Source: Cytidiella melzeri
Lineage: Eukaryota; Basidiomycota; Agaricomycetes; Polyporales; Irpicaceae
NCBI GenBank assembly: GCA_022592445.1
Contig: JABYQR010000083.1
Location: 1-64,000 of the forward strand
DNA: 64,000 bases
Reading direction: 5' to 3'
Part shown: in pieces, positions 1 through 64,000 of the stretch
Layout of the letters: every line of letters begins with the position of its first letter
Position numbering within the stretch: the stretch's first letter is position 1
Position numbers and translations under genes: made by a program
Notes under the pieces: generated by a model
Database searches by the model: none
Told to the model about the DNA's origin: nothing
Seen by the model: only the letters and a program-made list of their open reading frames with translations

Positions 1-600
1 TCAACCAATAGCAATTGTCCCCATGACCTGACCCCATGACCCAGTCCCAAGGCTAGACTTGTTCTAGCTTGTTCTAAGACAAGGCTAGACTTTTCCAGAA
101 GGTTCTAAGAACTATGACATCATCTAATGGAATGTTCTATACTATGACATCATAGTTCCAGCATGTTACACAAGGTTCCAAAGAGTTCTATCATGTGATA
201 CACAGATAAGGAAAGGAGCACATCAGCGCATCAGCGCATCAATTGATAGGCACTGAGAATAAGCGCCGGAATAAGCACCTGATAAGCGCTGGATAAGCGC
301 TGGATAAGCGCCTGATAAGTACTTAAATATTCCCAATAATACCGTTGCCTGGTAAGGCAAGTCTTAAGCTTGTAGAAACATTGAAAATCTGTGACAATAT
401 CCCCTCAGTCTTATCCACTCTGTTGATCAAGGACTACTTCGTACTCCCCAGTACACACTCTCACCAACACTCTACTCTCTATCTCACTATCTACCCTTCA
501 AGTTTAACAACTATCTGGTGAGTGTAACCTTAACTGTTACATTTGTATTGTACAGATTTGTAAGTTACAAGAATAGGAGCTACTTGATTACTTATCCTTA
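1..600. repeat. Repeat-rich sequence, possibly a solo or truncated LTR
   Basis: No gene is visible here. The left part holds many short direct and inverted repeats built on gttcta/ttctaga-like words and two copies of actatgacatcat near 111 and 141. Around 258-320 lies a degenerate tandem array of an 11-12 bp unit resembling ataagcgcYgg. An A/T-rich TATA-like stretch (acttaaatattcc) near 320 is followed by pyrimidine-rich sequence to about 520. This resembles the layout of fungal retrotransposon LTRs. No second LTR, coding remnant or clear target-site duplication can be seen, so the element type is inference. Confidence 0.35.
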
Positions 601-830
601 ATAATCCATTTATTCAGTCATTACAAATAAAATACACTAAACAAGTCATGAGAACGATCAGGCGCTACTCGTACAGGTCATACCACAACAGGATCGGATC
701 TGGCTGGCAAGTCTACAGGCACTCTGCAGAACCACAACCGAAACGACCTTGAGTATCTGCTCAATCCTGTGGAGGAAGGTCTCGAGGCCATAATGCCAAC
801 ACAACAATAGGAGGGTGTTGGAAAAGGATG

Positions 831-3051
831 TCAGCAATTGGATGAGGATAGAGAGGAAACTGTCCTTGCTGTTGGCAACAACACCTTTACACAAAAGGGT
901 GAAATATACGCACAATAATGACCAAAGATACTTGACATCGGAATTGTCCTGCTCTGCAATTGCTTTGGAGATCGATTGAGCAAGGCAATGCACTGTGAAC
1001 ACACCTGTATCCAATAGCTCTTTGCAATGTTGTCGATTTGTAAAACCATACCCTCTGTCGACATTTAGATAAAGAGAATAAAGGGTATCGCACGCTTACC
1101 AGGCAGCCTAAACGGATCCTTTAAATGTAGCATAAGCGCAAAAAGGGGGAAATGGCTGATAAGCGTGAGGACAACGTCAAGCACATCGTACACAAGCACA
1201 GTGCAAAGACGTGTCTGTGTATGTGTACCAGTGGTTGTTAGATGATATAGTATGGCGTGTGCACTTCAAGCTTACCGCTGCAAAAAGCATGTAATATGCC
1301 GTTGTCGTCGGAGAGATGAAGGCCAAGAGGGTGAACAGTATTGTACCAAACAGTAATTGATCGACATCAAAAACCCAGGAGTCTGTCCTCCTGCGAAGTA
1401 CGTTCCGTCTTTTCCCTACACAACAAGAGACAGTTAGCTATTTCCAACTTGATAGAAGGCTCGCACCTCTGAAGAGTTTCCATAAAGCACCGACTGCATC
1501 AAGCTGCTTTCCAAAAACCACATGCGACAACGAATAGCACAAGTACAAATGAGCAGTTATCAAGGACAGAAGATCGTTAAGGAGAGCTGTCGTCATGGTC
1601 ACTCCACAGCAACCAATTGTTCCGGATATGAATATGACCTTGTCCACATGAGGAAGCACGAAGTGCGTCAGAGCCTCTAGGACAACACTGTAAGCATCTC
1701 AATAACTACTGCCACTTCACTCACTGTTCCACATCATGATAACGCTCAGCAGCGAATAGCAGTAGAGACCACTGAGTTCGGTGTTCAGCTTCAAGCCTGC
1801 AGGCCAGCTGTTAAGCCAGAGTAGACTCCCTTGAACATCTTCAATCATCAACTCCTAGGCAGTTCAGTTAGTATAGGACGGGGTGTGTCGTCTGATAACA
1901 TACTTGTATCCACTGATTCAGAATATACGATAACGAGCCGACATTGTCGCAGATATATGTTCCGAGAGCAAAGCCAATGATTGTATCGTTGAGGATCAAC
2001 CAAATGCAGTTGTAGAAGCTACCATGGAATTAGAACATTTCGGTTTACGGCTGCCATTGAGTAGAATAGTTTACTTACCGGACATAGTTCGAAATTGCCT
2101 TTGGCGACATCGAGTTGCGACTAAAGGAGGGAGGTGGGAAATGACTGTATAAGTAGCAAAGCTGACGAAAGCGTGTGGTAACTTGGAGCGCTGAGGACGC
2201 AGTTCGAATCCGAGTCAGGTAGTGAGAGATACTGCAACCAGACCTCACCGAGCTTAGACATGGAACTTATACCGGCGTTGAAGGGGGCGGAAAGTTCTGA
2301 GTCGTCCAAAGGCATTGTGATGGATCGGACATGATTGCTTGAGCAGGCTGAAATTTCGTTGTGCAGCTCCATGAGTTTAGAAGTGACACATTGCCCGAAG
2401 TTCATCTTGTAAAGTCCCAGTCAGTCAGCCAACTATGATAACCGTGAGTCACCACTCACTTGACCAATAACTCTCCAATCTAACACCTTGAATCGCTGGT
2501 TGCTCGGTTTTGTAAAGTCGTGAAGGCATATGTTTGCATTGTTAGAAATTGTAGCTTGCGGATGGGCAGGGTATAATCCAGCAGAGAGAACTGCATCCAA
2601 CGTGTACATCTCTAGGTAGGGAAGTCGCGGCTTTGCATAACGTATGAGAAGATATTGAGCTGGGCAGCTTACAGTCAACGAGACAGTCGATGCATGCGCT
2701 CACAGGAGCAGCCCAGCTCACCATTGGAATTGAACAAATGCAAGTTGTCCGGAGAGACCTCCGGCGTGGAACCATCCCCCCTCCCGATCCGCCCTACCAC
2801 AGCGGGAAATGCACCACAGAGCTCAATAAGAGGACTCCAATCTTGGGATGCCTTTGCCTGCTGTAAAGCAGCTTCCGCCTCGTCGAGCTGTTGCATTCGT
2901 CAGCGATTAAGTCAAGAAGCTCATCCAGTTGCCGACATACGCTTTTTACATGAAGGATGCCTGCGACGGAAAAAAGAGGTGAGGTCCATCCGTAGATGAA
3001 CCCATTTCCAGAGACATCGTCAGGCCATAGAACAGGCAGATGTCCAGGCAT
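831..3051 (-). CDS. GPI1: GPI-GlcNAc transferase subunit Gpi1/PIG-Q
   Basis: Subunit of the ER-membrane complex that transfers GlcNAc to phosphatidylinositol, the first step of GPI-anchor synthesis. Reading the minus strand, the N-terminal exon from the ATG at 3051 has the family start (FIYGWTSPLFSVAGIL). The Gpi1 core follows: SFYNCIWLILNDTIIGFALG around 1950-2020, LNDLLSLITAHLYLCYSLSH around 1520-1590, then RNVLRRRTDSW and DQLLFGTILFTLLAF around 1290-1410, and LKDPFRLPG around 1110. These are hydrophobic membrane segments. At least six short introns interrupt the gene. The last exon most likely reads through IPMSSIFGHY to the stop at 831, but another frame stays open to 658, so the 3' end is uncertain. 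The start lies 249 bp from the divergent Rho gene. Confidence 0.85.
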
Positions 3052-3300
3052 TGTGTTTCGCAGCGAGCATGGGTGGGCGGGAAGGCAAGCTCAAAGCGTG
3101 AGGCTGGCAGCAGCTATTCACGTGATCGGTGTCGTCGCTGTGCCTCGCGTGGGTGACTGGCCGCAACATGCATTCAATCTCCTAGCACCTTTGTCCCCAA
3201 AGAACGTCTTTCGACGCGTCTCAACAAACCATTTCGTGGGTCAACTTCAACTACCGCCGTTTACTCTTCCAAACGCACTCCTGCAACAGCATCCTACACT

Positions 3301-4084
3301 ATGGATTATTCCTCACAACCACCGCGTAGACCGGACGTGAAGAAGAAGCTGGTGGTTGTCGGAGATGGTGTGTGGCAATTCCATTAGACTAGAGATGCTA
3401 ACACTCACCGCTGCGTTACAAGGCGGGTGTGGCAAGACGTGCTTGCTTATCGTGTACGCAGAGAATCGCTTTCCAGAGGTGCGCAACCCAAACGTCGTGC
3501 CACCACCCGACTTGAATTCACAGCGACGCGTTTCAACAGGCTTATATCCCGACCGTGTTCGAAAATTACGTGACGCAAGTTACTTTCGATGGCAAACTTG
3601 TCGAGCTGGCGCTGTGGGACACAGCAGGCCAAGAGGATTATGATCGACTACGGCCACTCAGCTATCCTGAAAGCGACGTCATCCTCATAATCTTCTCTAT
3701 CGACTTCCCAGTCAGCCTGGGCAACGTTACGGACAAGGTCAGTGTACCCCACGCGCAAGTCACTTTCATGTATTCAGACCCATCTTTATGCAGTGGTATC
3801 CAGAGGTTGCACATTTCTGCGAAGGAACTCCTTTGATACTAGTAGGGACCAAGACCGATCTCCGGAGAGATGAGCAAACGAAACGGATGTTGAATGCTCA
3901 AGGTCAAACACCAATAACACCAGAGCAAGGGGCTGCCGTTGCTCGAGAAATTGGGGCAAAGTACATCGAGTGCTCGGCGAAGACAGGCACTGGTGTGCAG
4001 GAGGTGTTCAATCTAGCGTTGAAGGAGAGTATGAAAGGGAAGTGGGGAAAGATGGTGAAGCAACGCCGGTGTGTGGTGACATGA
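3301..4084 (+). CDS. Rho-family small GTPase, Rho4-like
   Basis: Membrane-anchored GTP switch of the Rho family, which in fungi controls cell-wall synthesis, septation and polarity. The spliced protein is about 203 residues in four exons. Visible motifs are the P-loop GDGGCGKT (about 21-28, split by intron 1), effector loop YIPTVFENY, switch [23 protein letters not shown] as the guanine-specificity motif, ECSAK, a basic tail and the C-terminal CaaX box CVVT for prenylation. The segments [14 protein letters not shown] and [10 protein letters not shown] resemble fungal Rho4 more than Rho1, Rho2 or Cdc42; this subfamily call is from memory of family patterns. The intron at 3738-3793 has a clean gtcagt donor and cag acceptor. 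The start is in good context and is followed directly by the conserved [10 protein letters not shown]. Confidence 0.9.
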
Positions 4085-4357
4085 ACAAACTGCTGGCCCT
4101 GGAGGCTTTTCTTTGACGAACACTCATTTCATTCTGATCTGTCCCTACGTGATAGAGTATTATACGCTAGGATTGTGCTGACCGTTTGTTATTCCCTTTC
4201 TTCGTGCTCTTATCAAGTAATGCAACTTTGTGCATAATACATCAAAGTCGCGTCCAACAGCATACGGCGAGGGTGCCATAGCAGGACGTCGACGACGACG
4301 AATGCACGACCCGCAGGTCGGTTGTGGCCGCGTTCTTCCAAAAGTTACAAAGCCGTG

Positions 4358-5063
4358 TCATTCGTTCTTGTCTCTACGTTCCTGCCGGGCCAGGTGACGA
4401 GCAGTCGCAGTAAAGACCCATATCAAATATGCGAACGTACAATAGACGATTGCCACAGTGCCTAATTCGACAAACTCGGCGTCGTGCGACATGCCCACCG
4501 GGACGAGAACAGCGACCTCGGGTGTTGTTGCGTTGAGCCAGAATTGCTCCTCATAGCGCGTACCGCCTAACGAGCAGTTTGATCAGCAGCCGGTGAGAAG
4601 CACAATAGCAGGGGAGCGTACTCGGAGATGTACATTGCCAGGTGGCACCAGGCTGTGGAAAGCGCAAAACCTCGTACGCTTCGTCGTTATTGAGCAAGTA
4701 TGAGGGCTTCCCATAGCGAGCATGGAGAGGTAGTATAATGTCAAGTAACCGCTGACCTCTGTCGAACGTCTGCCGGGATATCAGCAGAGTCAGGACAGTA
4801 GAGGCAGAGCTCGCGGCAAAGACGGGTAGTTCCAAGTCTGGATGAGGATGTAGCTCGTAGGCGTATGCATCCTCGTGCAGGTCGAGTTCATACGGGTCAA
4901 CGATAAAGTCTGGAGTGAAGGTGTAGCGCAGTCGAAGTGCTTCGCAATGCAGAGGGCGACTGAGCCGCAGGTGGGAAATGGCAGAGAAGTGGAAGCCGAC
5001 AAGATGCTCAACACGAGTAGAAATCGTTGAAGCTGCGCCGTCGTTGTTGGCGTCGGTGGTCAT
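4358..5063 (-). CDS. PBN1: PIG-X/Pbn1, GPI mannosyltransferase I accessory subunit
   Basis: ER membrane protein that stabilises PIG-M/Gpi14, the enzyme adding the first mannose to GPI precursors. Two exons encode about 215 residues. The PIG-X domain shows FIVDPYELDLH (about 55-65), the LPLHARYGKPS strand and a PQPGATWQC segment. A short intron (about 4570-4623) follows, then VAVLVPVGMSHDAEFVELGT leads into the single C-terminal transmembrane helix (about VAIVYCTFAYLIWVF) and a short basic tail (ARQERRDKNE). The length and layout, with a lumenal domain and one C-terminal membrane anchor, match the family. No obvious N-terminal signal peptide is seen, which is also true of some fungal Pbn1 proteins. 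It converges with the Rho gene and diverges from PFKFB, 177 bp away. Confidence 0.8.
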
Positions 5064-5240
5064 GGCAGTCGCGGTAGGCGTAGGCGTGACTGGCCGTTGC
5101 GTTATCGCTGTGACTGTCGCGTGACTGTGACTGAGATGGGCGCGAGATCCTGAAAGGGTAATCAGCGTGTGCAGACTGCTACGAAACTCTTAACCCAACC
5201 ACCATATTCTCATACAAGTGCAGGGCGTCGCATACCAACA

Positions 5241-7612
<2,372 letters not shown>

Positions 7613-7665
7613 TCTGCTTTCTCCATAACTCACGGCATGTGGTTTTGAGAATCAACCGCAGTCTG

Positions 7666-10683
<3,018 letters not shown>

Positions 10684-10828
10684 GGCGGTGGCCAGCTTGA
10701 AGTTCAAAGGCTCAATATGGAAAGCGGTCGGTTTTGATGGCAGTCCATTGAGCGTCTGTGTCCGAGCTTGGACCTCGACGGTCACCTTCCGCCTTTCGCC
10801 TACCGTTCATCTCAAACAGGTCCCCGTC
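10684..10828. promoter_or_regulatory. Shared divergent promoter, DHX35-like / YJU2
   Basis: Only 145 bp separate the ATG codons of the helicase (minus) and the splicing factor (plus). No TATA box is obvious. The interval must hold both 5' UTRs and core promoters, so it is a compact bidirectional promoter. The minus reading frame of the helicase also stays open upstream, but the conserved start MQFWKPGTA fixes its ATG. Confidence 0.6.
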
Positions 10829-11881
10829 ATGTCTGAGCGTAAAGGTGCGTGCTGACCTACTGAACTTGACACGCGAGATGAACCGCAGATCACAGTCTTG
10901 AACAAGTACTTTCCTCCGGATTTCGATCCGTCTCTCATTCCCCGGAGGAAGGTGCCCAAGAATTCACAGCAGGTCGTTCGTTTGATGGCCCCATTCTCTA
11001 TGTATGTCTGAGCTTACACATATTGAGAGATGTCCAAGTCGCTGACCTCCGCTGTCAGGCGATGTAACACATGTGGGGAGTACATTTACAAAGGCAAGAA
11101 ATTCAATGCTCGCAAGGAGACAGTCGAGGGGGAGGACTACTACGGCATCAAGATCTTCCGCTTCTACATCAAATGGTAATTCTTGTTTCAGATTCTATAA
11201 GGTACTGGGACTTAACTTGGGTCCAGCACGCTTTGCTCTGCAGAAATCACCTTCAAGACTGACCCAAAGAATACGGACTATCTGGCAGAGCACGGTGCGT
11301 CACGAAATTTTGAACCATGGAGAGAGGAGAAGGCAGTAGAAGAAGAAGACCGCTTGGCGAAGCTTGAGGAAGAAGAGAATAACCCAATGAAAGCACTAGA
11401 GAATAGGACAGTGGACTCGAAGCGAGAGATGGATATACTAGATGCACTGCAGGACATCCGGGCACGGAACGCACGGAATGAGAGGATGGGACAGTCGGTT
11501 GACTTGATGGCGAGGATCAACGTAGAGGAAATTGAGACGGAGGAGGAACGGCAGAGGAAGCTAGAGGACGAGGAGGACGAGAAACTTGTGCGACAAGTGT
11601 TCTCAAAGGTGTCGTTACCTGCGGCGGGGCCTTCGGGACTGGCGTCAGGTTCTGGATCTCAAGGGACGCAGGAGGAAAAGGTGGTGACGGTCAAACGCAA
11701 AGCGGAAGGAGACGAGCCTGACCTGCACAGTCTGCTGCCCGTGACGACGCGGACGTTGATCACGTCGAAGATGGCTACTGTGCCGGTTGTGAAGAGGCGC
11801 AAGACAGAGTTGAAGAACTCGCTTGGGATCAAAATCAAGAAAGCCCCGGCGAAAGCTGCTGCTGTTGGTGCTGCGTCCTGA
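10829..11881 (+). CDS. YJU2: Splicing factor YJU2/CWC16 (CCDC94 family)
   Basis: Nuclear factor recruited with the Prp19 complex that promotes the first catalytic step of splicing. Exon 1 encodes only MSERK. Exon 2 continues with [19 protein letters not shown], diagnostic of the family, then [14 protein letters not shown] zinc-binding block [20 protein letters not shown] follows, then [20 protein letters not shown] and [12 protein letters not shown], giving the CxxC pairs of the family's zinc site. The rest is a charged helix ([38 protein letters not shown]) and a Lys-rich tail ([18 protein letters not shown]) that looks like a nuclear localisation signal. About 300 residues in all, the usual length. 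The junction KC/T at 11179-11226 restores the second CxxC. Confidence 0.92.
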
Positions 11882-12077
11882 ATATCTGCTGTATCATAAT
11901 TCGTAATAAGTTATTTCTGGATTACATACATTCCTGTGTTACTTATTTAATTGGCATGATATTAATGACATCAGTGGCTGAAATGCGGACAAAGCCTGCA
12001 GCCTGCTCTCTCTCCCTCCTCACCACCGTCGTCCTCGACGACAACACGTCCCAGAACGAGTTCTAGACAACACTAAG

Positions 12078-14537
12078 ATGGTCGGCTTGCTGTACTCCAG
12101 CGCGATCCTCTCGACCCTTTTCCGACTATCTGTCTTTGTGTTTCTACGCGTGGTGTGTGCTCCAAGTGGCTGCAACATTGGTCGAATAGTCACTGACATC
12201 TCCTGTATGTAGATACCAGCACGGCACATTACGAAACTCATCCCCACCTTATACGTTCTTCACCTCTCTTCCCTGGCTCTCCTCCCCAATAACGCCGCGA
12301 CACCCTCGCAACATACCAATTTGAAGCTCCCCAATGGTAATGGGGGTTTATCAAAGGAATATGTAGTTGAGACCGACTTGAAGGCGATTCAGGTGAGTTG
12401 CACAATTACTCCATGTAGCTGTGCATACTCAGCAGTAACGTCAAGCAATTTCGTGTTGATACATTGAAGGCGTTATTGTTCTCCATACCCTCCCCAGCCA
12501 AAACACTAACGGCGGCGACCGTGCTCATCAACACCGTTCTGCTCCTCTGTTCTATGGACTTTGTCCTAGAGTCGTACTTTGACGACGCCAGGGATGTCAC
12601 TTTTACTCGCGTCGGCGCCATCTATCCAGATTCAGCTCGCATTGTCGTGCGTTATCCTCACGAAAACACAACAAACGCCTTGGTCAGCGTACTGTGGCGT
12701 CAAGTCACTGCGTATGGAGATTCCGCTTGGACTGCAGGCCCAACGTTGAATTTGACCAAAGAAAACGACTGGGTCAGCACGAGCTCTCTCGTCGGTTTGT
12801 GGCCCAGCACCAACTACGAATGTCAGTCTGCCTCGAGGATTTTGTTGTCGTATAGCGCTGATAGTCCTGGGTTTCCAGATACGTTAGGAGACGTAGAGGG
12901 TAATTTATTATCTTATCCTACGAGGCCCATTCAATTCCACACATTCCCGGACCCCGGACTGCCCTCAGGCTCTCACTTCCGCTTCATTGCCACTTCCTGC
13001 GCAACTACAAACTTCCCGTATAAACCTTTCAATGGTAGACAGATCAAGGGATTTGACCTTCTCGCGGACTACTTGTGGCCATCCAGAACCCTCGTTCAAC
13101 CAGTTGTCAACGCTAACGTAGACGTCCTGAATGCAACAGATTCCCCGCTATCATCAGATTCGCACTCTCCTCTCGCCCAAGCCATGCCGGACAATGTCGA
13201 CCCTCCTGCGGAATTTTTGATGTTCCTTGGCGATTTCATCTATGCAGATGTCCCGTTCTATTTCGGAGATAATGCAGAACACTACCGACGTCTTTACCGA
13301 CGCAATTATCACAGCGAGAGCTTCCGTAAAGTATATGAACATCTTCGTGAGTAGCTTCATAACCACGCTCGTTTGTCGACTCACGATACGTCTAAATATT
13401 ACAGCAATTTTCCATACATATGATGATCATGAGGTTCGCCTTGACATCCTTAGCCGTACTACTTCCCGTATTGATTATGACGTTTAGATCATCAACAATT
13501 TTATGGGCGGAGGAAACGATTCAAACCCGCCTTTTGCTAGTGCAAATGACGCGTTCAAGCTGTACAACGCCGAGGCTAACTACAATCCTGTAGAAGTCGG
13601 TCAACATTACTACCACTTCCGTTATGCCGACGCCGCGTTCTTCGTCATGGACACTCGTCGCTATCGCTCAGACATCACCATAACAGACGACGCTGCGTCT
13701 CACACCATGTTAGGCGACAAACAACTCGTCGCGTTATACGACTGGCTGGGCAAGGTTAGTCTAAGCCTAGACCCCCAACTCGAGTGTATCGTAATGACTC
13801 AGTGTTCGTAGGCAAACAACACGGCGACTTTCAAGTTCATCGTCTCATCCGTCCCATTCACTTCTCTCTGGCAACACGATGCTCAGATAGACTCTTGGGC
13901 GGCTTACCCATCCGAGAAATTGTCCCTCCTTAACGCATTACACTCCGTGCGAAACGTCATCATCATTTCCGGAGACCGCCATGAATTCGCTGCGATCAAG
14001 TTTAACGCTGAAGGAGAAGGGCATAACGTGCTGGAAGTTTCTACCAGTCCATTGAGCATGTTCTATATACCGTTCATCAGGACCCTTCAGATGGCGAGTG
14101 AGAATCTTGTCAAGGTTGTAAAGCAAGTGACAAGCGTCATCGAAGGCGAACCATCCACCAGCTTTGTGGAGGAAGAGGTAGCACAAGAAGAGGTAGTGAA
14201 GTATATCGCTGAGGGAAACTATAAATGGTTAGTTGCTAGCATATTGCGGTTGTGGTCGACGCCAATTTAACATCATATTTAGGTCATCCTTTGAGGTTGA
14301 TACACGGGATTCGGAGCATCCAGTCGTTAATTTGGAGGTGATGATTGACGGGTTTCCTGCCTACAGGTCAGCTCACTGTATTCAGGTCGAGACGTGTTGC
14401 TAACTGGTGCTGCAAGGCTACAAATTGCTGGTAAGCCCGTCGAGCTGAAGGTTTCTGCTGCACTCGCGACCATTGTTCCCTCCGGAATCATGAACGTATT
14501 AGACAAGATCGGCTTGAAGCCCAGTACCTGGTTTTGA
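12078..14537 (+). CDS. PhoD-like metallophosphatase, membrane-associated
   Basis: Alkaline phosphatase or phosphodiesterase of the PhoD superfamily; the physiological substrate is unknown. The N-terminus (MVGLLYSSAILSTLFRLSVF) and two further hydrophobic stretches before about residue 110 suggest several membrane passes, with the catalytic domain outside or in a lumen. The PhoD domain shows FRFIATSCATTNFPYKPFNG, LMFLGDFIYADVPF (metal site), HTYDDHEIINNF, FFVMDTRRYR, FIVSSVPFTSLW and IIISGDRHEFAAI, so the metal and active-site residues are present. The C-terminal part ends IDGFPAYRLQIAGKPVELKV to KPSTWF. The last intron is 14367-14416 (branch gctaac), which joins AY and RLQ in frame. About seven exons, roughly 650-700 residues. 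TM-anchored PhoD proteins are common in Agaricomycetes. Confidence 0.85.
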
Positions 14538-14658
14538 TGCGCGGTGTGCACATGTCGTTGGTTACGAAAAGGATCGGAGTTGTACTCCAATATTTGTAGA
14601 TGTGCGATACCGTTATGTAGTGATATTTGAGATTAAGGATCCCTTGTGCAGCCCTGGT

Positions 14659-18553
<3,895 letters not shown>

Positions 18554-18898
18554 TGAGGTCAAAGTCGAACAGCAGCAGCAGCGGACATAGTCGTCGTGAC
18601 ATTCCTCGCCGTGACATACATATTGTGACTTTACGCGCCCTGCCCAACTTGAACTTGCTTGAAATTGAACAACCTGCTCCTGTATACCGCCAGTGCATGA
18701 TCATGTATCGACTTGCCTCATCATCTTCCTACCTATGTTGGTATTATCAGGCACGAGATACGTGAGCCAGCCATGGCCGAGTCGGGCTGGTAGGTGTCCG
18801 AGGTGCGTGAATAAGCATATCCGCCCCTGTACCATATATATTTCTGTACCGCCTTTCGAGAGTAAGCTATATCTACCACATTGACACCCACCTTCAGG

Positions 18899-19490
18899 AT
18901 GCCAGTCGACATACAAGCTGTGCCCTATACCGCCCAGCGCCTTACTCTTAGCTCCTCCAAGCCTCTTGACGCTGTGTTGACGGCTCTTCGCGATGAGCTA
19001 AATGCAGATAGGGCAGGGTCTAACCTGTTGCTAAAAATCAAAGATATCAAGTCAGCCGAAGAGTTGCACGCGTTTGTTTCAACGATGACGGAGGGAAAGC
19101 GAGATTTTGTGTACGTTCTTTGAGCAGCAACTGTATCTCAGCCTGCGCTGAAGCATCACACTGCTGTGTGTCAGATATTTTGGCGAGGTCGAGCACTCGC
19201 AATGGATGGATACTTTCTATAGCCAGCGCTACAAGAGGACCATCATCTTCACCCTCGGAAACCCCCTTGTTGCGAAGGAAATGTTGAAACACGATATGTC
19301 GGCGGGCTTGCACATCCCGCCCAAAATCATGGTGCAAGATGGTGAAAGTGGAGGGGCCAGCATTTCGTATGACCTTCCGAGTTCGGTCATTCCTGGAGGT
19401 AGAGACCAGAGCTCAGAGCTCAGAGCTGCCACAGAAGAACTGGACAGAAAGCTCCAAAGAATGCTTGAAAGTGTTTTGAGGGAGGCTTAG
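18899..19490 (+). CDS. DUF302 domain protein
   Basis: Small soluble protein of about 180 residues in two exons, with one intron (about 19110-19172) that restores DFVYFGEVEHSQWM. The body matches the DUF302 (TT1751-like) fold: an N-terminal beta-alpha unit (AVPYTAQRLTLSSSKPLDAV), then IIFTLGNPLVAKEMLKHDMS, AGLHIPPKIMVQ and ISYDLPSSVIPGG. The C-terminal helix (ATEELDRKLQRMLESVLREA) is amphipathic. Function is unknown; bacterial relatives have been linked to small-ligand binding, and nothing here indicates a substrate. The start is the only ATG before the conserved region. It is divergent from PEX6, 345 bp away. Confidence 0.8.
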
Positions 19491-19997
19491 TAGCGAGGAA
19501 AGGTGTGGGGCTAGCTGTGGATTGGGCATCTGTTCGAGGCTTGGAAATGATGAGCTGGCTTTTGCTATGAGTCTGTGGATATCCTCGGACAATGGATGGG
19601 TCAGGATCTCCAGCTTCACGCGCCTCTCGTCACACTTGAAAGAGATCATGCTGGTTTGACGATGTTTGGGCTGAAACTGATCGCCTTTTCACCTTGTACG
19701 CAAACAATTCCACAAGATCAGATGAGGGCTCACCGTCTCACAATCTGTCGCCAAGTGTTTCAAAAACCATCAAGGCATTGCGAAATCCATTGTGAGAATG
19801 AATCCGTAAGTGGTAAACACCGATGGACAAGTCCACAGCAACAAGAGTACAGACAACATTGACATTGCTAACGGAAAGAAAGTTAGTTTGATCCAGAACC
19901 ACGACCATCTTCTTGGGATAGATAACACACCGTATAAGAAAGCAACTTCAAGTTCGAGCCAGACCCATCATGACCTTAAGTTAGCGCCATGACACCT
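19491..19997. other. Intergenic, convergent 3' ends
   Basis: Holds the 3' flanks of the DUF302 gene and of the RGG protein gene. Short open frames occur on both strands but show no conserved motif, and no RNA gene was recognised. Confidence 0.5.
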
Positions 19998-20910
19998 CTA
20001 CGATGAAGATGCGGGAGCTGCAGCAGCCTCTGCCGGTTTCTCTTCAACAGGAGACGTGAATGGGTTTCGCTCTGGTGCGGTAGGAGCTGTATTACCACCT
20101 CTGCCTCTTCCACGTCCACGTCCACCACCTCCACCACGGACGCCACCTCGAATACCGATACTAGCGGTTTGTGGTGGAGGCTGATTGGCGACATTTGACG
20201 GTGGTTCAGATGATATAGGCCGCTTGACACCTGGCTTACCAGAATCCCATTCACGATTTTGGATCTAGGAATACAGGTTGATACACGAGATTGAAGCGCA
20301 GACGACAAGATAGCGCACCTTGTCGAGTTTGCGCCGAGCATTCTGCTCTCGCATTCGATCAACGTTCTGCTGCACTTTCCTGTCTCTGGCCTGCTTGATA
20401 CGCTCCTCCTCTTGAGTCTTTTTGAACTCTTGCTCGTCGGCCTCTACATCCTGCGTAGTCTGTCAGCAAAGCTAGGAGATGTAGAGGTTGAGCGTCGTAC
20501 TATTCTCCGTTGCTTGATCTTTTCGTTCTGTTCCCTGATGCGCACCATGCGCTGAGCAAGCTCTTCCTCTGAGAGTTTCTCCTAATGAAACCAAGTCGAG
20601 TGAGATGTGTGGAGGCTGCATTGGACAACTGGCTCACTCGCTGAGCGCCGCCAGTCTTGACGCGTTCTGGGTTGACATACGGCTTCTTCTTCTCTCGCGG
20701 CGGGAGTCTCTTGTCGTCTTCAGCATTCGGCTCTGCGGGTGACTCTGGGACAACAGTGGCTGCTGCGTCGACTGGATTGTCTGAGGGTGTCATCGCCGGT
20801 GCTGCAGATGCTGAGGCACCCTCCTGCGTAGTCTGGTCGTCATTAATCTTGAGGCTGTCGAGATCGAGGCCCAGAGAGTCTTTCGACGGCTCTGCTGTGG
20901 TTTCCGACAT
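19998..20910 (-). CDS. Conserved charged protein with C-terminal RGG box
   Basis: Not assigned to a named family. The spliced product is about 245 residues in four or five exons. The N-terminus (MSETTAEPSKDSLGLDLDSL) is acidic and Ser/Ala/Pro-rich. It is followed by LPPREKKKPYVNPERVKTGG, a long charged helix likely to form a coiled coil (EKLSEEELAQRMVRIREQNE, then FKKTQEEERIKQARDRKV and DRMREQNARRKLDKIQNREW) and a Gly/Arg tract (GGVRGGGGRGRGRGRGG) near the C-terminus, ending PASSS. RGG boxes usually bind RNA and are methylated, so an RNA-associated role is plausible but inferred. It is divergent from PGK, with 226 bp between starts. Confidence 0.75.
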
Positions 20911-21136
20911 GGTTTGTGGTTGAGAGCGAGACCAGGTCTGAGCTGGGTGGACGGTCGAGAGATGGGCGAGAGCTTGCACGCAGCCAATCAAAGGTGGTCG
21001 AGCCTGACGCCAGACAGATATAAATTCAACCGCACTCGAAATCGATTGCACCAAAGTCGTATTTCTCCTTCCAACCACCACAACCACCACCAATAGTCCG
21101 CACAAAGCAAACTCAGTGTCCGCGCAGCTCTCAACC
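20911..21136. promoter_or_regulatory. Divergent promoter of the RGG-protein gene and PGK
   Basis: A 226-bp interval between two ATG codons. A TATA box (tataaat at 21019-21025) lies about 115 bp upstream of the PGK ATG. It is followed by a pyrimidine-rich, CAACCACCA-repeated leader and the sequence ctctcaaccATG, a good start context. This is the pattern of a strong constitutive glycolytic promoter. Confidence 0.6.
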
Positions 21137-22775
21137 ATGTCCCTCTCCAAGAAGCTCGCTATAACGGATCTTGACCTCAATGGCAAGCGCGTTCTCATCC
21201 GCGTCGACTTCAATGTTCCCATGCAAGATGGAAAGATCACCAATCCCGCTGTGAGTAATCTCTTACAGACCGCTTGACCCTCTAACTGACAGTCGTTCCC
21301 TAGCGTATCGTAGCCGCTCTACCCACCATCAAGTATGCCCTCGACAACGGTATGCTCCATCTTATCACTGTGCTGGACATTTCTGAAGAGCACTCGAACG
21401 CGCAGGCGCAAAAACTGTCGTCCTGATGTCCCACCTTGGACGTCCCGATGGCAAGGTAGTGGCCAAGTACTCTCTTGGTCCTGTCGCCAAGGAAGTAGAA
21501 TCACAACTGGGTAAACCCGTCACATTCGTCAGCGAATCTGTCGGCCCTGAAGTTGAGAAGGCAGTAAACGAGGCCGCACCAGGCTCCGTCATCCTCCTTG
21601 AGAATCTTCGCTTCCACATTGAGGAGGAAGGCTCTGCGAAGGATAAGGAGGGCAAGAAGACCAAGGCCGACCCTGCCAAGGTCCAGGAGTTCAGGGAGGG
21701 ACTTACGAGACTCGGCGACGTTTACGTGAACGACGCATTCGGCACCGCTCACCGTGCCCACTCCAGTATGGTTGGCGTGCAGCTTCCTCAACGTGCTGCT
21801 GGTTTCCTCATGAAGAAGGAGCTCGAGTACTTTGCAAAGGCACTTGAGAGCCCCGAACGTCCCTTCCTGGCCATCCTCGGGGGTGCGAAGGTTTCTGACA
21901 AGATCCAACTAATTGAAAACATGTTGGACAAGGCATGTTGCGATACCAATCCTGGCTGTTAGAATGCGCTGACAGATTTCAATCTAGGTCAACTCCTTGA
22001 TCATCTGCGGAGGCATGGCTTTCACTTTCAAGAAGGTCCTCGAGAACGTCAAAGTGCGTATATTGTCCGAGTTGTATTTGACTTTCCTTTGATCGTGTAC
22101 GAGAAGATCGGCAAGTCTCTATACGACGAAGCCGGCGCTCAGAAGGTGCAAGCCCTCGTTGAGAAGGCCAAAGCCAATAACATCAAGATTGTCTTCCCTA
22201 TTGATTTCATCACAGCGGACAAGTTCGATAAGGATGCTCAGGTAGGCGCAGCCTTTACCTCGCGCATGGAGGGGAATTTTTATGATTGACTCTTTTCGTG
22301 TAGACCGGCACCGCGACCGACGCCGAGGGTATTCCTGAGGAGTGGATGGGTCTCGATGCTGGCCCCAAGAGTCGCGAGCTCTTCAAACAAACAGTCCTCG
22401 AGTCGAAGACGATCCTTTGGAACGGGTAAGTGATTGAGTGGCGGTTCATATGTTGCAGATGTTGATCCCGAACTAGTCCTCCTGGTGTCTTTGAATTCCC
22501 CGCGTTTGCTGAGGGCTCGAGGGCTTTGCTTGATGCTACTATCGAGGCTGCCCGGAGCGGTGCTACTGTCATTGTCGGCGGTGGTGATACGGCCACTGTC
22601 GTAGCTCAGCACAATGCGGAAGACAAACTCAGCCATGTCAGTACTGGAGGTGGAGCAAGTCTTGAGCTCCTTGAGGGCAAGGTCAGTATGCCATGTGGAT
22701 ACGGTACAATCGTGCACTGACGTTTATTCAATCCAGACTCTTCCTGGTGTCGCCGAGCTCAGCGAGAAGTCATAA
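21137..22775 (+). CDS. PGK1: Phosphoglycerate kinase
   Basis: Cytosolic glycolytic enzyme converting 1,3-bisphosphoglycerate and ADP to 3-phosphoglycerate and ATP. The spliced protein is about 418 residues, the normal length. Motifs: [35 protein letters not shown] (substrate site), [112 protein letters not shown] and the C-terminal [16 protein letters not shown]. Seven or eight short introns split it, an unusual number for PGK outside basidiomycetes but normal within them. All catalytic segments are intact. Confidence 0.97.
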
Positions 22776-23019
22776 ATGAATCATACCGTAGTAATGTACT
22801 AGTATAAATAAAGCACGAACTGTAAACAGCGGAATACTTAGACAAAATGGCCTCTTTGCAATGTAAATCCTCGTTGTAATCACCTCAGATCTGGATCGGG
22901 CAATGTGACATCAACCCCGCCGCCGTTGGATTCTGTTTGGGCGTAACTTGGCTCGTCACCCTCACCTCCTCTCCATCCCTCGACTGTCTTTGGTCCAATC
23001 TTATTAATAAATATTGGAA

Positions 23020-25504
23020 ATGGTACGCGCAAAGCGACGCTCAGCTCGTCATGCAGGTCAAGGTTCGCCCGAACCTGCGAACGGCGAGGAGCGTCCGGTG
23101 ACGCCTCCTGACTCTCAGACAAGTGTCGAGTCCCACCCTGCACCCCAGCCAGAAAAGGACAGATGCCCGGCCTGCAAGGAAGGAGAGGAGACGGAAGGTT
23201 GGAATGAAGAGGACAAAGAGAGCTGGGTGAGGTGCGATGCCTGCAAGAAGTGGTTTCATTGGCGTTGCGCGGGGCAGGGCGAGCTAGATGTAATAGACAA
23301 GTGGTATGCATACAACTCTCTGGAAAGTGGGGACTATACGTGTTGGTCAACTCAGAGACGGTCCTTAGGTTCTGCACGCCCTGTAGGGACGCGGACCCTA
23401 AGAGGGTTATAACACAGAAACCTCCGGCTAGGAAGTCTACCAGGAAGCGTGCGCAGCGCGACTACGCTGGCCTGAATGGCGGAAGCGAACAGGATCCTTC
23501 TAGGCTAGTCCTCCCCTTTCATCCTCACCGTTGCGCTTTTCAAACCAATATGACTGTGCAGGTGGCTTCGTATGATGCAAGGCAAGACAATCAAACCGGA
23601 TCCATTCAAGCGTATGGCAGGCAGCGACGTGACTATGGAATGGCTGGAGACCGACTCCTCTGCCCTGACGGAACCTATAGTGATTGAAACGCCGGATGGT
23701 TTAGGTATGAAGATGCCAGAGGGGTTTACAGTCGATGATGTCGCAGAGAGTCTTGGTGCAGATATGCCAGTCGAAGTAATTGGTGAGCTCGACAAGCAGA
23801 GTACGATGCTCACTGATGACTCGCTAAGCATGTGGAAACAGATGTTGCGACACAAACAAACGTTCCAGGGTGGACACTTGGGAAGTGGGCCGAGTACTAT
23901 GACACCGAACCTGAAAAGCGCGACAAAGTCCGAAATGTTATTTCCCTAGAAATATCCGGCACAGAGCTGGCGAATAGGGTGCTGCCGCCTCGGTTAGTGC
24001 GGGATCTGGACTGGGTTGACAAATTCTGGCCGAACACCAAGAAGGGACGGGGACACCTCTACCCAAAAGTTCAGCTGTACTGCCTGATGGGTGTAGCCAA
24101 TGCCTGGACCGTACGTAAATCGACATACTCCAGTCTCTAGTCTGCTCAAACTATACCTCCCAGGATTGGCACGTCGATTTCGCCGGCTCATCCGTCTATT
24201 ACCACATTCTTAGCGGATCGAAGGTAACCCCCCACCACCCCTTCCGCTCCCCCCTCCCTTCGGCAAGACTGCATCAGCGAATTTTTTTTGACATGATTCC
24301 CAGGTCTTTTACTTCATTAGACCTACGCCTCCGAATCTCGCTGCTTACGAACGATGGTCAGGCACAGAGATGCAAAGTCATGCATGGCTTGGAGACCTAT
24401 GTGACGAGGTCTTCAAGGTTGAACTACATGCTGGAAACACCATGATAATTCCGACAGGCTGGATACATGCTGTGGTACGTATCTCGAGATTTAGCTCGCC
24501 AGGTTCTCTGCACTAATGTGTATCAGTACACCCCCGTAGATACCCTCGTCTTTGGCGGCAATTTCCTACATTCTTTCAATGTAGCAACACGTACGCGACC
24601 TACTGAATTATTTAGTTGCGTATCATAATGCTTGCATTCGCAGAACTCAGGGTGCGAGAGATTGAAATTGCGACGCATGTACCCAAGAAATTCCGTTTCC
24701 CGTATTTCGTCAAGTAAGCAGCTCTTTAGCCTTGCATTTGACGTACGCTCACACACTCTTAGACTTTGCTGGTATGCTGCTGAGAAATTCCTGAGGGACA
24801 TCAGGGCAAAAGAGGACTTCCCGCCACGTGTACTAGAATCCATCGAGGTGTTGGCCGATTTTCTGGTTGCGGAAGCTCGCTTGATGGAACGCGGCTCTGA
24901 ACTCGCCAAGAAGGAAGCAAAAGACCAGGTCCCTGGCGACCGTATCAAAGACGCGCCAGCATTGGCGAGGGAGCTGCGGTGGAGGGTACGGCTGGCGAAC
25001 GGGTATGCCAGCGACGATGAATCGAAACCTCGTCGAAAGGCTGCGATTACTCCCTCGTCCATCGCTACTCATGTATCAGCGCCAAAGAAGCGAAAACGTG
25101 CGGAAGACGATGTAGAAGCCAACGGCCCGTTCTTGCACTTCAAGCCAAGGCCGTGGGATGCAATGGCGGCACATCCCTCTGAGAAGAATAGAAAAGTGAC
25201 GAAGGCCCGGAAACCTGGCGCATTTCAGGAGAGTGAGTGGACGAAAGAGCTGGTAGAGTGGAAGGATGTGGGTATAGGCGAGGACGATGAGGGCGCACCC
25301 GAGGCTGTGGTAGAGTTTCGAAGAGATGTGATTGTCAAGGTGCGCCGAACGGACAAGGGTTTCGAACGACAGCGGGTTGAGAGAGTGCTGGAGGAATGGG
25401 CGTGGGAGGGTGAACAGCAGCCATCGACCGAGCCGCCAGATGTTGGAGAGCTAAAAGATACCACTGTGGATGTGGTAATGAACGGCAACGATGGGACTCT
25501 CTAG
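23020..25504 (+). CDS. JHD1: JmjC histone demethylase with PHD finger (JHD1/KDM2-type)
   Basis: Predicted Fe(II)/2-oxoglutarate-dependent H3K36 demethylase. The N-terminus is basic ([15 protein letters not shown]). The PHD finger starts [13 protein letters not shown] and continues [17 protein letters not shown] with FCTPC completed after an intron. The JmjC domain has [48 protein letters not shown], the HVD iron pair (around 24170), [20 protein letters not shown] and the distal histidine in [21 protein letters not shown] helical JHD domain follows ([20 protein letters not shown]), and the tail is charged with nuclear-localisation-like KKRKR. About 9 exons and roughly 700 residues, with catalytic residues intact. 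The plus-strand frame ends at 25504. Confidence 0.9.
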
Positions 25505-26272
25505 GTTCAGGTTTGTGTCTTTGATGTATCGCATCTGTGTATCCGTACTACTGGTAGAGGAGATATTCGACAAGCCTGACATTCTCAACTTGCCAGCACG
25601 ATGCGACAGCAGCTGTAAGCCGCAGCCAGCTCTCACAGCTTGCCTGGAGGCTCTTATGAACCAAAAGATAACCACCATGGTCGCCGAGGGTGGGTTTAAT
25701 CACGGAGGACGAGCATGGGAACCTAACCGCGAGTTGCAGCATCCGTCTAGTAGAATGGCGTAGGATACTTGCCAGTCGTCCTGTTGCACTCGGCGAGAAG
25801 TACAACTTGAAGCCAGACATCCACCTGCTGCCACCTAGGTTTAACGCAGCCTCCACCGACAGAACATGGCCGTAGCTTTCGTCGACACCTCAATTTCCGC
25901 ATAATGTGATGAACTTTCCCTCCGTGTTTTCTTTCGTACACTACGCGAGCCAGCTATCCCTGTTCAATAATATAAACGGTTGTTTGAGCCTCCGTACGCA
26001 CCGTCTCCGAACAATTCGAGCACAGTATACCTGCGAATATCATTGTGGTGAGGATGCAAAGTAGTTGATCTACGCCGAGGCTGCTTGATGGCTCCGTTGT
26101 GGTCGCCGCCGCTCCGGACACTCTGCTGCCATTCACAGCTTCCAACGCAACCACCACCCTCTCTCATTCCCCCACCATCTCAGTTCGCCTCTACCCCATG
26201 TCGCAATAAACTGGGGCTGCACGTCCTCAAATACCATTTCATTGCACGACACCAACAAGAGAACGCGACTTC
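25505..26272. other. Intergenic region upstream of the Skt5 gene
   Basis: This 768-bp stretch holds the JHD1 3' flank and presumably the Skt5 promoter and leader. Short open frames occur on both strands (for example minus 25548-25856) but lack recognised motifs and consistent splice structure. A pyrimidine-rich segment precedes the ATG at 26273. Confidence 0.5.
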
Positions 26273-28630
26273 ATGGCACATCAAGCTGTTCATGGCAGCA
26301 CAAGCCACAGCAGACAGCCGTCTGCAACGGATGACGAGTTGGACACTCTCGCGTACTATACGCAAGATGACATAGACGTTAGGGATGACACGGACTCATT
26401 ACCACCCCCAAATACTTGTGAGTTCCACACAGGTCGTTGCGTTCCGTGTAACAAACTGGACGGGCATGTCACATTCTGCAGCTGCGCTCTATGCACAACA
26501 AAATCGCTCAGTGCCGAACTTGCAAGCCGATCAGAGGTCTACACATCGTGGTAACTCCTTGGATCCAATGTTACCACCCCCTCCGCCATACGATGCTACT
26601 GCCGCGCTGGACAGGTTCGGTGCGCTGCATGTTAGCGACCCAATCACTCGTGGTGGCAGCGCCATGGCTCACCGAGCTGAGCCAGAAGATCCAGTGCCTC
26701 GTGCAGGGACGTCCATGTCGATGCATCACCCCCAACATCGCACGGGTCTTCCGCAAGGACCTGCCGCAAATGTTCCCCGCCCGCCTCCAACAGATTCTCG
26801 TTACAACGACGCTGCATCTGTACGATCAGGACATAGCGCTCACAGCGGACAGAGTGCATACTACAGCGCACGACCAGAGAGGACCGACTCAGCCTACGAA
26901 GTTGATCGCGCTAGCACCTACTCATATCAGGCACTCAGTCATCCAGCTCAGGAAGGCTACGGTCCTTCTGCGGTTACCTCTCCCGCTCGACATTATGCAC
27001 CCTCTCAAGCATGGCAAGGATCTCCACAAGGCTATGGTGCTGGCCCTCCTCAACCTCAGCATTATAACACACTTTACTCCGCCGCCTCAGATGTATTGGG
27101 CATGGGCCCTCCGCCTGGTGCAGCGCCCTCCATGCTCCCTGGTTCATACCCTCAACAACAACAAGTACCTTACGCACCAAGCAGAGCAGCGTCACTACCG
27201 ACGAGTCAATTGTCAGAATACATGGCACCATATTCTGCTCCAGCATACCCTATCGGTGCCCCCCTTTTACGTGGACCTTCCGTGTCGTCAGTTGGCTCTG
27301 GGTCCTCATCTGGCCCTCCTTCGTCTTTGATCTCGCCAAATGCGTCCACACCCACGATCCCCGAGGAAGCCGAAATATTGCCGCGCCCACCCATGGATCG
27401 AGCTGGTACTTCGACGTTTGCATCTTTGCGTTCAGACAAATCCAAAGCAATAGATCTTACCGCTCCGCCATATACGAAACAGTACATTGAACAGTATCGC
27501 CAGCGTATCAAGGACGACCCCGATCCTGAAGCACACTTTCAATACGCAAAATATCTCATCGATGCCGCTCGCAAAGTCGGGGCTGATGCCAAGGACCAAC
27601 GAGCAGTGAGGAAGTACAGAGACTCGCTCGTCGCCGAGTCGCTGAAGGTCATACGGCGTCTTGCGACTCAAGGAGACGCATACGCGGAAGCCCAATTCTT
27701 CTTGGCAAATTGTCACGGCACTGGCATGCTGGGACTTCAAGTTGATCATGAACGTGCCTATCATCTATATCTACAAGCTGCGAAACAGAGTCATGCTGCC
27801 GCATGTTACCGTGTCGCCGTATGCAACGAGATCGGTGCAGGAACACGAAGGGAACCTCAGCGCGCTGCCGCATTTTACAGCAGAGCAGCCTCGCTCGGTG
27901 ACACAGCCGCCATGTACAAGCTCGGTGTCATACTTCTCCGCGGATCTCTCGGTCAGCCACCTAATCCGCGAGATGCCGTTGGGTGGCTCAAGCGGGCTGC
28001 TGAACAAGCCGACGAAGATAATCCACATGCGCTACACGAGCTGGCACTTCTCTACGAAAGTCAGACCTCTGGAGTTGTGCCGTATGATCCGCAATACGCG
28101 AAGGAGCTCTATACCAAGGCTGGTCAACTTGGCTATACGCACTCCCAGTTCAAGCTTGGCCAGTGCTACGAATACGGCGCGCTGACGTGTCCGCTTGACC
28201 CGAAGCGGTCTATTGCGTGGTATACCAAGGCTGCAGAAAAGGGACACTCGGAGGCTGAGCTTGCGTTGAGTGGATGGTACCTGACTGGCAGTGATGGTGT
28301 ACTGAAGCAAAGCGACTCTGAGGCTTATTTGTGGGCGAGACGGGCTGGGAACAAGGGTCTGAGCAAGGCAGAGTATGCTGTTGGTTATTATGCCGAGGCT
28401 GGCATCGGTGTCAAGCAGGACATCGAGTTCGCGAAGCGATGGTATATGCGTGCTGCGGGTGAGTGCCTCAACATGCATGTGTGTGTATGATGCAAGTTGA
28501 TGGGTTTTCAGCTCAAGGAAACAAACGCGCTATGAACCGTCTGACGGAGATGAAGCGTGCTGGAAACAAGCGACAGCAGATGGCGAGACCCACTCGGCAG
28601 GACGCCAGGGAAGACTGTGTCATAGCATAG
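26273..28630 (+). CDS. SKT5: Skt5/Chs4-like chitin synthase regulator, Sel1 repeats, CaaX box
   Basis: Activator and localiser of chitin synthase, binding through Sel1-like repeats. Three exons: a short first exon (MAHQAVHGSTSHSRQPSATD), a large exon from about 26481 and a final exon. The N-terminal half (to about residue 350) is disordered, rich in Pro, Ser, Tyr and Gln. The C-terminal half carries about seven Sel1 repeats, for example PEAHFQYAKYLIDAARKVGA, AEAQFFLANCHGTGMLGLQV, AACYRVAVCNEIGAGTRREP, AAMYKLGVILLRGSLGQPPN and SQFKLGQCYEYGALTCPLDP. After splicing, the tail reads NKRQQMARPTRQDARED followed by CVIA and stop, a farnesylation-type CaaX box. Budding-yeast Chs4 also ends in a CaaX box, which supports the assignment. 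Confidence 0.88.
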
Positions 28631-28841
28631 CCTGAGTCACAGTCATTCTCGCTATTGTTTTGAATACCTTCGTGTCAGGACGAAAACATACGCAGCTCAC
28701 GAGCATCACTATTGTTTACCTTTGAGCGTCTCATCTTATTTATTGCGGCAATTCTTTGTCGACGCGTTTTGCTCTCGACCTCCATCCATCCCATACCCGC
28801 TCACCACGTTGTCCAATTACTGCTAGCATAATTGAAGCGTA

Positions 28842-29627
28842 ATGTCGGACGAGGAAGTGAGCTACCATCGCGTGCAGTACCAGCACTGGGCTAACCTCAA
28901 TACACTCCTGATATCGCATTTCAGCAATCTCTGCTAGAATCTCTAGACCTACAGCAGCTCAATTGTCTCAATGAGAGCACGGACCACAACCTCAAAAGTA
29001 TCTTCTCTGTCAGGAAACTGAACACGAGTAGCTCTTCCTACCTGTTGAGTGATGCCGACGAGCAGCTCTTGCTGAACATCCCTGTGCGTTGCGCCACCTG
29101 ATATCCTCGCATCCACCTTCGTTCTTCTGCTAAATTGGCGTACCGTGGATCCAGTTCGTACGAAGCGTACGCATCAAGTCCCTCCTCATTAAAAGCTCAG
29201 GAGAACCAGGCCAGCGACCACAAAGGATCAAGCTCTTCATCAATCGACCCTCACTGGGGTTCGACGACGTGCAAGATGCAGAGGAGCCAGACGCTACGCA
29301 GATTATAGACTTGACGGATGCCCAAGTTGCAGAGGGAAAGAAGATCCCGCTGCGATTTGTGAGGTTTCAGAACATTAGCAGCATACATGTACGTCTTCTC
29401 CTTCGTAACAAGATCGGAGGTCCTCACGGTAGCGTATGTTATGCAGATCTTTGTGGCAACGAACGGTGGAGACGACGAGACACGGATAGATGGCATAGAT
29501 ATCTTCGGACTCTTGGCTGGGTACGTGCATGCTAGTTAATCCGATTTACACTGGAGAGACTCATGTGTGATTATTTTTCAGTGGTAGCAAGGACCTTAGT
29601 ACCCTAAAGGACGTTGAGGAGGTCTGA
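28842..29627 (+). CDS. PITH domain protein (proteasome-interacting thioredoxin C-terminal domain)
   Basis: Stand-alone PITH domain protein of about 175 residues in five exons. In larger relatives (TXNL1) this domain docks on the 26S proteasome. Exon 1 encodes only MSDEE. The domain shows LNCLNESTDHNLKSIF, YLLSDADEQLLLNIPF, VRIKSLLIKSSGE, IKLFINRPSLGFDDVQD, IPLRFVRFQNISSIHIFVAT and DETRIDGIDIFGL, ending GSKDLSTLKDVEEV. No thioredoxin domain precedes it, so it corresponds to the PITHD1 type. It converges on the PNK gene, with 69 bp between stops. Confidence 0.87.
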
Positions 29628-29696
29628 AAATGCAAGTAACCTTAGCGTGCAATTCGAAAATGTGCAAGTAGGGAGCGATCCGTTAGGCGACATGTC

Positions 29697-31495
29697 TTAT
29701 TTCCCTTCCAACTGCAACCACATACTCCATCTTCTGCGTTCTTCTTCACTCCCTTCAAATATGAAGTTCACTTGTTTGATCTCAGAGAATCCCTCGTCCA
29801 ATGTCGGCTCTTGGTACGCATTGCGGAAGCTCGTGAACGCCATATAGCCCAACAATTCGCGTTTTGGCTTTTCGGTCAAGATGGGTTAGCATTACATAGA
29901 CACAGAAAGGCAAAAGTAGACTATACCGCTTTCAATGCAACTTCGTCCGGTAGATTGAAGGCACGATACAGATTATTGTGCCACGCCAGGTCTATCGAAC
30001 CGTTGAACAGAACACAACTGAAAGCTAGCTCAATCAGATGATTTTGATAGGCGGACGAATTGCCTACCGAATCGAGACATCAAGTTTTCGGGCTAATTGT
30101 ATGTACAGCTTTCTTGTCGCTTTGTCGCGGTTCGTGTTATCTTGGTTGACCCCAAATCAGTACGGATGAACGTGCAGAACTCTAATGAATAACACCAACC
30201 TACAACGCAGCTTTTTCCGCCCTTGATGGCCTCCTCAACAGCCTTGAGACATTTGTCTCTTGTGTGCAGTGTGTCTTGGTTGATATGGGTGTACCCAGCT
30301 GGCTGAAAGTGTTTTCCATAGAATGTGGACTTGCCCATGGCCGGATACCCGACGAATAATACTATTTCTGCGGCAGAAGGTGGGTTCGGGAGGAGAGGAG
30401 AGGATGTTGGCATAATATGGGGAACTATGGTCGTGCTTAAGACAGCTGCAGTCTGCGTACACGGAAGCAGACATACGATTCTGTGGAAGCGAGGACACCT
30501 GAAATCCAGGCAATGTATATTCTACTGGCTTTAGACCCAGGAAGAACTCCTGAAAAAAAAAGTGAGGCAGGATTTGGCTGCTACTCTGCAGAGCTCACTT
30601 CTGGAGTGAGGAACGGTATGCCAACATTGAGGGCCCACTTTCTATCGGAGGAAGAGTGGTCTCCTTTGCGACCAGCAGCGTCGCCAATGAAGAAGGAAGT
30701 AGACATATCTGACATATGGCATCAGTCTAGAGTCAGCCGGCCTTCGAAGGTTTTGATGTTCACCTATATGCGTGCCTTTCTCTTGAAAAATACGCTGAAT
30801 TTCGTACCAAATGCCCGGCATAGGTTTTCTGAAGCCATCTTTCTCTGTGGCCGCAAAAATATGGAACGGTACGTTTGGAATCTTGAGTGTTCGCTGTCAT
30901 ACGATATGTTCTGATAGTTAGCAAGTAGCGGGCGCACCGAGGCAGAAATGACAGGCATCTTCTTTTTCCATGCAGTTATGACATCCTTGCCTCTCAGTGC
31001 CTGGTTTGTCACAATCACGATGGAATATCTGGATGAGAGCTATGAGGTAAGGGGCTAGGGCTGAAATGGACCCTGTACTCACCCATCGTCGTGCAATTTC
31101 TGCAACTTCTTGGGCACAGCAGGACGCCACCATGCAAAGGAAGGTATCGCGTCCGACTTGACTTTCTTGCCGTTTCTGAATGTCGATTCAATGAGGCAGC
31201 CGTCTAGGTCGAATGCGGCAACCTTGCTGGTAAGTGTAGGCTCAAGGTGAATGCCATGGAGACAAGATTTCGTTGGACCTATAGAGGGCACGATCCAGCG
31301 AAACGCGCCAGAGCCAGCGTTGTGGGTGGCAGATGGATTTGCTGCAAAAATCGGGAACACTGTGAAAGGGAGAGTTCGAGTTGGCTGCTGCTCGAGGGTG
31401 CACAACACTATGAAAGACTCACGTTTTGCAGACTTGAAGCTCTTGTCTGGCTTGAGTTGGTCGTCATGGTCGGCACGCCGTTTTTGAAGGCTCAT
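29697..31495 (-). CDS. PNK1: Bifunctional polynucleotide 3'-phosphatase/5'-kinase
   Basis: DNA end-processing enzyme of strand-break repair, restoring 3'-OH and 5'-phosphate ends. The N-terminal phosphatase begins after a Lys-rich leader ([20 protein letters not shown]). It has the HAD motif [12 protein letters not shown], then [12 protein letters not shown]. The C-terminal kinase has the P-loop [36 protein letters not shown] and [20 protein letters not shown]. It ends with the family tail [20 protein letters not shown] and [20 protein letters not shown]. Domain order matches fission-yeast Pnk1; no FHA domain is seen. Two oddities are a Cys in place of the usual Thr of DxDGT, and an in-frame upstream ATG at 31615. 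About 8 exons. Confidence 0.88.
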
Positions 31496-32036
31496 GATTG
31501 CTGTCAACGCTGGAGGGTACGTATGCAACCCACGTTTCTGGTGCTCAGAGCGGGTGAGAGTGAGACTTGTGAGATGCTTGCGGTGTGCCAACAGCCACGG
31601 ATGCTGCAAAAGCATACAAAGTATCGGTGAAGGCTATCCGACAACTTGGTGGTCACGAATAACGCCAGATAAAGCGTCTGGCGCCGTGTCCCCGGGGTGT
31701 CGTCGTTTGGTAAGACGAGTGCAGTCTTCGCACGCCACAAAGTACGGCGCTAACATCAGCTATTATATTATCAATTGATAATATAACATATAACTAATAC
31801 CCAGGAATACTTATAGCAGTGCCATCTACTTACCTACTAGCAACTTAGCTTTGGTAGTATCTTCGAAAGCAACCTCTTGAACATCATCCAGCGAACTGTG
31901 TCTTGTACACTTTCAGCGTCGCGGCCTAGCAACGGGGAACAAACATAATTATTACTGATAGCCCGTTTTATCTCCTCAAGAAATACATACCCCCGCAACA
32001 TCCTTCGTCTCTAGTATCCTCACTTTCTCTACAGCC
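31496..32036. promoter_or_regulatory. Divergent intergenic region, PNK / GT8
   Basis: A 541-bp interval between two divergent starts. It contains an in-frame upstream extension of PNK (to 31615) and, at 31763-31786, a 24-bp perfect A/T-rich palindrome centred on CAATTG. No TATA box is certain. The GT8 leader just before 32037 is pyrimidine-rich. Confidence 0.45.
31763..31786. repeat. 24-bp perfect palindrome
   Basis: Every base from 31763 to 31774 pairs with its mirror to 31786 around the centre CAATTG; symmetry breaks at 31762/31787. The arms are purely A/T apart from the central C and G. It could be a dimeric-factor site, a cruciform or a relic of a terminal inverted repeat. Confidence 0.7.
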
Positions 32037-33688
32037 ATGCCAGCTTCACAAGCCTACAGAGACTCCTCTTCTTTGTATCCCGGACCGCAGAACCTGCCCC
32101 GCTGGCGGTCTCACGCCAAAGACTTTTCAAGACGTCCGCAGCTCGTCAAGCAAGTCACCTACCTGGCCATCGTCCTTGCCTTCATCCTTCCCATCTGGCT
32201 TTATACTCATGGGCGTGTGGACACCTCTACTACTCAGCTCACGGTTGAACAGCCTCCAGAGGTTATCTCCCCGCCCATAGCTTTCGATGTCCACAATGTT
32301 ATTCCCCACTACGGCCACAACTCACACCACGCAAACATACACATACCGTCAGCTCCTCCTCCCGAGAGCATCGCAGCGACTTCAAGCCCTTTATCTTCTT
32401 TCCAAGCTCTACCTGATCCTGTAACCTTTGCATTCGTCATGTGGCAGGAGTCATCCGCCACAGAGGGTGCTCTGTTGATCAAGGTACGCCTCAATGAACT
32501 ACGTCCTTGTTGCGTGCTTACACGTACCTGTGCAAGTCCATCTTGATGTACGCATCTGGCCCTGTACACATACACATCATATGTGATGACTCTGCTCGAG
32601 TCTTAATTAAGACCCGTCTTGAACGGCTAAAACGTCCCTACTACGAGATTGCCGTCTTCTTTCATGTTCTCCCATGGCAATCAATACAAGACCGACTGGA
32701 TCGAGAGGGTAGCATCTGGAGCTCCCACTCTGCCGGCGCAGGTACGTTGATCATACAAGCTAGTGCGGTGATATTGATACCTACTATCTATCACACAGCC
32801 GGTCTGTTGAAGCTCTTCATACACGAAATACTGCCCGCGACAGTGGAGAAAGCCATCTACGTCGACACCGACGCTTTCTTCATCAGCAACCCACTCCTGC
32901 TTTGGCAGCAGTTTGACAAACTCAAAGCAGACACAGCCATCGCCATGCCCTCCCATCCGAACCTCGGCTCTCCGGAATGGTACAACGCAGATCGTATCTG
33001 CTCCTGTGTCATCCTCCTCAACCTCGAAAAGCTTCGCAGCATTCGCCTGATTGATTCGGAAATATATCGACAAGCGAACGATGGCATTGAGGCCATGTCC
33101 CCTCCTGCATTCCGTGCCATGTTTGGTGAGGTTGATCCCAAGACGGGACATTACGAGAACATTGCGCTCGGGGACCAGAGCTATTGGTGGTCGATCATCA
33201 GCTATCGACCAGAACTGTATGAGCACTTGAGCTACGACTGGGAGATTTCCAGCTGCCTCGTGAACACATACAATACTGCCCTGGGCGACGACATGACGAC
33301 GGAAGAAGAAGAGATAATGTCACTGATGCATACACCTGGCACACCCCACGAAGGTACACTTGTCATACCCAAGCTCCTGCACTTGTACGTCCCATATCTG
33401 TTTGCTTTCCCGTAGTGACCCAACCATATTGAATATTATGGCTGGAATAGTAACTGTATACCCACCGACCTGTATTATGATTGGCCTGGCTGGTCTGACC
33501 CCTCCGAGCCCCTCAACCAACACTGGGGTCCCGCCGTCCGATACCACCAAAACTACAAATGGATCTGGTTGAACCGTGCCACTGGTGGCAGCAGCAGTCA
33601 ACCTGCCAATATGACAATAGAGACAGTCGAACCCGTGTTATTCGCTGACCAGTTGTACCTTTACAAGCAGCAGGCCCAATCAATTTAG
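32037..33688 (+). CDS. Glycosyltransferase family 8, type II membrane protein
   Basis: Predicted Golgi retaining glycosyltransferase. A short cytosolic N-terminus is followed by one transmembrane anchor (about 39-60, QVTYLAIVLAFILPIWLYTH) and a Pro/Ser-rich stem. The GT8 domain starts PVTFAFVMWQESSATEGALL and continues after intron 1 with ILMYASGPVHIHIICDD, then KAIYVDTDAFFISNPLLLWQ carrying the DxD (DTD) metal/nucleotide-sugar motif. CSCVILLNLEKLRSI, ENIALGDQSYWWSIISYRPE, the LHFNCIPTDLYYDWPGW segment and NYKWIWLNRA follow. The pattern resembles the GXYLT/LARGE-type branch; donor and acceptor sugars cannot be told from sequence. About five exons, roughly 470 residues. Confidence 0.82.
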
Positions 33689-33935
33689 TGTCCGATGCTG
33701 TCAACTATCCTCTGTAAACACTCACTAATATGAATAATGCTGGCGTTCTGTTTAATTCCGTCATAGGCCTCCCAAGGGTTCTAATGTTGAGTATATAGAC
33801 GAAATATTCATCTGAGTTGACCAATAGGCGCCATCCGGAGCGACCAACGACGCGACTGCGTTCAATTGCAGCCATCACTACTCACTAGTACTCACTTCTT
33901 GCCAACCCCTCCGCTACCCGCTCTCTCTGTGCACG

Positions 33936-34635
33936 ATGGGCGCAGGCCAGTCCAAGTCAGGGTCTGACGAAAAGATCTTCTACTCAGAGACACCCATTCA
34001 GGTGCGAGTATTGCTCCATAGTTCGTATGCCCATGCCAATACCCCCTCAGTTCGGCGAGCACGTCGTGAACCACCTCACAGACAACGCTGCCTCGCCCAT
34101 TCCTAGTCCTGAACGCCAGTCGACAATAGATGCTCAAATCAGGTCTCGCATACAAGCGGAGCTCGAGCACTTGCGCCAGCAAGAAGAGGAGGTGAAGGAG
34201 GCAATCGAACGTGCACTGGAGAAGGAGAACCTTGACCGCGAGACCGCGATGGCTGGCCAGGAGGAGGGTAGCGAGGCAGGGAGCGTGCGTAACAGCGCAG
34301 TGCTGTTGGGTGATTTGGAGGAGCTGAGGACAAAGGTAGAGAGGTTCCATTCTAGACAGGCGTTGAGCGAGTTCCCCGAGGTGCAGGCCGCAAGCGAGGC
34401 AGTCGTGTCGTGCTACAAGTGAGTGACAAGCACTTTTCACATTGGTGGGTTCCGTCAGCTGAACGGGATGCTTGGCGTAGGTCACATCCCTCGACGACTC
34501 TAGAGTGCTGGAGAGAAGTTAACCAGTTCAAGAACGCCGTCACTCAGGTAGAACAGGTATTGCCCAATCCCCTCGACACCAGGCAGACATCTCTAAGCTT
34601 GTTTACAGCATTACATAGATTCCCTACGCGCATGA
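33936..34635 (+). CDS. MIC19: MICOS subunit Mic19 (CHCHD3 family)
   Basis: Inner-membrane-associated MICOS component that helps hold crista junctions, facing the intermembrane space. The N-terminus MGAGQSKSG fits N-myristoylation. It is followed by KIFYSETPIQFGEHVVNHLT, a long coiled coil (about 50-130, IRSRIQAELEHLRQQEEEVK) and a CHCH-like C-terminus. That C-terminus has the Cys pair CYKSHPSTTLEC (CX10C spacing) then WREVNQFKNAVTQVEQ, ending HYIDSLRA after the last intron. Four exons and about 165 residues; the length fits fungal Mic19. The start is set by the myristoylation signal. Confidence 0.87.
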
Positions 34636-34843
34636 GACATATGTCTGTGTGCCAATTACATCGCATGCCGTCCCATACTAAACAAAAGAAAATAAGAAAG
34701 CAAGAATGCACATCGGTAAGTGTCCGTTAGCAGATAGTCGCCTAGTAGTACACAGTACATCACCAAGGTCGTGAGTTCGTGGCGTCGTAGTCCGCAGGGT
34801 TCGTATAAGCCATTCACACAACTTACACCCTTCTGTTTCCTCT

Positions 34844-35953
34844 CTACCTTGCAACATACCCTTCCGCCGGCGAATCCAGGCCATCCGCATGCTGAAGATA
34901 TTCTGAGCCTGCACTGATATTTGACAAGCGGTTGTGCTCCTCGTAGACTCCGTCGAGGCTATATGCGCTCGGGGCAGCAGAGAGCCTGTCTACGAGAGGC
35001 CGCCGAGGATCTGGACGTCGAAGCGCAGCCAAGATCAAGCTCGGCGGGACGAGTTGTTGATGCTCCTCGACACTCTGCGTGGAATACATCGATAGACTGC
35101 TCGCTTTGGATGTTTTGTGCGTGAGCGGAGGTACTCTCAACCCTCCTGTCTGTGAAGGTAGCTCGGTATGTTGATCTGCATCCGAGTATTCGGGGGAAGG
35201 AGTTCGAGTTGGTGGAGGAGGGGGGTCCTCTGGTGGTGCTCGAGGTTGCGGGGCATCAGCAGCATGTTGTGCAAGAGGACTCGAGCGTGCTGGAGTGTGC
35301 AGCAGTCCACGGAATGCGGTCGACTTCAACGCAGGGACGTCCGCGGTGAAGTCTGATAGCAAGCGAGACAAAGTCGAGTAGGGTCAGATGAGCACACTGG
35401 TTGTTGTTGTCCACACGTACCATGGGCAGCATCCTTTTCCTTCTCGTCATCCATGTAGGACTTCACAGTTGAATTGTTCGACTCTGAAGAGCTCGACGAG
35501 AATTTGACTGTCCTCCCTGCCTGTAGTGCTGGAGGGCTGCCCGGTGTGTAGGAATTGTGCCCTTTCTGTAAAGCTGCTGCCGCATTGCGCCTTGTGTTCT
35601 CCCTCAGATTCAAGAACGCAAGCTACGCCAGTTTGTTAGCACAGTCCAACAGCCGATGCTGTGGATCAGAGGGCATATTGACGGTCTCTTACCATTTCGT
35701 TTCTCTTCTCTTCCTCCTTCTGCTTGATGGCTTTCCCCCAATAGTGCCATACGAGCACTGCTATGATGGCCAGCAGCACGCCTCCCAGTACGCCTCCGAC
35801 GATTGGCCCAATGAGTGTGGTGCTGCCAGAGCTATGCGAGCTCGAGTCTGTGGCTGGGACATTTGTTGGACTGGTAAACACTGTGGTAGTCGACACCGCT
35901 GCGAGGATCTGTGTCGATGGCGAGGGATTCAGAGTTTCAGTCGAAGGAAGCAT
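34844..35953 (-). CDS. Single-pass membrane protein, Skg6/Mid2-like layout
   Basis: Function not recognised. Three exons. The N-terminal segment (1-48) is Ser/Thr-rich (PSTQILAAVSTTTVFTSPTN, DSSSHSSGSTT), suggesting O-glycosylation. It leads into a Gly-rich transmembrane helix at about 49-70 (IGPIVGGVLGGVLLAIIAVL) and a basic juxtamembrane stretch (HYWGKAIKQKEEEKRNE). The cytosolic part is disordered and Pro/Ser-rich (APPEDPPPPPTRTPSPEY). Such proteins in fungi are often wall sensors or polarity factors, but this is inference. No classic signal peptide is seen at the chosen start (35953), so an upstream exon in 35954-36130 could be missing. Confidence 0.65.
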
Positions 35954-36314
35954 AGCCTATGCGAGGGCTAGCAGAGCAAGATAATGTTGAGCAGAAGAGG
36001 TGGCGAGGGTGGGGATCAATGGCCGCAGAGGAGGTCGGGGACAAACCTGCCTCGTGCCCTCCCTCTCTGGAGGGTTCTCCACGCGCAGTCTCGAGTTTTC
36101 CAAGCCTTGGCCACTGCTCCCCGTCCAACGATTCTTCAACGAGGATCAGCCGAGACAGGTATTGTCTTCAGTGAGCACAAAGGTACAATCACCCGTAAGC
36201 TCTGCCGTCCCACGAACACCTCTCCGGCCAACGGTTACTCACACAACCCGTTCACAGCAGCGCACGGCACACAGAAAAATAATATACGCTAGATATCCAT
36301 ACACATTCGTAGTC
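35954..36314. other. Intergenic region between two minus-strand genes
   Basis: Upstream flank of the membrane-protein gene and 3' flank of CDC5. It may hold a missed first exon of the membrane protein encoding a signal peptide; no clear one was identified. Confidence 0.4.
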
Positions 36315-39280
<2,966 letters not shown>

Positions 39281-41971
39281 GGTATATGAGCCACGACTTG
39301 AGACGGTTGTGGCGGTCGGGGTCGTCGACGAACGACCGCAGGACTTTCGGTCACTGTGATATTTGGCGCTGGCATGTGGGAGTTGATTAGTCAGCGCGAG
39401 GGAGTCGTTTAGCGCCGTCATCGACGTTGGACGTTGGACGTCAATGTGGCCACGACAAGCAAGAGTAAAATATGGACTGAAACCGCTATTGCGAGTGTCA
39501 ACACTAGCTCATGTCTTGGTGGGTTGATTTCTTTCTCGAGCAACGTATGCCTCGCAGACGCATAATTATCATTTGCTCAGATATACTGCAGCACCCGCGG
39601 CCGCGTGCATGTACTCAAGCTCTACCCCACCAGTCAGTAGCACGGGGCTGCCACTTGGTGTTTGACTCAACCCCTCATCCCGTCAATGCAAGGGCGCGCC
39701 CTTTGGTAACGGACGACACTTTCCCTCGTATAGAAATGCTTACATCCGCGTTGCTGGCCATGTCCTCAACGCTGCAGTGCCACCGTGAGACCGCCCGAAC
39801 ATCGTGGACAGGCGAATCTCTGATATATACAGGTACGGGCGTACGACTATCGCAACATTTTCTTATTGTGCTCGCATTGAGTAGACATAGGCAACAATAT
39901 CAGACGGCGTTCCGCCTGCCAAAGGCGCACAGTTTCTGACATTTCCCGCCACACAACTTACACCAGCTTCGCAAATGCCAAGCTTCGAGGCCACAGCCCA
40001 CCTCCAGATCCGACACCTCATGTTTACTATTCGCACCGAATCGTGTCACGCTAACCGAGATGTCACAGACACAGCCCATAACAAGCCGCTTATCCAGGCG
40101 GAGGATGTCATGCTCGCCGAGCTCGGTAGACAGCTGAGCGGACTGTCGCGTTGTTGTTGGTAAGGTACAAGCCTGCTGCACTCTCCGGGTACGCTACGTC
40201 AGAGAAGCAGCCAGGCTTGTAATCTCCGTGAACCCTGGTAATATTCTGACTTACCCAGGTCCGTCCGTGTATGAACACTCCCTCCGACCTGTTTGTTAAC
40301 CCTCTATGCAAGTCATGTCCGCATTCCATGGGCGACTACGTAAGCTGGAGGCATCGCGATACCCTAATAAATGTTTATCTTTCATCTGTATATTCAGAAT
40401 TCAGCTTTTCCCCCACGAAGTAGCGAAGATCGCAAACTTACACGCACACTAGGGAGCACAGAAGTCACCGGACCTCGACAGAGTGTTCTTCTAGGTCGCC
40501 GTGCACAGAAGAAGATGGTGACCTGCAGCCGCATGTACGGACACGATGCAGGTAAGTTTGATTACAGATACTAGTTGCTGCTGCTGATATAAGTGAGTTT
40601 AAAAGGAAAAACTTAGTTCCCGGAGTACCGGTGCAGTGTCCGACCTGGTATCCGTGTCCGCACTCGTCGTGTTGCGCCCGGCTGGCTCCCGTCCAGCTGG
40701 GAACTCCAGGACATTGTGGCTGACACAGCGTGTACGTTCATTGTCCCAGGAGCCAGCGTTGTCCCTACATTGCTGTCGCTGATGCATACTCAAGGTCCTC
40801 TCGTAGGGTGACTCGTAGGTGCGCCGCATCGTTGTTTGCGTCGTTGTTGACGCCGCTTTGCCTAGTCAATGTCGCTCGCAACTGCCGAGCAGTGGTTGGG
40901 AAGTAGAATCGTCGCGAACGTACACCTGTGGGAAGTTCCGTTACTGATCCTGCGCCACATTTGCGATTTCAGCGGACCCGCAAGCCGTCTGGAGGACTGA
41001 TCAGCGTGCGTCCGTATGAGGATAATACGACAATGCACAGCGTAGCGTGGTTTGGCAATCAAGCTTGGCGGACTTGCTTTTGAAACAGCGATGTATGTGA
41101 CGGAACATTTACTCGCTTTCTGTAACTAGCTTCTGTATTGACGAAATCTCTATTTTCGATTGCCTGCAGGGTGAGGATTGTGCGAGTCCTGCCGGTGGCC
41201 CGAATTCTAGATACGGGGGGCAGCACTCTCCCGGCAGCTGCTTACCGCGCTGTCTGCACCAGCCTGAATGTACATGTCTCACTGGTGGGTCAATAATTAT
41301 GATGGCTGCAGGCAATTATGCGGATGGTTTGTGGTGGTACTTGAAGGCCGTGAAGCTCTGCTTCAACGCGGATCGGAGGTGTGCTAACCGTTGTATACAT
41401 GTCCCTTGTCTCACAGCTCACCGAATGTTGATACTAGACAGGGACAGTCTCAGTGAGATGTATCAGAGTGCGTGAACTGCGAACTTTGTCGGGCTCGTTC
41501 AACGACCACAGCGGCCGGAAAACATCAGAACACCGTGGAGACACCGGCCCTCGGTAACTACTCCATTTATTGTCACATCAGATGTCACATTTGCCCCGGT
41601 CTACTAGTTGCGTGACAGAAGCATGGAAAAAGTCCTGCATTTGGGTCGAGCGAGGGAAATGACCGGATTGCCCTGTCACGGGGGGCGTGACGGTGCCCGG
41701 CTGATTGCCGTATGGGTGCTGGCCTATCGCCGCTTTCTCGCCCTTCCCTCTCCTCTCAACATCTCTCCCTCTTCGCTCTTCATCCACCACCATCTTCCCC
41801 CCGAGTCCAACGACGACGCGAACGCCCCGACGCTTCTTCCATCGTCGTCGAACGCCGTCTCTGGAGGCTCATATCGTCAACAATCCTCCGCGAGCAACCC
41901 CGGCAGTCAATCTAGTCCCGGCCACCACACTTGATTACCGTGCTGTAATATAACACAACACCGAAGCAATC
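39281..41971. other. Gene-poor 2.7-kb region upstream of the Zn2Cys6 gene
   Basis: No reading frame with recognisable motifs. The longest (plus 39511-39939) has no domain and no credible codon pattern. The last 250 bp are strongly pyrimidine-rich (around 41740-41800), as in promoters and leaders of highly regulated fungal genes. Small direct repeats such as gttggac occur near 39425. Likely contents are the CDC5 promoter and a long regulatory or 5' leader region, perhaps with leader introns or a non-coding RNA; none of this is proven. Confidence 0.45.
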
Positions 41972-44900
41972 ATGGATGCATCGCAGGCTGGTCAATCCGC
42001 CGTCGATATAAAAATGTCCGCAGATCTTGGCAAGGCTGGGTGCGCTGTTCGCTTTTGTCCCATTGTCCACGTTCCTCACCACGTGTAACAACAGCAAAGC
42101 ACCCGTTGTGAGAGGTGCTAGGGCATGCACCGTGTGCCGTCTCGCAAAGGTACCTTTATCTTCCTGTGTTACCACTCCTCTACTGATTTCGTGATATCGT
42201 ACAAGATGAAATGCGTCGGGGCAGAAGATGGACAGCCATGTCAGCGGTGCAAACGCTCGGGTGCGGAGTGAGTGCCGCCATTAGCCTACTGTACTGTCTT
42301 GTATCAACTGGTGCCTTCAGATGCGTGTTTGAGAAGCATCGTCGTGGACGCAAACCAGGCTCAAAGTTAGCTCACTTCAGTTTGTCGCCGTCATTGACGG
42401 CTATCTAACTCTGATACTCGCAGGCTCTCTGAGGCGTCAAAGATGCTTCGTCGCCTGGAGAAGACTCTCAACAGCGCAAAAGTAAAATCCCAGTCTAACG
42501 ATACTCCGTTTTCCGCAGACTCCAGACCCAGTGATCGTTTTCCCAACAATGAATTGCCGCCGCTGAACCTCCCACCCGATTACGACTCGCCCGGATACTC
42601 TGGTAACAACGGTCGCTCCGGCCCCGATGACGACGATGATATCGACGCAGAAAAGGGCGACGATGGTTTATTCCCCGCAAAGCTCATACAGAAGGAGCGC
42701 AACTCGTCGTTCTTCAAGACAATCCTCAACCCAGAGCCTTACGAGCCAAGCGGATCGCGACCGACCTCTGAGCGTAGCTACTCGATGGATGCTCCCCGTC
42801 CGACAAGCCCCCCCGCTCCGCTGCCCAATTCTCCCCGCCCCAACAATGTCGTGACCATGCAAGGTCTTAGTGACCCTATCACTGCCGGCATCATTGACGA
42901 AGCGCACGCCGGTGTGCTATTGGACTTATTCTTCCTCCGGCTCAATCCTTTCGTCAACCTCTTCGATCCATCACTGCACACCATCAACTATGTGCGCTCA
43001 CGATGTCCTTTCCTCTTCACCACAATGATGATGGCCTGCTGCAAATTCTTCGACTCCGATCACTACGAGCAGGTGCAACAGCTTGCACAGGCCTTTGCCG
43101 TACGTGCGTTCGCGGAGAATTGGAGGCGTGTAGAGATTTGCCAAGCGTTTGCTTGCCTGGTATATTGGAAAGAGCCAGAAGATCAGCGCACCTGGACGTA
43201 CATAGGCTATGCGTGTCGGATGGCTGTCGAATTGGGTTTGAACCAATACGTGGGAAAGCGCGGGATTGACGAGACTGACATTCAATTGCTTGAACGTCGC
43301 AACCGGGAACGGACATACCTCGTCTTGTTCGTTCACGATCGAAGTCTCAGCACGCAGACAGGTCGTCAGTGGATGCTCCCAGAGTGCGAGCTTGTTAGAC
43401 ACTCGACTACGTGGCACGATGAGGGCGGATCGCCCATTCGACCGGAGGATGTGATCATCGCTGCTTTTGTCCAACTTCGTCGCATCGCTTCGGAGACCAC
43501 AGAGCTTCTGCAGCCTCACAGGAGCAACACTGGCCACCACGCCGACATGAACTACGACGTTATCCTGCGTAACTGCAATGGTAAATTGACGCAATGGGCC
43601 GAGACATGGGAGCATGAGATGCGAAGAGGTATGTATGTAGTTTGCGTGTTCTTGCTGCTCGGCGTTCTGGCGTTGTTGACTGTGTTCACTGATACACTTT
43701 CTCCTTAACCTTTATCTAGCTAACGGCGAAAAATTCCATTTTGCGTTCCTGAGCTTCTTCCGGCTATATGTCCGGCTGTTCTTGAACAGCTTTGGTATTC
43801 AGGCCTCCATGTCGTCAGTGAGTGTCTCTGTCTAGAATCTGAGTAGCCGTGCGTTATTCAACGGCGTCTTCTCTCGTAGACGACACGAACATCGCCTAGC
43901 CTCCAAGCGCTGTCGGCATGCTATACGAGCGCTTTGGACAATCTGCAGATTGTGACAAAGGAATTTGCTGCCATTTCTATGCTGGTAAGTGGTTCGATCA
44001 TGCATGAAACCCCTACTCATCTTACTGCCGTCAGCGCTACAGCCAGGACTCGATCACCACGATGACAGCGTACTCAGCTGTCTTTCTTTTGCGCGTGAGT
44101 CATGTCCGACTGCCGGTATTCATGCCGGGCACCAATCATTATAACCGCAGCTGCTTCGAAGCAACAACACTCTTGCCCAGTTGCACGAAGGCGCTACAGA
44201 CGAGATCTACAGCAATATTACGAAGACGGCTGAGGCATACCATGAAGCCTCGCTCTTGTCACCGACATCCAGCTCCTCGGTCGCTGCTCATGCACGGTTC
44301 CTTCGAGGTCTCGTAGCACAGGACATACTTCGTGCTAGGCAAAGTGAGAAAGAGAAGTATCAGCAACAGCAAAGCGCAAGATCACACGATACACGCTCAC
44401 ATGGTACGTTAATAAGGTCTACAGTGATACATCCACTTTGTCTTCTGATATCACTGCCTTAGCTCAATACACCGGGCGTCCTCCCCACTCCCAGGCTTCA
44501 CAATATCATCAGTCGATGCAAAGCCCTCCAGACCAGCATCAACCCTTCCCTTATTCGACCACGAACGGAACACCCCTCGCACCGCAGCATACTGCCGTAG
44601 CTCACTCCCATATGCGCGAGTTAGAGTATCCTCCGTCGGAGCAGCCGTCGCGTAGTGCCATCATCGCCGGATATGCTGCCTACTCTGGCGCGGCATCTCA
44701 CGCCCAAGTAACCCCCCACATGGCCCCGCAAGCCCTGTCACAGATGCAGCAGTCAGCACAGTTCTCACCCAGTGCACACTCATACCCGTCTTCGGAGTCC
44801 GATGCCAACTACTGGCGTATCATGTTCCGTGAACTCGGGTTTGGTGAAAGTGCTGATGGTGGCGCATATCCTAACATCAACGGGTATTCTTCCACGATGC

Positions 44901-45133
44901 CGGACATTGGTACGACTACCTCCAATGCCTCACGCATGAATGGAGCATACCAAGCTCATCAAGCGCAGGAGCCACACGTGTCATCTCATACTGGTAGTGT
45001 GAACGGACACAACCCATACAATGGGAACTATGCTCCTCATCCTACTAGGCATTATCAGCCATATCCGCAGCCATCGTACAGCGGGCATCCATCGCAGCAC
45101 CCGGGATACGGGGAGCTCGTTGGAGGGCGCTGA
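41972..45133 (+). CDS. Zn2Cys6 fungal transcription factor
   Basis: Nuclear DNA-binding regulator. The binuclear cluster near residue 40 reads ACTVCRLAKMKC, then GQPCQRCKRSGAECVF. Its spacing CX2CX6CX8CX2CX6C is complete, and the motif is spread over three small exons. A basic linker (EKHRRGRKPGSKLSEASKML) and a short coiled coil (RRLEKTLNSAKVK) follow for dimerisation. The middle is acidic/Ser-rich, then comes the fungal-specific factor domain: LLDLFFLRLNPFVNLFDPSL, CPFLFTTMMMACCKFFD, YIGYACRMAVELGLNQY, NRERTYLVLFVHDRS. The C-terminal third is rich in Gln, Ser, Pro, His and Tyr, typical of activation regions. Exon 1 (MDASQAGQSAVDIKMSADLG) joins the cluster exon by a gtgcgc donor near 42037. 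Targets are unknown. About 10 exons, roughly 880 residues. Confidence 0.88.
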
Positions 45134-45675
45134 TGATGTCTAGTGCGTCTGTTGTTCTAACGTTCGATTGCTTCGTTATCCACTTGTTTTGCCTCGCTTT
45201 CTCCTTGGACGCACACATAGCGTTGATTTTCTTGCACTTCATTTCCGCATACATGCTTCATGACCAGCTTCCTCTATAGTTTCATCCTTCCGCCTTCGTA
45301 TCGCACTGGATAACGTTCCTATGTCTATGTCCGGACCTCCCTTTCAACTAGATTTCGATTCGCGTTACTCGTTGCTCCGTCATTTTACATTTCACCCCTC
45401 GCTCTCCCTGCCATTTGCATCTGCTCCCATAATGTGTAATATTTACGCCTATAAGCAGTACTTACTCCCTGTAGTCAGTCAGTCGGTCTGTCCTGCAGTT
45501 GTACAACATGTCTATAATCTTTCGCAGACTACGCTAGTTGTTACCGACGTACGCTTGATCCTTTGTAATGATACATTTTCGTATAGTATCCTTGACTCGC
45601 ACTGCCTTGCATGACTTAGTTGGTTTATCAACAAGTTACAGCATATATTGTCGAGATGACCCTAGACGAGAAGCA
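45134..45675. other. Intergenic, convergent 3' ends
   Basis: 3' flanks of the Zn2Cys6 gene and of the Nup37-like gene. T-rich and pyrimidine-rich stretches; no coding or RNA feature was recognised. Confidence 0.45.
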
Positions 45676-47109
45676 CTACGACTCGACACCTATGTTGAAA
45701 ATAACGACATCTCTCCCAGCAGCAGCGGCGATCCGTGGTATACCCCTTTCAGCAATGAAATCAAAGTCACGCACGTACAACGGCCGTGATGCGACGGTGA
45801 AAGTCGTCGGTTGGGCAAGGATGTGGCCGGTGTTGTGTACATTGATGTTGGCGCCTTTGAGAGGAGAATTGGTGCTGACTGCGAAGTACTCGTGGTGAGT
45901 TGGGCACCAGCTTCGTTCCCCCATACGATGTGAGTTTCAGGGAGACTAATTCGAAAGTCAATACTACAAGGACATACCGAAATTTTGTCCCTCCTTCTGG
46001 GAAGGATGAGCCAGTAACAGCAGGCTTGCCGCCCTGGAGTTTCGAAATGTCCCACAGAGAGAATTTGGTGCCGTACACTGCTCCGATACTGCATGTGCGT
46101 AACGTCAATATGCAATCTTACGAGAAAACATCGGAACGTACATACATGTCGACTGAATCTCTTCTCCATGCCACGCATCCTCCCCAACGCGCCGACGAGC
46201 CAGAAATCGAGTCTGCCAAAGCCCTTGGCTCCACAAGCTCAATCACACTGGAGTTTCTCCAGCTCACTTGCTCGTTCTCGTCAGGATCGGAACGCCAGTC
46301 CGTCAAAAAGATAGAGCCGCGGGAGTCAGCTATCAGGAACTCTCTGCTGGTTGTGGGATGTGAGCAGACGGTTGTCAGCGGATGGGGAAAGCCAATCACG
46401 TAGGCCGTGGGCTGTGAGCGTGGTGGCGGGTCTTCGGGATCTTGGGATGCGCCGGGAAAGTTGGTTTCGCGGGTGCGCATGCCTGGGACGGCTGGGAAGA
46501 GGTCCCAGACCATGAGCATTTTGTCGTCTTCAAAGGCATGAGTCATCAAAACTCAGTGAAATACCGGGGGGTGTATACTCACCGGATACAGTAGCAACAT
46601 ATCTCCAGCTATCTTGGGACTGTCCTCCGCAGAATGCCATGTCGTTGACTTTGCCGTGGTGTCCACTAAGCCCGCCGCCGAAGGGAAAGATCATCTCAGA
46701 GTCGTCATGGGACTTTGTGAGATGGAACAGGCCGAAATGGGCACCTGCAGCAGCCAACCTTATAAAACACAACGAGTCAAGTCTAATAACGCGTCCCCAG
46801 TGCAGCTACTACGCTAACTTACTCGATTGACCACTCGTCAGCAGAGGACGGGGAGGTGCATCGCGAAGACCACGCAATGGCTGTGATCCTGCATCCCAGG
46901 TGGAAGTTTGCGATGACCTTGCACGACGTCGGAGTCTACCTGACAGAAACAAGTTCAAAAGACTGAAGGATGAGTGAAACAGTGGCACGACATACGGTAA
47001 GTAACACTTGCACCGAGTGCATTCCGCCTATTGCGACGAGGTCCGAGGCATCGTCGTGGTTCGCGCGCACGACCTGTATGTCTGAGCCATGGCTATGTCT
47101 GATATCCAT
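45676..47109 (-). CDS. WD40 nucleoporin, Nup37-like
   Basis: Predicted beta-propeller subunit of the Nup107-160 (Y) complex of the nuclear pore. Starts MDIRHSHGSDIQVVRANHDD and SDLVAIGGMHSVQVLL. After an intron come CKVIANFHLGCRITAIAWS, LAAAGAHFGLFHLTKSHDDS, LSGHHGKVNDMAFCGGQ, WRYVATVSDDKMLMVWDL, TTVCSHPTTSREFLIADSRG, WGGCVAWRRDSVD, IGAVYGTKFSLWDIS and WCPTHHEYFAVSTNSP. It ends GRDVVIFNIGVES. Blades with HxxxVxDMxF and VATVSDDKMLMVWDL are clear WD repeats. The Nup37 assignment rests on the TVCSHP/LIADSRG blade pattern and size, so a different seven-blade WD40 protein is possible. About six exons, roughly 350 residues. Confidence 0.68.
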
Positions 47110-47238
47110 CGCTGTTGTTGCTTGGCAGAGGATGGTGGTGGTTGGGTGCAGAAGAAACGAGGACGAACAGACGCGATGGTTAAGATTCGGCCTTTGCCAG
47201 TGTACTTGATTACGCTCGTCGTCGCTCGACTGGATGGC

Positions 47239-47445
47239 ATGTCTCCTCGACCTCGAACTAACAAGTATCTCATCCCAGCATCCTTCGTGGGCATCTCTCT
47301 GCTCTCATACGGTGTATTCTTTCTTCTTCTGAAGCACAGACAGAACACGTATCCTGCCTCTGCTCAGCCCAGACAACGCGACTCTCCCTTTATACCATCT
47401 GTGCACCCAGAAGAGCTGCCCGACAGTGCCCAAAGGAAGCTGTAG
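47239..47445 (+). CDS. Small single-pass membrane protein ORF upstream of URA6
   Basis: 68 codons, uninterrupted. The N-terminus is basic (MSPRPRTNKYL), followed by one hydrophobic helix (about 13-33, IPASFVGISLLSYGVFFLLL), a basic flank (KHRQNTY) and a short Pro-rich tail. This layout suits small inner-mitochondrial-membrane proteins, but no family was recognised. An in-frame extension to about 47173 exists. The stop is only 27 bp before the URA6 ATG, leaving no room for separate terminator and promoter elements. It may be an upstream cistron of a bicistronic mRNA, or a chance ORF. Confidence 0.45.
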   Translation: MSPRPRTNKYLIPASFVGISLLSYGVFFLLLKHRQNTYPASAQPRQRDSPFIPSVHPEELPDSAQRKL

Positions 47446-47472
47446 GCTGATAGGACCTGTAACGAGCTCAAT

Positions 47473-48464
<992 letters not shown>

Positions 48465-48877
48465 TTCCGTCGCATTGCAAACTTGTTGGTTGGAGGCGGA
48501 TATACCAAGTACACTCTATACACGAATGAAAGAAGAATTTTTCTAGGGATTATCCGCTGCAGCTGCAGTCTCAACAAACTACACGATATGAAGTACAATG
48601 TCCTCCGATCTTCTACTAATGATAATCCAATATTCATACACAGGGCTTTCTTCAGCAGACTTTCCACTGTACGCATGCAATAGATTCTAGATTCAAATGT
48701 ACGCCGCCAATCTATATCCCTCCATTGTGATCATCGCCTTGCACGTCGCCTTTCCCCGACGATCGACGTGTAGGATCTCGCCGTCCACACATACAAGATG
48801 AGCTTGTTCGTCTTTCTCGTGCTATCAGGGATTCAACACATCAGGGATCCCGTCATCAGCTTAAAGAGAAAGACAGG
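48465..48877. other. Intergenic, convergent 3' ends of URA6 and the lipid kinase gene
   Basis: 413 bp with no recognised feature. An A/T-rich part around 48520-48670 probably holds the 3' UTRs and polyadenylation signals. Confidence 0.45.
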
Positions 48878-50473
48878 TCAACTCACAGGCGTCCACTCCC
48901 ATCCACCACACCTGAAATATTCTACGACCAGATCGCCGTCCTCACCATCCTTGCTATCAACAACCTTCCCGTCTTTCCCAACATACCTCATCTGCACATG
49001 CTTCCCATCCTGGTATGCCCCACCTAGGACAGTCATGCATTTCTGCGCGAACGCCTCCCTGTCGTGATCTGAGTCTGCGCGGATGGACTTGTCGCGCAAC
49101 GGGCGGAGAATGACGACATCCAGTGTCGCAGGTGATGAAGGGGCAGGAGGAAGTGAGGCGAAGAGGGGAGTGATCCTGAACGCAGGCTCAAGCCGGTCAA
49201 CGTTCACCGTGGAGAGAAAGTACGCGAAGGGACCCTCGAGCGTCGCAGCGCCGCCGTCCTGGTACGGTACGAACTTGTTCTGGGAGGCCTCGTATATCTG
49301 TACAGCCGCGGGTTCACTGCTGGAAGGGGGTAGAAGTTTGACAGAGGCATTGTACCAGCGAGTAATGTTCTGATGTGCAGCGACCTTGAATCGCTCGATG
49401 CCAGGGTGTGTAGCTCTGAGAGCCTCCGAGTCATGCAGGATTGATGCGTGCAACGCAGTCGACGCTACGACTGCGGAAATCGATGATGTCTCGCGTTGTT
49501 TCCCATCCTTGCTTGTGAGAGTCGTCTTGGCCACTGTGAGCGAACGGAACGGGCTGTACTTGCTCTTCTTGGTCTTGCTTTTGTCCTCTTGAATGAAATC
49601 ATCTTTGGTAAGGAAGTCATTTTCGGTGAGAAAAGCTGTTTTGGGCAGAAAATCGTCCTTCGTAAGGAGCTGTGCGTCTTGTATGAAGTGGTCCTTGGTC
49701 AGGAAAGCTTCCTTCGGGATGAAATTATCCTTTCGGAGCAGTTGCTCCTTCGGGATGAAATCATCCTTGGTAAGGAAAGCATCTTTCGTTAACGGAGCGC
49801 TGTCTATGTTGAACGCTTCTTCCTTGAGCAGATCGTCCTTGGTCAGGAAGGACTCCATTGGAAGGAAGTCGTCCTTGCTAAGGCGGGAATCATCTTGCAG
49901 GAAGTCGTCCTTGGTAAGCATCTGAGCGTTCTGGATGAAATCATCCTCTGTGAGGAATGCGTCCTTCGAGAGGAATGCACCGACTTTGAGAAAAGCGCTT
50001 TGCGGAAGAAATGCTTCATCGGTGAGAAATCCGCGAACGGACATCAGCTTCTGCTCGTCTGTTCCCAAATCGGAGGCAGTCTCCGGGAACAGTGAAGCGT
50101 AGAGGGCATTGGCTGTCCCGCACGGCACGAGGGCAAACTTGATATCGCGTCCACGCGTATCTGGTGCGGAGTGGTAAAGCGCAGACACAATCTCGTGCAG
50201 TGTTCCATCGCCTGACGCCAGAACGACATTGATCGGACCGTCGACTTTCTTGAGGAAGTCTACGATTAGTTCTCCAGCATGACCTGGATGAGTGGTTTCG
50301 ACGACATTCTCTGGCTCGTAACCCCCACCCTGAAGCATGGTGATGACATTGTCGTTGATGAACGTCTTTGCTTTTCCGTCGCCACACACAGGGTTATATA
50401 TGACCAAAAGGTTCGATGAGGAAGGCATGTCGGGTCTAGTGCGCGCATGTAAGCAATGAGCGTTGTCGGTCAT
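48878..50473 (-). CDS. Diacylglycerol/sphingoid-base kinase-domain protein with hexapeptide repeat insert
   Basis: Single-exon gene of 531 codons. The N-terminal DAGK catalytic half (residues 16-135) has NLLVIYNPVCGDGKAKTFIN, VVLASGDGTLHEIVSALY (nucleotide loop) and FALVPCGTANALYASLFP, as in lipid kinases of the sphingosine/ceramide-kinase type. Residues 149-298 are 25 uninterrupted hexads with a consensus alternating between FLTKDD and FIPKEA (nt 49580-50029). Residues 330-531 resume the C-terminal lobe: SISAVVASTALHASILHDSE, RFKVAAHQNITRWY, FAYFLSTVNVDRLEPAFRI, DVVILRPLRD and EYFRCGGWEWTPV. Without the insert the protein would be about 380 residues, close to an ordinary family member. The substrate lipid is unknown. 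The start could instead be Met16 (50428). Confidence 0.85.
   Translation of the reverse strand: MTDNAHCLHARTRPDMPSSSNLLVIYNPVCGDGKAKTFINDNVITMLQGGGYEPENVVETTHPGHAGELIVDFLKKVDGPINVVLASGDGTLHEIVSALYHSAPDTRGRDIKFALVPCGTANALYASLFPETASDLGTDEQKLMSVRGFLTDEAFLPQSAFLKVGAFLSKDAFLTEDDFIQNAQMLTKDDFLQDDSRLSKDDFLPMESFLTKDDLLKEEAFNIDSAPLTKDAFLTKDDFIPKEQLLRKDNFIPKEAFLTKDHFIQDAQLLTKDDFLPKTAFLTENDFLTKDDFIQEDKSKTKKSKYSPFRSLTVAKTTLTSKDGKQRETSSISAVVASTALHASILHDSEALRATHPGIERFKVAAHQNITRWYNASVKLLPPSSSEPAAVQIYEASQNKFVPYQDGGAATLEGPFAYFLSTVNVDRLEPAFRITPLFASLPPAPSSPATLDVVILRPLRDKSIRADSDHDREAFAQKCMTVLGGAYQDGKHVQMRYVGKDGKVVDSKDGEDGDLVVEYFRCGGWEWTPVS
49580..50029 (-). repeat. 25 tandem 18-nt coding repeats (hexapeptide array)
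   Basis: In-frame array inside the lipid-kinase gene. Every sixth residue is aromatic or aliphatic and is followed by Leu or Ile in nearly all units; units such as FLTKDD, FIPKEA, FIQDAQ and FLPKTA recur. No indel breaks the six-residue period. Nucleotide copies have diverged while the amino-acid pattern is kept, suggesting selection on the protein rather than recent expansion. Confidence 0.9.
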
Positions 50474-50747
50474 TAATAGAATATGACACTTACTCGTAAG
50501 CTTGCAGGAAGATGACTGAGATCAGTGTTATAAGGTTGAGTAGGCGCGAGTCTGGACGCCGCGCGCGGTAACTAAATTTGAGAAGGAGGGCTAACAGATC
50601 CGCCGGTGTCGGTGAGTTTGGTATAAGAAACCGTGTAGGTTCTAGACAGTGACGGCTAGCGTGAGGACTGTGGGCTGCACTGGGGAGAGACCGTTTTGGC
50701 TCACCTTTGTTTCTCTACACTCAGGCTGTAACACAGACTTAACGGAC

Positions 50748-50812
50748 GAGGAGGGGGAGGAGGAGGAGGAGGAGGAGGAGGAGGAGGAGGAGGAGGAGGA
50801 GGAGGAGGAGAG
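50748..50812 (+). repeat. (GGA)n microsatellite
   Basis: About 18 perfect GGA units (50757-50810) plus imperfect flanks, in the interval between the divergent lipid-kinase and NIT2 genes. It makes a Glu-rich chance ORF on the plus strand. Purine/pyrimidine tracts like this can act as nucleosome-excluding promoter elements. Confidence 0.9.
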
Positions 50813-50959
50813 AGATGAGAGAGAGACGCCTGCAGTGGAGAAGCACCTCTTATTTCGAAATTCGAATGGCGCAAATCGTTATCTGCGGATCATTCGTCGT
50901 GCCTGGGCGTCTTTGCCATGATCTCCGGACAAGGTGCTGCACGTGACCCACACTGAGTA

Positions 50960-52507
50960 ATGTTCCTCCTCGTCAGTCGCCAGTGGCATCTGCGCTTTGT
51001 CTTGCCACGCTCTGCGACCAAGCTGTACACAATGTCAACTTTGCCTCCGACGTTTAAGCCTTTTAACCTCGCGCTGGTGCAGCTCGGCCAGATCACAGCG
51101 GACAAGTCTGGTCAGTGCGTGAGACAGAACCGTCGTCTACCACACAATCTGAAGTGGAGATGATAGCAAACCTCCAGCATGCGAGGGACATGATCTTGAA
51201 AGCTGCACAAGGGAGCGCGAATGACGAGAAACCCGATGTCATTGTTTTACCTGTGAGCTGCTATCGTCTACAATCGCAATTTCTCGCCTAAACTACTGGC
51301 TCTTAGGAATGTTTCAACTCGCCGTACGGACATGTCCACTTCCCAGTCTACGCTGAGACAATCGGATTTGAGCCTGGGAAGCAGTTTGAGACTGGAAAGA
51401 CGGAGAGCGAATCTGTCAAAGTGCTCTCAGAAACCGCGAAAGAGACTGGTATTTGGCTAATTGGGGGTACGTTCATGTCCAATCCTCACGCTCTATGCTC
51501 AGTAGTTCTGCAGGTACCATTCCGGAACGAGCGATTGATGGAAAGTTGTATAACACTGCGGTTGTGTTCTCTCCAGAAGGTCGTTATGTCGATTTCGTCG
51601 CTGCGCTTAGTGCTTATCGCTAGGTTTGCTCACCCAGGTGAGCTGGTCGCGACCCATCGGAAAGTACACCTCTTCGATATAGACATTCCTGGGAAAATCA
51701 AATTCAAGGCAAGTCGTCAAAAGATCGATATGCTTTCCTTACTCACTGCAGTGTGTCAAATAGGAGAGTGAGACTTTGACCGGTGGCTCATCTAACACCT
51801 GGTTCGACACTCGTGAGTTCTGGCTGGAGACGTCGTCGCAGCTGCTCAAGCCTGACGAGATCAAATCAGCTTTTGCACGTATAGGTCTTGGGATTTGTTA
51901 TGACGTTCGCTTCCCCGAATTGGCTGCCATATCTGCTCGGAACGGCTGTCAGGTATGCATATACCCGGGGGCCTTTAACACAACTACGGGCCCTCTTCAC
52001 TGGGAGCTGCTGCAACGCGCAAGGTGAGAAAATCAAGGCACCTCCATCCGCTTGTTTATCGACGGAGCTTGCAGAGCGATAGACAACGAGATATATTTCG
52101 CGATGTGCAGCCCTGCAAGAGATGTAACAGCTCCATATCATGCAGTACGTTTCTCATAATAGGTTCGGAACCGTCGCGTTGCTTAATACGAACTTGACGC
52201 AGTGGGGACACTCGATGGTGGTTAATCCCATGTATGTGTGTCGTTCCTCGGTGGGAGTATGAAGAATGCTGACTTATGACCTACGACTGTGGATCCGCAG
52301 GGGGGAAGTCATCGCTGAGACAGAACACGACGAAGATATCGTGTATGCACACATCGGCGCGTGACGTTCTACAGATGCGACACATTGTACTTTCACTGAC
52401 TCATATACCATACAGATCCTGAAACCTTTGCTCAAACTCGCGCAGGCATACCGGTCACGACGCAGCGCAGGTTCGACGTGTATCCGGATGTCAGTAAAAA
52501 TGAATAA
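50960..52507 (+). CDS. NIT2: Omega-amidase / Nit2-like nitrilase-superfamily hydrolase
   Basis: Hydrolyses the omega-amides of alpha-keto acids such as alpha-ketoglutaramate. The conserved protein starts at the second ATG (51032, [20 protein letters not shown]). The first ATG (50960) adds 24 residues, [18 protein letters not shown] onward, basic and without acids, like a mitochondrial presequence. The catalytic triad is complete: Glu in [11 protein letters not shown], Lys in [13 protein letters not shown] and Cys in [85 protein letters not shown] and the tail [18 protein letters not shown] also match. About ten short introns. Confidence 0.92.
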
Positions 52508-52765
52508 AACAGAGAAGCGGTCAGGTTTAACATTAGCTCTCTGTAAAGTAGCATGGGTGTCAGGATGTAACTACATATATGCACGAGAACGCAACCTCGC
52601 GTATTTTCATGCACCAGTAAGTACATAAACGCGTTGAGGTGAGTTTGGACGCCCATACAGGCTCGTAGTGCATCTCTCTTGAACCACAGCCGCCATCTGC
52701 CCTCATTGCGGAATAATCGACAGACTGTGTACTGTCATTGAGCTACCCAAATCATAAGAGAGGAT

Positions 52766-55729
52766 ATGGCCATCGAAACACAGGAACGCGCAGCCCGCCC
52801 AGAGCTACGAACACTAACGACACTCCCTGACATCCTTGCCGCACTCTCTATCCTTGAACAGGAAGAAACCGATGTTTCAACGGCCCTATCCGAGCTCTTG
52901 GCCGACAAGAAACCAATCGTCGAGTCGCTGAGTCGTCTGCAGGCTCTCGCACCTCGCCTGAACGAACTATACGATGAAGCCACCGCGCTCTCTGGTACCG
53001 TCTCAGCTACAGCAAAAACTGCAGATCGCGTCGGAGGGAGGGTGCGCTTGCTAGATGAGGAGATGAAGAGGGTACGTGAGGCCGGGGAAAGGGTAGGGCA
53101 GGTCATGGACCTCAAGGTGCGTCTTCCTACAATGTAATCCTATACTTACCAGCAGCCCACTGACCTTGGCTGTGCATAGTCTTCCCTGGCGGCACTACAG
53201 TCCTCCATGGAGTCGCAAGACTGGGAGTCCGCTACACGGCATTGTGCTCGTGCCATGGCCATACCCTTGGACGTCACATCCGGCCCATTCGCAGAAACAG
53301 CAGTTGTCAGTCTCAGTCCTTGTCGGTGCAGTTCATCTCGCACCCTAATGTCTCATTTTTTTCATTTGATCACTGAAGATTCCATGCCTGTCCACCAATG
53401 TATATTTCTAGCCTACAGCCGAAAATCCTCTCCCACCAGCACAAACTCTTCAAACAGCACGTGAGACGCTGCTCCGGGTATTTTGCGAACAGTTTGACAA
53501 GGCGTCGACCTCAAGGGATGCGGCTGCAACGAGTAGGTTTTTCAAACTCTTTCCTGCCATTGGATGGGAGGAGGAAGGGTTGCAGGCTTATGCAGCGTTT
53601 GTGGTAAACCTGGTAAAGGTGAGGGCACCGGCTTCTGCCAAGGGTACGTCCTGTCCCTCCGTCACGTTGTCTCTTGAGTCTCGGCGTTGTGACTTGTGCT
53701 GATGCGCCAAACGGTCTTAGCTTCGTCACCGCTATATTTCATCACATCCCTCACGGCGCTGTTCGAGAGTATTGCGTTGATCGTGGACCAGCACCAGCCT
53801 GTTGTAGAAAAGTACTATGGGATAGGAAAGATGGGGAGCGTTTTGGAGCGTCTGCTACAAGAGTCTGATCGGGTGACAAAGAGTCTAATCGATAGTTGGA
53901 TTGAAGAGCGCTCCATGAGGCGCAAGGTATGTTTGTTGCAGCATGTGAATCTTGGTGAGCTAATAAGTATAGCTTTGTAGTTGTCAGACGTAGCCAATTC
54001 GACGTTCCAAACCCTTGTCACTTCTTCTGCGCCCCCGCCGATGCGGAGGGCGGTGTCGAGTATGAACGTCGTCGAGGAGGATACAGTGGATGCAAGGGAG
54101 ATCGATAAAGTCATTACGGAAGTAGCTGCAATGGGCGGCCGATGGAGCATGTTCCGCAAGTTCTTGTATGACAGGTTCAAGGTAAGGGCATCCACTTTTT
54201 TTGGAGAGATATGTAAGACCTGAAGAATCATTTAGACACAGGAGGAGGACATCCAAAATGAGGCTGAGAACGAGGAACCCAGTCTTTCAACCGACACTGC
54301 TGCTGCTGAATTGAAGCAACCTGCCGAAGACGGCAAAGGCACGTCCGAAGCGATTGAAGCCGTAGAAAAGTGCGCCACTCGTCAGCTTTTGCAAGACGCA
54401 TTAGGCACATACTATGTACCTCTCGAAGTATGGTATGCGCGCACGATCATTGATAAGGTGTGTGTCAAGCACCTTGAGATTGTTTACTAATTTGACAGCA
54501 AGAGTCAGGCGCACATGCTCTCAAAACCAGATCTCACACAGTTTCCCATAATCACGACCACACCTGATGACGCGTTTTATATACTGAAACTCGTTTTAAA
54601 CAGACTGCTGTCTTGTGGAGATCCCAGAACCGTGGAAAAGACCTCAGAATCACTCCGCGAAGTCATGGACCGTGATTATGCAGGTGTCATCAAGAAGAAA
54701 CTGGACGATGTGTATAGAACAGGTGGCGCAGGGCCTGCGACACGGGGTGAGAAGGAGAGTCGGCAAGGATTTATTGTGAGTACATGGCAGACATGCACAG
54801 TACGGAAAGTCATCAAGCTGTCGTTCAGATATTGCTGAATGATTTGGATATCTCCTCCTCCCACATGGAACGCCTGATAAAGGACTTGGTGACCTCCGAC
54901 GCAATATCACAAAACTTCCTTGACTCTGAAGTGGAAGCTGTGAGAAGCAGTATCTCGTCTTTCACCAACCTTGTACCAAGGTTCAGGTCAACACTGCGCG
55001 TAAGTGAATCCTGCCGTGGTTCGCGTATGAAGTTCCGTGTTAATATTCGATGGGCAGGCCGGTATCGAACAGCTATTCAACCAACTGCTCCGTCCAAAAC
55101 TGCGTATGTTTATCCCGGATGTCTACAAAGATGTATCGTATGTGTTGGATGATGACTCTTACGCCACTGCGGAGTATAACGACGTAGTCCGCAAACGCTT
55201 TATCAAGGCTTGGGAAGGTCTTGTAGAAGGCTACAAGGTAATTTCTGCAGTGTTTCCTCTTGATCATACAACATGTCGCTTGAACACCAAACGCACTAGG
55301 ACACGTTCACTGAGAGCAACTACCGCTTGTTCTTCGGGCTCGCGCTGGACGTGCTCGTGAGGCCCTGGGAGAAATTCGTAACGGCTCTCAAATATACCGA
55401 GGTATGTTCTTCGCCATCTCTTATCTTCAACGACAATTCTGATACTATTGCATAGCTCGGTGCAGTACGGTTTGATCGAGATTTGAGGGCCATCACGACG
55501 TATCTGTTTTCACAAACCACCTTTGGCGACGTGCGAGAGAAGTTCCTGCGGCTGCAGCAGATTTCTACGCTGCTCAATCTTGATTCTGTACGTGCGCTTT
55601 TGAGATGTGATTATGTCAACGCTGACTCTGAGTTAGGAGGAAGACGTGGATGAGTTCTACAACGGCTCTGGGATTAGTTGGAAGCTCAATGAGCAGGAAG
55701 CTCGTATGGTTGGTGGACTACGTGTGTAG
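52766..55729 (+). CDS. COG4: Conserved oligomeric Golgi complex subunit 4
   Basis: Lobe A subunit of the COG tether, which acts in retrograde intra-Golgi vesicle traffic. The N-terminal coiled coil (about 20-130) contains LTTLPDILAALSILEQEETD, SLSRLQALAPRLNELYDEAT and VRLLDEEMKRVREAGERVGQ. Next come SSLAALQSSMESQDWESATR, LLRVFCEQFDKASTSRDAAA, FFKLFPAIGWEEEGLQAYAA, LTALFESIALIVDQHQPVVE and YYGIGKMGSVLERLLQESD. The C-terminal helical bundle includes FYILKLVLNRLLSCGDPRTV, LLNDLDISSSHMERLIKDLV, LRPKLRMFIPDVYKDVSYVL, LFFGLALDVLVRPWEKFVTA and FDRDLRAITTYLFSQTTFGD. It ends KFLRLQQISTLLNLDS and EDVDEFYNG. About 17 exons, roughly 780 residues. Membership is clear although sequence conservation is low. 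Confidence 0.88.
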
Positions 55730-55904
55730 ACTTGCTCGTGTGGAATTCATACGTTGACGCACAACATAGATCATGCTCAGTTACTATTCGTGCGGTCTAT
55801 CATCATACATCCATCATGAGCTAAAACTACAGTTCTCGAAATTGACAAGCAAGACGCCGATATATAAGGGTATTGTAATCGCAGCACAATTGCAATTCGT
55901 CGGT

Positions 55905-56862
55905 CTATCCTCGTCGTAGTGCATCCAGACGTGCCTGCAGAGCATCTTCGTCTGAGATTCCACCGCCTCCGCCGCCACCACTATGATCTCCTGATGGTCC
56001 TCCCTCTCCAAGTATGACTGGCTGTCGAGATTCTGTGAGAGGTGATGATATCGCGAGCCCAGTCGGTGCATCTGTGAGCTGCGAAGGTGTCTCAGGATGG
56101 ATGGAACAATGACCCTGAACTCGTAAAACATACCTGCTGGGAGAGGTCGACGCCGATCTCATCCAATACCTGCTTGAGGATTTTGTCGCCCTCCTCTTCT
56201 TCATCTTCCAGACCTTCGTCCATGACATCGTCCACGGCATCTGACATCATCTCTTCTTTCATGTCCATCGTCGCACTCTCCTTCTCGAACTCGTTCATGA
56301 TCCGTTGAATTTGTGGTAGATTCAAGCCGCGGTTCATGGCACCCATAGCCTAAGATTAAACGAGTGTTTCGATGTTAATCACTGTCTCAGTCTGCGGTAC
56401 AGATTCCACATTGCTCACTCTTGTAGCACCGCGCATAGCTTCTGCCATTTGCTGATTACTCCTCAAAGTTTGTATCCGGAGTCCAACAGCTTGTAACTGA
56501 GTGCGCATCTGGTAGAACTTCTGGACGTATCGTCTGGTGCGCACGAGGTCTTTGGCCATGACTTTACATGCATTCTGACCCCCTTTCCGATTAGAGCATA
56601 GTGGGTGGGACCAAACGGCAAATGTACATACCAGCTGTCCAGCCTTTGCACTGCGCTTGATATCCCCCACGAGTTTCTTCTCTTGTTGCTCGAGCTTCGC
56701 CCGTTCACGGTCTAGCTCGCGCTGCGCCTTAGCGAGAGCTCGCTGATGCTGGCGAAGCCGCTCAGCGGGGGTCACTGTCCGTCCAAACAGTGTATCCTAG
56801 ACGTCGAATTCAGTAAGGGCCACCGTTGTAGCAGCATTACGAGACTGACGATAATGTTCATG
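55905..56862 (-). CDS. VPS2: ESCRT-III subunit Vps2/CHMP2
   Basis: Late ESCRT-III subunit that caps Snf7 filaments and recruits Vps4 in multivesicular-body sorting and membrane scission. Exon 1 encodes only MNII (56862-56851); splicing to DTLFGRTVTPAERLRQHQRA gives the canonical family start. Basic helix 1/2 includes KAQRELDRERAKLEQQEKK and MAKDLVRTRRYVQKFYQMRT. Next are MGAMNRGLNLPQIQRIMNEF and the acidic helix DEGLEDEEEEGDKILKQVLD. A Gly-rich linker precedes the C-terminal MIM1 motif DEDALQARLDALRRG, the Vps4-binding element. Five exons, about 240 residues. Its start is 64 bp from the divergent CUZ1 start. Confidence 0.93.
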
Positions 56863-56926
56863 GTGGCTGCGGTGGAAGTCGCGTCGCGGAGGCGCTGAGA
56901 GTATCCTTTCTTTGAGAGCCACGGCC

Positions 56927-57920
56927 ATGGACCTACCAGCTATTGGTGCACATTGTGCTCTCGATACCTGCAATGTCAATGATTTCCTCCCTCTTCGTTG
57001 TCGATGCGACAGGCTGTTTTGCAAAGACCACATCGTACCGGAAACTCATTGTTGTACTCTCCTTGAGACAGAAGACAGGCCTTCCAGCTCTACGCCAGAA
57101 CGGCCACTCCAGCGGTGCGCTGCAGCAAGATGCAACAAGCCAAGCTTAGAGGCCTTTGTGACCGATATTGCAAACACGAAGGGTAGGACACCTGCTGTTT
57201 GCGAGCGATGCAAGCAAGCTTTCTGTGCATCGTTCGTATCGCAATGCAATCCTTTTACTGTTAGTCTAATACACAGGCAGGCATCGTACACCAGTGTCAC
57301 ACACATGCACTGCTCCAGATTCTGCACAACAACCTCCCCGCAACGAAGTAGCCAAAGCTATCCTGGCTCAGATCTTTCCGGCAAAATCGACGAGCTCTCC
57401 AACTTCTGCCAGTTCCTCATCCTCCGTCCCAGCGAAGAGAAAGCCAACTACATCTACCAATCCCAGCAAGGCTGCCCAGATACGCCAAGTGGAGTTGATG
57501 AAGATGAGGCATCGCGCTCAGCCTGCCGACCCCAAGGACAAAAACAAGAAAATTCCTATCGGGGAACGGCTGCATGTTAGAGTATCCGCAGACGACAAAC
57601 CCCAAGAGCAGCTTTTCTGGTTTCAAAAGGTGAAGCAGGTATTCAATGTGCTCAACGGCTACTTTTGACAGCAGTGTTTTGGATTAGACGATGGGAACAG
57701 GGAAAGCGGTTGACATCCTCGCGTCGCACCTCGGCATGTCTTCTGACCCATCGGTATGTTGCGTGGTTGTGCTCATGAGAGTAGTGTTGATTTCTCCAAG
57801 CCATTGTATCTCTTCAAAGCCACCCCATCGGAGCAAGATGATGTTAATACAGCACTACAGAATGACAAGCTACTCGCAGATCAAATTGAAGACGGCTATC
57901 ATCTCGTTCTTCGCCATTAG
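56927..57920 (+). CDS. CUZ1: AN1 zinc-finger protein, Cuz1/ZFAND1-like
   Basis: Stress adaptor that in yeast and human links Cdc48/p97 and the proteasome, notably under arsenite. Begins MDLPAIGAHCALDTCNVNDF. AN1 finger 1 continues LPLRCRCDRLFCKDHIV and THCC. AN1 finger 2 has ARCNKPS, VCERCKQAFCASHRTPVSHT and a closing Cys, formed across the intron at about 57227-57285. A Ser-rich linker is followed by AKRKPTTSTNPSKAAQIRQV, then KIPIGERLHVRVSADDKPQE. A UBL-like C-terminus (TMGTGKAVDILASHLGMSSD, PLYLFKATPSEQDDV, IEDGYHLVLRH) ends at 57920. Five exons, about 270 residues. A fragment of its 3' exons is duplicated at 58556-58692. Confidence 0.85.
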
Positions 57921-58048
57921 GATGTTAATGATACGTCCCGCTATTAGAGAGGTTTTGCAGCTTTCATCTTTATTTGGATAACATTTCTCACTTTTTGTCA
58001 TGTCGAGGTTCGCCAGCTCACACCGTTACAATACAACATTCAGATCGC

Positions 58049-58452
58049 ACATAACTCAGCGGTGCTATCCTGAGAATCTCTGCCATGTGCAGCGATACTC
58101 GTCTCAATACTCGACCAACCTTCCTTCTCGTTGGCTAGCGCTGATTCATGGCCCGACTTGTCTGCAACTTCTTTCAGTACTTACCTTCTTCCAGGGCTGG
58201 CAAAATGCACCAAGCCGACCACGAATGGTTGCTCGTCTCAATGTGGATTCTCACTACCGGGAACAATCTCAGCCTCCACGTGACAAATCCCAGCGATTTG
58301 TATAAAGCTGCGCTCAAGGTGTTACTAGACATCAGCCATGTAGCGTGACCGTGCGCGCCCGCCTAGAGAGTCGTACCTTGGTCAAGAAAGAGTTTTGAAA
58401 GTGGAAGCAGAGTGTGCTTTATCAGTGACAAACGTCGTCAAGGCAGACCGGC
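58049..58452 (-). pseudogene. Decayed partial copy of the GNAT acetyltransferase gene
   Basis: This stretch aligns by eye with 61336-61780, the 3' third of the GNAT gene, over nearly its whole length. Shared blocks include ctcagcggtgctat, cttctcgttggct, gacttgtctg, ctagacatcagccatgtagcg and atcagtgacaaac-type sequence. The copy carries many substitutions and indels; one shifts the frame near the stop codon, and the 5' two-thirds of the gene are absent. No start or acetyl-CoA-binding exon remains, so it is non-functional as an enzyme gene. Confidence 0.8.
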
Positions 58453-58555
58453 GAGAATGCGAAGTGACAGCTGCAGTATCCAGTCAAGGTCCCGCAGTTC
58501 GAACGTGTAGCTGCGCACAGAGCGGTCTCATTGAGCGTCCTTCTCATAATGCCCC

Positions 58556-58692
58556 GGTCTTGAGCGTCGTACCTCGGCATGTCTTCTGACCCATCGGTAT
58601 GTACATATGTCATTGCATGAATCACGCTCATAATCATGCGAGTACTTACTAGTACTTGGTCTTGATTTCTCCAAAGCCATTGTGTTTCTTTT
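58556..58692 (+). pseudogene. Duplicated fragment of the CUZ1 3' exons
   Basis: Positions 58564-58602 repeat CUZ1 57721-57759 with about one mismatch, including the exon end and the intron donor (acctcggcatgtcttctgac is identical). Positions 58671-58692 again match the next exon junction (gatttctccaa-gccattgt). The intervening intron-like part is longer and diverged. Only a scrap of the gene is present. Confidence 0.85.
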
Positions 58693-58696
58693 CCAT

Positions 58697-59329
58697 CTAC
58701 CTCTTTAATCGCGGCCTGCGATCGCTCAGCACCTTCGGGTTGACGAATATCAGTAAAGTCACGCGGATGATGCGAGAGTCAGCGATATACGCTCCATAAC
58801 AATTATTTGGTGCATCTGTTAGGTTTGTACCTTTCAATGCCACTATACTGCCACCACATGCGCGGTTCGCGAAAACAACGTTTTGGCTGTGGCACAGAGC
58901 CGTCAGTGGGTAGCCTGAACCCTCAACGAGAAACGTACGCAGTACTGAAGCTGAAGAGGTCTGCGCAAATAGTGAGCAAGGTAGAATCGACACAAGGAAT
59001 GAGAGGTCTCACAGTCTGTTTGACCGAATATGATACTGTCGACTACGTAGGTGCTAGCATTGCCGCCGGTATACCACGTATCCTGGTGTCTATGACGTGC
59101 AAAACAGCCTTAGTACACACTGATGCGAGTATGAGAGGCACGGCGCACAACGATGCAATTGCATCCTGAACGGAGGACAACTAGGCAGTGTGATCGCTTG
59201 AAGACACAGATATTGTACCGGCAGGGCATCCTTGCAGAGGTGATATTCCTTGCGGTTTGCGTAATTGGCAGTTGATGTTGATGACAATGCCGCTGTCGAG
59301 GATACGAAAAGTAGGATAAGCAAATTCAT
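58697..59329 (-). CDS. Putative secreted-protein gene or remnant
   Basis: Function not recognised. The ATG at 59329 opens a good signal-peptide-like start (MNLLILLFVSSTAALSSTST), preceded by a TATA-like tatatttata near 59396. Further blocks on the same strand look protein-like (WYTGGNASTYVVDSIIFGQT; SSASVLRTFLVEGSGYPLTA; DAPNNCYGAYIADSRIIRVT) but lie in different frames and need several introns. It ends at 58697. The later blocks faintly recall C-terminal parts of secreted glycoside hydrolases (GH79-like), which would make this a truncated relic; that is a guess. Confidence 0.3.
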
Positions 59330-59835
59330 GGCAAGGCTATAAGCTCAAATGGCACTACAACTTACCGAGTTGCGCGACCAAAGATTCAGACATATAAATA
59401 TACAATGGCATCCAATGGCGGCCCGCAGGCAGTCATCGACAGCTTAGGTGAACGTAGCACGCTACACAGGAGTCAAGGGCAGTGGTCATAAGACACTACT
59501 GTCTGGAGAATATGCGGCCACAGCACTATGCAGCATTGATGACAATGAACGTGACTTACAATATAGCCTTGGAGGTGATGTCCTCTTCGTTTTCACTCCT
59601 CAGAATACTCCTGTCAAGCCCGGATCATCTCATCACGAGTGTATGAGGCCACTAAAGTTCATTGAATCTTCGTATCCCCATCATTTGTGTACGAGTGATT
59701 ATACTCTTCTGCGAACCGTGGAGCAGCGGGTAACATTCTAAGTATTATGATATTGTGTGTACAATGAATGTGAAGACCTAGGGAAGTGATGAGTCTGAGG
59801 GACGAAAGCATTTATGAGATACCACGCACAACGTA
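59330..59835. other. Intergenic
   Basis: Contains the presumed upstream region of the secreted-protein remnant and the 3' flank of the uL5m gene. A plus-strand frame at 59448-59741 has no recognised motif. Confidence 0.4.
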
Positions 59836-60735
59836 TTATGCTCTAACGAACGGCACTTGGAAGCCAGACAGCAAAGCCGCGGCCCGATTTTGTGCGCCTT
59901 CTCCTCTCGCGCTCGTAATGAAATGAATATGGAAGCCATAAGACTTGGGATATGCGTCCAGATTAAACTCAATCTGAGGGAACAAGCCCATGGCCATGGG
60001 TTCCAAGCCAAAGGAGATGACTCCAGAAGCCGCGCTCGGTGAGGTCAATAGAGATGATTGAGCGGGCAGGACCAAACCAGGGAACTCTCTTAACCGTGGC
60101 AGCACAAAGTCAACGAGCGTACCCAAAAAGTCGTACATCTTCGGCCCCTTGAGGTCGACCTTCACTCCTACTGGAATACCGCGCCTGACCCATCCTTGCA
60201 CCTGCTTTTTCCCCCTGACAATTTGCACGCCCTCTGAGGTGCGACGCCCGCCCGCCTGAAACGAGTCTCCAGACAACGCGCGAAATGCCATTATCGGTCC
60301 TAGAAGGTTAGACCGACTTGTAATGGATTCTCTGAGGAAACAGTGAAGCTGTATGCGGTCTAGCTCCAGCACGTTTTCTGGTGTGACGGGAGGAAGTGGT
60401 TGTCTCGTCCACTGTGGGACACCGACGGGAGGGTTGTGACGATTCTTGACATATGGATCATCGGGGTTGTACGCCAAACGGATTTGACGTGGTGGCTTCC
60501 TAGGAGTAGCGTCGTGAATGTAACTCATGTACATGAGGTTGTCCCGGATGGTCGTGTAGTAGTGGTCGCTCACGCGACTTTGGTGAGTGTCCTGAAGGAT
60601 CACGTTGACATGAGGAATAGGGAGGCGTGTTTTTGGGTCATGTTGAAGAGTTTTTCTGGGAAGTGGAAGCTTTGCCAACCGTCCGCGGCGAGCCGCTGTG
60701 TGGCCCACTGAGTGTGCAACCCGAGCGGTGCTCAT
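59836..60735 (-). CDS. MRPL7: Mitochondrial large-subunit ribosomal protein uL5m (MRPL7)
   Basis: Mitochondrial uL5 of about 299 residues in a single exon, unusual among the intron-rich neighbours. The N-terminus (MSTARVAHSVGHTAARRGRL) is basic and acid-free, a mitochondrial presequence. The uL5 domain shows HVNVILQDTHQSRVSDHYYT, the LMYMSYIHDATPRKPPRQIR stretch, SLLGPI-like NLLGPIMAFRALSGD, a beta-strand region with VKVDLKGPKMYDFLGTLVDF, VLPRLREFPGL and the conserved SFGLEPMAMGLFPQIEFNLD. It ends YGFHIHFITSARGEGAQNRA and a short tail. The start is set by the presequence. Confidence 0.88.
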   Translation of the reverse strand: MSTARVAHSVGHTAARRGRLAKLPLPRKTLQHDPKTRLPIPHVNVILQDTHQSRVSDHYYTTIRDNLMYMSYIHDATPRKPPRQIRLAYNPDDPYVKNRHNPPVGVPQWTRQPLPPVTPENVLELDRIQLHCFLRESITSRSNLLGPIMAFRALSGDSFQAGGRRTSEGVQIVRGKKQVQGWVRRGIPVGVKVDLKGPKMYDFLGTLVDFVLPRLREFPGLVLPAQSSLLTSPSAASGVISFGLEPMAMGLFPQIEFNLDAYPKSYGFHIHFITSARGEGAQNRAAALLSGFQVPFVRA

Positions 60736-61391
60736 CTTCCAGGCGATATCGTCAGTGTAAAATCAGAGGTACAAACGTCGACACACACCTTGTACTCTAC
60801 GTACAACAGCTGTGGACCTCGACACGTCGTCCAAGTCGGGGTGGATGGCGAGTGTCGAAAGCAAAGCTGTCCGTGTAGAGCTCGAGCGCCTCAAGAGAAA
60901 CAAAACTCCCACGTGTTGGATTCGCCTACTCCGATCCTGAAGCATACAACCCTTGCCCCTGATCATAACGCTAACCTGGCCGCCGTACCCTCTGACACGT
61001 TGTGGGATCCAAAAACCTAGCAATAAAGGTGCAGACGGTGGTCGGCACTGAATACGAGTCTCAAGTCGGAGAGGGTCAGACGGGGTTGAGCAGGTGAACG
61101 AGGCGGGACAAGAAGCAGAATAGTGTCGGATCGGTGCGTTTAGCGTGTCTCACCACTGCGCTCTGAAAGGCTTTGTATACTGACTGGTTGCTTACCTTTG
61201 TAGGTTCGTTGGAGTTCGTATTCAAGATAGTCAACGAGCTCGTCGTGGCGTCTTGTATTGTGTCGAATCGAGGTTGGCACTACTTGGTACATTTTGATTA
61301 CATTCAAAACGCAATGAAACGCAATGCTACGATTAGCCTAGACTCAGCGGTGCTATGCTGGGAATCTTTGCCCTGTGCAGGGATATTCGTC
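60736..61391. other. Intergenic between uL5m and the GNAT gene
   Basis: Promoter side of uL5m and 3' side of the GNAT gene, 656 bp. No convincing reading frame or RNA gene. The segment from 61336 on is shared with the decayed copy at 58049. Confidence 0.4.
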
Positions 61392-62509
61392 CTAATACTC
61401 GACAAGCATAGCATCCTTCTCGTTGGCTGGCTCTGTTCCGTGGCCTGACTTGTCTGAAACTTCTCTTACCATCTGCACCCCAGCACAAGTCAGTACGCGC
61501 AAAGATCGTACATTCAGGGATGGCCAAACGCACTAAGCTGACCACCACGGGTGGCTCGCACCAATCCGGATCCTCACTACCGAGAGCGATCTCAGCCTTC
61601 GTGATAAATCCTAACGAGTTGTAGAACCCTGTATTCAAGATGTTGCTAGACATCAGCCATGTAGCGCGACCATGCGCATCTGCCTGGAGAGTAGTGCGTC
61701 AGTCAAGCACGGATTTTGTTGCGGGAGGGACATATATACTTTTTCAGTGACAAACTTTGTCAGGGCAGACCCGTATCCGCGCCTTTGGAAGTCAGGATGA
61801 GTGGCCAAGTCAGCGAGGCGGTACATGGTCTTCTTTCTGTCTCCTAGCGTGTCATCTATTGCCTGGTTCATTTTGGTACCCATTGTCGCAAGTCTCTGTC
61901 TGCGAGTCAGAGTCTTGTACGACAAAGTTGACCAGCTTTTCGCTTACTCTTGCTTGTCCCTTGCTAAGCAGTCGCGGCGATATGTTCTTGCCATACAATA
62001 ACATAATACGCCCGATGATCATGTCCAGGGTGTCCTCCACCTTATCGGCCGGCTCACTGGAAATGTTGACAGCATGAGCATCGCAAGTAGTGCCTAGGGG
62101 TCCCTTTTACTTACTACATCATCAGAGCAAAAACGTCTCCAATTGTCCATGCCAGATGTTTGCGGGTGGCAAGAGCTGTAACAACAGTACCCTCAAATTG
62201 GAACCGTCGACGGTAAAATCCCTTGTTGGCGTCCTAGTGCGGACAAGAGCTCTGAATATCGCCGAGGTAGAAAATCGCAAACCACCTACCGGCGTATCAC
62301 GCAGGTAGTGGTGGAGAGGATCGTTTTTTATAGCTGCTTCCATCACACGTAGAGCTTTGACGACTTCATCTGCCGACAGGAAGGAGAACGAACACTGGGA
62401 TCAGCATGATGTATCACTGTGTTCATAGAGGCGTACCTAGTCGGAGTCTCCGTACAATAGGAGGCTGCTCTGGATCCAAGGCCTTCGTCTTGTTCGTGAT
62501 GCAAGCCAT
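61392..62509 (-). CDS. GNAT-family N-acetyltransferase
   Basis: Acetyl-CoA-dependent transferase of unknown substrate. Reading the minus strand from the ATG at 62509: MACITNKTKALDPEQPPIVR, then RLRLDEVVKALRVMEAAIKN and DPLHHYLRDTP. Later come MIIGRIMLLYGKNI, EKLVNFVVQDSDSQT, a basic segment (TLTRRQRLATMGTKMNQAID) and LGDRKKTMYRLADLATHPDF. The acetyl-CoA-binding motif A follows as QRRGYGSALTKFVTE. The last exons give ILNTGFYNSLGFITKAEIAL (motif B: FYxxxGF), CEPPVVVSLMVREVSDKSGH and NEKDAMLVEY. About six exons, roughly 240 residues. An (AT)n tract at 62542-62560 lies just upstream. A decayed partial copy exists at 58049-58452. Confidence 0.82.
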
Positions 62510-62541
62510 TTAGCTGTAAAGTGCGAGGGATACTCATCTGG

Positions 62542-62560
62542 ATATATATATATATATATA
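62542..62560. repeat. (AT)n dinucleotide tract
   Basis: Nineteen alternating A/T bases about 33 bp upstream of the GNAT start codon; it may double as a TATA-like core promoter element or lie in the leader. Confidence 0.9.
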
Positions 62561-63486
62561 CCCTCTGTGTGACTACTGGTATGCGGTATTGCAGCCTTGT
62601 CTAAATCGTCCTTTGTATTCGAAAGACTCGCACCATCAGTGATACTATGGACTTAGTGAACTCGCCTGACGATGTTAGCCCGAGTTTATAAAGAAAGATC
62701 TCTGATTGCCCCGCTCAAACGCACGAGTGAGCTGCGGTGTGGTCTAGCGAAGATGGACCATGGTACATGTGGACAGTACTTAGCTGCGGTGGTCGACTCG
62801 GAAGAGCAAGATGCAGAGTCTGCCGACGCTGGCCCGCCCGAGTGGACATATTAGGAAGGAGGGCGGACTCAGTCATCCGCCGCATCTCGAGTTGTAACGA
62901 ACACTGCGAGCGTGGCTGGATGCTCACCGGTCAGTAGTCTTGCTTTCAGCTTCAGCCAATGGTGCTCACAAAATGGCACTCGCCTATGCTCAAACATGAT
63001 TCGCAGCCGCACTGGCACTTCAGACAGTCTGCTGTCAGTCACCCTGTAACGTTTCATATCATGATTGTTGTTGTTCTCCGACACATCGCAGTCGTCCTTC
63101 ATAGGCATCGTAGTATGTCGCGTACGTACCCGGCGCAATGTGCACTGAGGGAGATGATGTGCGCACTGTCCAACCTCGCAACGACAAACGCGCGCGATCC
63201 GTGCATCCTACTACCGTGGACAGCTAGCGCACTGTTGCCAACGATGGTCTCGTCATCTCTTCTTCACCGGCGCAGATATCCTTCATTCCAAAACACGGTT
63301 ACTGATCCATGCCTCTCGTAATGCGATTCACTTGTAGTATAAAGGCAGACTCTGGTCACAGGTGGCACACCAGAGCCGGCTCTCAACCCGTCGTTGAAAC
63401 CCTTTCGCATAATCGTGAGTAACACTCCGACTCGCAGCCTCACTCTCTCACAAAGTTACTGGCATCCACAGATACTATACATCGCC
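62561..63486. other. Intergenic, upstream of the small secreted ORF
   Basis: Short frames on both strands (plus 62672-62854, minus 62869-63138) carry no recognised motif. A TATA-like tataaagg occurs near 63340, about 150 bp upstream of the secreted ORF. A possible leader intron runs from gtgagtaac (about 63416) to the ccacag just before 63472. Confidence 0.4.
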
Positions 63487-63672
63487 ATGCAAGGAAACTG
63501 TTGGCGTATATCATCTCTGGTGGTTATCGTACTTCTTCACCAGCTGCAGCTGCCGATGGCATTCGCTGCCCCTGCAAACCTGAACTTTGCAGAGCCTGAA
63601 AGCGGCCTTGCTAGTCCCTTCTCTGGCCCACCTGAAATAAACAAACTCCCATTTTCTTTTGATAACCGGTAA
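63487..63672 (+). CDS. Small secreted protein candidate
   Basis: 61 codons: a basic/polar start (MQGNCWRI), a hydrophobic core (SSLVVIVLLHQLQLPMAF) and a likely signal-peptidase site AFA|AP near residue 28. It leaves a mature peptide of about 34 residues rich in Pro, Ser, Asn and Phe with no Cys. The stop overlaps a perfect donor (gtaagc at 63669); splicing 63669-63712 would change the end from DNR to DNRGIR. It has TATA-like promoter context. No family recognised; possibly an effector-like or pheromone-like peptide, or only the first exon of a longer gene. Confidence 0.5.
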   Translation: MQGNCWRISSLVVIVLLHQLQLPMAFAAPANLNFAEPESGLASPFSGPPEINKLPFSFDNR

Positions 63673-63725
63673 GCCGCAGACTCGTCTCAATGCCTTTCTA
63701 CTTATGAACCAGTGGTATTCGTTAG

Positions 63726-64000
63726 CTTCCCTGGATTCCTTGGGTTCTAGAGTGTAGCTGTATTGTAGTAACTTAGCTCAAATAATGGAGTGTTATAAGC
63801 ATAAGGAATGAGTGGCCGAGAAAGGAAATGCACGTGTTGAGAGTGAATGTTCGGGCAGCTTCGATGACTTTCCAGTCACCGCGCTTCGGCAAATTACCTA
63901 TCGCAGCTCAAAGCCACCCATTTTATGGCAACCGCACAGCTCTTGCTTACACACCGACAACCATCTCCCTCTCCCATCCAGACACCCTCAGACCCATAGC
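63726..64000. other. Intergenic, window end
   Basis: No gene seen. The pyrimidine-rich end (from about 63950, ccatctccctctcccatcc) looks like the promoter or leader of a plus-strand gene beginning beyond the window. Confidence 0.4.

Follow-up and report, generated by a model that had tools for sequence, protein, structure and literature searches.

What is a run of 25 hexapeptides doing between the two lobes of a fungal lipid kinase, and where did it come from? The question is raised by an open reading frame of 531 codons (48878-50473, minus strand) in the window, the 64,000-nucleotide stretch of Cytidiella melzeri DNA analysed here. We read the locus, with a probability of roughly one half (0.48), as a sphingosine-kinase-like gene of the Irpicaceae with an array of about 25 hexapeptides at the lobe junction, which would have been duplicated from a native helix end, kept by selection and acting outside catalysis. 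The features of the gene are as follows.

48887-50428, minus strand: exon 1 of the kinase gene; its start codon is residue 16 of the open reading frame and matches the start of the database protein P0002
50087-50410, minus strand: DAGK_cat match (PF00781), the nucleotide-binding half with SGDGTLHE and GTANALY; residues 22-129 of the open reading frame, coordinates computed from residue numbers
49580-50029, minus strand: hexapeptide array, 25 units; residues 149-298 of the open reading frame, 134-283 of P0002
48887-49579, minus strand: linker and exon-1 part of the C-terminal lobe, downstream of the array, as placed by the predicted model
48822-48886, minus strand: intron of 65 bases, GT...AG, entered by the open frame; from the splice-site scan and the match to P0002
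48693-48821, minus strand: exon 2, 42 codons and the stop, including VDGE; from translation against P0002

The protein database holds an identical C. melzeri protein, P0002 (556 aa, 'ATP-NAD kinase-like domain-containing protein'), and the joined translation of the two exons equals it letter for letter. The last two codons of the open frame (VS) are read-through into the intron; as exon 2 lies behind it, the frame available to the original prediction lacked the final 42 residues, VDGE among them. The whole array lies within exon 1 of the deposited model, in accordance with the single uninterrupted exon that had been proposed, and its location between the nucleotide-binding half and the C-terminal lobe was borne out by the DAGK_cat match and the model. 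The evidence thus supports an array that is coding, contained in one exon and situated between the lobes. Three further features flank the gene. Upstream of the kinase start and before the next gene lie about 22 tandem copies of GGA (50744-50810). The kinase adjoins part of a carbon-nitrogen hydrolase gene on the opposite strand (51776-52027, plus strand; PF00795, E 2.1e-11), and beyond its other end lies part of a gene of the adenylate kinase family (47866-48168, plus strand; PF00406, E 2.2e-8).

An array length that is a multiple of three would also be expected of an annotation or assembly artefact or of an intron retained in frame (exitron). This explanation is very improbable: the array is present in five proteins from separate database entries, and its peptide pattern is conserved. 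Donor-like sites, scanned in two forms, were located at 50389, 48986, 48945, 48886 and 48794; none of the five falls inside the array, and the exitron was dropped.

The nucleotide-binding half exceeded the curated cut-off of the DAGK_cat profile clearly (61.8 versus 23.6 bits), which places the protein in the DAGK_cat/sphingosine kinase superfamily, and the predicted kinase model has the two-lobe fold of solved superfamily members. In this model, the array does not disturb the predicted fold of the kinase parts. A DAGK-type kinase had been proposed; the predicted fold is nearer to sphingosine kinase 1 (PDB 3vzb and others) than to the bacterial DAG kinases and YegS (DAGK_cat, PF00781), which obtained a lower structural score. 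Identity to sphingosine kinase 1 amounts to 19 %, and the sequence match stops at the start of the array, leaving the C-terminal lobe uncovered; judged by the fold, the enzyme may phosphorylate sphingoid bases. The whole protein had one weak second match in its own genome (C667, E 1.7e-4, 36 % over residues 58-128) and none among plasmids.

Translation of the array yielded 150 residues, or 25 consecutive hexamers, with neither an indel nor a stop, as had been predicted. The repeats had also been called perfect; this holds for the spacing, but the letters are degenerate. Of the 25 units, 19 begin with F and 24 have L or I at position 2; position 4 is K in 13, position 5 is D or E in 18 and position 6 is A or D in 17, resulting in the consensus F-[L/I]-[T/P/Q/x]-K-[D/E]-[D/A]. 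Self-identity at a lag of six residues was 44/144 compared with 13.5 ± 3.4 in shuffled arrays (z 9.0), and at a lag of twelve it was 59/138 (z 13.8); neither value was reached by any of 5000 shuffles. Since the lag of twelve is the stronger, a pair of units describes the period better, and the hexapeptides are weakly paired into twelve-residue units. The codon pattern of FLTKDD, with up to two mismatches, occurs nine times in the window, eight of these inside the array, against an expectation of 0.46. Two open frames that cross the array on the plus strand (98 and 110 aa; 49496-49925) are probably a by-product of its 18-base period.

A periodic insert of this kind had been described as not known from DAGK/SphK loops, and no named repeat family passed its cut-off for the array (Pfam scan, E up to 10). 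Left-handed beta-helix repeats, with the pattern [LIV]-[GAED]-x-x-[STAV]-x, share the six-residue period; their pattern, however, fits none of the 24-25 units in any of the six registers, and no such family appeared in the Pfam scan. This candidate was rejected. The LED repeat (PF20854) gave a weak match to the relative P0005 (E 0.0054, 17 bits) and a poorer one to the array of the window (E 7.6, 6.7 bits), both far from the cut-off of 59 bits; in the own genome it had a single match, away from the array (E 8.77). NCBIfam matches of the array lay far below the cut-off, and PDB chains presented no match at E up to 10. The array profile found nothing at E up to 10 among proteins of about 82-262 residues (7995 candidates scored), and residues 132-287 of P0002, compared with proteins of about 306-973 residues, retrieved the five array carriers named below and nothing else (7997 candidates scored, E up to 10); owing to these size ranges and to the scoring of only those candidates that share most words, a repeat in a longer protein would escape both searches. 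None of the 144 pattern matches in genome contigs and none of the 133 in viral contigs was confirmed. A second copy was not found in the own genome, where the only other match (E 0.0755) falls in a low-complexity repeat; the consensus pattern hit one site in the array and one elsewhere, and its reversed control also had one match. A long low-complexity tandem repeat of the LPTDI type elsewhere in that genome (C706), open in several frames, is unrelated to the array. The literature search revealed no report of such a hexapeptide array in titles and abstract openings.

The survey of orthologues that had been called for was answered in part. Of 548 homologues at E 0.001, 120 were listed, and among these 120 the distance between fixed anchors was 186-192 residues in the five array carriers and 36-53 residues in the 115 others, array-less agaricomycete orthologues of the same kinase with 46-64 % overall identity. 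The carriers are the C. melzeri protein itself, Irpex lacteus, I. rosettiformis, Trametopsis cervina and one ENA protein without an organism name; C. melzeri, T. cervina, I. lacteus and likewise the genus Irpex are placed in the Irpicaceae. A tree calculated from the first 60 listed rows, with the array columns excluded, has all five on one side of a branch (support 99/93), an arrangement that fits one gain but is in itself no proof of it; a single gain would be consistent with this tree. At the columns of the F-L of the first unit, 86 of the 115 array-less orthologues carry F-[LIV] (FL 33, FI 29, FV 24), which suggests, on one alignment, that the array grew from a native helix end.

The array gives the impression of age, not of a recent stutter. 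Synonymous difference between units was 0.793, the level of the array's own synonymous codons after reshuffling (0.795 ± 0.013, 200 reshuffles), and exact DNA repeats do not exceed 16 bases; recent minisatellite slippage was dropped on these grounds. Persistence of the hexapeptide pattern despite randomised synonymous sites, together with the lack of any stop in five proteins, speaks against a tolerated expansion of a surface loop, of little function and free to drift as long as it stays soluble and in frame. The comparison of registers points the same way: in-register array identity of Cytidiella with three relatives was 0.64, 0.55 and 0.58, above every shift of 6-60 residues (0.28-0.49), and units at the same position in Cytidiella and I. 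lacteus had an average likeness of 19.6 compared with 10.7 for other units. Other observations favour the tolerated loop and count against our reading. Constancy of individual units is weak: only 15, 6 and 9 of 24 Cytidiella units had their best or a tied match at the same position in the three relatives, and I. lacteus compared with I. rosettiformis gave 13 of 24. As the array of Trametopsis (P0006) does not hold the register, it was left out of the counts by unit and by shifted register; it differs by twelve-residue gaps, in keeping with the lag-12 peak, and by a four-residue insert. As expected of a weakly constrained loop, array identity falls below that of the remaining protein in the more distant comparisons, those with Cytidiella (0.51-0.64 versus 0.66-0.73) and with Trametopsis (0.47-0.51 versus 0.63-0.66), while it is nearly equal among the three Irpex-like rows (0.80-0.82 versus 0.83-0.84). 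The variable loop length of the array-less orthologues is likewise compatible with tolerance. On balance, a tolerated expansion appears unlikely.

A folded repeat domain of an undescribed kind, either a solenoid or stacked one-turn helices, which would stand between the lobes as a rigid arm or scaffold, is doubtful too, if somewhat less so. A unit carries two large hydrophobic residues, the 25 units of Cytidiella stand in exact register, and, as cut, three of the arrays are 150 residues long and a fourth 144; this near-constant length argues for a folded over a flexible module and weighs against our reading. The helix-cap-like pattern [LIVMF][STDNG]xx[DE][LIVMF] occurs eight times in the array (shuffle mean 1.15, maximum 6, n = 2000), an enrichment that partly restates the repeat consensus. 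The solenoid or helix stack suggested originally was, however, not confidently predicted by AlphaFold2, nor was any other fold: pLDDT per ten residues was 39-51 over residues 141-290 of the full model and averaged 39.7 for the array alone, and with five related arrays as the only alignment such values are evidence neither of disorder nor of any fold. In both low-confidence models, helix falls mostly on unit positions 4-6. All five arrays lie on the disordered side of the charge-hydropathy boundary, that of Cytidiella by only 0.001. The claim that a six-residue period is unfit for a single amphipathic alpha-helix proved correct, as, of the seven angles tried, 60 degrees gave the highest hydrophobic moment (0.527) and 100 degrees a value near zero (0.039).

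According to the preferred reading, an array-less kinase would have duplicated a helix end in which the F-[LIV] pair was already present. This would have happened so early that synonymous sites have become randomised, and selection would have maintained the peptide since. More tentatively, the array may be an acidic, multivalent, non-catalytic appendage in which each short helical turn contributes one hydrophobic F-L contact and which binds a partner or itself, so that it places or regulates the kinase. Its site would allow it to influence the movement of the lobes or to recruit a partner; binding to an anionic membrane by charge alone is unlikely because of the net charge of the arrays (-13 to -18). 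The function of the array, for which scaffold, lipid sensor and regulator had been proposed, is a matter of conjecture. Bolder, and rather improbable at present, is the view that it founds a new class of repeats: hexapeptides of successive one-turn helices would have arisen from a native helix end within a single fungal family and would now form an arm, folded and with a regulatory or scaffolding role, in a sphingolipid kinase.

In a few related wood-decay fungi of one family, the locus offers a case of a conserved enzyme, a sphingosine-kinase-like protein, within which a long repeat module was born; its sister proteins lacking the array can serve as controls. A folded array would represent a new repeat architecture, and an unfolded one would be a clean model of multivalent loops with the potential to regulate lipid kinases.
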